Origin: Bacillus sp. AFS059628
GTDB lineage: Bacteria; Bacillota; Bacilli; Bacillales; Bacillaceae_G
Length of the DNA stretch: 52,447 nt
Reading direction: 5' to 3'
Assembly: GCF_002571225.1 (NCBI RefSeq)
Contig: NZ_NVEC01000085.1
Span: 1-52,447, forward strand
In this document: piece after piece, positions 1 to 52,447 of the stretch
Layout: every line of letters begins with the position of its first letter
How positions within the stretch are numbered: position 1 is the first letter of the stretch
Translations under genes and position numbers: made by a program
Notes under the pieces: model-generated
Seen by the model: only the letters and a program-made list of their open reading frames with translations
Told to the model about the DNA's origin: nothing
Databases searched by the model: none

Positions 1-7
1 AAATTAA

Positions 8-38
8 AAATGAGCCCGGTGCAATACCGGACTCATTT
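8..38 (-). terminator. Intrinsic terminator downstream of the YueI-family gene
   Basis: A 12-13 bp stem (AAATGAG/CTCATTT and CCGGT/ACCGG arms, loop GCAAT, one C-A mismatch) is followed on the minus strand by a T-rich run. It lies about 130 bases past the stop of the minus-strand YueI-family gene and is the only terminator visible for it. A gene entering from outside the window could also use it. Confidence 0.6.
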
Positions 39-169
39 GGATCAAGCTGCCTAATGAAATAACCGTGTCTAACTTTTAGGGGTCACTTCAGAAATGTTTA
101 CGATTCCATAATCGTTTTTTTGTTTATTTTACGTTTCTTAGAATGATTTCATTTAATCAAGTGTACCTT

Positions 170-562
170 TTACTTCATTTCTTGTTTGTAAATAGCATCT
201 TCTACGTAAATTTGTTCTTTGTCGACAGCAGTGCTATGAGATAATACTAAACCGATTGGTGTTTCTATACCTTTATTTTGAACAATTGTAAAAGGAACAT
301 TTTTTTCATTCGCTAATTTAATGTATTTTGATAAATGTGGGTAAGCAATGCCACCATTTAGGAATATTTGTAATGATTGAGAAGAGCGCATGCTACTAGC
401 TACTTCAGAATATACATTACTTTGCATTACTTGACCGATAGTTAAAGCGATTTCTACACGCTCACGTAATGTAGTTAAATACATATTACGTTCTTCTGGT
501 TTGTTCTGCTTTTGGCCATAAATGCCTTCTTGGAGATAATCTTCCACATTTTTATTTACCAT
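170..562 (-). CDS. YueI family protein (DUF1694), 130 aa
   Basis: Cytosolic protein of the YueI/DUF1694 family, widespread in Bacilli and of unknown function. The length of about 130 residues and features such as the N-terminal VEDYLQEGIYG, the LRERVEIALTIGQV segment and the central SQSLQIFLNGG match the family. The chosen ATG has AAAGGTG seven bases upstream; an in-frame ATG six codons earlier lacks such spacing. It is monocistronic, divergent from the histidine kinase gene, with a hairpin terminator downstream. No catalytic motif is visible. Family assignment is from recalled sequence; the role is not inferred. Confidence 0.8.
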   Translation of the reverse strand: MVNKNVEDYLQEGIYGQKQNKPEERNMYLTTLRERVEIALTIGQVMQSNVYSEVASSMRSSQSLQIFLNGGIAYPHLSKYIKLANEKNVPFTIVQNKGIETPIGLVLSHSTAVDKEQIYVEDAIYKQEMK

Positions 563-807
563 ATTTTTCACACCTTTCATTTTCTATTGTACGAAAGAAT
601 GGAGCAGGATGCAAAAAAGTCGCATACAATATAAAAAATTTTGAATGAAAGGAAGGAAAATGGAATGTATCAATCTAAACAATTAATAAAGTTATAAAAA
701 TTTTATCAACACATATTAACAAAATGTGACAATAATCTATTAACGAATCATGATTTTTGTGTTAATATTCAAAATATAAAGGGTGTTCGTCGCATGGAAA
801 TGGAGGA

Positions 808-1926
808 ATGGAGGTTTTTCCAATCGATAAGGATATTAAAGAAGTATTTTGTTCGCACTTGAAAAACAACAGGCACCAATTCGTTGAGAACTGGAAAAAC
901 AAAATGATAATTTCCGATAAAGATCCGTTTAGACTAGAAGCAGTTCAAAATGGAGTGGATTTATTAGAGTTTATTATCGAACTTACTATGGAAGAAAAAG
1001 ATATAAATTATCTTCAGCCATTATGCGAGAAAATAGCAATCGAACGTGCAGGAGCAGATGCGAATATAGGTGATTTTGTTTATAACGCAAATGTGGGAAG
1101 AAATGAGCTTTTCGAAGCGATGTGTGAGTTAGATGTTAGCGCACGTGAATTGAAACCAATTATGGCTCAAATACATACTTGTTTTGACAAATTAATTTAT
1201 TACACTGTTTTGAAATATTCGGAAATTATATCAAGAAATTTAGAGGAAAAACAGCAATATATTAACGAAACACATAAGGAAAGGCTGACAATTTTAGGGC
1301 AAATGTCAGCTAGTTTTGTACATGAATTCCGTAACCCGCTTACGTCCATTATGGGATTTGTCAAACTATTAAAGGCAGATCATCCTAGTTTATCGTATTT
1401 AGATATTATTTCGCATGAATTAGACCAATTAAACTTTCGTATTTCGCAATTTTTACTCGTATCGAAAAAAGAAATGTGGACTGAATCAGAACGATTTTGG
1501 CTTAATGACTTGTTTCAAGATATTATACAGTTCTTATATCCGAGTTTGGTGAATGCAAATGTTTCGATTGAAAAGAATTTGCCATATCCAATTCCTCTTA
1601 CTGGTTATCGCAGTGAAGTGAGACAAGTATTTTTAAATATATTAATGAACTCAATTGACGCTCTTGAATCAATGAAAGAAGAACGAAAAATTATCATTGA
1701 TGTATTTGAAGAAGATCAATCGATTCGAATTGTAATAAAAAATAACGGACCAATGATTCCAGCTGAAAATGTAGAAACGATTTTTGAACCGTTTGTAACT
1801 ACTAAAAAGTTAGGAACTGGTATTGGGTTATTTGTATGTAAACAAATTGTAGAAAAACATAATGGGTCCATCATGTGTCGTTCAGATAAAGATTGGACAG
1901 AATTTCAAATTGCATTTCAAAAATAA
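808..1926 (+). CDS. Soluble sporulation sensor histidine kinase, BA2291 type, 372 aa
   Basis: Cytosolic histidine kinase expected to feed phosphate to Spo0F in the sporulation phosphorelay. Residues 1-145 are an all-helical sensor region without PAS or membrane segments; it resembles, from memory, the globin-like sensor of B. anthracis BA2291 and the plasmid proteins pXO1-118 and pXO2-61. The H box has His172 (SFVHEFRNPLTS), the N box is around 277-281 (NILMNSID), the F box is EPFVTTK and the G2 box TGIGLFVCKQIVEKHNG. The G1 box reads KNNGPMIP: the Asp usual in DxGxG is Asn312. BA2291 is reported to depend on GTP, which this may explain. GGAGG lies only one base before the ATG, so the true start is uncertain. 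Confidence 0.88.
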   Translation: MEVFPIDKDIKEVFCSHLKNNRHQFVENWKNKMIISDKDPFRLEAVQNGVDLLEFIIELTMEEKDINYLQPLCEKIAIERAGADANIGDFVYNANVGRNELFEAMCELDVSARELKPIMAQIHTCFDKLIYYTVLKYSEIISRNLEEKQQYINETHKERLTILGQMSASFVHEFRNPLTSIMGFVKLLKADHPSLSYLDIISHELDQLNFRISQFLLVSKKEMWTESERFWLNDLFQDIIQFLYPSLVNANVSIEKNLPYPIPLTGYRSEVRQVFLNILMNSIDALESMKEERKIIIDVFEEDQSIRIVIKNNGPMIPAENVETIFEPFVTTKKLGTGIGLFVCKQIVEKHNGSIMCRSDKDWTEFQIAFQK

Positions 1927-1960
1927 ACAGTCTACACCAAATGAATGGTGTAGACTGTTT
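1925..1960. terminator. Bidirectional terminator between kinase and DUF4397 genes
   Basis: A perfect 14-bp stem (AAACAGTCTACACC and its complement) with an 8-base loop, A-rich on the left and T-rich on the right. It sits between the convergent kinase and DUF4397 genes and touches both stop codons, so it can end both transcripts. Confidence 0.9.
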
Positions 1961-2709
1961 TAATTCGTAAGTATAACGGCTTCTAATTTAGGGTCTTTCA
2001 TTGAATAACCTAAAAGTGAAATTGTATAAATAATATTCGGTTCTACTTTGAAATCTGGTATAGTCAGCAAAACACTTGGATTATCTGCGAGTGAAATTTC
2101 AATATCTGCTGTACCTGGGCTAACTTCTAAAAAATCTGTTATTTGTTTAAAAAGTACATTTTCAAATAAATGATCTCCGCCTTTTAAACTTACATTTACA
2201 ACAGGCGTATCTGGAGAAAAATGCGCAAACCGTATTTTTGCTTGACCTGATGGTAAATGAGTATTATCGAGCATAGGTTGTAATTGTAGATGATGATCAC
2301 TATTTATTGCAGCAAAAGTATAAGAGTGATTTCCCATTATCGGTACTAAAGCTGAAAAGATGGGTGTTTCACTTTCGACAGGAACAATATCTATACGGTA
2401 CTTACCTTGTACTAATGTTAAATAGGGACTAAATTGTTTAAATGAAATATTTTTAATAACCTTTTGTCCATTTACTAAAATGTCAACCGCAGGTGTATTT
2501 GAAGCAGAGTGAAAAAACCTTATATGTGACGGTAATGCAGCTTCTTGTGAATCTCTTTTTTCATATGCCTGTACAAGTTTCGTAAGCGCATCGTAATATT
2601 TCATATATAGTTCTACATATTTTTTCGGATTATGAAATTGATAGTATCGAGCGAGCTGTTCGTAACGTGCAGCTTCTTGTCCATATTTTTCGATTTCAGA
2701 TTGAGACAT
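1960..2709 (-). CDS. DUF4397 domain protein, 249 aa
   Basis: Contains two copies of the DUF4397 beta-sandwich, at about residues 64-145 (IRFFHSASNTPAVDILVNG) and 157-245 (IRFAHFSPDTPVVNVSLKG). They follow a charged, Tyr-rich helical N-terminus (1-60). There is no signal peptide, which is unusual because many DUF4397 proteins are exported; this form may act in the mother cell or on the spore. That is inference. The start is the second of two closely spaced ATGs, seven bases after AAAGGAGG; the first is one base from it. Monocistronic and convergent with the kinase gene. Confidence 0.85.
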   Translation of the reverse strand: MSQSEIEKYGQEAARYEQLARYYQFHNPKKYVELYMKYYDALTKLVQAYEKRDSQEAALPSHIRFFHSASNTPAVDILVNGQKVIKNISFKQFSPYLTLVQGKYRIDIVPVESETPIFSALVPIMGNHSYTFAAINSDHHLQLQPMLDNTHLPSGQAKIRFAHFSPDTPVVNVSLKGGDHLFENVLFKQITDFLEVSPGTADIEISLADNPSVLLTIPDFKVEPNIIYTISLLGYSMKDPKLEAVILTN

Positions 2710-2772
2710 GAACATTCCTCCTTTGTCATCATTAAAACTATATGCTTAGCAAGAAAGAGGTTATGCAAAAAA

Positions 2773-2968
2773 ATGTTTTTAAAAGAGAAAGATAGGAAAT
2801 TAATAAGAAGTATTTTTACGGATAAGTGTAGTTTAGGTGAATGAGAGTTATAAATTTCTAGAGGACAAAACAAAATTTCCTCCATATGAGCTGATGAAGT
2901 TTGTATTTCGAAATGAAAACGCAAGAGTGAAACAAGTGACATTTCGAAAACATGTCCCAAATCCTTAG
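2773..2968 (+). pseudogene. Frameshifted small ORF, unknown family
   Basis: Two reading frames join into one plausible small protein of about 65 residues. The first (ATG at 2773) encodes MFLKEKDRKLIRSIFTDKCSLGE and stops with TGA at 2842-2844. The other frame continues with KFLEDKTKFPPYELMKFVFR and ends with TAG at 2966-2968, inside a strong terminator. The abutting frames, coding-like composition and retained terminator suggest one gene broken by a single-base indel. A separate GTG-started ORF from 2837 is possible but has no ribosome binding site. I do not recognise the family. Confidence 0.45.
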
Positions 2969-2986
2969 GAAACTAGGGATTTTTTT
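2960..2986 (+). terminator. Intrinsic terminator of the broken ORF at 2773
   Basis: A 9-bp stem AATCCTTAG / CTAGGGATT (one G-T pair) with a GAAA tetraloop and a T run. The stop codon of the preceding frame lies inside the stem, which ties the terminator to that small gene. Confidence 0.8.
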
Positions 2987-3050
2987 AATTATGGGCAAAT
3001 ACACATACAAAGTGATAATTGTCCTACATAAATTATAAAGGAAAGGTAGT

Positions 3051-3211
3051 TTGAATTTGAGGAAAGGGATGAAATCTTGGGATGGGGATATCCCGCAAGG
3101 AATTGTGAATGGAGTTATGGATGGTTTTGTGCTTTATGCTGTAGGATGAATTTTGATTTTGTAATACTATTGTTTCTATTTACGTTAGCAAGTGACGGTA
3201 TTAATCGATAA
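3051..3211 (+). pseudogene. Broken or split small membrane-protein gene
   Basis: A TTG codon at 3051 follows AAAGGAAAGG and opens a 32-codon frame ending at TGA 3147-3149. An ATG at 3146 overlaps that stop and opens a 21-codon hydrophobic frame (FVILLFLFTLASDGINR) ending at 3209-3211, just before a terminator. Read as one protein with a single-base slip this gives a peptide of about 53 residues with one C-terminal membrane helix. Two translationally coupled peptides are the alternative, since the ATGA overlap is exact. Family unknown. Confidence 0.4.
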
Positions 3212-3225
3212 AAGAGCGTCGTGCC

Positions 3226-3259
3226 GAACTGATTAATGTGGTTAATCGGTTCTTTTTTT
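3226..3259 (+). terminator. Intrinsic terminator after the small membrane ORF
   Basis: An 11-bp stem GAACTGATTAA / TTAATCGGTTC with a 5-base loop, followed by a T run. It lies 15 bases after the stop at 3211, marking the end of that transcription unit. Confidence 0.85.
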
Positions 3260-3374
3260 ATTGTATAAAACAGAGCGAAGTATATGTGAAATATTGGTTT
3301 CTATAAAAATAATTGCTATGCATTTAGTAGGATTAATTGTCGAGATTTGTTTGAAAATATGCAATATAAAGTAG

Positions 3375-3521
3375 GAGAATAGGAAGGAGTTTAAAGGGAG
3401 TTTCGTCGAAGTTTACACAATGTCGGCATTTGAGGAAGGCTGGCATTATGTTAGAAAAATTTTCAGCGAAGCGTTAATTTTATATAAGGGAGGGTTATTT
3501 GGGCGTAAAGATAAGGGTTGA
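3375..3521 (+). pseudogene. Coding remnant without a usable start, unknown
   Basis: An open frame running from after a TAG at 3372 to TGA at 3519 encodes a protein-like stretch including FEEGWHYVRKIFSEALILYK and ending GGLFGRKDKG. The only ATG (3420) lacks a ribosome binding site at proper distance. This looks like the 3' end of a lost gene. With the two broken ORFs upstream it makes 2710-3693 a stretch of decay. Within it I see no intact gene and no clear promoter for the operon at 3694. Confidence 0.3.
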
Positions 3522-3693
3522 TCTACATTTTAAGTTCTGAATTTTCTGTTTTCAAAATAATATTTAGCACTCATTTGTATATTTTATAATAGTTTTTTGA
3601 TAAATTCACTGCTTTCGCAGAGGGTTCTTTTTTATGAAAGAAACGTCAATTTTCTTCATATATATATACAAATTGGAGAAATGGGGGAGCGCT

Positions 3694-5004
3694 ATGCGCG
3701 ATTACTTAATTAAACCACTTGTTGGTCAGCCGTATCCAATGATTTCACATGGAAAAGGTGTGTATTTGTATGATCAAAACGGAAATAAATATTTTGATGG
3801 GTCGTCAGGGGCAATTACGGCAGGTATTGGGCATGGCGTAAAGGAGATTGCGGACGTTATCAAAAAGCAAGCAGAGGAGATTGCTTTCGTTTATAGATCA
3901 CAGTTTACGAGTGAACCAGCTGAAAAATTAGCGAAGAAATTAAGCGATTTAAGTGTAGGAGATTTGAACTGGAGCTTTTTTGTGAATAGTGGTACGGAAG
4001 CAAATGAAACAGCTATGAAAATTGCAATTCAACATTTTCAAGAGCGAGGTATTCAAGGGAAACATAAAATTTTGTCACGATGGATGAGTTATCACGGTAT
4101 TACGATGGGCGCCTTATCAATGTCTGGACATCCACTGCGTAGACAACGTTTCGTATCAATTTTAGAAGATTATCCAACTATTCCAGCTCCATATTGTTTT
4201 AGATGTCCGGTGCAAAAAGTATATCCAACTTGTCAGCTTGCTTGTGCGACTGAACTAGAAAGATCAATCGAAAGAATTGGTGCAGAACATATCGCAGCTT
4301 TTATCGCTGAACCGATTATCGGAGCAGCTGGAGGCGCAGTCGTTCCGCCGAAAGAATATTATAAAGTTATTAAAGATATTTGTAGTCATTACGATATTTT
4401 ATTTATTGCTGATGAAGTAATGACTGGGCTTGGTCGTACTGGCGCATGGTTTGCGATGGAGCATTGGGGGGTAGAACCGGATATTATGACCCTTGGTAAA
4501 GGTTTAGGAGCTGGATACACACCGATGGCAGCGACGGTTGTAAGTGACCGTGTAATGGAGCCGATTTTACGGGGGTCGCGTTCTGTTATGAGTGGGCATA
4601 CGTTAAGTGCAAATCCATTATCTGCAGCAACAGCTTTAGCTGTTATTGAATATATGGAGAAACATAATCTACCTGAAAAAACAGCGGAAAAGGGAGAGTA
4701 TTTAATAAAAGGTTTACAGAAAGTTCAGCAACAATCGACAATCATTGCTGATGTGCGCGGAAAAGGTTTGCTAATTGGGGTAGAATTGCAACCGTTTACA
4801 AAGGCGTCGGAACTTATTTCAGTTGCAGCTAAAAATGGTCTTCTTTTATATCAAGCTGTTTCAGGGCAAGCAGGAAAAGAAGATAGTGCACTGCTTGTGG
4901 CACCGCCAATGACAACTACATATTCCGAGTTAGATGAATTACTTTCAATTTTTGCAAAAAGTGTAGAAGAAATGATGCAAAAAGGAGGGCATAGTATCGC
5001 ATGA
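3694..5004 (+). CDS. yodT: PLP-dependent class III aminotransferase (YodT-like), 436 aa
   Basis: Fold-type I, class III (omega/ornithine-type) aminotransferase; first gene of the yodT-S-R-Q-P operon. The PLP-phosphate region NSGTEANETAMK is at 98-109, Asp240 in DEVMTGLGRTG should contact the pyridine nitrogen, and Lys269 in TLGKGLGAGY is the likely Schiff-base lysine. The ATG at 3694 is used because GGGGGAG lies just upstream; a longer frame from 3634 adds 20 unlikely residues. It overlaps the next gene by ATGA. Given yodP and kamA it may transaminate beta-lysine or its acetyl derivative to a beta-keto acid; that substrate is inference. In B. subtilis the homologous operon is expressed in the mother cell under SigE. 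Confidence 0.88.
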   Translation: MRDYLIKPLVGQPYPMISHGKGVYLYDQNGNKYFDGSSGAITAGIGHGVKEIADVIKKQAEEIAFVYRSQFTSEPAEKLAKKLSDLSVGDLNWSFFVNSGTEANETAMKIAIQHFQERGIQGKHKILSRWMSYHGITMGALSMSGHPLRRQRFVSILEDYPTIPAPYCFRCPVQKVYPTCQLACATELERSIERIGAEHIAAFIAEPIIGAAGGAVVPPKEYYKVIKDICSHYDILFIADEVMTGLGRTGAWFAMEHWGVEPDIMTLGKGLGAGYTPMAATVVSDRVMEPILRGSRSVMSGHTLSANPLSAATALAVIEYMEKHNLPEKTAEKGEYLIKGLQKVQQQSTIIADVRGKGLLIGVELQPFTKASELISVAAKNGLLLYQAVSGQAGKEDSALLVAPPMTTTYSELDELLSIFAKSVEEMMQKGGHSIA

Positions 5005-5699
5005 CAACTATTACAAATACATTCGGTAAATTAAAAGAGATAGAGGAAGTAATTTCTTTGTTTCACGATGATATGACATTAATGTTTGGAGGGTTTGGGG
5101 GGATTGGATCCCCTCCTTCTTTAATACAGGCGATTTTAGAAAAAGGAGTTACAAATTTAAATTTAATAGGAAATGATACTGGATTTCCTGATGTAGGAAT
5201 CGGTCGTCTCGTTACGAATGAAAGAGTAAAATCATTAATTACTTCTCATATCGGCTCAAACCCAAATGCAGGAAGACAACTAAACGAAGGAAGGTTACAA
5301 ATTGAGTTTTCTCCCCAAGGAACATTAGCAGAGCGTATTCGCGCTGGTGGTGTAGGGCTTGGTGGCGTATTAGTTGATGTGGGTGTTGATACGATTGTAG
5401 AAGAAGGAAAACGTACTGTTGAAATGAATGGTAAGACATATTTAGTTGAAACAGCATTAACTGCTGAGGTTGCGATTGTATATGCGAAAAAAGCGGATCC
5501 GTTCGGTAACCTTGTGTTTGATAAGAGTGCTCGTAACATGAATCCTCACGTTGCTATGGCCGGGGATATAACGATTGTAGAAGCAGAAGAAATTGTTCCA
5601 CTTGGAAGTTTAGATCCAGAAGAAATTGTTGTTCCAGGAGTATTTGTAAATTATATCGTACCGTCGGAAGGAGTGAATTGGAAATGGGTATGGGCCTAG
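5001..5699 (+). CDS. yodS: CoA-transferase subunit A (YodS-like), 232 aa
   Basis: Alpha subunit of a class I 3-oxoacid CoA-transferase, which moves CoA from acyl-CoA to a keto acid. The glycine-rich GGFGGIGSPPSLIQAI at about 29-44 and the length of 232 fit the A subunits. The ATG overlaps the stop of yodT (ATGA), with AAAGGAGG about 15 bases upstream in the end of yodT, so translation is probably coupled. The beta subunit follows with a 16-base overlap. It probably acts on the keto acid made from the lysine derivative; the exact donor and acceptor cannot be read from sequence. Confidence 0.88.
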   Translation: MTTITNTFGKLKEIEEVISLFHDDMTLMFGGFGGIGSPPSLIQAILEKGVTNLNLIGNDTGFPDVGIGRLVTNERVKSLITSHIGSNPNAGRQLNEGRLQIEFSPQGTLAERIRAGGVGLGGVLVDVGVDTIVEEGKRTVEMNGKTYLVETALTAEVAIVYAKKADPFGNLVFDKSARNMNPHVAMAGDITIVEAEEIVPLGSLDPEEIVVPGVFVNYIVPSEGVNWKWVWA

Positions 5700-6346
5700 A
5701 AGTGAGAGATAAAATTGCTAGACGTGCAGCGAAAGAAATACAAAATGGCATGATTGTAAATTTAGGTATTGGTATACCATCACTTGTACCAAACCATTTG
5801 CCTGACGATATAAACGTTATGTTTCATGCGGAAAATGGAATTGTAGGTATGGGTCCTACACCAAGCAAAGGAAATGAAGACGAAAATTTATGTAACGCAG
5901 CAGGTTTGCCGACATCTCTTATTACTGGAGCGAGTTATTTTGATAGCTGCACAGCGTTTGGGATGATTCGGAAAGGTTTACTAGATATTACGATTCTTGG
6001 TTCATTACAAGTGAGTGAGAATGGTGATTTAGCGAACTGGATTGTACCAGGAAAACGCGTTCCAGGTATTGGGGGAGCGATGGATTTGGCACAAAAAGCG
6101 AAGCGTGTCGTTGTTGTCATGAATCATGTCGATAAATACGGAAATGCAAAAATTGTTTCGGAGTGTACATTACCATTAACTTCAAAGAAATGTGTAGATT
6201 TAATTATTACGGATATGGCGGTTATGGAAGTGACGCCGAGTGGACTTATTTTACAAGAATTAATGAGCCCGTACACAGTGGAAGATATAAAACAACATAC
6301 GGAAGCGGAGTTTGAAATTGGCTCTAATTTACTAGTAATTGAATGA
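5684..6346 (+). CDS. yodR: CoA-transferase subunit B (YodR-like), 220 aa
   Basis: Beta subunit of the class I CoA-transferase, partner of the preceding gene. The AENG motif (HAENGIVGMGP, Glu50 from this start) supplies the catalytic glutamate that forms the enzyme-CoA thioester. NLGIGIPSLV near residue 26 and GGAMDLAQKAKRVVVVMNH are typical of B subunits. Three in-frame starts compete: TTG 5678 (4 bases after AAGGAG), ATG 5684 (10 bases) and ATG 5690 (16 bases); I chose 5684. The overlap with yodS indicates stoichiometric, coupled translation. Confidence 0.87.
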   Translation: MGMGLEVRDKIARRAAKEIQNGMIVNLGIGIPSLVPNHLPDDINVMFHAENGIVGMGPTPSKGNEDENLCNAAGLPTSLITGASYFDSCTAFGMIRKGLLDITILGSLQVSENGDLANWIVPGKRVPGIGGAMDLAQKAKRVVVVMNHVDKYGNAKIVSECTLPLTSKKCVDLIITDMAVMEVTPSGLILQELMSPYTVEDIKQHTEAEFEIGSNLLVIE

Positions 6347-6361
6347 GGGGAGATGTAATAT

Positions 6362-7630
6362 ATGGAGCAATTAAAAAAACAAATTTGTGATTATATTGAG
6401 AGTCAAGAAGAAGAGAGCGTAAAATTTTTAAAACGATTAATTCAAGAAAAGAGCGTATCTGGTGATGAAAGTGGTGCGCAGGCAATTGTGATTGAAAAAT
6501 TGCGCGAGCTAGGTTTAGATCTTGATATTTGGGAACCTTCATTTTCTAAAATGAAAGATCACCCTTATTTTGTATCACCACGTACAAGTTTTTCGGATAG
6601 TCCGAACATTGTAGCGACTCTTAAAGGAAGTGGCGACGGGAAATCTATGATATTAAATGGACATATTGATGTTGTACCAGAAGGAGATGTGGACCAGTGG
6701 GACCATCATCCCTATAGTGGTGAGAGAATAGGAAATCGTATATACGGCCGCGGGACAACAGATATGAAAGGCGGCAATGTCGCGCTAATGCTTGCGATGG
6801 AAGCAATTATTGAATCTCGTATTGAATTAAAAGGAGATATTTATTTTCAAAGTGTAATAGAAGAAGAAAGCGGCGGAGCAGGAACATTAGCTACGATATT
6901 ACGAGGATATAAAGCGGATGGTGTCATTATTCCAGAGCCGACAAATATGAAGTTTTTCCCGAAACAACAAGGTTCTATGTGGTTTCGTCTACATGTAAAA
7001 GGGAAAGCAGCACACGGTGGAACACGTTATGAAGGAGTAAGTGCAATTGAAAAAAGCATGTTTGTTGTAGAGCATTTAAGAAAGCTGGAAGCGAAGAGAA
7101 ATGACCGAATTACAGACCCGTTATTTAAAGGAATCCCAATTCCAATTCCAATTAATATTGGGAAAATAGAAGGCGGGAGCTGGCCAAGTTCTGTTCCTGA
7201 TTCGTTAATTTTAGAAGGAAGATGCGGTATTGCGCCGAATGAGACTATAGAGGCAGCAAAAGAAGAATTCGAGAATTGGATCGCTGAATTAAATGATGTG
7301 GACAATTGGTTTGTTGAAAATCCTGTAGAAGTAGAATGGTTTGGAGCGAGATGGGTGCCTGGTGAACTAGAAGAAAATCATGAGTTAATTACAACACTCG
7401 GACATAACTTTGTTGAAATCGAAGGAAAAGAACCAATTATTGAAGCATCGCCGTGGGGGACTGATGGAGGTTTATTTACACAAATCGCAGGTGTACCAAC
7501 GATAGTATTTGGCCCAGGAGAAACGAAAGTCGCACATTATCCAAATGAATATATAGAAGTTGATAAAATGATAGCTGCCGCAAAAATTATTGCATGTACA
7601 TTACTAGATTGGTGTGAGGTGAAAAAATGA
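6362..7630 (+). CDS. yodQ: M20-family deacylase (YodQ-like), 422 aa
   Basis: Zinc-dependent amidohydrolase of the ArgE/DapE/ACY1 peptidase M20 family. Metal ligands and catalytic residues appear in NGHIDVVPEGD (His101, Asp103), RGTTDMKGG (Asp134) and IEEESGG (Glu167-Glu168). The length suits a two-domain enzyme with a dimerisation insert at about 200-310. It follows yodR by 15 bases with AGGGGAGATG upstream and ends in an ATGA overlap with yodP. With an acetyltransferase next door, removing an acetyl group from an acetylated lysine derivative is reasonable but unproven. B. subtilis yodQ is the positional homologue. Confidence 0.87.
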   Translation: MEQLKKQICDYIESQEEESVKFLKRLIQEKSVSGDESGAQAIVIEKLRELGLDLDIWEPSFSKMKDHPYFVSPRTSFSDSPNIVATLKGSGDGKSMILNGHIDVVPEGDVDQWDHHPYSGERIGNRIYGRGTTDMKGGNVALMLAMEAIIESRIELKGDIYFQSVIEEESGGAGTLATILRGYKADGVIIPEPTNMKFFPKQQGSMWFRLHVKGKAAHGGTRYEGVSAIEKSMFVVEHLRKLEAKRNDRITDPLFKGIPIPIPINIGKIEGGSWPSSVPDSLILEGRCGIAPNETIEAAKEEFENWIAELNDVDNWFVENPVEVEWFGARWVPGELEENHELITTLGHNFVEIEGKEPIIEASPWGTDGGLFTQIAGVPTIVFGPGETKVAHYPNEYIEVDKMIAAAKIIACTLLDWCEVKK

Positions 7631-8472
7631 AATACTATGAATCTTTTAGAGAGCAGACGAACCGCTATACAGTAGAAGGCGTTTTAGATTATTTTAATAA
7701 ACGTATTCGAGTAGACCACTACACAGGAAATATTGAGAGGATTATCCAAACAATTGACGAATTAGCAGAGAAACATTCTTTCACTAAATGTATTGTTAAA
7801 GGAAAGGGAGAGCATGTTTCAACATGGCTCTCTTTCGGTTTTTTATTGGAAGCAACAATACCACATTATTTTCAAGGTCACGATGCATACTTCTTTGTGA
7901 AATTTAATAATGATGAAAGACGAAATAGTATTCATTGGGCTGAGGAAGACACCATTTTAAGCGGTGTAAAAGCAAAAGAAGTAAAGGAAAAAATAGTCCC
8001 AGAGAAATTTCTATTAAGAAAAGCGACAGAAGAGGATGCAGAGGAATTAGCAGTTGTATTTGGGAAAGTATTTGAAGTGTATCCGACTCCGTTAAACGAA
8101 GCGAGTTATGTAAAACAAACGATGAGAGAAGACGATACAATTTATTATGTGTATGAATTCGAGGGGGAAATAATTAGTACAGCGTCTGCAGAAATGAATA
8201 TAAAAGAAGGCAATGCAGAATTAACGAATTGTGCTACCTTACCCGAATATCGTAAACATGGGTTTATGAAAAGTTTATTAATTAAGTTGGAGGAAGAACT
8301 GCAAGAAAGATCGATTTTCTGCTCTTATACAATTGCTCGATCTCTTTCTTTCGGAATGAATGCGGCCTTTCATCAGTTAGGTTATACGTATTCAGGGCGA
8401 CTGGCGAACAATTGCTACATTTTTGATAAGTTGGAAGACATGAATATTTGGGTGAAAGATTTGTCTAAATAG
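7627..8472 (+). CDS. yodP: Beta-lysine N6-acetyltransferase (YodP/AblB-like), 281 aa
   Basis: GNAT-fold acetyltransferase; homologues (AblB) acetylate beta-lysine from KamA to N6-acetyl-beta-lysine, an osmolyte in methanogens also produced when B. subtilis yodP-kamA is overexpressed. The GNAT core spans about 130-270 and includes FLLRKATEEDAEELA and the acetyl-CoA loop region CATLPEYRKHGFMKSLL. The N-terminal 120 residues are the extra domain seen in AblB. The ATG overlaps the yodQ stop, with GAGGTG upstream. Last gene of the yodT-P unit; kamA, its partner enzyme, lies beyond the inserted regulator gene. Confidence 0.85.
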   Translation: MKYYESFREQTNRYTVEGVLDYFNKRIRVDHYTGNIERIIQTIDELAEKHSFTKCIVKGKGEHVSTWLSFGFLLEATIPHYFQGHDAYFFVKFNNDERRNSIHWAEEDTILSGVKAKEVKEKIVPEKFLLRKATEEDAEELAVVFGKVFEVYPTPLNEASYVKQTMREDDTIYYVYEFEGEIISTASAEMNIKEGNAELTNCATLPEYRKHGFMKSLLIKLEEELQERSIFCSYTIARSLSFGMNAAFHQLGYTYSGRLANNCYIFDKLEDMNIWVKDLSK

Positions 8473-8523
8473 CACGGTAAAAAAATAGAACGGAATCGTC
8501 ATGCTTATAATCGCACATAGGTA

Positions 8524-8562
8524 TGCCGAAAATTCGGCACGATATTTGCTGAATTTTCGGCA
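8524..8562 (+). promoter_or_regulatory. Twin palindromic operator-like sites upstream of the sigma-54 activator gene
   Basis: Two 16-bp inverted repeats lie in tandem: TGCCGAA-AA-TTCGGCA at 8524-8539 (perfect 7-bp arms) and TGCTGAA-TT-TTCGGCA at 8547-8562 (one mismatch). Their starts are 23 bases apart, about two helical turns, which suits cooperative binding by a dimeric Fis-type HTH. They end two bases before the Shine-Dalgarno of the regulator gene, so autorepression is the simplest role. A distal enhancer role for kamA is possible but the sites are 1.55 kb away. Confidence 0.6.
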
Positions 8563-8571
8563 AGAGGGGGG

Positions 8572-9957
8572 ATGACATTGCTAGCAGTTTCGACACAAGA
8601 AGTCATTGAGGCGATTTTGGGCAGTATTGATGAGGCTATACACGCAGTAGATGAAAATGGTATTACAATTTTCTATAATACTGTAGCTGCAAAACACGAT
8701 GGATCAAAAATTGAAAAAGTGTTAGGTAAACATTTGTTAGAAGCGTTTCCTTCTTTATCTAGGGAAACAAGTACATTGATGAAAGTGTTAGATACAAAAA
8801 AACCAATCGTTCATCAAGTGCAGCATTATCAAAACTTAAATGGGGAAGACATTTGTACAGTAAATACGACGTTACCTATTTTTATAGAGGGAAATATTGC
8901 TGGAGCTGTTGAAATTGCAAAAGATTATTCCACAGTACAAAAGCTTACGGATACAATAGTCGATTTGCAGTCGAAAATAAAGCGGTCATCTAGAAAGAAA
9001 GCAATTAAAAAGGATGTTGCATTTGAGACGATTGTGACGAATGATGCTCGTTTTAAACAGACGAAAGAATTAGCACAAAAAGTAGCCCCAACTGATGCGA
9101 ATGTTTTAATATATGGGGAAACAGGAACCGGGAAAGAGTTATTTGTACAAGCGATTCATGAAGCCTCTAAACGGAAGAACAAGCCGTTTATTGCACAAAA
9201 CTGTGCAGCATTGCCAGAGTCTCTATTAGAAAGTTTATTGTTTGGAACGACGAAAGGTAGCTATACTGGGGCAATTGAACGAGCGGGATTATTTGAACTT
9301 GTAGATGGAGGGACATTATTTTTAGATGAACTGAATTCAATGCCACTCGATTTACAAGCGAAAATGCTACGTGTATTAGAAGATGGTGTGATTCGTCGTA
9401 TTGGTGATAATAAGACGAGAAAGGTAGATGTTCGCGTTATTACCGCAATGAATCAGCCACCAGAAATATGTTTAAAAGAGAATAAAATTCGCACTGATTT
9501 ATACTATCGATTAAATGTCTTTTCATTATATATTCCACCGCTCCGTGAAAGAACGGAGGATGTATTATTATTAGCATCTTATTTTTTGAAAGAATATAAT
9601 AAAAGTTATAAAAAAGGTGTACTTCAAATGGATAAGGAAGCGAAGGAAAGACTACAAGGTTACCAATGGCCTGGAAATGTTCGGGAGCTTAAACATACGA
9701 TTGAACATGCTGTCATAATTGCAGAAGGGAATACATTAACAGCCAATTGTTTACCGCGTACATTTCGGAAAGAGAGTCTTCCGCAGAAGAAGAGTATATT
9801 GCCACTTAGAGAAGCACTTCATCAAACGGAAAAAGAATTAATAGATCAAGCGTTAATTGAAACGGAAGGGAATATATTACAAGCTGCAAAAATGTTAGGT
9901 ATTCCTCGACAGACGCTTCAATATAAATTGAGTAAGTACGACAAAACCGCCGAATAA
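8572..9957 (+). CDS. Sigma-54-dependent activator, PAS-AAA+-Fis HTH, RocR-like, 461 aa
   Basis: Enhancer-binding protein that activates SigL (sigma-54) RNA polymerase. Order: PAS-like sensor (about 10-125), linker, AAA+ domain with Walker A GETGTGKE (182-189), the sigma-contact loop as GSYTGA (229-234, a GAFTGA variant) and Walker B LFLDE (249-253), then a Fis-type HTH ending IPRQTLQYKLSKY. No phosphoacceptor receiver domain is present, so it probably senses a ligand through PAS, as RocR does. Placed between yodP and kamA, it likely controls kamA. ATG 8572 abuts a G-run; TTG 8578 is better spaced and may be the true start. Confidence 0.88.
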   Translation: MTLLAVSTQEVIEAILGSIDEAIHAVDENGITIFYNTVAAKHDGSKIEKVLGKHLLEAFPSLSRETSTLMKVLDTKKPIVHQVQHYQNLNGEDICTVNTTLPIFIEGNIAGAVEIAKDYSTVQKLTDTIVDLQSKIKRSSRKKAIKKDVAFETIVTNDARFKQTKELAQKVAPTDANVLIYGETGTGKELFVQAIHEASKRKNKPFIAQNCAALPESLLESLLFGTTKGSYTGAIERAGLFELVDGGTLFLDELNSMPLDLQAKMLRVLEDGVIRRIGDNKTRKVDVRVITAMNQPPEICLKENKIRTDLYYRLNVFSLYIPPLRERTEDVLLLASYFLKEYNKSYKKGVLQMDKEAKERLQGYQWPGNVRELKHTIEHAVIIAEGNTLTANCLPRTFRKESLPQKKSILPLREALHQTEKELIDQALIETEGNILQAAKMLGIPRQTLQYKLSKYDKTAE

Positions 9958-9972
9958 TTGGCGGTTTTTGTG
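9941..9972 (+). terminator. Terminator of the sigma-54 activator gene
   Basis: An 11-bp stem ACAAAACCGCC / GGCGGTTTTTGT with an 8-base loop that contains the TAA stop, followed by T-rich sequence. It separates the regulator transcript from kamA, which therefore needs its own promoter. Confidence 0.8.
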
Positions 9973-10113
9973 TGTTTGCACCAATAAAAGAGCGTTTACA
10001 TATATAAAAAGTAATGAATATGATAGTATGTATGGATTTCATGCAGTGCTCAAAAAAATTTTTTCGCTTATGTAATAGGGTTCGCCGTACATTTACTTAT
10101 CAATAAAGTAAAG

Positions 10114-10130
10114 TTGGCATAACTATTGCT
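10114..10130 (+). promoter_or_regulatory. Sigma-54 (-24/-12) promoter of kamA
   Basis: TTGGCATAACTATTGCT matches the sigma-54 consensus, with GG at 10116-10117 and GC at 10128-10129 separated by exactly 10 bases. Transcription would start near 10141, 27 bases before the kamA ATG. The adjacent gene encodes a sigma-54 activator. About 75-95 bases upstream lies a symmetric A7T6 tract (10051-10064) flanked by GC dinucleotides that might be the activator site; that part is weak. Confidence 0.78.
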
Positions 10131-10167
10131 TATATAAAGGATGAGCGTATAAAAAGGGGGAATAGCA

Positions 10168-11589
10168 ATGTTACATGATGTATACAAACCAAATCGTCAC
10201 TGGAAGGATATCGAATTATGGAAAGATGTTACTGAAGAGCAATGGAATGATTGGGTTTGGCAATTAACGAATACGATCAAAACGTTAGATGACTTAAAGA
10301 AAGTGATTAACTTAACACCTGATGAAGAAGAGGGCGTTAAAATTTCAACGAAAACGATCCCGTTAAATATTACACCGTACTATGCTTGGTTAATGAATCC
10401 TGATGACCCACGCTGTCCGATTCGGATGCAATCTGTACCGATTTCGGAAGAGTTATATAAAACAAAATACGATTTAGAAGATCCGCTTCATGAAGATGAA
10501 GATTCACCAGTTCCAGGATTAACACATCGTTATCCTGACCGCGTATTATTCTTAGTGACAAATCAATGTTCGATGTATTGTCGTTACTGTACGCGCCGTC
10601 GTTTTAGTGGACAAATTGGAATGGGTGTACCGAAGAAACAATTAGATGATGCAATTGCTTACATTCGTGAAACACCACAAGTACGAGATGTATTAATCTC
10701 CGGTGGTGATGGTCTTCTAATTAACGATAAAATTTTAGAATATGTATTAAAAAATTTACGTGAGATTCCGCACGTTGAGATTATTCGTATCGGAACGAGA
10801 GCACCAGTGGTATTCCCGCAGCGTATTACAGAAAACTTATGTAACATTATTAAAAAATATCATCCAGTATGGTTAAATACACATTTCAATACATCTATTG
10901 AAATTACTGAAGAATCGAAAAAGGCATGTGAAATGTTAGCGAATGCTGGTGTTCCAGTCGGAAACCAAGCAGTAATTTTAGCTGGTATTAACGACAGCGT
11001 TCCAATTATGAAAAAATTAATGCATGACTTAGTAAAAATCCGTGTACGTCCATACTACATTTATCAATGTGACTTATCTGAAGGCATTGGTCATTTCCGT
11101 GCACCAGTTTCTAAAGGTCTTGAAATTATCGAAGGTTTACGCGGACATACGTCTGGTTATGCAGTTCCGACATTCGTTGTTGATGCACCAGGAGGGGGCG
11201 GTAAAATTGCGCTTCAGCCAAACTATTTAATCTCGCAAAGTGCAGATAAAGTTGTGCTTCGTAACTTTGAAGGTGTTATTACAACGTATCCAGAGCCAGA
11301 GAGCTACATTCCAGGGAGAGCAGAAGGATACTTTAAAGAAATCTATCCGAACTACGAAGAAAAACGTTCAGATGTTGGTATTGCGGGTCTTATGAGCGAT
11401 AAGAAATTTAATCTTGTTCCAGACGATTTACAGCGTATGAACCGTCGTAAAGACTATGAAGATAATGAAACGCATGCAACATTAAAAGATAAACGTGATA
11501 AGCGCGACCAATTGAAAGATAAAAAATATCAAGCACAAATGGCTAAAATAGAAGAAAACGACAAAAAAACTGAGGGTGATGCAGTATGA
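10168..11589 (+). CDS. kamA: L-lysine 2,3-aminomutase, 473 aa
   Basis: Radical-SAM, PLP-dependent enzyme converting L-lysine to L-beta-lysine. The [4Fe-4S] motif is Cys134-x3-Cys138-x2-Cys141 (CSMYCRYC), followed by the SAM-binding ISGGDGLL. PGGGGK holds the PLP lysine (Lys346). The length agrees with B. subtilis KamA (about 471). RBS AAAAAGGGGG lies 7-8 bases before the ATG. The gene is preceded by a sigma-54 promoter and overlaps the yokU start (ATGA). With YodP it can give N6-acetyl-beta-lysine. The charged C-terminal tail (about 420-473) is typical of Bacillus forms. Confidence 0.96.
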   Translation: MLHDVYKPNRHWKDIELWKDVTEEQWNDWVWQLTNTIKTLDDLKKVINLTPDEEEGVKISTKTIPLNITPYYAWLMNPDDPRCPIRMQSVPISEELYKTKYDLEDPLHEDEDSPVPGLTHRYPDRVLFLVTNQCSMYCRYCTRRRFSGQIGMGVPKKQLDDAIAYIRETPQVRDVLISGGDGLLINDKILEYVLKNLREIPHVEIIRIGTRAPVVFPQRITENLCNIIKKYHPVWLNTHFNTSIEITEESKKACEMLANAGVPVGNQAVILAGINDSVPIMKKLMHDLVKIRVRPYYIYQCDLSEGIGHFRAPVSKGLEIIEGLRGHTSGYAVPTFVVDAPGGGGKIALQPNYLISQSADKVVLRNFEGVITTYPEPESYIPGRAEGYFKEIYPNYEEKRSDVGIAGLMSDKKFNLVPDDLQRMNRRKDYEDNETHATLKDKRDKRDQLKDKKYQAQMAKIEENDKKTEGDAV

Positions 11590-11858
11590 ATTGTATGTGG
11601 TGTGACAGTACAGAAGCAAAAGAAAGCTTAAATACTGTATATTGGGAATTACCAGATGGTACGAAAGCCATTGAAATCCAAGAGACACCATGCATTTCTT
11701 GTTCCTCATGTGGTATGGACTATCAATCAGATCATACAGTGAAAGAAATAGAAGATCAATTGTTTCTAATTTATACGAAAGATTTACCAAAACAACTAAC
11801 ATATGAAGAATTAATGGGAAGACCACGTCTATTAAAAAGAAATTATTTCGACTTTTAA
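11586..11858 (+). CDS. yokU: YokU family zinc-ribbon-like protein, 90 aa
   Basis: Small protein of the YokU family, normally found just after kamA in Bacillus. Two CxxC pairs (CMWC near residues 3-6 and CSSC about 39-42) suggest one zinc site. The C-terminal half contains the conserved LTYEELMGRPRLLKRNYF. Its ATG overlaps the kamA stop (ATGA), so it is co-transcribed under the sigma-54 promoter and translationally coupled. The linkage implies a helper role for lysine 2,3-aminomutase, perhaps maturation; that is inference. A terminator follows directly. Confidence 0.85.
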   Translation: MNCMWCDSTEAKESLNTVYWELPDGTKAIEIQETPCISCSSCGMDYQSDHTVKEIEDQLFLIYTKDLPKQLTYEELMGRPRLLKRNYFDF

Positions 11859-11883
11859 CCAGCTTTTATGCTGGTTTTTTTCT
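11857..11883 (+). terminator. Terminator of kamA-yokU
   Basis: A 7-bp stem AACCAGC / GCTGGTT, loop TTTTAT, then a run of T residues. It overlaps the yokU stop codon. Confidence 0.88.
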
Positions 11884-11930
11884 TTTTTGCCTTGTATAAT
11901 GTACCCAAGTTAGAAAGGTAGGGAATATTT

Positions 11931-12146
11931 TTGAAAAAGACATTTTACCACTATATGATGAAGCATCGCGCAGCTTTATTTAGTAATGAAATATCGAATT
12001 TAGCAGAGGCAATGTATGATGATTTAAGCTTTCCGAAGCAATCTGAAGATTACGATGAAATTAGTTCATACTTAGAGTTAAGTGGAATGCTAGAAAGTAT
12101 GTCTATATTTGATGAAGCGTGGGATTTGTACATACAAGAGAGATAA
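11931..12146 (+). CDS. yozE: YozE family protein (SAM-like fold), 71 aa
   Basis: Matches the YozE/DUF1250 family, a compact helical SAM-like domain of unknown function. Recognisable elements are FYHYMMKHR at the start, LSFPKQSEDYDEISSYLEL in the middle and FDEAWDLYI at the end. It begins with TTG (11931) after AAAGGTAGGG; no ATG is suitable. A TATAAT box about 30 bases upstream (TTGTATAATG) suggests its own SigA promoter. Position after yokU agrees with B. subtilis. A terminator follows. Confidence 0.88.
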   Translation: MKKTFYHYMMKHRAALFSNEISNLAEAMYDDLSFPKQSEDYDEISSYLELSGMLESMSIFDEAWDLYIQER

Positions 12147-12172
12147 AAACTATACGGGATTTTTTTAATGTG

Positions 12173-12199
12173 AAGCTAGTTTATTTGCTAGCTTTTTTT
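12173..12199 (+). terminator. Terminator after yozE
   Basis: Stem AAGCTAG / CTAGCTT with an 8-base loop and a T tract. Confidence 0.82.
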
Positions 12200-12336
12200 A
12201 TATTGTAAATAAATTTTCATATGGTGATATTTTTTATTGAAAAAATTTATGAATATACGCTTCTGTGATAAGCGTTTTTATGTAGGTTGCATATACTGTT
12301 ATCAAAATCACGACGTCAAAAAAAGGAGAGATATAG

Positions 12337-12999
12337 ATGGCAAGGAAAAAGCAACCTAAATATAACGTAGGGGACATAGTCGTGATTACGCTATATGGAA
12401 CCGTTGGTAAAATCACAAATATGAAGGTTTTAGATGGAGTTTACGTATACGAAGTCAATAATCACGATGGGTTTTACGTAGAGCAAACGTTGCAGCACGT
12501 TTCAGAGCAAGATATGAAAAAAGGTGAAACTGAGTGGATTGAATTAAATTATCATTTCACATTTGGTGATCTCGTGCAAGTAACAGGATACGATAAAGAT
12601 GTGTTTCGAATTGTTGGTTTTCGTACAGAAGTATGGAGATATAAAAATGACGCATGGGAAGATACAATATACGAATTGTCACGAATTACGGATGGTGAAT
12701 GGTTAGAAGCGGATGAGTCAGATTTAACGTTACTTGCCAATGCTCAAACGGCAAATGCAATTTTGAAGAAAATGAAACAAGATAAAGCTGGTATGAATAA
12801 ATTAGATTTAGGAAAATTAAAGTCAATTAACAACTCGAAAAAAGTGAGTGTTAAGACAAATCGTCAAGAAATCATTGATGGATTACTTGATATTTATAAC
12901 GATTATCAATTGTTATTTGATACATTTAAAGATGAAGAATACAAAATTGTTATGGATGTTGTTCATAATTATTTAGTTAAATTGACAGAGAAAAAATAG
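12337..12999 (+). CDS. yodN: YodN-like protein, 220 aa
   Basis: Protein of unknown function, identified mainly by position (between yozE and yozD, as in B. subtilis) and by its length of 220 residues. The N-terminus holds two beta-rich segments of SH3/KOW type (YNVGDIVVITLYGTVGKITN and FTFGDLVQVTGYDKDVFRIVG). A mixed linker and a helical C-terminus follow (about 165-218, IIDGLLDIYNDYQLLFDTF). No signal peptide or enzyme motif is present. RBS AAAGGAGAG lies eight bases before the ATG. The stop is four bases from the end of a convergent minus-strand gene with no terminator between them. Confidence 0.7.
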   Translation: MARKKQPKYNVGDIVVITLYGTVGKITNMKVLDGVYVYEVNNHDGFYVEQTLQHVSEQDMKKGETEWIELNYHFTFGDLVQVTGYDKDVFRIVGFRTEVWRYKNDAWEDTIYELSRITDGEWLEADESDLTLLANAQTANAILKKMKQDKAGMNKLDLGKLKSINNSKKVSVKTNRQEIIDGLLDIYNDYQLLFDTFKDEEYKIVMDVVHNYLVKLTEKK

Positions 13000-13003
13000 T
13001 TAA

Positions 13004-13171
13004 CTAGAAAGAGAGAATAAATTGAACAACAACATATGCAGTATAAGGTATGCCTACAATTATTAAAAAAATAAAAAGCCATTTAATAAGAGAGTCTGCC
13101 CATTGATCTTCATGCATGAACTCTTCTTTTGTTTGTCCTACTTCTTGTTTTACCTCGTATTGGTATTCCAT
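13004..13171 (-). CDS. Small single-pass membrane protein, 55 aa
   Basis: A short protein with a charged N-terminus (MEYQYEVKQEVGQTKEEF) and one hydrophobic helix at about residues 30-52 (KWLFIFLIIVGIPYTAYVVV). The start is chosen because AAAGGGGGA lies six bases upstream on the minus strand; an 18-codon extension lacks support. It faces yodN tail to tail and is divergent from yozD. The family is not recognised. It may be a membrane anchor or a small stress/spore protein. Confidence 0.7.
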   Translation of the reverse strand: MEYQYEVKQEVGQTKEEFMHEDQWADSLIKWLFIFLIIVGIPYTAYVVVQFILSF

Positions 13172-13321
13172 AATTAAATCCCCCTTTTTGATAGCTTGTA
13201 CTACCATCGTATGCATCTCGTCCAAAGGATATAACCTATAAAAAAAGAAAAACTATTTTTCTAATCTCATATACATATTTTTGAGATTTTTTCATAAAAC
13301 AGAAATAAAGGAGTGATGCTC

Positions 13322-13501
13322 ATGAAGGAAATTGAAGTCGTAATTGATACGGAAGAGATTGCGGAGTTTTTTTATGAGCAACTAATTGAAAGAGGATACG
13401 TCCCAAAAAGAGAAGAAATTGAAGATCTCGCAGATATTACATTCGAGTATTTATTAGAGAAATGTATGATTGATGAAGTGTTTGATGAAGAAGATGAGTG
13501 A
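13322..13501 (+). CDS. yozD: YozD family protein, 59 aa
   Basis: Very acidic small protein (start MKEIEVVIDTEEIAEFF, end DEVFDEEDE) matching YozD in length and position. AAGGAG lies eight bases before this ATG; the in-frame GTG/ATG codons just upstream sit on top of the Shine-Dalgarno sequence. Function unknown. Its own terminator follows, so it is a single-gene unit in the yodN-yozD-yodM order. Confidence 0.82.
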   Translation: MKEIEVVIDTEEIAEFFYEQLIERGYVPKREEIEDLADITFEYLLEKCMIDEVFDEEDE

Positions 13502-13505
13502 AAGT

Positions 13506-13532
13506 AACGACGGGCTTAACTCGTCGTTTTTT
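13506..13532 (+). terminator. Terminator of yozD
   Basis: Stem AACGACG / CGTCGTT with a 9-base loop and six T residues. Confidence 0.85.
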
Positions 13533-13611
13533 ACTCTTTACAAACTTGTCACAAATCTAGCCAGCAATAGTTGGTATAATTAAAAGAAAATTTTACTCAA
13601 GAGGTGAAGGG

Positions 13612-13794
13612 ATGTTCAAAAAAATTATTGATTCTTTATTAGGAAAGAAAAAGTATCGTTCGTATTCTAGTAGTGATTATCGCCATAGAGGTCGCTCTTA
13701 TTCAAGTAGCGATTATAAGCGACGTTCATCTGGTTATGGGCATCATCATTATAAAAGAAAACGTAAAAGCCGTAGCTTCTTTTCAAGTAGCTGA
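13612..13794 (+). CDS. Small Arg/Ser/Tyr-rich basic protein, 60 aa, coupled to a kinase gene
   Basis: After an amphipathic start (MFKKIIDSLLGKKK) the protein is almost wholly Ser, Tyr, Arg, Lys, His and Gly, with SYSSSDY repeated twice, each copy followed by basic residues, then SSGYGHHHYKRKRK and SFFSSS. GAGGTGAAGGG precedes the ATG. The stop overlaps the start of a Hanks-type kinase (TGATG), so the two are made together. The density of Ser/Tyr in basic context suggests a phosphorylation substrate, like the SKR repeats of the spore coat protein CotB with CotH. Nucleic-acid or polyanion binding is the alternative. Family not recognised. Confidence 0.75.
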   Translation: MFKKIIDSLLGKKKYRSYSSSDYRHRGRSYSSSDYKRRSSGYGHHHYKRKRKSRSFFSSS

Positions 13795-14615
13795 TGAAAT
13801 GGCGTCGTATACTAGCTTTATTTGATAGACCACTGCGAAAAAATACAATCGTTGCAGAACGTTATAAAATTGAATCAGTAATTGGAATGGGCAGTTATGG
13901 GGTTACATATGTCGTTAATGACTTACAAATAAATAGATATAAAGTCTTAAAACAATTAAGACAAAGTAAACAAAGATATGAATCTGGGAGAAAATCATTT
14001 GAACAAGAGAAAATGATTTTACAAACATTAAATCATCATGCAATTCCTAGTTTATATGATCAATTCGTATGGGAGAAAAAAAGCTTTTTTGTAATGGAAT
14101 ATATGCCCGGTAAAAATTTCGAAGATTATATTTTTTTAGATGGGCATGTATATACAGAACGTGAAGTTTTAAAAATTTTATACGAAATATTAGAAATTGT
14201 ATCGGTGTTTCATAGTGAAGGTATTATTCACCGAGATTTACGCATTCCAAACATATTAATGAAAGAAAATGAAATTAGTATTATTGACTTTGGATTGGCT
14301 AAATTGAAGGGTGAGGGTGATGAACGAGCTACGACTTATGAAGGTGAACAAGCTTTGATGCGAGAAGTTCACTTTCGTAGCGATTTTTATGCGCTTGGTC
14401 ATTTCTCATTATTTTTATTATATGCAGGCTATGAATCTATTGAAAAACATGAGAAGCCATGGCATGACGAATTAACTTTGGAAAAATATAACCGTGAAAT
14501 GCTTATGCGCATGTTACAAATAAAAACACCGTACTATGAAAATGTACAAGATTTAAAAAAAGATGTAGCTTTTGCTTTAGAAAGGATGGAGGATCCATGT
14601 TTCAAAAGTTTTTAG
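13794..14615 (+). CDS. Hanks-type Ser/Thr protein kinase, 273 aa
   Basis: Soluble eukaryotic-like kinase comprising only the catalytic domain. The glycine loop is IGMGSYGVTY (30-39), the ATP-anchoring lysine Lys53 (KVLKQL), the catalytic loop HRDLRIPN with Asp148 and Asn153, and the DFG is at 165-167. The usual HRDLKPEN lysine is replaced by Arg150. No transmembrane segment or PASTA domain follows, unlike PrkC. It starts inside the stop of the basic 60-aa protein and overlaps spo0M by 19 bases. The cluster suggests it modifies its small neighbour and/or Spo0M; that is inference. Confidence 0.88.
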   Translation: MKWRRILALFDRPLRKNTIVAERYKIESVIGMGSYGVTYVVNDLQINRYKVLKQLRQSKQRYESGRKSFEQEKMILQTLNHHAIPSLYDQFVWEKKSFFVMEYMPGKNFEDYIFLDGHVYTEREVLKILYEILEIVSVFHSEGIIHRDLRIPNILMKENEISIIDFGLAKLKGEGDERATTYEGEQALMREVHFRSDFYALGHFSLFLLYAGYESIEKHEKPWHDELTLEKYNREMLMRMLQIKTPYYENVQDLKKDVAFALERMEDPCFKSF

Positions 14616-15352
14616 CAAGCGTTGGTATTGGTAATGCAAAAGTAGATACAGTTCTTGAAAAAGATGAGTATATTGTTGGAGAAGAGATACACGGGAAGGT
14701 TCATATAACTGGTGGTTCAGTTAGCCAACAAATTGAAAGCATTTACTTAACGTTATCAACATCGTATGTACGAGAAGTGGATGATAAAAAGGTAACAACA
14801 ACATATGATTTAGAGCGAGTTCGTTTAACAGAACCTTTTTCTGTTGAGCTGAATGAAAAAAAAGAAATTCCATTTTCATTTAACATGCCAGTTGAAACGC
14901 CACTTACTCTTGGAATGAAAACAGTTTGGGTGCATACAGGCCTTGATATTAAACGCAGTATAGATCCAAGTGATCGTGATTACATTCAAGTGTTGCCCAA
15001 TGCACTATTAAATAGTGTGTTAGAGAGTGTAAATCAATTAGGTTTTAAAGCGCGTCATATAGAATGTGAAGAATTACCGTATCGCTTACGTAAGCAAGTT
15101 CCATTTGCACAAGAATTTGAGTTTATTCCTGTTTCCGGAGAGTATTATGGGAAATTAGATGAACTAGAATTATTAATCTTACCAAGCGCTTATGATCGCC
15201 TAGAGATTATTATGGAAGTAGACAGAAAATCTCGCGGTTTAGCAGGTTTATTTGCAGAAGCACTTGATCTTGACGAGAAAGTGATTCGCTTTACAGTAAC
15301 GAATGAAGATATACCAGTAATGAAAGAAAAAATTAACAATTATATTTTTTAA
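14597..15352 (+). CDS. spo0M: Sporulation-control protein Spo0M, 251 aa
   Basis: Arrestin-like beta-sandwich protein that influences sporulation and cytoskeleton-related processes. MFQKFLASVGIGNAKVDTVL at the start, VGEEIHGKVHITGGSVSQQI and the second-domain EFEFIPVSGEYYG are characteristic, and the length is close to B. subtilis Spo0M (about 258). GGATGGAGG lies just upstream within the end of the kinase gene; the 19-base overlap implies coupling. In B. subtilis spo0M is elsewhere, so the link to this kinase appears specific to this lineage. Confidence 0.92.
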   Translation: MFQKFLASVGIGNAKVDTVLEKDEYIVGEEIHGKVHITGGSVSQQIESIYLTLSTSYVREVDDKKVTTTYDLERVRLTEPFSVELNEKKEIPFSFNMPVETPLTLGMKTVWVHTGLDIKRSIDPSDRDYIQVLPNALLNSVLESVNQLGFKARHIECEELPYRLRKQVPFAQEFEFIPVSGEYYGKLDELELLILPSAYDRLEIIMEVDRKSRGLAGLFAEALDLDEKVIRFTVTNEDIPVMKEKINNYIF

Positions 15353-15355
15353 TAA

Positions 15356-15417
15356 ACTATGCATAAAAAAGAAATGGAGAGGAAAACTAAAACAACCGCT
15401 CCATTTTTTTGCATAGT
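15356..15417 (+). terminator. Long nested terminator after spo0M
   Basis: Outer arms ACTATGCA / TGCATAGT and inner arms AAATGGAG / CTCCATTT enclose a 19-base loop, with an A-rich left and T7 right flank. It ends the kinase-spo0M unit and runs into the 5' leader of yodM. Confidence 0.75.
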
Positions 15418-15429
15418 GAGGTTATGTAT

Positions 15430-16065
15430 GTGAAACGATATCGACATTTATACTTGTTAAGTTTTACGCTACTCATTTGTTTTGTCGTATTATCACTTTC
15501 GTATCATACCACTTGTATTGAGAAATTTGACAATATAGTCGCACATTTTATTCAAAGTTTTAGAAACGACTACTTGACAGCCTACTTTACTTGGGTGTCT
15601 TTTATCGGTTCCAAAAGAATATATTTTCCGTTACTCATCATTCTTGTAATGTATTTTCTCGTTAGAAAAAAGTTGCTTAGTGCATTACTTCTAACAATTA
15701 ATTATTATGGATCTCGTTATTTAAACAGTATGCTTAAACTATGGTACGAACGAGCAAGACCTGATGTAACGCAGCTTGTTACGGCAACTGGATATAGTTT
15801 TCCGAGCGGTCATACGATGAATGCTACTGCTTTTTTAGGATTTATTGCATACGTCACAATTACAGAAGAACATATTACATTGCATAAAAAATTGTTGATT
15901 ATTTTTATAGCGAGCTTTGTTGTATTATCTATTTCAGTTAGCCGAATATATCTTGGCGTCCACTATCCATCTGACATATTAGCAGGATGGGCAGCTGGCG
16001 GTAGCTGGCTCGTTTTATGTGTTATATTTCATAAAGCGTTTATTAAAAAAGAACCTATGTCATAA
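15430..16065 (+). CDS. yodM: PAP2-family membrane phosphatase (YodM-like), 211 aa
   Basis: Membrane-embedded type 2 phosphatidic acid phosphatase, probably acting on lipid phosphates or undecaprenyl pyrophosphate outside the membrane. The three PAP2 motifs are present: KLWYERARPD, FPSGHT, and SRIYLGVHYPSD. About six hydrophobic helices are visible. The GTG at 15430 is preferred because GAGGT lies seven bases upstream; ATG 15424 is too close to it and TTG 15409 lies in the preceding terminator. Its 3' end overlaps the convergent CDF gene by 11 bases. Confidence 0.87.
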   Translation: MKRYRHLYLLSFTLLICFVVLSLSYHTTCIEKFDNIVAHFIQSFRNDYLTAYFTWVSFIGSKRIYFPLLIILVMYFLVRKKLLSALLLTINYYGSRYLNSMLKLWYERARPDVTQLVTATGYSFPSGHTMNATAFLGFIAYVTITEEHITLHKKLLIIFIASFVVLSISVSRIYLGVHYPSDILAGWAAGGSWLVLCVIFHKAFIKKEPMS

Positions 16066-16078
16066 TAGGTTCTTTTTC
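16046..16078. terminator. Bidirectional terminator shared by yodM and the CDF gene
   Basis: Stem AAAAAGAACCTAT / ATAGGTTCTTTTT with a short loop. It lies inside the overlapping 3' ends of the two convergent coding regions, so it can stop both. Confidence 0.85.
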
Positions 16079-16936
16079 CATTGGCTCAACATGAATGTGT
16101 GCATGATAAATGCCAAACTTTTTCCGGAGCATAGCCTCGATGTTGTCAGTAATACAATGACTTTCACCAACATCCATACTAGCATCTACCTCGATTGTAA
16201 TATCAACGTACGTTTGATTTCCGTACATACGAGCGCGAATATCCACGATATTTTCCACGCCACCTATATGTTCAATAGCATCAGCGTACTCTTCCATCTT
16301 ATCTGGATCGATTCCATCCGTTAACATATGAGAAGCTTCTACGAAAATCTCCCATGCAGTTTTACAAATAATAAGACCGACAATTAAAGCGGCAATAGGG
16401 TCTAAAATAGGCATTTGGAACTGCGAACCGACAATACCTACTACTGTACCAATACTTACGAGAGCATCTGATAAATTATCCTTTGCAGCGGCTTCTAATG
16501 ATTTGCTTTTTGTGCGCGCCGCAACCTTTTTCGTATATAAATACACACAGTACATAACGACAGCAGAAAATAAAGCTACCCATGCAGCAAGTACATTAGG
16601 TGCAGCTTGTTTTGGATTTAAAAAAGATTGAATGGCACTAACAACAACCTCTAATCCGACCGTTGCCATAATAAAAGAAGCAACAAGTGATGCAATTTGT
16701 TCAGCGCGCGAATGCCCATAAGGATGATCTGGGTCACGAGGTTTACGAGAGATTTTTAGACCGATTAATATCGCTAAAGAAGCACCGATATCCGTTAAGT
16801 TATTTAAACCGTCAGCACGTAATGCGCTAGAGAGGGTAATATAACTGATGATGATTTTCATAGAGGATAAAAATATGTAGGCCATAATGCTGACAATCGC
16901 ACCTTTATCAGCTTCTTTATGAGAAAGAGTATCCAT
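16055..16936 (-). CDS. Cation diffusion facilitator family transporter, 293 aa
   Basis: Proton-coupled divalent metal exporter (Zn/Co/Fe/Mn type). Several transmembrane helices fill residues 10-205, with metal-site motifs in DGLNNLTDIGASL, HPYGHSRAEQ and DNLSDALVSIGTVVG. The C-terminal cytoplasmic ferredoxin-like domain includes DIRARMYGNQTYVDITIEVD. The ATG lies nine bases after AAAGGTGA; an upstream in-frame GTG is only two bases from it. Metal specificity cannot be told. Monocistronic, convergent with yodM. Confidence 0.9.
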   Translation of the reverse strand: MDTLSHKEADKGAIVSIMAYIFLSSMKIIISYITLSSALRADGLNNLTDIGASLAILIGLKISRKPRDPDHPYGHSRAEQIASLVASFIMATVGLEVVVSAIQSFLNPKQAAPNVLAAWVALFSAVVMYCVYLYTKKVAARTKSKSLEAAAKDNLSDALVSIGTVVGIVGSQFQMPILDPIAALIVGLIICKTAWEIFVEASHMLTDGIDPDKMEEYADAIEHIGGVENIVDIRARMYGNQTYVDITIEVDASMDVGESHCITDNIEAMLRKKFGIYHAHIHVEPMEKEPIMT

Positions 16937-17193
16937 TTTAATCACTCACCTTTCTACAAGGAATTTCTTTCTATAAATAGAGTACCAAACGGAACTCGTG
17001 TGGGTCTATACAAACATTGTTGACGTTTTTTAGCTTTTTAAGAAGGGGATAACAAAGTTTCGTGAAGGAAAAATATGTTGTAAAGTGCAAAGTAAGGGTG
17101 CGAACTCGATTTTGATTGAGGGGATAGGTGAAAGGATACATGTATTATGATGAATCCGTATACTACATTGCTCAAAGGTGATTGGGCAAAATA

Positions 17194-17227
17194 AAAACCC
17201 TCTAAAAAATATTTTTCAGAGGGTTTT
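17194..17227. terminator. Terminator of the thioredoxin-like gene
   Basis: A 10-bp stem AAAACCCTCT / AGAGGGTTTT, A/T-rich on both sides. It is positioned to end the minus-strand thioredoxin-like gene just before its stop-distal flank. Confidence 0.85.
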
Positions 17228-17231
17228 CATC

Positions 17232-17546
17232 TTAGTATGCTTCTAAAAACTCAGTAACTTGCTCTTCAGTTTTTGCATTAGCACTATGTAAGTGGCCTAG
17301 CTTCTCTCCATTTTGATATACAAGTAAACTTGGAATACCCATTACTTGATACTCTTCAGCGATACTTGGAAACTCATCTTTATTAATAGAATACCATTCA
17401 AACTTATTGAACTCTTCCATTACATCTCCGATAAAGTTGTCCATACGCACACAATCTGGGCACCATGTAGTAAAGAACTTAACAACTACTGGCTCCTCGC
17501 TTGCGATGATGTCTTTGAATTCCTGTTCAGATTTGATTTCTTTCAT
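17232..17546 (-). CDS. Thioredoxin family protein, CPDC active site, 104 aa
   Basis: Cytosolic thioredoxin-fold protein. The redox motif is WCPDC (FTTWCPDCVRM); the cis-proline loop is GIPSLLVYQNG. Length 104 matches single-domain thioredoxins. The Pro-Asp in the CxxC and the acidic, Lys-poor surface differ from TrxA (CGPC), so it is probably a specialised reductase rather than the housekeeping one. GAGAGGAGTC lies six bases before the start. It is the last conserved gene before the phage-derived region. Confidence 0.9.
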   Translation of the reverse strand: MKEIKSEQEFKDIIASEEPVVVKFFTTWCPDCVRMDNFIGDVMEEFNKFEWYSINKDEFPSIAEEYQVMGIPSLLVYQNGEKLGHLHSANAKTEEQVTEFLEAY

Positions 17547-17625
17547 GTTTTTGACTCCTCTCAATGTCACACGGATAAGCTAGTATTTTTATGCAAAATC
17601 CGCGATTGCAAACATTTTGCAAACA

Positions 17626-18265
17626 TTAGTGTTTTTGAAGAAAGTTATTTGCAAAATCTTCGACTGCTTTTTCTTGTAGGTCTGGTTCGACATAGGCGTA
17701 GGTGCTCAGTATGATACCTACGCTGTTAAGTCCTAAACGTCCGCTTTGTGATCTTTGGATGTATAACTTAGATACTAGAAACGAATATTAGGAACCTCAC
17801 TTTTCTTTATAAGCTTTTTCATGAGCTGTGTCAAACTTCTGAAATTGCAGGGGTTACTATTATAGGGTGGGCAAACCAAATCCAAATTATTATATCCATC
17901 GCTATACCGTTCTTTATCTTCATTTATTTTTTGAAGATGTTCTTGAAGAGCATGTAAGGTGATTTCAGGCAAAACCATTAATCTTTTTCCTTTTAGGTCC
18001 ATGAAATTGTTTTGTGACCTGAGAGAGGTAACGATAAACCGATAGAGTTCTTCTCTCCAAATCAATATCCTTCCATTGAAGCTTTAAGATTTCGCCTTTA
18101 CGCATGCCACATGTAATAGCCAATAGATATGCAACATAGTATCTGCTATCTTTTGTACGATCTAAAAAACAAAGGACATCTTCTTCTGACCAAGTATTTA
18201 CTGTTTTTTCTTTACCTTTAGGAGGGCTTACTACATCAGCTACATTCTTTTGATATCCAGCGAAT
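17626..18265 (-). pseudogene. Tyrosine recombinase (phage integrase) pseudogene
   Basis: Minus-strand frames together reproduce the catalytic half of a phage integrase. About 18262-18000 gives TWSEEDVLCFLDR and AITCGMRKGEILKLQWKDID, the latter containing the first catalytic Arg. 17775-18065 gives LMVLPEITLHALQEHLQKI and ends at NIRF with a stop. 17626-17740 gives RLGLNSVGIILSTYAYVEP with the C-terminal Tyr, and QEKAVEDFANNF. At least two frameshifts or deletions separate them; the HDLRHT box and the N-terminal DNA-binding domain are missing. It is dead as an enzyme. Confidence 0.85.
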
Positions 18266-18513
18266 GTATAGCGGAGAAAAAGCTTTTAAGAAAATGCAAA
18301 ATTACCGCAACCCACATTTCAATTACATGGGTATGAGAGTAAACGTAGCTGGCGTGTGGGGTTTATTTGTAATAAATCGGAAAAAATAATCTATTCGTTT
18401 TGTTCGATGGAGAAATTAAGAAGCATAATTGCCATCCCTATTGGGAAATTGCTTACTACGGTGATGAGGGTAATGTTGTAAGAAGCTACCAGAAGGAAGA
18501 GTATGCGATATAA
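18264..18513 (+). pseudogene. Frameshifted phage-type gene, unknown function
   Basis: ATG 18264 opens a 41-residue frame (MYSGEKAFKKMQNYRNPHFN, ending GVWGLFVINRKK) that stops at 18389. A second frame then runs FDGEIKKHNCHPYWEIAYYG and ends SYQKEEYAI at 18513. The two read as one small protein broken by a frameshift. Its start overlaps the edge of the integrase fragment on the other strand. I recognise the style of small Bacillus phage proteins but not the family. Confidence 0.45.
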
Positions 18514-18547
18514 AAAAAGGACTAGCGGTTGCACCCGCTGTCCTTTA
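18513..18547 (+). terminator. Hairpin after the frameshifted phage gene
   Basis: Two stacked stems, AAAGGAC/GTCCTTT and AGCGG/CCGCT. It is preceded by an A run and followed by few T residues, so it suits minus-strand termination at least as well as plus-strand. Confidence 0.6.
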
Positions 18548-18548
18548 A

Positions 18549-19094
18549 TAGGAGAAAAAGTATTCTTGTTTAGAACTACGCATAAACAGAAAATCTGCTT
18601 GTAATTAGTTTTACCCTCAATGTACGTGCTTATACAAAAAAGAGATAAGTAAAAAATACTTATCCCCAAGAAAGGAAATCCCAAGCACCAAAATGGCTCG
18701 TATTGGTCTGCAGGTTCAAAAGTAGTATATGTAGAACGAAACAATCTCATGCAAAAAGCAGACAACGCTTTTTGTTGTCTGCCAGTGGGTCGAATGAGTT
18801 AGCTAATTGTGATAAATTGCATTCCCATTACAAGAAGAGTGAAGCTGCTAGTTCAAACAGCTTGTTGGTATTATTTTCGATATTAAAAAAAATATACAGG
18901 AAAAGCAGATAAGTTAAAAAACCTACCTGCTTCTGCTGTAACAAATGAAAGAAGTATTAGCCGTGGATACGGCGGCTTGGAAATAGTATGTATTTTTATT
19001 TAAAAAATATTCAAGGGTTGAAGAAACATAGAATGTTTGATAAATGGTATCCATGAAATTAATCAGCTAATCAGTAAAACAAAAGTGAAAAACA
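18549..19094. other. Non-coding stretch with hairpins, phage debris
   Basis: No intact gene is visible. Two strong hairpins are present: AGATAAGTA...TACTTATC (18642-18664) and GCAGACAAC...GTTGTCTGC (18758-18782), each preceded by an A run. A short plus-strand coding-like remnant near 18690-18750 reads NGSYWSAGSKVVYVER. A weaker hairpin lies at 18901-18935. The composition fits decayed phage genes. Confidence 0.5.
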
Positions 19095-19307
19095 ATGAGC
19101 AAATATAATAATAAAAAGGTAAAACTAGATGACCATGTATTCGATAGTAAAGCAGAAGCGAATTATTATGCTGGATTAAAAATACGCCAAGCTACAGAGG
19201 GAATTTCAAGTTTCGAATTGCAACCAAGATCCATTTTGCAGCCAGCATTTATAAAGAGCGGAAAAAGATATCAGGCAATTACATATTGGATGAGTACGAC
19301 AAATTAA
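19095..19307 (+). pseudogene. Truncated DUF1064 phage protein
   Basis: The first 62 residues match the DUF1064 family of phage proteins (a small nuclease-like fold): YNNKKVKLDDHVFDSKAEANYY, then FELQPRSILQPAF and KRYQAITY. The family is normally about twice as long. After ITY the frame runs into WMSTTN and stops, while another frame carries LDEYDKLKCEKKN, consistent with a frameshift plus deletion. No good Shine-Dalgarno sequence is seen. Confidence 0.75.
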
Positions 19308-20072
19308 AATGTGAAAAGAAAAACTAAAATAAGTAAATTTATGTATATTTTTAATGCATGTTCAGTTTGAAAAAATCTTTCTTTTGCAAAACAAAGCAGT
19401 TAGTTAATAAAACTAACTGCTCGTTGTACAAAAGAAACGCTCCGCTTACACAATAGATTGTAACCTAAAGTTGAAAAATAGTATGAACAGGGTTAAAAAT
19501 GTGATTTAGAAATGAAAGGAAACATAATAAAAAAAGAGAAGCGCTTAATTAGGACACTCCTCTTAATGCCAATATACAATAACTATTCCATTATAATGTA
19601 TAAGCATAAAATATTTAACAATTAGTTATGTGGTAAAAATTTCATTTTGTTTTAGGTTAAAATGAAAAAAGAGCACTTACAGTGAACTGAACGTCTAGGT
19701 TAGAAATATATGATTTGAAAAAGAAATAAGAACAAAATTTTATTATTTGCTCAATATAAAAGAGGAGTTAGCCCAGTTCAACTGCTCAGTACAGGGGTAA
19801 TGATCTAGATGCATAGATATTATATGCCAAGTTATTGACTTTATTCGAGGAGAAATAAAGAATATGTATTTATTTGGAAAATATAGTTAGATAATTTCTT
19901 TAAGTAACAAGAGCAATAATGAAATAAAAGAGCAGCTAGCAAAAGCAAACTGCACCAATCATGGAATATGGTTCGAAATGGGGTGTCTATATTATTGACG
20001 GAATATTGAGTTTTAGTCAGGGGCACCTAGAGGTTTTCTTTTTTACTTAATCCATATCTCGCAAACAAAATA
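19308..20072. other. Non-coding stretch with nested palindromes
   Basis: No convincing gene. A nested palindrome at 19381-19434 has outer arms CTTTTG/CAAAAG around AGCAGTTAGTT-aataa-AACTAACTGCT. Further A-run-plus-hairpin elements start near 19533, 19665, 19758 and 19925. Apart from these I see only AT-rich sequence with many stops. Confidence 0.5.
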
Positions 20073-20333
20073 ATGGCTAAAAATACAGATAATAAAAATG
20101 TCAGAAAGTTTGTTATTATGTCCCTGAGCATCGCTTTCCAGTTGTTTATTTTAGAGAATTCCATCATACCAATAAAAAAGTTCCTATTGTTAAAACTAGG
20201 AAAAGGAATAAACGATGAAAATTTATCGGAAAAGAAAGTCAGGAATTATCAATTTTACAAGAGCGTTAAGCATGATATGAATATAAAAATGGAAGTTTTG
20301 GGGTACCATTCAGGGTATTATTTTGGGCAGTGA
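20073..20333 (+). CDS. Doubtful ORF, 86 aa, unknown
   Basis: An open frame from ATG 20073 with a hydrophobic segment at about 12-40 and the end YKSVKHDMNIKMEVLGYHSG. No Shine-Dalgarno sequence precedes it and no family is recognised. It may be a phage remnant or chance. The amino acid mix is protein-like towards the end, where a longer ancestral gene could have ended. Confidence 0.25.
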   Translation: MAKNTDNKNVRKFVIMSLSIAFQLFILENSIIPIKKFLLLKLGKGINDENLSEKKVRNYQFYKSVKHDMNIKMEVLGYHSGYYFGQ

Positions 20334-20706
20334 ATTTTCACATTGAAATCAACGTTATGATATTTCTACAGTTAATTGTTCTTTGAAAAGAGCATAATGT
20401 GAGGATAACGTATCTATGCGCTCTTAATCAATGATCATAGCTTCTATATCAAAACGCGTTATCTGAGAACGGGCATGGGCAGTAAGAATCCGAAAAGGAC
20501 GAAAAGACCAATATCAATTATAGTAGACGCTGTCATGATCTGGTTGACGTCATGTTTGTTGTTAAGAAAAGATAAGGGGTGATGTAGACTTGCAAGTTAA
20601 AATATTATTAGTCTAAAACAGAAAATATAGACTAGTAAACAAACTGTTTTCACCATTTATTCATAGAATATGATGAATTCTATTTTTAGAGGAGGGAATC
20701 ATATCT
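20334..20706. other. Non-coding gap before the Cys/Arg-rich gene
   Basis: Contains a weak hairpin AAGAGC...GCTCTT (20391-20425) and a coding-like remnant at about 20446-20583 (GSKNPKRTKRPISIIVDAV...) without a start site. The gene at 20707 has GAGGAGGG upstream, but I see no clear -35/-10 promoter for it. Confidence 0.4.
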
Positions 20707-20907
20707 ATGGGATGTAATAATAATTTTGGACATTCCCGAGATTGTAATAGATTTTGGGATGATTTAGTATTTTGCGGATGCGGTCGTAGACGCAGAAGAA
20801 ACGATTTTAACGACTGTCATTGTAGACGTGACTGCGATTGTGATGAGTGTCGTCGCAGACGTAATCATGACCGTGATCATGATCATGATGATCGTCGAGA
20901 TTGGTAA
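20707..20907 (+). CDS. Cys/Arg/His/Asp-rich small protein, 66 aa
   Basis: Strongly biased protein: nine Cys, many Arg and Asp, and an end rich in His-Asp (RRRRNHDRDHDHDDRRDW). CGCGRRRRR and CHCRRDCDCDECRRRR hold closely spaced Cys pairs that could bind metal or form disulphides. RBS GAGGAGGG is nine bases before the ATG, and a strong terminator follows, so it is a complete gene amid phage debris. Such composition is common in Bacillus spore coat or exosporium proteins; metal sequestration is the alternative. Both are inference. Family not recognised. Confidence 0.75.
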   Translation: MGCNNNFGHSRDCNRFWDDLVFCGCGRRRRRNDFNDCHCRRDCDCDECRRRRNHDRDHDHDDRRDW

Positions 20908-20915
20908 AGTCTCTT

Positions 20916-20949
20916 AAAAGAGTGCATATCTTTATAGCACTCTTTTTTA
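20916..20949 (+). terminator. Terminator of the Cys/Arg-rich gene
   Basis: A 10-bp stem AAAAGAGTGC / GCACTCTTTT with an 11-base loop and a T run. Confidence 0.88.
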
Positions 20950-21322
20950 TTGTGTTTTTTAATACTTAATAATTTGAAAGACGCAGTTTCAAACGGGTTT
21001 AACGTTTAACAAAACAAACGGACATAACGAACAAAAAAGAAAAGTAAGAATCAAATAATTCCTGCAAGGTGGAAATATACGATGGATAATCCGATAGCGC
21101 CAATAAATTCTGGTGAAATGTAAAAATCTGATTTAAATCTGTTTGTTTTTTGATTTTAAGTTTCTTGTCCCGTCTCCCTTAGATATTTTTATCTTACATG
21201 GGCATATACAAACCGAAAGGGATTTTGTAACAAATAAATGAGCAATATTTTTAAATAAGATTTATTTAGCGATTAGCTTAAGTAGTAAACTCATGGGAAT
21301 TGAGGTGGCAGGTGAAATGTAG
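20950..21322. other. Non-coding gap with phage-like debris
   Basis: No gene seen. A coding-like remnant near 21060-21121 reads PARWKYTMDNPIAPINSGEM and stops; it has no start site. The rest is AT-rich. Confidence 0.4.
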
Positions 21323-21601
21323 ATGGCAAGACAGCGCAGTCCAGACCGTGATAAAGCATTCGAAATATACAGAGCAAGTAATGGTAAGAAGCCACTTGTT
21401 GAGATTGCGAAAAGGAGTGTTACTAATGTAAAGAAACTCAAAACAAAAGCCAAGTTAAAAAAGATGATAGATGATGGAGAGCTGGCGGAACAAGAACGAC
21501 TCTTGAAGTATTTTAACGGTACACAAGATGGACTGGAAGTTGGCTATGCAAAAAGTAGCGTGAATAGCTGTTTACTCAGAAGAGTCCGTGTAGCACTGTA
21601 A
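21323..21601 (+). pseudogene. Phage terminase small-subunit remnant, 92 aa
   Basis: The N-terminus MARQRSPDRDKAFEIYRAS is the start typical of Bacillus phage terminase small subunits (HTH-type DNA-binding region for packaging). After residue 30 the match weakens: the expected HTH and WKxKDxW motif are absent, and a different Lys-rich stretch (KKLKTKAKLKKMIDDGELA) follows, then an unrelated end. This looks like a truncated gene joined to other phage sequence. AGGTG lies eight bases upstream, so a peptide may still be made. Confidence 0.65.
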
Positions 21602-22192
21602 GTCCGAAAGCTTAAAGGTGAAATGGTTGAAATATTTTTTTGAAGCGATAGATGTATGGAATGAGTAAATTAAGATTGCTTTTGCTAATATGAAAAAAGG
21701 TCCTGTTGTTTCCAACAGGACCTTTCCTAAAATGGCAAAGGGTAACTCTTACCTTACCCTTCTCGTATATAATACCTGAAAAAGATAGATGTGTATACAA
21801 CAAGAAATTCCAATATAATTATTCGAATATAGTGTTAAGAAATAAAGGTGTGTAATTTGAAATAAGGAATTAAATTACAAATGTTGATTTGTTAAGTGAT
21901 TGGAATGGATGCCTATCAAATTGTAGTGAATAAAGTAATATTGAGATAATAAAATATGTAATTTTGCATATCGGATTTTTAAAAGTAAACAAGGTTATAA
22001 AATATATAAATGTTACGGAAGTTGAGGAAATAAATACTAAAATTCATTTGATTTTTTCCTGAAATAAATAAATTCATTTGAATCGTAGTAAAAAATAGAG
22101 GTTTGCCTTAAACATTTATAAAAGTAAAGAATATTTATAACAAAAGGAGTAAATACACAGGTCCAATTTTTGTAATGATGGAGGGAATTGTT
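21602..22192. other. Non-coding stretch with two hairpins; possible minus-strand RNA
   Basis: No gene seen. A perfect 13-bp hairpin AAAGGTCCTGTTG-TTTC-CAACAGGACCTTT (21696-21725) has its T run on the minus strand, and a second hairpin AAGGGTAA...TTACCCTT (21738-21761) lies beside it. Together they could form a short minus-strand RNA ending at 21692. The remainder (21790-22192) is very AT-rich without clear signals. Confidence 0.45.
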
Positions 22193-22471
22193 GTGGACAT
22201 AACTCAAAGTATGGCACGAATAGTGGTTAACGGGAAAGATCTTCCGTTTAATTCAGTTAGAACTTCTGTATGGAATCAAGGGCCTGTAAATGATTTAATT
22301 GTTTCAACAAATCAGAGAATCGAGGAGTTTTATCAATTTATGTGGTCACAAGTGCCAGTCACACTTGCGATGTATTTTCTTCAGGGGGCGGACTTAATGA
22401 GGTTTGCCAGAATTATTGGGATTAATCAAAGTGTGACAGGAGAATATATATATCATTTCTCTTTGGGATAA
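22193..22471 (+). CDS. Hypothetical protein, 92 aa
   Basis: Start taken as GTG 22193, six bases after GAGGGA; the ATGs at 22175 and 22178 precede that Shine-Dalgarno sequence and have none of their own. The protein contains SMARIVVNGKDLPFNSVRTS, a Trp-rich middle and GADLMRFARIIGINQSVTGE. No signal peptide or membrane helix is clear. A terminator follows directly, so it is a one-gene unit. I do not recognise the family. Confidence 0.6.
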   Translation: MDITQSMARIVVNGKDLPFNSVRTSVWNQGPVNDLIVSTNQRIEEFYQFMWSQVPVTLAMYFLQGADLMRFARIIGINQSVTGEYIYHFSLG

Positions 22472-22481
22472 AAGGAATGTA

Positions 22482-22507
22482 AAGTAGCTTAACAGCTACT
22501 TTTTTAT
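22482..22507 (+). terminator. Terminator of the 92-aa gene
   Basis: Stem AAGTAGC / GCTACTT with loop TTAACA and a T run. Confidence 0.82.
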
Positions 22508-22645
22508 TTTGCACAGGAATTTAGAAGGTGATGAATAGGAGATTAGAAAAATAAGATTAGAGCGTGATATAAGTAATTTGTGATTAACTAAAAGTACATA
22601 AGGGGTCCCACTATGAATATAAAATTTTTAAGGCGTACAAAAAAT

Positions 22646-22684
22646 AAAAAAACAGAGAGACATAATTTTGTCCCCCTGTTTTTT
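22646..22684 (-). terminator. Terminator of the YVTN-repeat pseudogene
   Basis: A 14-bp stem containing AAAAACAG / CTGTTTTT and GAC / GTC with three G-T pairs. The T run lies on the minus strand, four bases past the pseudogene stop. Confidence 0.75.
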
Positions 22685-22687
22685 ATA

Positions 22688-23069
22688 TTATTCACAAATA
22701 GTTCCAGTTGCTATACCAGTTGGAGCAACTCCTACTGGAACCGTATCTATAACTGTATTTGTAGCAGTATTGATAACAGAAACAGTATTGCTACCTTGGT
22801 TTGTAACGTAGGCGAGAGTGCCATCTGGTATGATGGTTACTTGATCCGGGGATAAAGCAACAGGAATTGTATCAATTATCGTATTTGTCGCCACACTTAT
22901 TACCGATACATTATTACTAACTTTATTTACAACGTAAATACGAGTGCCATCCGGTGTAATATCTATACCAACCGGTTCAGAACCTACGCTAATTGTATTA
23001 ATAACCGTATTTGTAGCAGTGTCAATAACAGAAACAGTATTGCTGTTTTGATTTGTGATTATGCTTCAT
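22688..23069 (-). pseudogene. YVTN beta-propeller repeat gene with a broken 5' end
   Basis: Two and a half YVTN repeats of about 42 residues are readable: SNTVSVIDTATNTVINTISV, then SNNVSVISVATNTIIDTIPV, then SNTVSVINTATNTVIDTVPV. Such repeats form propellers in surface and spore-associated proteins, usually with seven or more blades. A strong AGGAGG with an ATG at 23069 is present, but that ATG is out of frame and meets a stop after 15 codons; the repeat frame has TGA at the same spot. The first in-frame usable codon is a GTG in repeat two. So the gene is shortened and frameshifted at its start. Confidence 0.75.
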
Positions 23070-23497
23070 AATTACCTCCTTTTAAAAAAATTAAATAGTA
23101 AGTACATGTGATAATCAATATTTGTTTCTAAATGTAATGTGTTTATGAGTATAAATTATATGTGAAATTCCCAAGAATGTTTTGTAAAAGTATATGTAAA
23201 CAAAATGAAGGTGTTCTTATGAGACTAGTAGTATTGTAAAGATTTGATGGTAATTATAAGTTTAATTAAGCTAGGGTCTAATGGCGTTCCATTTAGAATT
23301 TTATTTTTTTATTTTGCTTTAAAAATTCAATCACGTTTAATAATTGAAACGAGTAAGTAAAATATGAAATTGAAGCGATTAAAAGAAATAATGAAATGAG
23401 AAACCTACTAAAAGCTAATGTACTAGTTTTCAGCACTTCCTAAAAAAAGAATCATACTATGGTTTGTAATAGCTTATATGGAAGTGAGTTGAAAATA
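23070..23497. other. Non-coding gap
   Basis: No gene seen. The left end carries the AGGAGG of the YVTN pseudogene (minus strand). A Shine-Dalgarno-like AAGGTG with an ATG near 23220 leads to only six codons. The rest is AT-rich and without clear promoters. Confidence 0.4.
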
Positions 23498-23749
23498 ATG
23501 TTTTATTCGTATTTTGCTAATCAAGCTGGTATGCGACCAGCGTATGGTACATCAATCACGTTTAGCGGAGCACAAAGTACAGTTCAAGCTGTTCAACAAG
23601 CGTTACAAATGCAACAACAAATGCAAATGCAGCAACAAGGTATCCAGCCGTATTATTCATCCGTGGAGTATTTTTACCCAGTGCATCAAATCACACCGTA
23701 TGGAAGTTCTTTTCTTACTATCCCATATGGAACTGTATTTAATCTATAA
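23498..23749 (+). CDS. Gln/Tyr-rich hypothetical protein, 83 aa
   Basis: The N-terminus MFYSYFANQAGMRPAYGTSI is followed by a Gln-rich middle (about 28-50, with QALQMQQQMQMQQQ) and a Tyr/Pro/Ser-rich end (PYYSSVEYFYPVHQITPYGS). There is no signal peptide or enzyme motif. The Shine-Dalgarno sequence (GGAAGTGAG) is only moderate. The composition resembles small spore coat proteins, which is a guess. No terminator is obvious. Confidence 0.5.
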   Translation: MFYSYFANQAGMRPAYGTSITFSGAQSTVQAVQQALQMQQQMQMQQQGIQPYYSSVEYFYPVHQITPYGSSFLTIPYGTVFNL

Positions 23750-23793
23750 ATTGAAAGTTTAATCAGTAGGGGGCAGGTATCCAAAACTAATAA

Positions 23794-23964
23794 TTAGCCT
23801 TCACCAATCGGATATAAACGGGCAACCTGTCTCCTAGCTAGCTTTCTCGCATGTGTCGAATTTTTTTGGAGTCTTATTACCCGTAAATGGTGAGGTGTAT
23901 ATGCAGGCGTCAAAGAGTCCTTACCTACTAATTGGAAATAACCGATGTAATAATCTTCGTACAT
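23794..23964 (-). CDS. Unrecognised ORF fragment, 56 aa
   Basis: A minus-strand frame containing YYIGYFQLVGKDSLTPAY and, near its end, KLARRQVARLYPIGEG. It reads like the C-terminal part of a larger protein, but no Shine-Dalgarno sequence precedes the only ATG and no homologue comes to mind. It may be a gene remnant. Confidence 0.3.
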   Translation of the reverse strand: MYEDYYIGYFQLVGKDSLTPAYTPHHLRVIRLQKNSTHARKLARRQVARLYPIGEG

Positions 23965-24160
23965 ACTATAAGTGGAGTTTTTTGATGAGAAAATACCGAT
24001 AAAAAAGAGCATTATTTTATATTATGACAAATGATGGTTAATGGCTCTGTATGAAAGGATATATCCAGACATAACATCACATATTTTGTTTATAATTGTA
24101 AATAGTTATTAAAATGTATAAATAATATTTCTTTTTTTATAAATAAAAAAGGAAAAATAA

Positions 24161-24186
24161 TGCAACTTTTTATTTTGCTTATTCGT
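24161..24186 (+). promoter_or_regulatory. Candidate ECF-type promoter of the sigma factor operon
   Basis: TGCAAC (24161-24166) and CGT (24184-24186) resemble the -35 AAC and -10 CGT elements of ECF promoters, with 17 bases between AAC and CGT (16 is usual). ECF sigma genes usually drive themselves. Transcription would start near 24194, giving a very short leader before the AAAGGAGG at 24197. Confidence 0.35.
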
Positions 24187-24211
24187 GATATATATGAAAG
24201 GAGGAGGGGGG

Positions 24212-24712
24212 ATGGAGATTGAAGAAATATATAAGGTTTATATAAACGATGTGTATCGGTATTTGTTTTCCCTTTCTCGCAGCCATCATGTAGCGGAGGA
24301 CTTGATGCAAGAGACTTTTTATCGAGCGTATCTGTATTTAGAAGACTATGAAAATCAAAAGGTGAAATCATGGCTTTTTAAAGTGGCATATCATACATTT
24401 ATTGATTTTGTTAGGAAAGAGAAAAAAGTAACTTTTGTAGGAACAGAGGAATTAGAGACAATACAAGCGGGGGAATCTACAGAAGAGTACGTAGTCGCCA
24501 AAAATAGTTACGAAAAATTAATTCAGATTATTCATACTTTACCAGTGGTAGAGGCGCAAGCTATTTTATTATGTGACGTACATCAATTAACGTACGAAGA
24601 GGGTGCTTCTGTATTAGATTTAAAGTTAAACACGTATAAAAGTCACATATTTCGCGGGAGAAAGAGATTAAAAGAATTGTTAAAGGAGGAAAAGAGTCAA
24701 AATGACAAATGA
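24212..24712 (+). CDS. ECF-type sigma-70 family factor, 166 aa
   Basis: Extracytoplasmic-function sigma factor. Region 2 spans about 5-75, with YRYLFSLSRSHHVAEDLMQE and WLFKVAYHTFIDFVRKEKK. Region 4 spans about 105-160, with the HTH LTYEEGASVLDLKLNTYKSH. The ATG follows AAAGGAGGAGG; an in-frame upstream GTG lies before that site. The next gene, overlapping by 11 bases, encodes its likely membrane anti-sigma factor. The signal and regulon are unknown. Confidence 0.9.
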   Translation: MEIEEIYKVYINDVYRYLFSLSRSHHVAEDLMQETFYRAYLYLEDYENQKVKSWLFKVAYHTFIDFVRKEKKVTFVGTEELETIQAGESTEEYVVAKNSYEKLIQIIHTLPVVEAQAILLCDVHQLTYEEGASVLDLKLNTYKSHIFRGRKRLKELLKEEKSQNDK

Positions 24713-25724
24713 TAAACCTCATTCTGAACAAGATGATTATAAAGAATTGTTACAAGAAGCTCTTCATCAAAGGCCGGATTCACTTTCTAATGGAAAACAG
24801 GAGCAAGTGTTGAAAATAGGTAAAAAAAGAGCGCGTATTACGAATGTTTTAATTGTATTTACTTTTTTATTACTTATTCAACCTATTATATATATATCTA
24901 CACTCTTATATTATACATTGGCACCTACAAACGCAATGGAGATACGGAATGTAGTAAATCAAACGTTAAGTGTAACAGAACCAAATGTATTTTTGAAAGA
25001 TAGGGGCATGGAGCAAACGTTGTTACCGCTTAGTTTGCAATTGCATTTTGATTTGTATAAAAGGGTAGGAAAGAAAGATATTCGAATAGGAGAAGAGAAA
25101 ACAGATTATGTATTTAGTAGAGCGACGAAAGTAACTCGTAAATATACAACAGATGAAAAAATTCCAGAAGTCCCATATATAGATAATGAGGTGTTGTCTC
25201 ATCCTAATAACTATAATACGTCGTACAATAGTAGCGAAGAAGCGCAGGTATTAAAAGGACTTCCACAAGAATCTGTTGTAGAAGCATTTGTATCTTTTAG
25301 GGAATTATTAAGTGTACAAGAGGTAACCGATACGTTTCCTGCTATTGATATTGTGTGGTATGCCGTTCATACAGGATTAGAGGAGAAGCAAATGAATGAT
25401 GAGGGGATGTATGTAGCCCCGATTGGTTTTCCAGCAGATATAATGTCCATGCCAAGTGGTGTTTTTGTAAATGATTCACCTCACGAGGAACAATTCATTG
25501 ATGTTTTAAAGTCATTACAGAAGCATGAAAGTTTAGCGGTGAAGTTATCTAGAGCGAAAGTATTAGAGTTGTCAAAGCGTATTTCTTTTCTTGAAAAAAA
25601 TGGGATAAAAACATATGGGGCAGTTGTAACAGGACCTAAAGTAGAAATTGAAAAATTGATGATCAACGAAAAAGTTAGAAACTTGAAAGTAGGTGAAGTG
25701 AGGTTATGGAATTGGCATTCTTAA
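24702..25724 (+). CDS. Membrane anti-sigma factor, Sigma_reg_N/C type, 340 aa
   Basis: Single-pass membrane protein expected to hold the preceding ECF factor inactive. The cytoplasmic N-terminus is about 1-46, one transmembrane helix lies at about 48-71 (VLIVFTFLLLIQPIIYISTL), and the large outer domain resembles the sigma factor regulator N- and C-terminal families, with VEAFVSFRELLSVQEV and FPAIDIVWYAVHTG in the C-terminal part. The start is inside the sigma gene, giving coupled synthesis at a fixed ratio. How it senses its signal cannot be told. Confidence 0.85.
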   Translation: MTNDKPHSEQDDYKELLQEALHQRPDSLSNGKQEQVLKIGKKRARITNVLIVFTFLLLIQPIIYISTLLYYTLAPTNAMEIRNVVNQTLSVTEPNVFLKDRGMEQTLLPLSLQLHFDLYKRVGKKDIRIGEEKTDYVFSRATKVTRKYTTDEKIPEVPYIDNEVLSHPNNYNTSYNSSEEAQVLKGLPQESVVEAFVSFRELLSVQEVTDTFPAIDIVWYAVHTGLEEKQMNDEGMYVAPIGFPADIMSMPSGVFVNDSPHEEQFIDVLKSLQKHESLAVKLSRAKVLELSKRISFLEKNGIKTYGAVVTGPKVEIEKLMINEKVRNLKVGEVRLWNWHS

Positions 25725-26017
25725 AAAAAAGAAAGAATCATATTTATAAACAGGAAACGTGGATGGGGACTATTTCATTAATTATTGCCTTTCTAGCGTT
25801 ATTGTATTTGAACATTATTTTGCTTATACAAGAAACATTTATAGGTAAAGGTTTTCTGCAAATAGTTGGTATTGGATTGGTATGCTCAGTCATAGGAATG
25901 ATCACAAAAAGAAAAAGTCGGAAATATGCATTGTGGGCATGTAGATTATATCTTTTTATGCTGCTGTTTGCTATATTTGGATATATGTTAGGTTGGATGA
26001 TAAGTTTTGGGCCATAA
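25706..26017 (+). CDS. Small integral membrane protein of the ECF operon, 103 aa
   Basis: Three or four hydrophobic helices (about 21-45, 50-68, 76-100) after a basic N-terminus (LKKRKNHIYKQETW). It starts 19 bases inside the anti-sigma gene, after GTGAGG, and a terminator follows, making it the third gene of the operon. It may help sense a membrane signal or control the anti-sigma factor. Family not recognised. Confidence 0.78.
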   Translation: MELAFLKKRKNHIYKQETWMGTISLIIAFLALLYLNIILLIQETFIGKGFLQIVGIGLVCSVIGMITKRKSRKYALWACRLYLFMLLFAIFGYMLGWMISFGP

Positions 26018-26026
26018 ATATGTGAG

Positions 26027-26055
26027 AAAGAGCGAATGTAGATTCGCTCTTTTTT
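26027..26055 (+). terminator. Terminator of the ECF operon
   Basis: A 10-bp stem AAGAGCGAAT / ATTCGCTCTT with a GTAG loop and six T residues. Confidence 0.9.
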
Positions 26056-26075
26056 ATGTATTTAAAGTAAAATAG

Positions 26076-26110
26076 ATAAAAGAAGCATCCATTAAATTTG
26101 AATGGAGTGC
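26076..26110 (-). terminator. Terminator of the 29-aa membrane peptide gene
   Basis: On the minus strand TCCATT / AATGGA extended by GCA / TGC, with one bulge, is followed by TTCTTTTAT. It lies ten bases past the peptide stop codon. Confidence 0.55.
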
Positions 26111-26119
26111 ACTATACAT

Positions 26120-26209
26120 CTAGGTTGTATTATTATAAATATCTTTTCCGCTCACGTACATATAAATAAGCGGCAAGTATAGTGCTAAAACAATAGCTCG
26201 TCCAAACAT
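26120..26209 (-). CDS. Small membrane peptide, 29 aa
   Basis: A minus-strand frame starting MFGRAIVLALYLPLIYMYVS and ending KDIYNNTT: one hydrophobic helix with a single Arg near the N-terminus and a polar tail. GAGGG lies seven bases before the ATG and a terminator-like hairpin follows, so all parts of a gene are present. It is divergent from the C1q-like gene. It could be a type I toxin-like or sporulation membrane peptide; nothing identifies which. Confidence 0.5.
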   Translation of the reverse strand: MFGRAIVLALYLPLIYMYVSGKDIYNNTT

Positions 26210-26233
26210 TGCGAATCCCTCTTACATAATATG
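26206..26233 (+). promoter_or_regulatory. Candidate SigK-type promoter of the C1q-like gene
   Basis: ACA at 26206-26208 and CATAATATG at 26225-26233, 16 bases apart, approach the SigK consensus (AC, then CATAnnnTA). The next gene is of a type found on spore surfaces. The match is partial and the region is AT-rich. Confidence 0.35.
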
Positions 26234-26261
26234 TAGTAATAAGCATGAAAGGGGAACTAGT

Positions 26262-26798
26262 ATGTCTTGCTATAACTACTGTAAGTATTGTAAAGAGTAT
26301 AAAAAGAAACAGCATGATTGTTGTAAGAACACGAGTAAGTATAATGACAACAAGGATAAGCTTGTTAGGGCATCAGCATTTAGAGCTAGAAATACGGTGG
26401 ATCAAACGGTTCCTGCCAATACTTTTGTAAAGGTATTGTTCCAAAATGAACAATTTGATTTAGCAAATGAGTATAATCCAGCAACGTCTATTTTTATTCC
26501 GAAGACGCAAGGAGTTTACTCTATTATTGGAACAATTGGTTTCTTTCCAAACGATCCGAGCTTAAATTATAGAGCTCGTGTAGAAATTCGTGTAAATGGA
26601 AACGCAGCAATAGCTATAGATAATGACTTTTTCGGTCCAATTAATTTTGGGAATGTAGTAAGTGTTTCAACGATTATACAATTGAATGAAGGAGATCAAG
26701 TTGAGGTTTATGCACAAAGTAGTATAGACGGCGTTTTAAGTTCATCGGAAGACGGCTCACATTTCGAAGCGGCAAGATTTCCTTCTCCAATTAAATAA
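26262..26798 (+). CDS. C1q/TNF-like jelly-roll protein with Cys-rich N-terminus, 178 aa
   Basis: Residues 1-35 are Cys- and Lys-rich (MSCYNYCKYCKEYKKKQHDC). Residues 40-178 form a C1q/TNF-like beta-sandwich: VKVLFQNEQFDLANEY, FIPKTQGVYSIIGTIGF, RARVEIRVNG, VVSVSTIIQLNEGDQVEVYA. B. cereus group genomes use this fold in exosporium and surface proteins such as the BclA C-terminus. There is no signal peptide, so it is probably a mother-cell-made spore surface protein. AGGGG lies seven bases before the start. A terminator follows. Confidence 0.78.
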   Translation: MSCYNYCKYCKEYKKKQHDCCKNTSKYNDNKDKLVRASAFRARNTVDQTVPANTFVKVLFQNEQFDLANEYNPATSIFIPKTQGVYSIIGTIGFFPNDPSLNYRARVEIRVNGNAAIAIDNDFFGPINFGNVVSVSTIIQLNEGDQVEVYAQSSIDGVLSSSEDGSHFEAARFPSPIK

Positions 26799-26826
26799 GA
26801 ATAAAATACTTTTCAGTAGATTTACT

Positions 26827-26857
26827 TAATCCCCTTTACCAAATGGTGGGGGATTAT
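26827..26857 (+). terminator. Terminator of the C1q-like gene
   Basis: Stem TAATCCCC / GGGGATTA enclosing a 14-base loop in which ACC and GGT may pair, followed by a weak T-rich tract. Confidence 0.65.
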
Positions 26858-27149
26858 TATTGTTTTTCTGAAATATATAAGTAAATAGGTTAAGTATAGT
26901 TTGATTCATGAAAATTTCACATACTAGGAAATAAAGTTGAAAGTGCTAGCTTATTATGACTATTAGATATTCTGCGGGTAATAAACAGCGTATAAAGAAA
27001 TGAGTAACATAGTTGTAAAAGTTCTTTGGCATTACATGTGCTAGCTGTCTAACTGAATAGAAAAGATATCTTGATTTATGTCTGTATAATTACATTTTTT
27101 CTTTACCATATGGAAATTACATATTTATCAAAGGTTTATGAAGGTATTG

Positions 27150-27242
27150 CTATTGAATAGAAAGGAATAACATTAAGGCGACTACACTATATAAAAATAA
27201 AATAAATCCTAAGATGAGTAGTATTGGATGCAACTTGAACAT
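27150..27242 (-). CDS. Small membrane peptide, 30 aa
   Basis: A minus-strand frame beginning MFKLHPILLILGFILFLYSV, hydrophobic throughout, ending FLSIQ. AAGGAGG lies six bases before the ATG, one of the best ribosome binding sites in this region, which argues that the peptide is made. No terminator is obvious. Family not recognised; possibilities are a sporulation membrane peptide of the SpoVM/CmpA size class or a toxin-like peptide. Confidence 0.5.
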   Translation of the reverse strand: MFKLHPILLILGFILFLYSVVALMLFLSIQ

Positions 27243-27432
27243 GTTTGACCTCCTTGAGTATATAAAGATTTTAATATAACTATGGTCAATTTAGAAGGGA
27301 AATATATTAGATGAATATAAAGTTTGATTGGATACACTAATGTAACAGAGGAGTAAAAGTATAATAAATAATGGAGTAATATTGAATTCACATTGATTAA
27401 ATTGTTTATAAGTAAGCAGGAGGAGATGGCCT

Positions 27433-27492
27433 ATGAAATATAAAAATAAACAGGTTTATCCCGTAAATGCCCGATTGGTGAGAGCGGATTAA
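27433..27492 (+). CDS. Short ORF, 19 aa, with a strong ribosome binding site
   Basis: The frame is MKYKNKQVYPVNARLVRAD. CAGGAGGAG lies about eight bases before the ATG. There is no signal or membrane segment. It could be the intact start of a gene truncated at codon 20, or a small peptide. A hairpin of the A-run type follows near 27526. The rest of 27243-27720 shows no gene. Confidence 0.3.
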   Translation: MKYKNKQVYPVNARLVRAD

Positions 27493-27721
27493 AGTTTCAC
27501 TTCATATGCATAGGATGAGGGATAAATAAAAAAGAGCATACATAAACAGTACGCTCTAAAGAAAGATAGGTTTTATGAGTGGATAATCTCCATACGATAA
27601 TATATGTTCTGTTAATAAAAACGTGTGAAAAATCAATAGAATATCAATGGAATATCATGAAATGAGTAATTTTAGTCTTTTACCAAAGTTGTTTAGCTAA
27701 TCAAATTGTGGAGAGAATGGA

Positions 27722-27916
27722 TTAACAATTGGATAATGATTGCACTTCAGTTTCGTATTTCTTATAGTCTGGATATTGGGTAATAGTTTGACACCTAGGT
27801 GTGGAAAGTTGATTAATTATAGAAACATTTGTAATGACCTCGTTACAAGGACCGAAAAATGTAATTTTTAGTTTTGAGTTTGGTGGAACTTTGAAAACGA
27901 TAGGTTTTTTTTCCAT
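27722..27916 (-). CDS. Hypothetical protein, 64 aa
   Basis: TTAGGAG lies seven bases before the ATG. The start MEKKPIVFKVPPNSKLKITF and the three Cys (FGPCNE, TPRCQT, SNC-end) are the only distinctive traits. No membrane helix. On the minus strand a perfect hairpin (27933-27953) sits just upstream of the Shine-Dalgarno sequence. Family not recognised. Confidence 0.55.
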   Translation of the reverse strand: MEKKPIVFKVPPNSKLKITFFGPCNEVITNVSIINQLSTPRCQTITQYPDYKKYETEVQSLSNC

Positions 27917-27930
27917 GAAATCAGCTCCTA

Positions 27931-27957
27931 AGACGCAGTATGGTATACTGCGTTTTT
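27931..27957 (+). terminator. Hairpin with plus-strand T run
   Basis: Perfect 9-bp stem ACGCAGTAT / ATACTGCGT, three-base loop, then six T residues, so it reads as a plus-strand terminator. No intact plus-strand gene lies just upstream. On the minus strand it would be a stem directly before the Shine-Dalgarno sequence of the 64-aa gene. Confidence 0.7.
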
Positions 27958-28198
27958 TGTTTGGTTTGTAATAGCGTATTAATATATAATATGAAATTTT
28001 TAGTTGAGTTGATAATGATATGGAGTTTTATGGTGTAATCAGATTATGAAAGATTAGTAGAAACTTAATTAAAAGGTTGTATGTTTTGAAAAACAATATA
28101 GATTCCCTTTATTTATATTATAGATAGCTAGTATTAAGTATAGGTGGCTTTCAATAAAACAAGCTTTGAATATGATAATAAAAAGGGGAGGAATTGTA

Positions 28199-28356
28199 TT
28201 GGGTTATATTATCGATATTTCAAAATGGAATGGAACTATAGATTGGGGGATATTGCAGCATCTCAGCTAGATTTAGTTATTGCTAGCGTTCAAGATGGCT
28301 CGAATACGATAGATTTTATGTATCAAAATTATGTGAATGAAATGAATTACATGTAG
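28199..28356 (+). pseudogene. N-terminal remnant of a GH25 phage endolysin
   Basis: A TTG start eight bases after AGGGGAGG opens GYIIDISKWNGTIDWG, the hallmark start of GH25 muramidase endolysins of Bacillus phages, with the catalytic Asp in DISKWNG. The frame stops after 24 codons. A shifted frame continues SQLDLVIASVQDGSNTID and ends at 28356. The rest of the catalytic domain and the cell-wall binding domain are lost. It marks phage ancestry well away from the integrase remnant. Confidence 0.8.
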
Positions 28357-28426
28357 AAAACACATTGTTTACACATCAACATTGTATAGTTGTTTTTGTA
28401 TCATAATAAAAGTGAGGTATTTTGAA

Positions 28427-29278
28427 TTGAAAAAGAACAAGCTATTTTTAGGAACAATTATTTCATGCGTAGTACTGGCATTATCTGCATGTGGTTCCTC
28501 AGAAAACGTAGTAACATCAAAAGTAGGAAATGTTACAGAGAAAGAATTAAGTAAAGAATTAAGACAAAAATATGGAGAAAGTACTTTATACCAAATGGTG
28601 TTAAGTAAGGCATTACTAGATAAATATAAAGTTTCAGATGAGGAAGCGAAAAAACAAGTTGAAGAAGCAAAAGATAAAATGGGTGACAACTTCAAATCGA
28701 CTTTAGAACAAGTTGGATTGAAAAATGAAGATGAATTAAAAGAAAAAATGAAGCCAGAAATCGCATTTGAGAAAGCGATTAAAGCGACTGTTACAGAAAA
28801 AGATGTAAAAAATAACTATAAACCAGAGATAAAGGTAAGTCACATTTTAGTGAAAGATGAAAAGACCGCTAAAGAAGTGAAAGAGAAAGTAAATAATGGT
28901 GAAGATTTTGTGGCTTTAGCGAAGCAATACTCAGAGGATACTGGTTCAAAAGAACAAGGCGGAGAAATAACTGGTTTCGCTCCAGGGCAAACAGTGAAAG
29001 AATTTGAGGAAGCAGCATATAAATTAGATGCAGGACAAGTAAGTGATCCGGTAAAAACAACTTACGGTTACCATATTATTAAAGTGACAGATAAAAAAGA
29101 ATTGAAGCCATTTGATGAAGTGAAAGATAGCATTCGTAAAGACCTAGAACAGCAAAGACTACAAGATACGACAGGGAAATGGAAACAACAAGTAGTCAAT
29201 GACTTATTGAAAGATGCTGATATTAAGGTGAACGGCAAAGAATTTAAAAATACATTTGAATTTCTAGAAAAAAAATAA
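28427..29278 (+). CDS. prsA: PrsA-type lipoprotein foldase, peptidyl-prolyl isomerase, 283 aa
   Basis: Membrane-anchored extracellular foldase helping secreted proteins fold. The lipoprotein signal has lipobox LSAC with Cys22 as the lipidated residue. N- and C-terminal chaperone segments flank a parvulin domain at about 135-225 (KVSHILVKDEKTAKEV, GGEITGFAPGQTVKEFEEAA, TYGYHIIKV). The start is TTG 28427, nine bases after GAGGT; the signal peptide begins there. B. anthracis has three PrsA proteins; length and position suggest the third. Single gene with a perfect terminator. Confidence 0.93.
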   Translation: MKKNKLFLGTIISCVVLALSACGSSENVVTSKVGNVTEKELSKELRQKYGESTLYQMVLSKALLDKYKVSDEEAKKQVEEAKDKMGDNFKSTLEQVGLKNEDELKEKMKPEIAFEKAIKATVTEKDVKNNYKPEIKVSHILVKDEKTAKEVKEKVNNGEDFVALAKQYSEDTGSKEQGGEITGFAPGQTVKEFEEAAYKLDAGQVSDPVKTTYGYHIIKVTDKKELKPFDEVKDSIRKDLEQQRLQDTTGKWKQQVVNDLLKDADIKVNGKEFKNTFEFLEKK

Positions 29279-29290
29279 TGACTGTAATTA

Positions 29291-29321
29291 GAAAAGGGAA
29301 CCTATACAGGTTCCCTTTTCT
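29291..29321 (+). terminator. Terminator of prsA
   Basis: A perfect 13-bp stem GAAAAGGGAACCT / AGGTTCCCTTTTC with an ATAC loop; the T run is within the stem. Confidence 0.9.
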
Positions 29322-29772
29322 AGTTAGTGTGTGAGTTATAAATAGATAGTAAGACAATACAATATTACATATAAATATTAAGAATTACAATAGGAATTTA
29401 TGTAATTATTTTAAAGTAGAATAATTATTACTTCCAAAAATGTTGATATTATAATGTTTTATTTATTTAATTTCATTAAATATAAAGTGAATTTCTTATT
29501 TTTTACTCACTATTTGTAGGTAGTACGATTGGTGTAGGCCAATTATTAGTCGGGAATGAACAAAACTTGAGTTGATTTAAGTTTTACTTTTTTGAAGTGG
29601 ATAAACATAGTTTGCAGAATGAAACATACATTAATATTGATGCTAAATGAAGTAAAAAGTAAAGCATTCCATTAAAATGGATATTCTTCTTAGTATGGAA
29701 TTTTCAGAGGAAGAATGAACATTTTTAAATGGATTATTGAATAGATAAATATATTACGTAGGAGGAGAACAT
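29322..29772. other. Non-coding gap with a short coding-like remnant
   Basis: Very AT-rich. A plus-strand stretch near 29518-29577 reads VGSTIGVGQLLVGNEQNLS and stops, without a start or Shine-Dalgarno sequence. No promoter is clear for the gene at 29773. Confidence 0.4.
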
Positions 29773-29994
29773 GTGAAAGTAATTTTTCAAAGAGAAGATG
29801 CAGGGAAAGTTTTTGAATCGAACGATGAAGATATAAGTAACTTATTAGCTATTTTAAAAGAAACGAAAGGGATTAAGATCGGGATGATTGAGTATGAAGT
29901 ATTAAAATACGAATTAGAGTATTTTCGTAACCCCAAAAAAGCAGTAACAGAGAGGGAGTTACATATAATAGTACAACCAAGATATATGAAATAA
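29773..29994 (+). CDS. Hypothetical protein, 73 aa
   Basis: GTG start five bases after GGAGGAG; the ATG overlapping it is followed at once by TGA and cannot be the start. The protein is small and charged (VIFQREDAGKVFESNDEDIS, then YELEYFRNPKKAVTERELHI). No membrane helix or known motif. A terminator follows. Family not recognised. Confidence 0.6.
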   Translation: MKVIFQREDAGKVFESNDEDISNLLAILKETKGIKIGMIEYEVLKYELEYFRNPKKAVTERELHIIVQPRYMK

Positions 29995-30036
29995 TTAGGA
30001 GGAATTATTTATAGATAGTCTTATACCGTATGTAAG

Positions 30037-30066
30037 AAAAGAGAGTGTTTAAATTGCTCTCTTTTC
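30037..30066 (+). terminator. Terminator of the 73-aa gene
   Basis: Stem AAAAGAGAG / CTCTCTTTT with an 11-base loop. Confidence 0.8.
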
Positions 30067-30260
30067 ATAGAAACTTTGTGAGTTCGTTCTTTATAATATA
30101 TGCTGTCATTTATAGATGGTTAATAAACTTGAAAATTAAAACTTTTTTTGTTGATTTGTGAACGTCCTATTAAATAAGAAGTGAAAAGCTCATTTGAAGA
30201 AGAAAAAATAAGTAATTTAAATTATATTTTATTAAAAATATAATTATATCTCTTCTCAAA

Positions 30261-30297
30261 AGAACGTAGGTTCGTGTATAATTAGAACGAATGTTCT
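30261..30297 (+). promoter_or_regulatory. SOS promoter with two LexA (DinR) boxes
   Basis: AGAACGTAGGTTCG (30261-30274) and AGAACGAATGTTCT (30284-30297) both fit the Bacillus LexA pattern GAAC-N4-GTTC. They flank a perfect -10 TATAAT (30277-30282), so LexA binding would cover the promoter. The -35 (TTCTCA, 18-base spacer) is weak. The gene downstream is YolD-like, a family commonly under SOS control. Confidence 0.82.
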
Positions 30298-30510
30298 TGT
30301 GGTGTAAATAGTATACGATTTAGAAATAAAGTGAAACTTTATTTACGGGCAGTTGATTTTCAACTTACTTTCCTCGCCTGTAGCGAATATTGAGGTAGGA
30401 ACTTACCTGTCTATTAATACGGGGTAAATATGGGCCAAGCAATTATGAAAGAATAATCGAAGAGCAATATGTATGAAATAAAATGGATAAATGATCAAGG
30501 AGATAAAGAA

Positions 30511-30846
30511 ATGAATGATGCAAAGGTGCAGAAAGTAGAAAGAGAATGGGTTCCGTTTACAGTAATGTCTGAACAGTTGTTAAGTATGCGAGAGGTTGTT
30601 GGAGAAAAATTTAAAGTACAAAAACCGCTCGTAACAAACGAAGCTAAAGAAAGAATTTCTGATACATTATTAACATCCTTTTTGTCTGAAAAAGAAATAT
30701 TGGTGACATATTTTGAAGATGGATATATCCTTACAAGTTATATGACAGTTGTGCATATAAACCCGCTAAAGCGCATAGTAATATGTACTGACGCTTTTTA
30801 TAGAACTTATGTATTAAATACTTCGGATATTATTGAAATAACGTAA
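30511..30846 (+). CDS. YolD-like family protein, 111 aa
   Basis: Member of the YolD-like family, small proteins usually paired with the UvrX/YqjW Y-family polymerase and SOS-induced. The C-terminal half has the family pattern: ILVTYFEDGYILTSYMTVVH followed by NPLKRIVICTD and a closing ISDIIEIT-like strand. ATG 30511 lies nine bases after AAGGAG; 14 upstream codons are unlikely. No polymerase gene adjoins. About 210 bases separate the SOS promoter from the start; they contain no intact ORF and might be what is left of a deleted upstream gene. Confidence 0.72.
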   Translation: MNDAKVQKVEREWVPFTVMSEQLLSMREVVGEKFKVQKPLVTNEAKERISDTLLTSFLSEKEILVTYFEDGYILTSYMTVVHINPLKRIVICTDAFYRTYVLNTSDIIEIT

Positions 30847-30847
30847 A

Positions 30848-30878
30848 GAAAGCTGAAATTTAAGTTTTAGCTTTTTTA
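30848..30878 (+). terminator. Terminator of the YolD-like gene
   Basis: Stem AAAGCTGAAA / TTTTAGCTTT (one G-T pair) with a 6-base loop and a T run. Confidence 0.8.
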
Positions 30879-30912
30879 TTTTTGTTAGATGAGAGATAGA
30901 AATAATAAAACG

Positions 30913-30941
30913 AAAAAGCAGCTAGCTTCATACTAGCTGCT
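30913..30941 (-). terminator. Minus-strand terminator hairpin
   Basis: A perfect 9-bp stem AGCAGCTAG / CTAGCTGCT with T5 on the minus strand. It may end the GerPF-like gene 120 bases upstream on that strand. It has the same A-run-plus-hairpin form as elements near 18.5-20 kb. Confidence 0.65.
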
Positions 30942-31060
30942 AAGCCCCAGGGAAAGGGAGAAAAAGATAGGGTACTCCAAAAATCAACAATAGCTGTGTA
31001 ACAGCCTGATTATAGTATAGACAAGTTTAAAATTTCTAAACAAAACGATGGAAAATAGGA

Positions 31061-31276
31061 TTAGGCTGTACCCACTTGATTTTGATCTGCAAGGTCAGAA
31101 TCAAACGTATTAGTCGCGCTCACGCCATTAAAAGTGTTAACAACAAAACCAACGTTTGAAGCACCAGATCCATTATAAGCCTTCGTATTTTCTTTCGGAG
31201 AAACGTTGTAGAAATCACCTAAGTTAAATGAACCGTTACTATTTTGTACAACTAAATTCCCTACAACTGAGGGCAT
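31061..31276 (-). CDS. GerPF/GerPA-like spore germination protein, 71 aa
   Basis: The start MPSVVGNLVVQNSNGSFNLG and the Asn/Gly-rich continuation (GSGASNVGFVVNTFNG) are those of the GerPA/GerPF family, small coat proteins needed for germinants to pass the spore coat. Length 71 fits. ATG 31276 is preceded by GGGTG; an 8-codon extension is unlikely. It stands alone here, outside the six-gene gerP operon, so it is probably a paralogue. Expression late in the mother cell is expected from the family. Confidence 0.82.
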   Translation of the reverse strand: MPSVVGNLVVQNSNGSFNLGDFYNVSPKENTKAYNGSGASNVGFVVNTFNGVSATNTFDSDLADQNQVGTA

Positions 31277-31485
31277 GGTTTTCACCCGCTTTACAATCAT
31301 TTGTTAACACTACTATATGATACTATAGTTCAAATGGTTCATGTAACAAAGATTGTGGAATAGTAAATCATTTGAAGTGTAGCTTAATCCCACAATAAAA
31401 GTATGTTAAAATTAATGTAAGGATGAGTAATTAAAAATAGTGATTGTATAATTAATATATACGAAAACAAAGGAGGCAAAATGTA

Positions 31486-31821
31486 ATGAATAATGTTATA
31501 AAAAAAGTAGATTTAACAGATGCAAAATCAAGTAATCTTGTTGCACTTATTTATAGCAATGAAGTTATATTGGTCGAAGAAGCATTTTGTCCAAATGAAA
31601 TAAAATTAAAATTTAATGAAATTGCAATTTTATCGGCTATTAAAACAGCACATATAACGAAAGTATCCATCAGAAAAGAACTGGAAGCAATTTTTCATGA
31701 CACTGGTGTTTTATTTGTAAAGCATAGTGTTGATTATGGTAACAGTCACTCTATCACTATGCATTTTGAGCAATTTAAAAAGTTGCAACATGAGATTGAG
31801 AATTTATGTAAAAGTATGTAA
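31486..31821 (+). CDS. Hypothetical protein, 111 aa
   Basis: AAAGGAGG lies about nine bases before the ATG, so translation should be good. Alpha/beta protein with SSNLVALIYSNEVILVEEAF, FNEIAILSAIKTAHITKVSI and a His-containing C-terminal half (HSVDYGNSHSITMHFEQF). No signal or membrane segment. The next gene starts 41 bases later and may be co-transcribed. Family not recognised. Confidence 0.65.
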   Translation: MNNVIKKVDLTDAKSSNLVALIYSNEVILVEEAFCPNEIKLKFNEIAILSAIKTAHITKVSIRKELEAIFHDTGVLFVKHSVDYGNSHSITMHFEQFKKLQHEIENLCKSM

Positions 31822-31862
31822 TAAGAATAAATGAAGATTTTTTCATAGAGGTGAACAGTTCT

Positions 31863-32063
31863 ATGTTGAAAAAATGGGTTGAAAATTTTTTAGATGAATC
31901 TAAATGTAAACATAAGTATAGTGTTATTAAGATACAGGACAATGAAGATTTTAAAAAGGGTAAGCTAGGTGTAGCTTATGTGTATCGGTGTGAGAAATGC
32001 GGGAAAGAGAAGCTGAAATTTAAAAGTAATAACGAAATAAATAATGATTTTTTTGATATATAA
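31863..32063 (+). CDS. Small zinc-ribbon-like protein, 66 aa
   Basis: Contains CKHKYSVIK early and CEKCGKEK late, a Cys-x-His plus Cys-x2-Cys arrangement that could bind one zinc ion. The start MLKKWVENFLDESKCKHKY is chosen because AGAGGTG lies eight bases upstream; a GTG four codons earlier overlaps that site. It probably forms a unit with the 111-aa gene before it, since a terminator follows only here. Function unknown. Confidence 0.65.
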   Translation: MLKKWVENFLDESKCKHKYSVIKIQDNEDFKKGKLGVAYVYRCEKCGKEKLKFKSNNEINNDFFDI

Positions 32064-32065
32064 AC

Positions 32066-32094
32066 AAGGGTAACTGCTAGCGTTACTCTTTTTC
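32066..32094 (+). terminator. Terminator of the two-gene unit
   Basis: Stem AAGGGTAAC / GTTACTCTT with a 7-base loop and a T run. Confidence 0.82.
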
Positions 32095-32359
32095 TTTATA
32101 TAAAAACTCCTTCTAAAGTATGAAATGAGTTGATACTTTAGTAAATGGCTGAATGTAAAAGGAGATAATAAAATGTTGTAAAGGAGATATGTAAAATTTC
32201 AATTTTACATAAGTAGAAAAGTTGAAGTGGTAGGTTTTTTTGCATTAGAATAGAATATATAGCAGTAGAAGAGATATTAGTAGTAAATTAAAATAATTGG
32301 TTTTATTAGCGTACGAAGAGAAGAGAGATAAAAAATACAAAGCAAGGAGTTTTCAAGCG

Positions 32360-32572
32360 ATGATGTATTTGTTGGCAATTCTACTTCCACCTGTAGCCGT
32401 ATTATTTTGTGGAAAACCATTTCAAGCAATAATTAATTTTATATTAACATTAATATTTTGGGTTCCAGGGGTTATACATGCGATTTTAGTTGTACACGAT
32501 AAAAAAGCAGATCGGCGATTAAAAAAACAAATTCAAGCATATGATGACATGAATAAGAGAAATAGAAGATAG
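32360..32572 (+). CDS. YqaE/Pmp3 family membrane protein, 70 aa
   Basis: Two-helix membrane protein of the Pmp3/UPF0057 family, linked elsewhere to membrane potential and salt or cold stress. The first helix contains the hallmark LLAILLPPVAVLFCGKP; the second is ILTLIFWVPGVIHAILVVHD; a basic tail follows. ATG 32360 is ten bases after AAGGAG. A TTG 21 codons upstream without a Shine-Dalgarno sequence would add a charged leader not seen in the family. Single gene with a long terminator. Confidence 0.85.
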   Translation: MMYLLAILLPPVAVLFCGKPFQAIINFILTLIFWVPGVIHAILVVHDKKADRRLKKQIQAYDDMNKRNRR

Positions 32573-32581
32573 CTGAGTTGT

Positions 32582-32627
32582 GAAATGAAAAAAGAAAGGG
32601 GGATTACCTCCTTTCTTTTTTCATTTC
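32582..32627 (+). terminator. Terminator between Pmp3-like and KTSC genes
   Basis: A long stem GAAATGAAAAAAGAAAGG / CCTTTCTTTTTTCATTTC with a 9-base loop. It can act in both directions between the convergent genes. Confidence 0.88.
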
Positions 32628-32641
32628 GTTTAAGTTTAAAT

Positions 32642-32848
32642 TTAAATTTTAGTATAGCGGAAAGAATTTTTAATATAAGTATTGTGATAATTCGTTTTAG
32701 AATGTGCATTTAATAAACCGATGTAAATGTTTTCAGGCACGTTAAAGAAATCATACATTCCATTCTTTAATTGAATACGTAAAATCATAGAAAATGGATT
32801 ATAGCCAACAGCAACTATACTTTTTGAAATCACGGGAGATAATTCCAT
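32642..32848 (-). CDS. KTSC domain protein, 68 aa
   Basis: Matches the KTSC family: SKSIVAVGYNPFSMILRIQL, KNGMYDFFNVPENIYIGLLN and the AHSKTNYHNTYIKN end, where the signature Lys-Thr-Ser-Cys-like turn has become SKTNY. Family members are often linked to nucleic-acid enzymes or phages; their role is uncertain. AAGGAG lies ten bases before the ATG. Convergent with the Pmp3-like gene. Confidence 0.8.
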   Translation of the reverse strand: MELSPVISKSIVAVGYNPFSMILRIQLKNGMYDFFNVPENIYIGLLNAHSKTNYHNTYIKNSFRYTKI

Positions 32849-33051
32849 TATTACGCAACTCCTTGCTTTTCAATTTTTATAATTTCTTGTAGATGTTGGG
32901 GTTGGGATGTTGAAATCCTTATAATTAAAGAGGTATGATACTTATATGCAATATATTAAATGTTCGTTATACGTAATTATAAGGAAGTTCACACGAAGTA
33001 CATATCGTTGTGCTATTTTTATTTCACCTTTGATTTATAAATAAGAAAATA

Positions 33052-33079
33052 TTGACCATTTGAAAAAAAGGTATATTAT
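33052..33079 (+). promoter_or_regulatory. SigA-type promoter of the PBP gene
   Basis: TTGACC and TATTAT separated by 16 bases. Transcription would start near 33086, giving a leader of about 230 bases before the PBP gene. Confidence 0.6.
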
Positions 33080-33159
33080 TTATACGAGGTATTAAAAATT
33101 CACTTTTTACATTCTATGCTTAAAGGGGCAGCATTATTAGGAAAAATAGAAGTGAAAAT

Positions 33160-33277
33160 ACTTTGTATAAGAAGTATTCTAAAATTTATAATCTGTGAAT
33201 TAGGAAAATATTGAATGCTCCAGGTCAATATACTTTCTTAATTAAATTCATTTTAGAAAGTGACCTCAATATTTTTT
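33160..33277 (+). promoter_or_regulatory. Structured leader with terminator-like hairpin before the PBP gene
   Basis: At 33205-33277 nested arms pair in order: AAAATATTGA with TCAATATTTT, GGTCA with TGACC, and ACTTTCT with AGAAAGT, closing in a T6 run. A smaller hairpin AATACTT...AAGTATT precedes it (about 33160-33180). The structure ends 41 bases before the PBP start. It is either the end of an upstream transcript or an attenuator of the PBP gene; no coding region lies upstream to need a terminator. Confidence 0.55.
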
Positions 33278-33318
33278 AAGTAAATCAACGGGAGAATTGA
33301 AAGGCAGGAGAAAGTAAC

Positions 33319-35829
33319 ATGTCAGAAAATTATCGTTCTCGAGAGGAGCGACGACAAGTTAAGAAGAAAAAACAGCCAGCTTCTAAAACACAAAAACCAA
33401 AAGGTAAAACATCATTCTTTCGCAAGTTTTTAATTACTTGTTTATTACTTGGTATTGTTGGTTTAGTGGCGGGGGTTGCTACCTTCTTCGTAATGATTAA
33501 GGATGCACCAAAACTTGAGAAAGCAAAACTTGTTAATCCGTTATCCTCAAAAATTTATGATAAAAATGGCGATTTGGTATATGAATACGGGAAAGAAAAG
33601 CGGACGAATGTTACGTATGATCAAATTCCTAAATTAGTAGAAAATGCATTTTTAGCAACAGAAGATGCACGTTTTTATGAGCATAGCGGAGTAGACTTCA
33701 AAGGTACTGCCCGTGCTGTTTTGGTGAGTCTTAAAGGAGATTACGGTTCACAAGGTGGAAGTACAATAACGCAACAGGTTATTAAAAACTACTTCTTATC
33801 GATGGAAAAAACATCAAAACGTAAGGTTCAGGAAATATATTTAGCGTATAAACTAGAACAACAATATTCAAAACATGAAATTTTAGAAATGTATTTAAAT
33901 AAAATTAACTTAGGAAACCGTTCATACGGTATCGCAACAGCAGCACAAAACTACTATGGTAAAGAATTGAAAGAGTTAACATTACCAGAAGTTGCGATGC
34001 TTGCAGGTTTACCGAAAGCACCGAATAACTATGATCCATCGAAACCAGAAAATGTTCAAAGGGCAACAGAAAGAAGAAATGTTGTACTAAAATTAATGAA
34101 TCGACATGGTTATATTACAAAAGCAGAAATGGAAGAAGCATCGAAAGTACCCGTGGATAAAAATATTAAGAGTGCAGCTGAGCTACAAGCGATGCCATAT
34201 CCTGCATTTATGGATGCAGTAGTGAAAGAAGTAGAAAAGGAAATACCAGATGTAAATATTGGATCTGATGGTTTAGAAATTTATACAACATTGGATCCAA
34301 AAGCACAGAAATTAGCTGATAACATTTTGAATACAAATATTATTAATTATCCAAATGATAAATTCCAAGGTGCTTTCACATTTATGGATACGAAAACAGG
34401 TGAGGTTCGTGCTATAGGTAGTGGGCGCGGTGAAAATAAAGCAGTATTTAAAGGGCATAATATGGCAATTGAATTAGATCGTGCAGCTGGTTCAACTATG
34501 AAGCCAATCTTTGATTACGGTCCTGCAATTGAATACTTAAAATGGGCTACGTATCATCAAATTGATGATTCTCCATTTAAATATTCAACTGGACAAGAAC
34601 TTCGAAATGCTGACAGAAGTCATTTAGGCCCAATTACTATGCGTGAAGCGTTAAAAATGTCACGTAACGTTCCAGCAGTTAAAACTGCAAAAGAAGTAGG
34701 ACTTAATAAATCAAAGGAATTCTCTGAGAAATTAGGTATTACATTTAATAAAGCGCCGGCAGAATCTACAGCTATTGGTACAAACGAAGTATCACCAACT
34801 GAAATAGCGGGTGCTTATGCGACATTTGGAAATGGTGGAAAGTATGCAAAACCGCATTTTGTTAAGAAAATAGTTTATCCAGACGGAAAATCACAAAGTT
34901 TTGAGCAAAAACCAAAACAAGTTATAGCTGACTCTACAGCATATATGATTACTGATATGCTTCGCTCAGTAGTAACATCAGGTACTGGTACAGCGGCAAA
35001 TATAAGTTCTTTAGATGTAGCTGGAAAAACAGGTACAACAAACTATGATTCAAAACAATTAGCGAAATTTAATATTCCGGAAAGTGCAACTCGTGATAGT
35101 TGGTTTGCAGGTTATACGCCGCAATATACGATGGCAGTATGGACTGGATATATGAAAGATGGTAAAGACGAGTATATTAGTAGCAAAAATACGAAAATTG
35201 CACAACTGATCTTTAAAGAAATGATGAGTGAAATGGCTACGGATAAATCACGCTTTAAAATGCCTAGTAGTGTAATTCAAGAAGGCAGTGAGTTACGTAT
35301 AAAAGGTGAAAAACGTGATTCTTCTCCAAATACGAGCGTACCGGATACAACGGAAAAACCAAAACAAGATCAGCAGCAAAAAACTGAAGAAGAGAAAAAG
35401 CAAGAAGAATTAAAGAAACAGGAAGAACTGAAAAAACAAGAAGAAGAAAAGAAACAAGAGGAACTTAAGAAGCAAGAAGAACAAAAGAAACAAGAAGAGC
35501 AAAAGAAACAAGAAGAAGAAAAGAAACAAAATGAACAAAATAATGGAAATGGTCAAGGGACAACACCTCCAGCAAATAACGGAGGAGGCCAAGGAAATAC
35601 GACACCTCCAGCAAATAACGGAGGAGGTCAAGGAAATACGACACCTCCAGCAAATAATGGAGGAGGCCAAGGAAATACGACACCTCCAACAAATAACGGA
35701 GGAGGCCAAGGAAATACAACACCTCCAGTAAATAACGGAGGAGGCCAAGGAAATACGACACCTCCAGCGACCACACAACCAGAGACTGGCGGTAATGCAG
35801 GAGAGGCCCCTGCTAATAATGGGCAATAA
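33319..35829 (+). CDS. Class A penicillin-binding protein 1A, 836 aa
   Basis: Bifunctional peptidoglycan synthase: one N-terminal membrane anchor (about 36-60), then a glycosyltransferase domain (about 75-245) with ATEDARFYEHSG (catalytic Glu115), GGSTITQQVIKNYF and EMYLNKINLG. A transpeptidase domain (about 350-640) carries SxxK at Ser392-Lys395, SRN at 448-450 and KTG at 570-572. After residue 660 comes a Lys/Glu/Gln-rich stretch and five repeats of TPPANNGGGQGNT, a likely wall-spanning or disordered tail. GGCAGGAG precedes the ATG. Single gene behind a structured leader. Confidence 0.94.
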   Translation: MSENYRSREERRQVKKKKQPASKTQKPKGKTSFFRKFLITCLLLGIVGLVAGVATFFVMIKDAPKLEKAKLVNPLSSKIYDKNGDLVYEYGKEKRTNVTYDQIPKLVENAFLATEDARFYEHSGVDFKGTARAVLVSLKGDYGSQGGSTITQQVIKNYFLSMEKTSKRKVQEIYLAYKLEQQYSKHEILEMYLNKINLGNRSYGIATAAQNYYGKELKELTLPEVAMLAGLPKAPNNYDPSKPENVQRATERRNVVLKLMNRHGYITKAEMEEASKVPVDKNIKSAAELQAMPYPAFMDAVVKEVEKEIPDVNIGSDGLEIYTTLDPKAQKLADNILNTNIINYPNDKFQGAFTFMDTKTGEVRAIGSGRGENKAVFKGHNMAIELDRAAGSTMKPIFDYGPAIEYLKWATYHQIDDSPFKYSTGQELRNADRSHLGPITMREALKMSRNVPAVKTAKEVGLNKSKEFSEKLGITFNKAPAESTAIGTNEVSPTEIAGAYATFGNGGKYAKPHFVKKIVYPDGKSQSFEQKPKQVIADSTAYMITDMLRSVVTSGTGTAANISSLDVAGKTGTTNYDSKQLAKFNIPESATRDSWFAGYTPQYTMAVWTGYMKDGKDEYISSKNTKIAQLIFKEMMSEMATDKSRFKMPSSVIQEGSELRIKGEKRDSSPNTSVPDTTEKPKQDQQQKTEEEKKQEELKKQEELKKQEEEKKQEELKKQEEQKKQEEQKKQEEEKKQNEQNNGNGQGTTPPANNGGGQGNTTPPANNGGGQGNTTPPANNGGGQGNTTPPTNNGGGQGNTTPPVNNGGGQGNTTPPATTQPETGGNAGEAPANNGQ
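35545..35769 (+). repeat. 39-bp tandem repeat in the PBP tail
   Basis: Five complete 39-bp units, beginning ACACCTCCAGCAAATAAC at 35563, 35602, 35641, 35680 and 35719, with partial copies at both ends (next at 35758). Units differ by a few silent or conservative changes and keep the frame, encoding a 13-residue Pro/Asn/Gly repeat. Copy number is likely to vary between strains by slippage. Confidence 0.95.
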
Positions 35830-35851
35830 GAAAATTTTATAAAAAATATTA

Positions 35852-35898
35852 AAAAGCACTTAAGATTTGTATACATTACATTCTTAGGTGCTTTTTTC
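35852..35898 (+). terminator. Terminator of the PBP gene
   Basis: Stem AAGCACTTAAGA / TCTTAGGTGCTT (one G-T pair) with a 16-base loop and a T run. Confidence 0.82.
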
Positions 35899-35900
35899 GT

Positions 35901-36182
35901 TTAAATGTTAAAAGTACCATAGAAATTTTGAAAATAAATAGAAGGGAAATGATAAAAAACTTGAGCCTGAGGTAGTGGAGGATAACTTTGGCTTTGAAAC
36001 ATAGTACTACTTGGATGTGCGCCATGATGCCAAAATGAGGGAGTAACTTGACCTGGAATTTGATATTGTTGCCAAGTTGCAGGAAGTTCAATTCCTACAT
36101 CGGAACTAGCTGTATGAACAGCTGGAACGTGTATCCCAGGAGTCGAAGGAACAACGGCTGTTACTCTTGAAGAGATCCACAT
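35901..36182 (-). CDS. Pro/Tyr/His-rich hypothetical protein, 93 aa
   Basis: AGGAGTG lies eight bases before the ATG. The sequence lacks charged residues and is rich in Pro, Ser, Gln, His and aromatics (PATWQQYQIPGQVTPSFWHH, SYPPLPQAQVFYHFPSIYF). No membrane helix or signal peptide. The composition recalls small coat or exosporium proteins, but I do not recognise it. Convergent with the PBP gene. Confidence 0.6.
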   Translation of the reverse strand: MWISSRVTAVVPSTPGIHVPAVHTASSDVGIELPATWQQYQIPGQVTPSFWHHGAHPSSTMFQSQSYPPLPQAQVFYHFPSIYFQNFYGTFNI

Positions 36183-36397
36183 AACATAATCACTCCTAAG
36201 TTGTGATAATAAAGTAGTATATTCTATTCACGCGTGTAAAGGTACATATAGATAGGACTTTAGGCTAATGTATACATATAAAGTTGTAAGACCAATTTAA
36301 GTTGATGGTGGACCATTTATTATAAAAAGATACGTCTATTTACGGAGGGAAAAGGAACTAAGAAAATGTAAAATGGAGGTGTTAATTACAAGCAGCG

Positions 36398-36619
36398 ATG
36401 ATTACAATTGTTGATCCGAGTAAAAGAGGAGTCGCTAACGCTTCATTCTTTACCGCATTTGATTTAGGGATTGGACTTGGTGCGATTTTACTTGGAGTTG
36501 TTTCGCAAATGTTTGGTTACCGTATTTTATTTGCAGGTAGTGCAATTTCAGGATTAATTGCTTTCATTATTTTTGTCATTTTTGTAAAACAGCGATTAGG
36601 TAAAAAAGAATTTGCGTAA
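36398..36619 (+). pseudogene. C-terminal remnant of an MFS transporter
   Basis: Starts inside a conserved MFS segment (PSKRGVANASFFTAFDLGIG), then two transmembrane helices and the basic end FVKQRLGKKEFA. A full transporter has about 400 residues, so the first 80% is missing. An in-frame stop lies five codons upstream of the ATG. GGAGGTG at 36374-36380 might still drive a peptide. Confidence 0.8.
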
Positions 36620-36744
36620 ACGAGAATAACAAAGAGGGGGATTTTAATTGAACATAACGATTTACAATGGTTTAACATAATAATAGTTCAATTCAGCCTG
36701 ACTATTCTTGAGGGATAGTTTCTAAGAAATTAGATAGGAAAATC

Positions 36745-36855
36745 GTGTCAGTTGAGAAAGAAGACATTCTATTTTTGATGGACGTTGATAATGTTTGGTA
36801 CTTTAAAAACTATCATGTAGTTGAATTTTATCATGAGGAAATGGTAGAAATTTAA
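36745..36855 (+). CDS. Possible small protein or remnant, 36 aa
   Basis: A GTG-started frame with AGGAAA just upstream encodes SVEKEDILFLMDVDNVWYFK and ends FYHEEMVEI. The stretch is protein-like, with open frame and coding-like codons extending nine codons upstream to a stop. Family not recognised. A terminator follows about 90 bases later. Confidence 0.35.
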   Translation: MSVEKEDILFLMDVDNVWYFKNYHVVEFYHEEMVEI

Positions 36856-36945
36856 TTTAATTATGTAAAATAATAACTTTTTTAAAAGTAAATAAGTTTT
36901 ATATAAGAATTATATTGATGGGATAGTGAAATAAATTTCATGTAG

Positions 36946-36981
36946 AAACGAGTTGTATATGTATACAACTCGTTTTTTTTT
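36946..36981 (+). terminator. Strong terminator before the methylcitrate operon
   Basis: A 13-bp stem AACGAGTTGTATA / TATACAACTCGTT with a two-base loop and eight T residues. It insulates the prp operon from upstream transcription. The remainder of 36982-37218 has no gene. Confidence 0.9.
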
Positions 36982-37218
36982 ATTTTCTTAAAAAAATTGA
37001 GCGAATGATATATTCTACGGGATTTTCTCGTTCATTCTTATATTTTGTTTTAATAAAACACGAAAAGAAGTCTGTCCTTTCTTTATAAAATATGAAAATT
37101 ATTTTTGAAAAATTGTATTGTTACATCGGTAAAAGTATAGGAAACTTATCATTATAAAATAAATTGAAATCTTCTAAAAACTCTGATACATTGAAATAGA
37201 AATGTAGTTTCATAGTAT

Positions 37219-37232
37219 TGTAAAGGCTTACA
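37219..37232 (+). promoter_or_regulatory. cre-like CcpA site upstream of prpC
   Basis: TGTAAAGGCTTACA is a near-perfect inverted repeat matching the cre core except that the central CG is GG. It lies 39 bases before the prpC start, where CcpA would block transcription. The homologous B. subtilis mmg operon is known to be repressed through CcpA and expressed from SigE. Confidence 0.65.
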
Positions 37233-37270
37233 GTTATGTGCACGAAGATCTATTAGGATTGGAGGAAATA

Positions 37271-38392
37271 ATGATGAAAGCTGAAGAAAAATTTTCCCCG
37301 GGATTAGATGGTATAGTGGCAGCAGAGACGAAAATCTCGTTTCTTGACACAGTGAAAGGTGAAATTGTAATTCAAGGGTATGATTTAATCGAACTCTCAA
37401 AAACAAAAGAGTATTTAGACATTGTGCACCTTTTATTGGAAGAACATCTACCGAATGAGGATGAAAAAGTAACACTTGAAAAGAAATTAAAAGAAGAATA
37501 CGCAGTACCAGAAGGTGTATTCAACGTACTGAAGGCATTACCGAAAGAAACGCATCCTATGGATGGATTACGTACAGGTGTGTCCGCATTAGCTGGTTAC
37601 GATAATGATATTGAAAACCGCTCATTGGAAGTAAATAAAAGCCGCGGGTACAAATTATTGAGTAAAGTACCGAACATTGTAGCGAATAGCTATCACATTT
37701 TAAATAATGAAGAGCCAATTCAACCTCTTAAAGAACTATCATATAGCGCAAATTTCTTCTGTATGTTAACAGGTAAAAAGCCAACTGAACTTGAGGAAAA
37801 GATCTTTGATCGTTCCCTTGTTTTATATAGTGAACATGAAATGCCAAACTCTACATTTACAGCGCGCGTTATTGCCTCTACGCAATCCGACTTATATGGT
37901 GCTTTAACAGGTGCGGTTGCATCTTTAAAAGGTAGCTTACATGGCGGTGCGAACGAAGCAGTTATGTACATGCTTTTGGAAGCTGGTAATGTTGAGAAGT
38001 TTGAAGAGTTGTTACAGAAGAAACTATACAACAAAGAAAAGATTATGGGCTTTGGACATCGTGTATATATGAAAAAGATGGATCCAAGAGCACTCATGAT
38101 GAAGGAAGCTTTAAAGCAGTTATGTGATGTAAAAGGTGATTATACACTATATGAAATGTGTGAAGCTGGGGAAAAAATTATGGAGAAGGAAAAAGGAATT
38201 TATCCGAACCTTGATTATTACGCTGCTCCAGTATATTGGATGCTTGGTATCCCAATTCAACTTTATACACCAATTTTCTTTAGCTCTAGAACAGTGGGAC
38301 TATGCGCGCACGTAATTGAGCAGCATACGAACAATCGATTGTTCCGTCCACGTGTAAATTATATTGGCGAGCGACATGTACTTAGTAAATAA
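37271..38392 (+). CDS. prpC: 2-methylcitrate synthase (MmgD-like), 373 aa
   Basis: Citrate-synthase-fold enzyme condensing propionyl-CoA with oxaloacetate. Active-site motifs are [11 protein letters not shown] (first catalytic His), [15 protein letters not shown] (second His) and the Arg-rich end RPRVNYIGE. The length of 373 equals the short citrate synthases such as MmgD. Assignment to methylcitrate rests on the following prpD and prpB. Two adjacent ATGs (37271, 37274) follow GGAGG by five and eight bases; the first is given. First gene of the operon, behind a cre-like site. Confidence 0.92.
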
Positions 38393-38393
38393 G

Positions 38394-38450
38394 AACAACT
38401 GGGGAGTTGTTAGCGCCGCCCGCCAGATGGGTGTTTGACCGACACCCATC
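38394..38450 (+). other. Two intercistronic hairpins between prpC and prpD
   Basis: AACAACT-GGGG-AGTTGTT (38394-38411) and GATGGGTGT...ACACCCATC (38426-38450) are strong stems without T runs, separated by a GC-rich piece. They are unlikely to terminate; stabilising or processing the mRNA between prpC and prpD is more plausible. The 98-base gap is otherwise empty. Confidence 0.6.
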
Positions 38451-38490
38451 ATTAATAATAACGAATTTTCGACAGAAAGGGAAGGATAGC

Positions 38491-39927
38491 ATGATTAAAA
38501 CAAATGAAATTAAACAAAAAGATGCATTATTAGAAGAGATTACAGATTATGTATTAAATAAAGAGGTAACAAGTCCAGAAGCATTCAGTACTGCTCGTTA
38601 CGTATTACTTGATACACTTGGATGCGGAATTTTAGCATTGCAATATCCAGAGTGTACGAAATTACTAGGACCAGTTGTACCAGGAACAATCGTGCCAAAT
38701 GGTACACGTGTACCAGGTACGTCATATGTACTTGATCCAGTGAAAGGTGCATTTAATATCGGCTGTATGATCCGTTGGTTAGACTATAACGATACTTGGC
38801 TTGCAGCAGAGTGGGGACATCCATCTGATAACCTAGGCGGAATTTTAGCTGTGGCAGATTATATTAGCCGTGTTCGTATTTCAGAAGGAAAAGAACCGTT
38901 AAAAGTACGTGAAGTATTAGAAATGATGATTAAAGCACATGAAATTCAAGGTGTACTTGCTTTAGAAAACAGCTTAAACCGCGTCGGTCTTGACCACGTA
39001 TTATACGTAAAAGTGGCAACAACTGCTGTAGTTGCTAAAATGCTTGGTGGAACACGTGAAGAAATCTTTAATGCGTTATCACATGCGTGGATTGATAATT
39101 CTAGTCTTCGTACATATCGTCATGCTCCAAATACAGGATCACGTAAATCATGGGCAGCAGGTGATGCAACAAGCCGCGGTGTTCATCTTGCGATGACTGC
39201 TCTAAAAGGTGAAATGGGTTATCCAACAGCTTTATCTGCACCGGGCTGGGGATTCCAAGATGTATTATTCAATAAACAAGAATTAAAATTAGCTAGACCA
39301 CTAGAGTCTTATGTAATGGAAAATGTATTATTTAAAGTTTCATATCCAGCAGAATTCCACGCACAAACAGCTGCAGAATGTGCTGTGAAATTGCATCCAG
39401 AAATTAAAGAAAGATTAGATGAAATTGACCGTATTACAATTACAACGCATGAATCAGCAATTCGTATTATTGATAAAGAAGGTCCATTAAATAACCCAGC
39501 TGATCGTGATCATTGCTTACAATACATTACGGCAATTGGTTTATTAAAAGGAGATATCGTTGCGGACGATTACGAGGATGCAGTAGCAAATGATTCACGT
39601 GTAGATGAATTACGTAATAAGATGGTTGTTGTTGAAAACAAACAGTACAGTTTAGATTACCTTGACCCGAACAAGCGCTCAATCGCCAACGCTGTTCAAG
39701 TTCATTTTAAAGATGGCACTGTAACAGAAAACGTGGAATGTGAATACCCACTTGGTCACCGTTTCCGTAGAGACGAAGCAATTCCAAAAGTTGTTCAAAA
39801 ATTCACTGCAAATATGGCAGGTCATTATTCTAGTAAACAACAAGAGCAAATTCATGAAGCTTGTTTAAATGAAGAAAAACTAGAAAATATGAATGTAAAT
39901 GAATTTGTAGATCTATTCTTAATTTAA
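38491..39927 (+). CDS. prpD: 2-methylcitrate dehydratase (MmgE/PrpD), 478 aa
   Basis: MmgE/PrpD-family dehydratase converting 2-methylcitrate towards 2-methyl-cis-aconitate. Family features include [20 protein letters not shown] near the N-terminus, [20 protein letters not shown] (His and Asp of the active site), [13 protein letters not shown] and [16 protein letters not shown]. Length 478 is as expected. ATG 38491 follows GGGAAGGA; a 28-codon extension runs back through the intercistronic hairpins and is not used. Second gene of the prpC-D-B operon. Confidence 0.93.
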
Positions 39928-39945
39928 TAATAGGGGGAATTTAGA

Positions 39946-40854
39946 ATGGCTTGGGTTGTGAATAAACAGTCAACACAAGAGGAGCTTGCGAATCGCTTCC
40001 GAGCTTTAGTAGAAGCAAATGAAATTTTACAAATTCCAGGTGCTCATGATGCAATGGTAGCTTTAGTTGCGAGAAATACAGGTTTTTCAGCTCTTTATTT
40101 ATCAGGAGCTGCTTATACTGCAAGTAAAGGGCTACCTGATTTAGGAATCGTGACTTCTACTGAAGTAGCAGAGAGAGCAAGAGATCTAGTAAGAGCTACA
40201 GACTTACCAGTTCTTGTTGATATTGATACAGGATTTGGCGGTGTCCTAAATGTAGCGAGAACAGCGGTAGAAATGCTAGAAGCGAAAGTTGCGGCTGTTC
40301 AAATTGAAGATCAACAATTACCAAAGAAATGTGGACATTTAAATGGTAAAAAACTCGTTACGACAGAAGAATTAGTTCAAAAGATTAAAGCGATTAAAGA
40401 AGTTGCACCAAGCTTATATATTGTGGCACGCACAGATGCTCGCGGTGTAGAAGGCTTAGATGAAGCAATCGAAAGAGCGAACGCTTATGTAAAAGCAGGT
40501 GCAGATGCAATATTCCCCGAAGCGCTTCAATCAGAAGAGGAGTTCCGTCTATTTAATAGTAAAGTAAATGCACCTTTACTTGCGAATATGACTGAGTTCG
40601 GGAAAACGCCGTATTATAGTGCAGAGGAATTTGCGAATATGGGCTTCCAAATGGTTATTTATCCTGTAACTTCACTTCGTGTTGCAGCGAAAGCGTATGA
40701 GAATGTGTTTACTTTAATTAAAGAAACAGGTTCTCAAAAAGATGCACTTTCAAATATGCAAACGAGAAGTGAGTTATATGAAACAATCTCATACCATGAT
40801 TTTGAAGAATTAGATACTGGAATTGCAAAAACAGTATTATCAGAAGATCAATAG
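39946..40854 (+). CDS. prpB: 2-methylisocitrate lyase, 302 aa
   Basis: Isocitrate-lyase-superfamily enzyme that splits 2-methylisocitrate into pyruvate and succinate. The catalytic loop KKCGH holds Cys129; VDIDTGFGG (91-99) and EDQQLPKKCGH bind Mg and substrate. Length near 300 is usual for PrpB. TAGGGGG lies about nine bases before the ATG, 18 bases after prpD. A hairpin follows, marking the operon end or a partial stop before the valine genes. Confidence 0.94.
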   Translation: MAWVVNKQSTQEELANRFRALVEANEILQIPGAHDAMVALVARNTGFSALYLSGAAYTASKGLPDLGIVTSTEVAERARDLVRATDLPVLVDIDTGFGGVLNVARTAVEMLEAKVAAVQIEDQQLPKKCGHLNGKKLVTTEELVQKIKAIKEVAPSLYIVARTDARGVEGLDEAIERANAYVKAGADAIFPEALQSEEEFRLFNSKVNAPLLANMTEFGKTPYYSAEEFANMGFQMVIYPVTSLRVAAKAYENVFTLIKETGSQKDALSNMQTRSELYETISYHDFEELDTGIAKTVLSEDQ

Positions 40855-40865
40855 ATAAAACAACT

Positions 40866-40935
40866 AAGGCGATGAGAGTACATCTTTGGCAAAATAAACT
40901 GCTTGATGTGAAAATTCATCGCCTTCTGTTTTCAA
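40866..40935 (+). terminator. Large hairpin after prpB
   Basis: Stem AAGGCGATGA / TCATCGCCTT with a long 40-base loop and a modest T-rich tail. It may end the prp operon or let some transcription through to the acyl-CoA dehydrogenase gene. Confidence 0.6.
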
Positions 40936-41008
40936 AAATAAGATATTCCACTCATCGTAGACGTGCATAAGTAGTAGCAAGTAAGGCCGAAATGATAGGG
41001 GGATTCAG

Positions 41009-42718
41009 ATGGAGAAAACGAAGTTACCGTGGGATGAATTTTTTTCACTTAATAAAGATGTGAATCATAGTTTCTTTACGCCAGAAGACTTTTCAGGAGA
41101 TGAAGATTTAATCGCAAAAACGACAGAACAATTCGTTAAACAAGAAATTGTTCCACAAATGGAGAATATTGAACAACATAACTATAAAGTATCTCGTCAA
41201 CTATTTGAGAAAGCTGGAGAACTTGGATTATTAAGTATCGAGGTCCCAGAAGAGTATGGAGGATTTGAGTTAGGGAAGGCAGTTTCAGGGCTTGTAGCAG
41301 AAAAAATGGGATACGCTGGTGCATTTAGCGTTTCATTTAATATACACGCAGGTGTAGGTACATTGCCTTACATATATTACGGAACGAAAGAACAAAAAGA
41401 AAAATATTTGCCAAAAATTGCGTCTGGAGAATGGATTGGGGCTTATGCTTTAACTGAACCAAATGCTGGTTCTGATGCTTTAAGTGCAAAAACGAGTGCA
41501 GTATTAAATGAAGATGGTACTGCTTGGAAGCTAAATGGTGAAAAGCAATGGATTACAAATGCTCATATGGCAGATGTATACGTTGTTTTTGCGAAGACAA
41601 ATAAAGGAATGACAGCGTTTATTGTCGAAAGAACATGTGAAGGTGTATCTATTGGGCTAGAAGAAAAGAAAATGGGGATTAAAGGTTCTTCAACGGCTAC
41701 CCTTATTTTAGAAGATGTTGTCATACCTGCTGAAAATGTTTTAGGGGAAGTTGGGAAAGGGCATCACGTTGCTTTAAATATTTTAAACTTCGCTAGATTA
41801 AAGCTTGCTTTTGGAAATATTGGAACAGCAAAACAAGCAATTGGTTTGTCGGTTCAATACGGAAAAGAGAGAAAACAGTTCCAAACGGAATTAGTAGACT
41901 TTACGATGATTCAAGAGAAAATTGCAAATATGATCATTGCTACATATGGAGCAGAAAGTGCAGCTTATCGTACTGCAGGTATAATTGATGAAGCAATTCA
42001 TGAGAGTGATGAGGATCTTATGAAGAAAATGTCTCAATTTGCAATTGAATGTGCACTTAATAAAGTAAATGCTTCTGAAACACTCGGTCATATCGTAGAT
42101 GAAGCTGTACAAATTCATGGTGGTTACGGTTATATGCAAGAGTATGAGGTAGAACGATTATATCGTGATGCTAGAATTAGTCGTATTTTTGAAGGAACGA
42201 ACGAAATTAATAGATTAACAGTTGCTAAAATGTTAATGAAGCAAGTGGAACAAATTGAAGATACTGAAGTAGAGATTGATGTAGAAAATGTCGAACGAAA
42301 CCATCGTTACATTTTATTAGCGAAAAAATTGTTGAAACAATCTTTGAAAACGCTCTCTAAAACTCCAGGTTTAAAAATTGATCAAGAGCAAGAATATTCA
42401 CGTGTATTATCAAATATGTTAACGGACGTGTACGTCATGGAATCAGCATTTTTACGTACGAGTAAAGCAATTAGTAAAAATGGTGTAGAAAAAGAGCGTA
42501 CGAAACAAATGATAACTGACGTTATTTGTGAAGAAGGCTATCGCAAAGTAGAAGAAGCAGCGATTTCTATCCTTTCCGCGACTATTACAGAAGAACAAGA
42601 TAGACACGTGATTTTAACTGAAATTCGTCAATTATTAGTGCCTTTATACACGAACGTATTTACAAAAAAGAGAGAAATTGCGAAAGCTATTATAAATCGC
42701 GGAAAGTATATTGTGTAA
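41009..42718 (+). CDS. Acyl-CoA dehydrogenase, 569 aa
   Basis: FAD enzyme introducing a 2,3-double bond in acyl-CoA. The flavin and substrate regions are YALTEPNAGSDALSAKT and WITNAHMADVYVVF; QIHGGYGYMQEYEVERLYRD and IFEGTNEINR mark the C-terminal catalytic part. At 569 residues it has an extra helical C-terminal domain (about 400-569), as in very-long-chain types. Its place before mmsB and mmsA points to isobutyryl-CoA in valine breakdown, while the length recalls long-chain enzymes; substrate open. ATAGGGGG precedes the ATG. Confidence 0.9.
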   Translation: MEKTKLPWDEFFSLNKDVNHSFFTPEDFSGDEDLIAKTTEQFVKQEIVPQMENIEQHNYKVSRQLFEKAGELGLLSIEVPEEYGGFELGKAVSGLVAEKMGYAGAFSVSFNIHAGVGTLPYIYYGTKEQKEKYLPKIASGEWIGAYALTEPNAGSDALSAKTSAVLNEDGTAWKLNGEKQWITNAHMADVYVVFAKTNKGMTAFIVERTCEGVSIGLEEKKMGIKGSSTATLILEDVVIPAENVLGEVGKGHHVALNILNFARLKLAFGNIGTAKQAIGLSVQYGKERKQFQTELVDFTMIQEKIANMIIATYGAESAAYRTAGIIDEAIHESDEDLMKKMSQFAIECALNKVNASETLGHIVDEAVQIHGGYGYMQEYEVERLYRDARISRIFEGTNEINRLTVAKMLMKQVEQIEDTEVEIDVENVERNHRYILLAKKLLKQSLKTLSKTPGLKIDQEQEYSRVLSNMLTDVYVMESAFLRTSKAISKNGVEKERTKQMITDVICEEGYRKVEEAAISILSATITEEQDRHVILTEIRQLLVPLYTNVFTKKREIAKAIINRGKYIV

Positions 42719-42734
42719 ATAGGGGGAAAGCGAT

Positions 42735-43625
42735 ATGAAAAAGATTGGTTTTATCGGTTTAGGTAACATGGGTCTTCCAATGTCTAAAAATTTAGTTAAA
42801 TCGAGTTACACAGTATATGGTGTGGATTTAAATAAAAATGCTGAAGCTTCTTTTGAAAAAGAAGGCGGAATTATCGGCTTATCAATTTCAAAACTAGCAG
42901 AAACATGTGATGTGATTTTTACAAGTTTACCTTCACCTCGCGCTGTTGAAGCGGTATATTTTGGCGAAGAAGGATTATTTGAAAATAGTCACTCGAATGT
43001 AGTTTTAATTGATACAAGTACTGTATCTCCACAATTGAACAAACAGTTAGAGGAAGCTGCAAAGGAAAAGAAAGTAGACTTTTTAGCAGCACCTGTTAGT
43101 GGTGGGGTAATTGGAGCTGAAAACCGTACATTAACGTTTATGGTTGGTGGATCAAAAGAGGTATATGAGAAAACGGAATCTATCATGGCTGTACTAGGTG
43201 CGAACATTTTCCACGTTAGTGAGCAAATTGATAGTGGTACAACAGTTAAATTAATTAATAACCTATTAATTGGTTTTTATACAGCTGGTGTGAGTGAAGC
43301 TTTAACATTAGCGAAAAAGAACAATATGGATTTAGATAAAATGTTTGATATTTTAAATGTAAGCTATGGTCAAAGTAGAATTTATGAGCGCAATTATAAA
43401 AGTTTTATTGCATCAGAAAACTATGAGCCAGGCTTTACTGTGAACTTATTAAAGAAAGACTTGGGGTTTGCAGTAGATTTAGCGAAAGAAAGCGAACTTC
43501 ACTTACCAGTAAGCGAAATGCTATTAAACGTATATGAAGAAGCAAGTGAAGCAGGGTATGGTGAAAACGATATGGCTGCTTTATATAAGAAAGTTAGTGA
43601 ACAATTAATTTCTAATCAAAAATAA
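42735..43625 (+). CDS. mmsB: 3-hydroxyisobutyrate dehydrogenase, 296 aa
   Basis: NAD-dependent beta-hydroxyacid dehydrogenase oxidising 3-hydroxyisobutyrate to methylmalonate semialdehyde. The Rossmann motif GFIGLGNMGLPM is at 5-16, the substrate loop APVSGGVIGAENRTL at 119-133 and the catalytic Lys172 in TTVKLINNLLIG. Length 296 is typical. GGGGGAAA lies upstream, 16 bases after the dehydrogenase gene. Tartronate or glyoxylate reductases are relatives, but mmsA next door fixes the role. Confidence 0.92.
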   Translation: MKKIGFIGLGNMGLPMSKNLVKSSYTVYGVDLNKNAEASFEKEGGIIGLSISKLAETCDVIFTSLPSPRAVEAVYFGEEGLFENSHSNVVLIDTSTVSPQLNKQLEEAAKEKKVDFLAAPVSGGVIGAENRTLTFMVGGSKEVYEKTESIMAVLGANIFHVSEQIDSGTTVKLINNLLIGFYTAGVSEALTLAKKNNMDLDKMFDILNVSYGQSRIYERNYKSFIASENYEPGFTVNLLKKDLGFAVDLAKESELHLPVSEMLLNVYEEASEAGYGENDMAALYKKVSEQLISNQK

Positions 43626-43661
43626 TAGACTTATAAACATCATAAAAAAGGAGAGAATATA

Positions 43662-45122
43662 ATGATTACAACTGAAATTAAACGAGTAAAAAATCATATT
43701 AATGGTGAGTGGGTAGAATCTACTGGTACAGAAGTAGAAGCAGTTCCCAATCCGGCGACTGGAAAAATTATTGCTTACGTTCCGCTATCTCCGAAAGAAG
43801 ATGTTGAAAAAGCTGTTGAAGCAGCAAAAGCAGCATACGAAACATGGTCTAAAGTACCAGTTCCGAATCGTTCAAGACAATTGTATAAATATTTACAGCT
43901 TTTACAAGAAAACAAAGAAGAGCTTGCAAAAATCATTACGCTTGAAAATGGTAAAACATTAACGGATGCAACTGGAGAAGTACAACGTGGTATTGAGGCA
44001 GTAGAACTTGCAACATCAGCACCAAATTTAATGATGGGACAAGCTCTACCGAATATTGCTAGCGGCATTGATGGATCGATTTGGCGTTATCCAATTGGAG
44101 TTGTTGCTGGTATTACGCCATTTAACTTTCCAATGATGATTCCATTATGGATGTTCCCACTTGCAATTGCTTGCGGTAATACATTCGTATTAAAAACATC
44201 TGAAAGAACGCCACTTTTAGCAGAGCGACTTGTAGAGTTATTCTATGAAGCTGGTTTTCCAAAAGGAGTATTAAATTTAGTACAAGGCGGAAAAGATGTT
44301 GTAAATAGCATTTTAGAAAATAAAGATATTCAAGCTGTTTCGTTCGTTGGATCTGAGCCGGTAGCTCGCTACGTTTATGAAACAGGTACGAAACACGGGA
44401 AACGTGTACAAGCGTTAGCTGGTGCGAAAAACCATGCGATTGTAATGCCAGATTGTAATCTTGAGAAAACAGTACAAGGTGTAATCGGCTCTGCATTTGC
44501 AAGTAGTGGAGAGCGTTGCATGGCTTGTTCAGTAGTAGCAGTAGTAGATGAAATTGCTGATGAATTCATCGACGTATTAGTAGCGGAGACGAAGAAGTTA
44601 AAAGTAGGAGACGGTTTCCACGAAGAAAATTATGTTGGACCATTAATTCGTGAATCTCATAAAGAACGCGTATTAGGCTATATTAATAGTGGTGTAGCAG
44701 ATGGAGCTACTTTATTAGTAGATGGCCGCAAAATTAAGGAAGAAGTTGGAGAAGGGTACTTTGTAGGTGCGACAATCTTTGACGGTGTAAATCAAGAAAT
44801 GAAAATTTGGCAAGATGAGATTTTTGCTCCAGTATTAAGCATTGTACGAGTTAAAGATTTAGAAGAAGGTATTAAACTAACAAATCAATCTAAATTTGCA
44901 AATGGTGCAGTTATTTATACGTCAAACGGTAAACATGCACAAACGTTCCGTGATAATATCGATGCTGGTATGATCGGTGTAAATGTAAATGTTCCAGCAC
45001 CAATGGCATTCTTCGCATTTGCAGGAAATAAAGCGTCATTCTTTGGTGATTTAGGTACAAATGGTACAGATGGCGTTCAATTCTATACACGTAAAAAAGT
45101 TGTAACTGAGCGTTGGTTTTAA
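43662..45122 (+). CDS. mmsA: Methylmalonate-semialdehyde dehydrogenase (acylating), 486 aa
   Basis: CoA-dependent aldehyde dehydrogenase making propionyl-CoA, CO2 and NADH from methylmalonate semialdehyde. The catalytic Cys286 is in GERCMACSV, and [13 protein letters not shown] (151-163) and [14 protein letters not shown] are hallmarks of the MMSDH class. Length 486 matches B. subtilis IolA/MmsA. AAAAGGAGAG lies seven bases before the ATG. Its product feeds the methylcitrate cycle encoded just upstream. Last gene of the plus-strand unit; a perfect terminator follows. Confidence 0.94.
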
Positions 45123-45150
45123 TATAAAATAAACAGCAAAATGAGTTATT

Positions 45151-45190
45151 AAATGAAAACCACCACTATTAATAGTGGTGGTTTTCATTT
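45151..45190. terminator. Bidirectional terminator between mmsA and the LysE-type gene
   Basis: Perfect 19-bp inverted repeat AATGAAAACCACCACTATT with its complement directly adjacent, with A/T flanks on both sides. It serves the convergent mmsA and LysE-type genes. Confidence 0.92.
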
Positions 45191-45192
45191 TG

Positions 45193-45825
45193 TTAATTAC
45201 TTTTTTCAAAAGCAAGTTTAATACCAAAACCAATTAAGACGATTCCCGTTAACCCTTGAATATAACGTTGCGTCTTCGGTTTTTTCATAAAAGCACTAAT
45301 TTTATCAATTAAAAATATATAAAAAGCGAACCAAATGACTGTTAAAACGAGGTAAGTAAGGCCCATTACGAGAAGTTGGATAAACGTATTATGATTTGGA
45401 TTTAAAAATTGCGGTAAAAACGTTAAAAAGAATACTGCAACTTTAGGGTTTAATAAATTCGTAAGAAACCCTTGTCGAAAGCAAGAGGTGTGTTCATCTT
45501 CATTATTCAAAGATATATCGTTCGTATCAACGCCTTCTTTATTTCCTACTGCTAAAAGGGCTTTAATACCAATATAAATTAAATATAGAGCTCCAACGTA
45601 CTTGAAAATAGAAAATAAAAGAGCTGACTTTACAATAAGTGCGGAAAGTCCGATAACTGCTGCTAAAGTATGAATTAATAGTGCAACACATGTACCAAAC
45701 ACTGTTTTTACTCCGCCCACCTTACCGGCAACTAATGTATTTTTTGTAGCCATTGCAGTATCAGGACCAGGTAAAATAATAAGACAAATAGACATAATGA
45801 TGAAAAGAAAATAATTTTCAATCAT
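45193..45825 (-). CDS. LysE/RhtB family amino acid exporter, 210 aa
   Basis: Six-helix exporter of the LysE/RhtB superfamily. LIILPGPDTAMATKNTLVAG near the N-terminus is the family signature; GFLTNLLNPKVAVFFLTFLP is the conserved mid-region motif. Length 210 is usual. AAAGGAGGAG lies upstream on the minus strand. The substrate (lysine, homoserine/threonine, branched-chain or other) cannot be read; its place amid valine genes hints at an amino acid from that route. Confidence 0.92.
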   Translation of the reverse strand: MIENYFLFIIMSICLIILPGPDTAMATKNTLVAGKVGGVKTVFGTCVALLIHTLAAVIGLSALIVKSALLFSIFKYVGALYLIYIGIKALLAVGNKEGVDTNDISLNNEDEHTSCFRQGFLTNLLNPKVAVFFLTFLPQFLNPNHNTFIQLLVMGLTYLVLTVIWFAFYIFLIDKISAFMKKPKTQRYIQGLTGIVLIGFGIKLAFEKSN

Positions 45826-45930
45826 AGTCGCTCCTCCTTTTTTTATTTTTAGAATATTTGATTAAAAATAGTGTAGCACATATTTTGATTTAATAAAATT
45901 AAATTTTATTAAAAAATATTAAATGGGAAA

Positions 45931-45970
45931 GAGGCTATATAGTCGTGTAGTTACACTGGTATATAGCCTC
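45931..45970 (-). terminator. Terminator of the 3-hydroxyisobutyryl-CoA hydrolase gene
   Basis: An 11-bp stem GAGGCTATATA / TATATAGCCTC with an 18-base loop; the minus-strand tail is only moderately T-rich. It lies 30 bases past the gene stop. Confidence 0.7.
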
Positions 45971-45999
45971 ATTATGGGCGGTGATGGGTAACCCGCCAC

Positions 46000-47055
46000 T
46001 TATGCGTTAAGTAAGTTAAAGAATCGATTTACATCCTCTTCTGAAACATCACTTAACTGCTTATATTTATAATTCGGGTTTTGATCTTTATCAACGACAA
46101 CAGAGCGGACTCCTTCGAAGAAATCTACATGTCTCATGAAATTTTTAGCAAGTACAAGGTCGGTAGCGAAACATTCTTCAACGGATTTATCTTGTCCATC
46201 AATAAACTGCTTTAATGTTACTTTTAATGAAACAGGCGATTTTGATAATAACGTTTCTTTCGTTTTTAAAGCAAAGGAACTTTGATCTTTTTCTAATGAA
46301 TGGATGATTTCTTCAATTGTATCGAATGCAAAATGGGAATTAATTTCTTCTAATGAAGGAGCAAGCTCGCTTTCTAATTTTGGAGCAGTTGCAAATGTAC
46401 GAATAACTTCTTTTAAATTAGTATGTACATCATCTTCTTTATGCCAATTTACACTTTCAAGTTTGGTAAGGAAATTTGGTAATGAATCAGATGTCATAAA
46501 GAAATCAGCAGCGTTTATAAATAATACGTCAGTAGCTTTTAAAATAGATGCTGTTAAAGCAACATATCGGCCAGTGAACCCTGGAGCTTTATTTAAGAAA
46601 TAAGCAGCACCGACGTCTGGGAAGAATCCGATATTCATTTCTGGCATTGCCCATTTCGTACGCTCCGTTACAATTCGATATTTCGCACCATTTGTCAGAC
46701 CGACACCACCACCCATTACAATTCCATCTAAACAAGCGATAATCGGTTTTTTATATTGATAAATATATGTATCAATTTCATACTCTTCTTCAAAGAAACG
46801 TTCCGCATGCTGTAATGCAGCTTCATTTGAACGTGCTTCATAAAGGGTTTTAATGTCGCCGCCTGCACAAAAACCTTTTGTGCCAGCTCCCTTTAATACG
46901 ATAAGCGCAATTCGCTCATCATGTTCCCATTCTTTCAGTTTTTGCCCAATTGGTTGCAGCATGTCATAAGATAAAGAATTAAGTGCTTTTGGGCGGTTTA
47001 AAGTAATTGATGCAACGCCGTTTTCGCTAACAGAAAATAAAACGTGTTCAGTCAT
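46000..47055 (-). CDS. 3-hydroxyisobutyryl-CoA hydrolase, 351 aa
   Basis: Crotonase-fold hydrolase releasing 3-hydroxyisobutyrate in valine breakdown. KGFCAGGDIKTLYEA and GIVMGGGVGLTNGAKYRI form the oxyanion hole and CoA site; MPEMNIGFFPDVGAAYFLNK carries the catalytic acidic residues. At 351 residues it has the long C-terminal part typical of HIBYL-CoA hydrolases rather than simple enoyl-CoA hydratases. AGGGAGGATG lies before the ATG. It is on the opposite strand from mmsB-mmsA, separated by the exporter gene. Confidence 0.92.
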   Translation of the reverse strand: MTEHVLFSVSENGVASITLNRPKALNSLSYDMLQPIGQKLKEWEHDERIALIVLKGAGTKGFCAGGDIKTLYEARSNEAALQHAERFFEEEYEIDTYIYQYKKPIIACLDGIVMGGGVGLTNGAKYRIVTERTKWAMPEMNIGFFPDVGAAYFLNKAPGFTGRYVALTASILKATDVLFINAADFFMTSDSLPNFLTKLESVNWHKEDDVHTNLKEVIRTFATAPKLESELAPSLEEINSHFAFDTIEEIIHSLEKDQSSFALKTKETLLSKSPVSLKVTLKQFIDGQDKSVEECFATDLVLAKNFMRHVDFFEGVRSVVVDKDQNPNYKYKQLSDVSEEDVNRFFNLLNA

Positions 47056-47370
47056 AATTCATCCTCCCTTACATATCTTCTTATTCTTAATTCTTTATAC
47101 GTACTGAAATGTCCTTTATAAATTTTGTCTAAAGTTGGCGGTACATGTTAATTTCGACACTGCATATTTTGACGAGTTATATTTGCAGGATTTTGGAGGT
47201 TGGAAATGAATATTACAACATTACTGTAATTGTAATTATTTGAATTTATCATGATAAACACGCTATTATATATGTGTAAATTGTACAAAACCACTTTGGA
47301 AAGAGTATTTGAAGTGATAATAATGTAAGAAAATTGCTTTTCATTAGAAATAGAGAAAGGAGAAATCGGA
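47056..47370. other. Intergenic region between divergent genes
   Basis: Must hold the promoters of the hydrolase gene (minus) and of the small membrane protein (plus). No clear consensus -35/-10 pair, cre or hairpin can be picked with confidence; TTTATCATGATAAA (47236-47249) is a palindrome that could be an operator. Confidence 0.35.
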
Positions 47371-47628
47371 ATGCCAGTACCTTTACTATTGTCGGTGATT
47401 ATTTTGTCTTCTTTAATGATAGGAATAACTCAGTATTTTCATCATACAGATACGACAGAGGAAGTGAAGGATAAAGTACGACTTGTATTTCCGATTTTTA
47501 TCATATCTATTTCTTTTTGCATTTTATTAAATAAAGATGGGTACATTGTCGCAGTATTTTCATTTTTTGTAGCGATCGTTCTCATTACAGTTTTATATTA
47601 TGTAATGAAAGACTTTATCCAAAAATAA
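47371..47628 (+). CDS. Small integral membrane protein, 85 aa
   Basis: Three hydrophobic helices at about 3-20, 40-55 and 58-78, with a polar loop HHTDTTEEVKDKVR between the first two. AAAGGAGAAATCGG precedes the ATG. Monocistronic with a terminator. No family recognised and no clue to function from the neighbours. Confidence 0.75.
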   Translation: MPVPLLLSVIILSSLMIGITQYFHHTDTTEEVKDKVRLVFPIFIISISFCILLNKDGYIVAVFSFFVAIVLITVLYYVMKDFIQK

Positions 47629-47658
47629 AGATGTCGCATGAGACATTTTTATTTTTGG
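47629..47658 (+). terminator. Terminator of the 85-aa membrane protein gene
   Basis: Short stem ATGTC / GACAT with a 6-base loop followed by T5 and further T-rich sequence. Confidence 0.65.
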
Positions 47659-47811
47659 AAATAATGAAATTTCACATACCGTAATATATGTAAAAATAGA
47701 AAACATATAGCATTAGAAAAGTATGTACTTTACCGTGTATTTACTTGTCAATCTTGCATAGCCAATATACTATTAATAATGTAGAGAATAGAAAAAGGGG
47801 TTGTATCTATC

Positions 47812-48051
47812 ATGAAATTTGAGATGCACACAAAAATTATTTCAAATGAAAAAGAAGTAAGATTACATATAGAAGAAAACATATTTCAATTAAAATTGGA
47901 TGGTTATCACTTATTTACAGTTCAAGAAATATTACCTTTATATAAATCAAATGAAGAAAGAATTGGTAGTGCAATGATACAAAAATTAGAGTGGGAGAAC
48001 GGAAGAACTACATTAAACTATCAACTCGTATCACTAAATTCAGTAAATTAA
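47812..48051 (+). CDS. DUF2584 family protein, 79 aa
   Basis: Small Bacillus protein of the DUF2584 family (MKFEMHTKIISNEKEVRLHI, then FQLKLDGYHLFTVQEILPLY and a closing NYQLVSLNSV). The fold is probably a compact beta barrel; role unknown. AAAAAGGGG lies ten bases or so before the ATG. It ends 15 bases before sbcD and may share its transcript. Confidence 0.85.
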   Translation: MKFEMHTKIISNEKEVRLHIEENIFQLKLDGYHLFTVQEILPLYKSNEERIGSAMIQKLEWENGRTTLNYQLVSLNSVN

Positions 48052-48066
48052 AAGGAGCAGGAAAAT

Positions 48067-49224
48067 ATGAAGTTATTTCATACAGCGGATTGGCATTTAG
48101 GAAAGCTTGTTCATGGCGTGTATATGACTGAAGATCAAAAGATTGTATTAGATCAGTTTGTGCAAGCAGTTGAGGAAGAAAAACCAGATGCCGTAATTAT
48201 TGCAGGGGATTTATACGACCGAGCAATTCCGCCTACAGAAGCAGTAGACTTATTAAATGATGTTTTACAAAAAATAGTCATTGATTTACAAACGCCAGTT
48301 ATTGCAGTCGCAGGAAACCATGATAGTCCAGATCGTATTCATTTTGGTAGTAGTTTAATGAAGAAACAAGGATTATTTATTGTGGGACAATTTCAATTTC
48401 CATATGAGCCAATTATATTAAATGATGAATATGGCGAGGTTCACTTTCATCTCGTTCCTTATGCGGATCCAAGCATAGTGAGACATGTATTGAAAAATGA
48501 AGACGTACGTTCTCATGATGATGCGATGCGTATTTTTATGAATGAGCTTTCTGAAACGATGGATAAAGAAGCTAGACATGTCTTTGTTGGTCATGCATTT
48601 GTAACTTCTGCGGGCGAAGCGGAGGAGAATACAAGTGATGCAGAACGACCACTTTCAATTGGGGGTGCTGAATATGTAAATAGTCATTATTTTGATAAGT
48701 TTCATTACACAGCGCTTGGACATTTACATCAAGCGCATTTCGTACGTAATGAGACAATTCGATATTCAGGTTCTCCACTTGCATATTCTATTTCTGAAGA
48801 AAAACATAAAAAAGGATATTATATTGTGGAATTGGACGAGCAAGGTGAAGTAACAATTGAAAAAAGGTTACTTACACCACGCCGTAAAATGCGAACAGTA
48901 GAAGCGAAAATAGATGAATTATTACAACATCCAGTAAGTGAAGATTACGTGTTTGTAAAATTATTAGATGAAAATCCTGTCTTGCAGCCAATGGAAAAAA
49001 TACGCTCTGTATATCCAAATGCAATGCATGTTGAAAGATCTATTCAAAGACGAGAATTCACAGATTCAAATGAAGTAACTGTTTCAAGACATAAAATGGA
49101 TGATTTATCACTATTAAAGGCTTTTTATAAAGAAATGAAAGGCTTAGAGTTATCAGAAGAGAAAGAACGTCTATTTGTAGAAGTATTACAAACAGTGCAA
49201 GAACGGGAAGGTGAACGAGGATGA
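48067..49224 (+). CDS. sbcD: Exonuclease SbcCD subunit D, 385 aa
   Basis: Mn-dependent nuclease subunit of the SbcCD (Mre11-Rad50) complex that opens DNA hairpins and protein-blocked ends. Phosphoesterase motifs are in order: DWHLGK (9-14), GDLYDR (about 47-52), AGNHDSPDR (about 82-90), GHAFVT and ALGHLHQAH. A C-terminal capping domain follows. AAAGGAGCAGG lies before the ATG. It overlaps sbcC by ATGA, so the subunits are coupled. Confidence 0.97.
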   Translation: MKLFHTADWHLGKLVHGVYMTEDQKIVLDQFVQAVEEEKPDAVIIAGDLYDRAIPPTEAVDLLNDVLQKIVIDLQTPVIAVAGNHDSPDRIHFGSSLMKKQGLFIVGQFQFPYEPIILNDEYGEVHFHLVPYADPSIVRHVLKNEDVRSHDDAMRIFMNELSETMDKEARHVFVGHAFVTSAGEAEENTSDAERPLSIGGAEYVNSHYFDKFHYTALGHLHQAHFVRNETIRYSGSPLAYSISEEKHKKGYYIVELDEQGEVTIEKRLLTPRRKMRTVEAKIDELLQHPVSEDYVFVKLLDENPVLQPMEKIRSVYPNAMHVERSIQRREFTDSNEVTVSRHKMDDLSLLKAFYKEMKGLELSEEKERLFVEVLQTVQEREGERG

Positions 49225-52200
49225 GACCGATTCAGCTTATTATGACGGCATTTGGCCCATATAAACAGAAAGAAGTAATCGATTTTAACGATCTTGGAGA
49301 TCATCGTATTTTCGCCATTTCTGGGAATACAGGAGCTGGAAAGACTACGATTTTTGATGCGATTTGTTATGTATTATATGGTGAGGCAAGCGGAGAAGAA
49401 CGTAGTGATACGAGCATGCTTCGTAGTCAATTTGCTGATGATAACGTGTATACAAGTGTAGAACTAACCTTTCAGCTAAAAGGGAAGCGTTATGAAATAA
49501 AACGCCAACTTGGACATAAAAAACAAGGGAACAAGACGATTACGGGACATGCAGTAGAATTATATGAAGTGATTGATGATGAGCAGGTTCCAGCTGTTGA
49601 TCGTTTCCATGTAACGGATGTAAATAAAAAAGTGGAAGATTTAATTGGTTTAAGTAAACATCAGTTTAGCCAAATTGTAATGTTACCACAAGGGGAATTC
49701 CGAAAATTATTAACATCTGAAACAGAAAACAAAGAAGAAATTTTGCGTCGTATTTTTAAAACAGATCGTTATAAGTTAATGCGTGAGTTACTTGATCAAA
49801 AACGAAAACAATGGAAAGACGTCTTACAAGAAAAACAGAAAGAGCGAGAGTTATATTTCCGTAATGTTTTTAAATTACCAATTCGTGATGGATCATTATT
49901 AGAGACATTAGTGGAACAAGACCATGTAAATACGCATCAAGTAGTAGAGGCATTAGAACAAGAGACAGCTGCGTATAAAGCAGAGGTGGAGCAATTACAA
50001 GTAGAACAAGATGTTCAAACGAAACAATTAAAGGATGCTGAAACACGTTTTCATGCAGCGAAATCTGTAAATGAGAAATTTATAGATTTACAACAAAAGA
50101 ATGAGAAATATAATACTTTACAAGAAAACCGTACAGTGATTGAAATGAAAGAAACATCTTTTAAACGTGCGGAACAAGCGAAGCGCTTATTACCATTTGA
50201 ACAGTGGTACGAAGAAGCAATGCAAAATGAGCAGAAGGTTGAAAGTTTGTTAAAACAAATAATCGCCAAAAAAGAAAATATAACGAAGAGCTTCGAACTT
50301 GCTCAGGAGAAATATAAAGAGGTAAAGAATAAAGAGCCTGAGAGAGAAAATGCAAAAAAACTCGTTCAAAGATTAGAAGAGTTACAACCGATTATTGCAT
50401 CATTAGCTGAGAAACAATTGAATTTACAAAATGCAGAAGTTCAAGTAGGGAAATTAAAAGCAAGTATGCAAAATTTAGAGCAACAATTAGAAGTGTATAC
50501 AAATCATAAACAGCTAATGTCTGATGAATTACAGCAATTAGAACGAGCACTTGAACAATACGTAGCTAAAGTAGAAGAACTAACGAATATGCGAGAAGAT
50601 GCAAAAGTTTTAAAGCAAGCATATGATGTTTGGCAAGAAAAACAAAAATTCGAGAAAGAAAAAGAAGCGGCATATAATAACATGCAACTGGCAGTGAACG
50701 CATATGAAAATATGGAACGTCGCTGGTTAAGTGAACAAGCTGGTATATTAGCTCTTCATTTACATGATGGTGAATCTTGTCCAGTATGTGGCAGCACGAA
50801 CCATCCGAAAAAAGCTACAGAGCAAAGTGATGCGATTGACGAAAAAGAGTTAAATGATTTAAGAGATAAGAAGAACATTGCTGAAAAATTACATGTGCAA
50901 GTAGAGGAGAAATGGAATTTCTATCATCTTCAATATGAGCAAGTAATAGAAGAGGTTAAGAAGCGAGGCTATCGCTCAGAAGAATTAGCTGAAACATATA
51001 GTGCGCTTGTTCAAAAGGGAAAACAATTAGCAACTGAAGTAAATATATTAAAAGCAAGCGAAGAAACGCGTAAGCAAACAGCTGTGAATTTAAAAAACGT
51101 AGAAGAAAAAGTAGATACAATTCAGAAGCAAAAGCGTGAGATAGAAATAGAGCAGCACCGTACAGAAATGGAGTGTATGCAGCTTCGTACGTCATATGAA
51201 CATGATAAGAAAAATATTCCTGAAAGCTTACAAACAGTACAAGCTTGGAAAATCCAGTTTGACCAAGCTGTGCATGAACTCAATTTAATGGAAGACGAAT
51301 GGAAGAAAGTACAGGAAGCGTATCAACATTGGCAAAATGAAAATATACGTATTCAAGCAGAACAAGAAGGTGCTTCTAATCAATATGAAAGTGCAAAATT
51401 GAAGAAAGAAGAGACCTTCGCGCGCTTTATGAAAGAGCTTGAACAGAGCGGATTTATAGATCAATCTACGTATAAAGAAGCCAAATTAAGTGATGCTGAG
51501 ATGGATATGTTACAAAAAGAAATTCAAAGCTATTATTCATCTCTTGAAGTACTTGCAAAACAAATTGAAGAGTTACGTGCTGAATTAAAAGATAAAGAGT
51601 ATATGGATATTACAGCGTTAGGTGAACATATAAAAGATTTAGAAATCAATCTTGATATCATTAAAGAAAAACGTCAACGTGCGCAAAATGCGGTAACATA
51701 TATTTCTGATTTACATGAAAATATTAGACGTATTGATGAACAAATTCATGAGGAAGAAAAAGCTTTCCAAGAACTTGTTGACTTATATGAAGTAATGAAA
51801 GGCGATAACGAAAGCCGTATATCATTTGAACGTTACATCTTAATTGAGTATTTAGAACAAATTGTTCAAATTGCAAACGAACGCTTACGTAAATTATCAA
51901 ATGGACAATTTTATTTAAAACGAAGTGAGCGAGTTGAAAAGAGAAATCGCCAAAGTGGATTAGGCTTAGATGTTTACGATGCATACACTGGCCAAACACG
52001 TGATGTAAAAACATTATCTGGCGGTGAGAAATTTAATGCATCGCTTTGTTTAGCACTCGGAATGGCAGACGTCATTCAAGCGTATGAAGGCGGTATTTCC
52101 ATCGAAACGATGTTTATCGACGAAGGTTTTGGTTCGTTAGATGAGGAGTCATTAACAAAAGCAGTGGACGCCTTAATTGACTTGCAAAAATCAGGCCGAT

Positions 52201-52310
52201 TTATCGGTGTCATTTCACACGTTCAAGAGCTGAAAAACGCAATGCCAGCTGTATTAGAAGTAACGAAGCAGAAGGATGGGTGTAGTCAGACTCGGTTTGT
52301 GGTGAAGTAA
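49221..52310 (+). CDS. sbcC: Exonuclease SbcCD subunit C, SMC-like ATPase, 1029 aa
   Basis: Rad50-type ATPase driving SbcD. The N-terminal Walker A GNTGAGKT is at 35-42. Two long coiled-coil arms (about 180-500 and 540-840) meet at the zinc hook CPVC with Cys520 and Cys523. The C-terminal ABC signature LSGGEKF is near 932 and the Walker B MFIDEGFGSLD near 967. At 1029 residues it is complete. Translation is coupled to sbcD; a terminator follows. Confidence 0.97.
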   Translation: MRPIQLIMTAFGPYKQKEVIDFNDLGDHRIFAISGNTGAGKTTIFDAICYVLYGEASGEERSDTSMLRSQFADDNVYTSVELTFQLKGKRYEIKRQLGHKKQGNKTITGHAVELYEVIDDEQVPAVDRFHVTDVNKKVEDLIGLSKHQFSQIVMLPQGEFRKLLTSETENKEEILRRIFKTDRYKLMRELLDQKRKQWKDVLQEKQKERELYFRNVFKLPIRDGSLLETLVEQDHVNTHQVVEALEQETAAYKAEVEQLQVEQDVQTKQLKDAETRFHAAKSVNEKFIDLQQKNEKYNTLQENRTVIEMKETSFKRAEQAKRLLPFEQWYEEAMQNEQKVESLLKQIIAKKENITKSFELAQEKYKEVKNKEPERENAKKLVQRLEELQPIIASLAEKQLNLQNAEVQVGKLKASMQNLEQQLEVYTNHKQLMSDELQQLERALEQYVAKVEELTNMREDAKVLKQAYDVWQEKQKFEKEKEAAYNNMQLAVNAYENMERRWLSEQAGILALHLHDGESCPVCGSTNHPKKATEQSDAIDEKELNDLRDKKNIAEKLHVQVEEKWNFYHLQYEQVIEEVKKRGYRSEELAETYSALVQKGKQLATEVNILKASEETRKQTAVNLKNVEEKVDTIQKQKREIEIEQHRTEMECMQLRTSYEHDKKNIPESLQTVQAWKIQFDQAVHELNLMEDEWKKVQEAYQHWQNENIRIQAEQEGASNQYESAKLKKEETFARFMKELEQSGFIDQSTYKEAKLSDAEMDMLQKEIQSYYSSLEVLAKQIEELRAELKDKEYMDITALGEHIKDLEINLDIIKEKRQRAQNAVTYISDLHENIRRIDEQIHEEEKAFQELVDLYEVMKGDNESRISFERYILIEYLEQIVQIANERLRKLSNGQFYLKRSERVEKRNRQSGLGLDVYDAYTGQTRDVKTLSGGEKFNASLCLALGMADVIQAYEGGISIETMFIDEGFGSLDEESLTKAVDALIDLQKSGRFIGVISHVQELKNAMPAVLEVTKQKDGCSQTRFVVK

Positions 52311-52369
52311 GTTCTATTGTAATGCAAAGTATTATTTGCGATTTTATAGTAAACAACTTATGATAAAAT

Positions 52370-52403
52370 AAATGCCGTCTCTTTTTAGAGACGGCATTTA
52401 TTT
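52370..52403 (+). terminator. Terminator of sbcDC
   Basis: A 12-bp stem AAATGCCGTCTC / GAGACGGCATTT with a 6-base loop and A/T-rich flanks on both sides; it may act in both directions. Confidence 0.88.
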
Positions 52404-52447
52404 GTTATTCAAAATTACATGATTTATCCCGCTTTAATGGACAGTAA

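What the first reader, a model, noticed from the sequence alone, without database searches (positions are those of the whole stretch)
13612..15352. Coupled cluster: Ser/Tyr-repeat basic peptide, Hanks-type kinase and Spo0M
A 60-aa protein made almost only of Ser, Tyr, Arg, Lys and His, with SYSSSDY repeats, overlaps a complete soluble Ser/Thr kinase by TGATG. The kinase in turn overlaps spo0M by 19 bases. The arrangement suggests a kinase made together with its substrate and a sporulation regulator. CotH and CotB are a known precedent for phosphorylation of Ser-rich basic repeats in spores, but this kinase is of a different fold. In B. subtilis spo0M is elsewhere, so the grouping looks lineage-specific. 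I know of no description of it.
Basis: partly seen in the sequence, partly recalled or inferred. Interest (0 to 1): 0.75.

Follow-up and report, generated by a model that had tools for sequence, protein, structure and literature searches.

The report
Microprotein paired with YbdM/PrkD kinase
A tiny, unannotated protein made mostly of serine, tyrosine and positively charged residues sits beside the same bacterial signalling kinase in three groups of spore-forming bacteria, so it is probably the kinase's natural partner, most likely its target, although no phosphorylation has been shown.

Summary
In detail: a 60-aa Ser/Tyr/basic ORF, a Hanks-type kinase overlapping it by TGATG, and spo0M overlapping the kinase by 19 bases. 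The kinase is very probably YbdM/PrkD (BC2258 in B. cereus), already described. New is the small protein: no Pfam, NCBIfam or PHROGs match; lowest dN/dS of four genes in 4 of 5 comparisons; a relative beside the kinase in Cytobacillus spongiae (same three-gene order, same chromosomal site) and in Mesobacillus foraminis (131 bp away, convergent, apparently mis-framed in RefSeq). In the window and in 400 kb of each of those two records it is the most S/Y/R/K/H-rich small ORF. In the window lineage the kinase start lacks a Shine-Dalgarno sequence, so its translation probably depends on the peptide. Spo0M is the loose member: absent from the Mesobacillus record, without an annotated kinase neighbour in 10 of 11 places inspected, and found in non-sporulators. 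Best reading: a dedicated YbdM/PrkD partner, most likely a multi-site phosphorylation target, working like CotG/CotB with CotH but with an unrelated kinase. Phosphorylation, sporulation timing and a Spo0M link are untested. 'Lineage-specific' is wrong.

The parts
13506..13528 (+). Intrinsic-terminator-like hairpin after yozD, upstream boundary of the unit
   Evidence: pattern scan (4 such sites found, 2.5 expected in shuffles), fold of 13500-13545 -12.0 kcal/mol
13572..13580 (+). Extended -10-like promoter element TGNTATAAT, kept in L002-L004
   Evidence: sequence, alignment; not listed by the sigma-70 scan; no experimental support
13612..13794 (+). 60-aa Ser/Tyr/basic microprotein with two SYSSSDY repeats; coding, strongly constrained; relatives in Cytobacillus and Mesobacillus
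13792..13796 (+). TGATG stop/start overlap; kinase start has no Shine-Dalgarno (-0.6 kcal/mol, weakest of 22 starts scored)
13794..14615 (+). Soluble Hanks-type kinase, YbdM/PrkD orthologue (inference)
   Evidence: Pfam PF00069; S162 as in B. anthracis PrkD; no transmembrane segment (max 19-residue hydropathy 1.11)
13950..13952 (+). Kinase K53 (ATP-binding lysine)
   Evidence: invariant in 6 of 6 rows
14229..14252 (+). Catalytic loop HRDLRIPN (Arg in place of the usual Ser/Thr-kinase Lys; that comparison is recalled)
   Evidence: H146, D148, R150, P152, N153 invariant in 6 of 6 rows; M. foraminis has HSD for HRD
14277..14294 (+). S162 (position of the published PrkD autophosphorylation site) followed by DFG (165-167)
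   Evidence: PMC4238996 passages
14597..15352 (+). Spo0M, arrestin-clan protein, overlaps kinase by 19 bases, own strong Shine-Dalgarno
   Evidence: PF07070 9e-77; PDB 5cl2 relative E 1.7e-56
15356..15419 (.). Long hairpin with T run after spo0M, probable downstream terminator
   Evidence: fold of 15350-15425 -23.9 kcal/mol; not listed by the terminator scan, whose loop limit is 8
13322..13501 (+). YozD, conserved upstream flank
   Evidence: PF14162 1.5e-30
12337..12999 (+). YodN, conserved upstream flank
   Evidence: NF058646 1.2e-83; 50% identical in C. spongiae
15424..16065 (+). PAP2 phosphatase, downstream flank; a relative flanks the pair in M. foraminis
   Evidence: PF01569 2.8e-21; 36% identity over 192 aligned positions

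Best explanation
The 60-aa protein founds a family of disordered, strongly basic Ser/Tyr-rich microproteins that are dedicated partners of the soluble kinase YbdM/PrkD. Most likely they are its cognate multi-site substrate. The upstream ORF is translated first, and in the window lineage the kinase, which lacks its own ribosome-binding site, is translated by coupling, so both are made together. The kinase then phosphorylates Ser, and perhaps Tyr, in the SYSSSDY and C-terminal RSFFSS stretches, turning a polycation (+15) towards neutral or negative charge and so releasing or re-directing it from an anionic partner (nucleic acid, membrane or cell-envelope polymer). Shown: coding status, selection, conserved linkage in three lineages, no recognisable Shine-Dalgarno at the kinase start in the window lineage, intact catalytic residues. 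From the literature: the kinase is active on Ser/Thr/Tyr and on a basic model protein. Inferred: disorder, that the peptide is the substrate, the charge switch, the anionic partner, the time of action. Spo0M lies in the same apparent transcription unit but is not a fixed part of the pair.
For: Peptide next to the kinase in 6 of 6 loci examined, including C. spongiae (kinase 37% identical) and M. foraminis (36%; order changed, 131 bp away). The top S/Y/R/K/H-rich small ORF in 400 kb of each of these two records is this one (1 of 1560 and 1 of 1816 ORFs). Profile searches give it as the only match at E <= 10 in the whole record (C. spongiae E 0.162 with the window-lineage profile; M. foraminis E 0.355 with A3). 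dN/dS of the peptide is the lowest of four genes in 4 of 5 sequence pairs, and window against L003 dN is 0.055 (kinase 0.183, Spo0M 0.116, PAP2 0.092). Ser 11-16 and Tyr 4-7 but no Thr and no Glu in the five sequences counted. Kinase start without Shine-Dalgarno in 4 of 4 window-lineage loci. Literature passages: PrkD autophosphorylates on Ser162 plus several Thr and Tyr (PMC4238996) and takes myelin basic protein as artificial substrate (PMC6213207 table); YbdM made alone in E. coli phosphorylates CodY, and the signal is abolished by S215A (PMC12583987), so the peptide is not needed for catalysis, which favours substrate over obligate activator.
Against: No phosphorylation data for the peptide. 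The profile E-values (0.16, 0.36) are not significant alone and gain weight only from position; the window-lineage profile did not find the M. foraminis peptide, and the A3 match there runs just past the stop. The peptide evolves more slowly than the kinase, which a simple substrate role does not predict; between L003 and L004 Spo0M has the lower dN/dS (0.060 against 0.131, on few changes). In M. foraminis the two genes are convergent, so joint translation is not general; the kinase has a good Shine-Dalgarno there and in C. spongiae. Published substrates of the kinase (CodY; AbrB and Pyk; DegS, recalled) do not resemble the peptide. Low-complexity basic proteins could arise by convergence. Only three lineages could be reached.
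Confidence: 0.5

Rival explanations
1. The peptide is a targeting or activating cofactor of the kinase, not (mainly) a substrate: its short hydrophobic/basic N-terminus and polybasic tail hold the kinase at DNA or an anionic membrane, as the basic juxtamembrane segment of YabT binds DNA to activate that kinase.
For: Hydrophobic residues at positions 2, 5, 6 and 9 in MFKKIIDSLL / MLRKLLKHLL / MFKKILKKIQ; strong net charge; peptide more conserved than the kinase; hydrophobic moment of the M. foraminis N-terminus reached by 0.7% of shuffles; YabT precedent (PMC3708118, PMC6333020, abstracts in the search listing).
Against: YbdM made alone is active in vitro (PMC12583987 passages). The hydrophobic moment of the window N-terminus is reached by 39% and that of C. 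spongiae by 16% of 5000 shuffles. The conserved Ser/Tyr stretches are not explained.
Confidence: 0.25
2. The peptide is an independent small structural or nucleic-acid-binding protein (for example of the spore coat) that only shares a neighbourhood with the kinase.
For: Composition like the Ser/Lys/Arg repeat regions of CotG and CotB (PMC7821199 passages); in M. foraminis it reads in the direction of PAP2, 58 bp behind it, not of the kinase; no interaction data.
Against: Linkage to the kinase kept in three lineages although the order changed in one and Spo0M is not there.
Confidence: 0.17
3. The three proteins form a kinase / phospho-tail / arrestin chain: the kinase writes phosphates on the peptide and the arrestin-fold Spo0M reads them.
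For: Spo0M belongs to the arrestin clan (PMC2515105 passages; Arrestin_C matches below the curated cut-off); three-gene order with overlap in the window lineage, same order in Cytobacillus.
Against: No Spo0M match in the M. foraminis record (chromosome not searched); no annotated kinase neighbour in 10 of 11 Spo0M neighbourhoods; [quoted passage not shown]
Confidence: 0.05

Closest known systems
YbdM/PrkD soluble Hanks-type kinase (B. cereus BC2258; B. anthracis PrkD)
   Same: Single-domain soluble kinase; PMC12583987 (passages) counts two Hanks kinases in B. cereus, one orthologous to YbdM; the published PrkD autophosphorylation site Ser162 is Ser162 here
   Different: No difference found, but the identification is by inference: no sequence of BC2258 or PrkD was at hand. 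The peptide gene is not mentioned in the passages seen
CotH kinase with CotB/CotG (SKR repeats) in the B. subtilis spore coat
   Same: Kinase gene clustered with genes for Ser-rich basic repeat proteins; many Ser and a few Tyr phosphorylated (PMC7821199 passages)
   Different: CotH has an atypical kinase fold distantly related to Fam20C; here PF00069. Here 60 aa and two repeats, against 19 repeats in CotG. No spore data here
YabT (B. subtilis Hanks kinase activated by DNA through a basic segment)
   Same: Bacillus Hanks kinase linked to a basic segment
   Different: The basic segment is inside YabT, which is membrane-anchored (abstracts); here it is a separate protein
Spo0M (PDB 5cl2), arrestin clan
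   Same: The third gene is a clear Spo0M
   Different: In 10 of 11 records inspected Spo0M has no annotated kinase neighbour; B. subtilis spo0M lies elsewhere (recalled)

Membership tests
YbdM/PrkD kinase | Soluble single Hanks kinase domain without PASTA or transmembrane segment | tested here: met
   PF00069 3.9e-30, no PASTA match; max 19-residue hydropathy 1.11
YbdM/PrkD kinase | Catalytic Lys, Glu, HxD, Asn, DFG | tested here: met
   K53, E72, H146, D148, N153, D165-G167 invariant in 6 of 6 rows
YbdM/PrkD kinase | Autophosphorylated Ser162 of B. anthracis PrkD | tested here: met
   Residue 162 is Ser; site from PMC4238996 passages. Its phosphorylation was not testable
YbdM/PrkD kinase | Direct sequence match to BC2258 or PrkD | not testable with these tools
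   No such sequence was at hand; the primary PrkD paper is not held
CotH-CotB-CotG phosphorylation module | Kinase of the CotH (Fam20C-like) family | tested here: not met
   No CotH model among Pfam and NCBIfam matches at E <= 1; PF00069 instead
CotH-CotB-CotG phosphorylation module | Ser-rich basic repeats encoded beside the kinase | tested here: met
   75% S/Y/R/K/H, two SYSSSDY repeats in the window lineage; the C. spongiae relative has only one YSSSD
CotH-CotB-CotG phosphorylation module | Repeat protein phosphorylated by the neighbouring kinase; in the spore coat | not testable with these tools
   Needs biochemistry and spore proteomics
Spo0M | PF07070 over full length | tested here: met
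   E 9e-77, profile 1-212 of 213
DYRK-like kinase (published label for PrkD) | Activation-loop Tyr-x-Tyr (recalled hallmark) | tested here: not met
   Segment DFGLAKLKGEGDERATTYEGEQALMRE has one Tyr and no YxY
Kinase-phosphotail-arrestin chain | Arrestin-fold gene kept with the pair | tested here: not met
   Kept in the window lineage and C. spongiae; no match in the 551-kb M. foraminis record, whose chromosome was not searched

The most novel reading that the evidence does not exclude
A bacterial writer/tail/reader chain in one operon: YbdM/PrkD writes a Ser/Tyr phospho-code on a disordered basic microprotein and the arrestin-fold Spo0M reads it, a prokaryotic parallel to receptor kinase, phosphorylated receptor tail and arrestin.
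Probability: 0.05. Interest if true: 0.88.

Novelty: new variant of a known kind. Interest (0 to 1): 0.58.

Why it matters
[quoted passage not shown] cereus group (PMC12583987, passages). A conserved, unannotated microprotein encoded beside it gives a concrete candidate for its in vivo partner and a direct assay. It would add a Hanks-kinase counterpart to the CotH module, and it shows that an annotation gap (no listed ORF in one record, apparently a wrong frame in another) can hide a small protein family. Because the peptides contain Ser and Tyr but no Thr, it also offers a natural test of whether this kinase truly has dual specificity.

Tried and rejected
Rejected readings: (a) chance ORF: rejected by dN/dS, whole-codon indels, a conserved Shine-Dalgarno sequence and relatives in two other lineages. 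(b) Grouping specific to one lineage: rejected by C. spongiae. (c) General Spo0M-kinase linkage: a kinase is annotated beside Spo0M in 1 of 11 neighbourhoods inspected, out of 25 plasmid records with a Spo0M match (flanks 6 kb for two and 2.5 kb for nine; the PLSDB gene table is incomplete). (d) A clear amphipathic N-terminal helix: not above shuffles for the window peptide, only for M. foraminis. (e) An RNA element: no Rfam match in 12000-17800 at gathering scores.

Led nowhere: the genome-contig scan (1 weak unrelated locus, L001, 24% identity). Seven viral-contig scans: five returned the same three contigs (one of these, with A1, also L016, 28% identity, not examined for a peptide) and two found nothing. 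Kinase tblastn of plasmids matched 586 records, of which the best 40 were listed; only C. spongiae and M. foraminis among them were taken as relatives, and the 546 unlisted rank lower. Peptide tblastn of plasmids found only C. spongiae with its own query and nothing with the window peptide. Phages: 34 records, 30 listed, all under 60% identity. Megablast of window 10000-20000 against plasmids: no match. AlphaFold of the kinase with 4 rows: mean pLDDT 35, unusable. In B. velezensis NZ_CP094295 (circular, 89 kb) the ablA-yokU-yozE-yodN-yozD...yodL order is kept, with PAP2-like fragments and no kinase or peptide between yozD and yodL; the kinase profile found nothing in that record, but the tool warns that this search had no positive control. 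No B. subtilis chromosome was available, so whether ybdM there has a small neighbour is untested. Priestia plasmid hit H5 (27.6%) is a longer kinase and was not counted as a relative.

Full report
WHAT IS THERE. The three ORFs exist as described. The peptide (13612-13794) ends in TGATG, which starts the kinase (13794-14615); the last 19 bases of the kinase ORF are the first 19 of spo0M (14597-15352). A terminator-like hairpin lies before the unit (13506-13528) and a long hairpin with a T run after it (about 15356-15419), so the three genes look like one transcription unit. An extended -10-like element (TGNTATAAT, 13572-13580) is kept in three related loci; the sigma-70 scan did not list it, and it is no promoter test.

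THE PEPTIDE IS A REAL, CONSTRAINED GENE. Three IMG/VR contigs carry the same region (L002, L003, L004). Peptide identity to the window is 97, 92 and 93%, against 91, 71 and 71% for the kinase and 92, 82 and 82% for Spo0M. Nei-Gojobori dN/dS for the peptide is 0.053 (window/L002), 0.082 (window/L003), 0.058 (window/L004), 0.089 (L002/L003) and 0.131 for the near-identical pair L003/L004, which rests on 3 changes. It is the lowest of four genes in 4 of these 5 pairs; for L003/L004 Spo0M is lower (0.060) and PAP2 equal. Window against L003 dN is 0.055 for the peptide, 0.183 kinase, 0.116 Spo0M, 0.092 PAP2. It matches no Pfam, NCBIfam or PHROGs family at the limits used. In the five peptides counted there are 11-16 Ser, 4-7 Tyr, no Thr and no Glu.

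RELATIVES OUTSIDE THE WINDOW LINEAGE. In Cytobacillus spongiae NZ_CP089998 the order is ablB-ablA-yokU-yozE-yodN-yozD-DUF2515(-)-[unannotated 55-aa ORF]-kinase-Spo0M-yodL-deoD; the window has ablA-yokU-yodN-DUF3930(-)-yozD-peptide-kinase-spo0M-PAP2. The C. spongiae ORF (L006:5796-5963) is 50% identical to the window peptide and has a good Shine-Dalgarno sequence (-10.9). In Mesobacillus foraminis NZ_CP033045 a kinase 36% identical is convergent with a 62-aa ORF (L005:6932-7120, minus strand; 44% identical to the window peptide in A6) 131 bp away, next to a PAP2 gene 36% identical to the one beside the window unit. RefSeq annotates another frame there (6928-7170); that start has a weak Shine-Dalgarno (-2.7), the peptide's a strong one (-9.3). 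I first saw this ORF by eye and then tested it. Among all ORFs of 40-100 aa, ranked by S+Y+R+K+H, the first is this neighbour in each of three sequences: 1 of 188 in the window, 1 of 1560 in 400 kb (of 551) of M. foraminis, 1 of 1816 in 400 kb (of 690) of C. spongiae (the stretches were chosen to include the kinase). Profile searches of the whole records at E <= 10 give one match each, at the same place: E 0.162 in C. spongiae with a profile of window-lineage sequences only and E 0.355 in M. foraminis with a profile that also holds the C. spongiae row. Neither E-value is significant alone, and the window-lineage profile missed M. foraminis; the weight comes from the position beside the kinase. 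A third record, of Virgibacillus, with Spo0M but no such kinase seen, gave no match. Of the loci with a kinase of at least 36% identity that I could reach, 6 of 6 have the peptide. More distant kinases (L001 24%, L016 28%, H5 27.6%) were not counted.

A DISCRETE UNIT AT A FIXED SITE. B. velezensis NZ_CP094295 keeps ablA-yokU-yozE-yodN-yozD (the last across the start of the circular record) and, about 0.74 kb on, yodL-deoD, with only PAP2-like fragments between. The peptide-kinase-spo0M unit thus occupies a place that is empty in this B. subtilis-group record. The 'lineage-specific' part of the finding is wrong: the unit is shared with Cytobacillus. Spo0M is the loose member: no PF07070 match in the M. 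foraminis record (only this record, not the chromosome, was searched), and an annotated kinase neighbour in only 1 of 11 Spo0M neighbourhoods inspected among 25 plasmid records with a match. Spo0M also occurs in haloarchaea, Vibrio, Paracoccus and others (PMC5325327 passages), so the gene name says little about sporulation.

THE KINASE. Catalytic K53, E72, H146, D148, N153 and DFG165-167 are invariant in 6 of 6 rows. The catalytic loop reads HRDLRIPN, with Arg where most Ser/Thr kinases have Lys (recalled), and there is no APE motif. PMC12583987 (passages) says that B. [quoted passage not shown] PMC4238996 (passages) says that B. anthracis PrkD autophosphorylates on Ser162 and on several Thr and Tyr; residue 162 here is Ser. 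The identification of the window kinase as YbdM/PrkD is an inference from these points. The primary PrkD paper is not held, and its DYRK-like label found no support in a YxY motif. That the window is of the B. cereus group is likewise an inference; its species is unknown.

TRANSLATION. The kinase start has the weakest Shine-Dalgarno of 22 starts that I chose and scored in the window (-0.6 kcal/mol; next weakest -5.8; random positions have a median of -2.0, where one control start, yozD, was misplaced by 3 bases and was corrected with the same value). It is weak in all four window-lineage loci (-0.6 to -0.9) but good in C. spongiae (-7.1) and M. foraminis (-10.2). In the window lineage the kinase therefore probably depends on translation of the peptide.

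MECHANISM. The best reading is that the peptide is the kinase's dedicated partner (I would put the pairing itself at about 0.85) and most probably its multi-site substrate (0.5). For: conserved Ser/Tyr stretches, Ser/Thr/Tyr autophosphorylation and use of myelin basic protein (PMC6213207 table) reported for PrkD, and activity of YbdM made without the peptide, which speaks against an obligate activator. Against: no phosphorylation data, no likeness to known substrates, and slower evolution than the kinase. The CotH-CotB-CotG module (PMC7821199 passages) is the closest working analogue; membership fails because the kinase family differs.

LITERATURE ON THE PEPTIDE. A search of the library for four peptide fragments gave one unrelated plant paper. 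Searches on Spo0M with kinase (20 of 23 papers listed; 5 of 5), YodN with germination (no paper), locus tags (8 papers, one relevant) and YbdM (13 of 14 listed) showed nothing in titles or abstract openings that describes this cluster; only the papers cited here were opened, and of those I saw passages. Subscription papers are mostly not held, so this does not show that the peptide is undescribed.

Noticed in passing
window 20707-20907 (+): A 66-aa ORF very rich in Cys, Arg, Asp and His with no Pfam match; possibly another small structural protein.
   Followed up: no
L005:6928-7170 (-): RefSeq CDS WP_162990425.1 appears to be a wrong-frame call over the peptide gene of M. foraminis.
   Followed up: yes
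L002 and L003 about 3600-4200 (and the L004 contig): In all three IMG/VR contigs only residues 25 onward of YodN match, with other genes abutting it in L002 and L003, which suggests a prophage or element boundary inside or next to yodN.
   Followed up: no
L080:1-919 (B. velezensis NZ_CP094295): Between yozD and yodL there are PAP2-like pieces in two frames and no annotated CDS.
   Followed up: partly
NZ_CP089998 (C. spongiae, W02): Four places match Spo0M in one record, two of them with stop codons inside.
   Followed up: no
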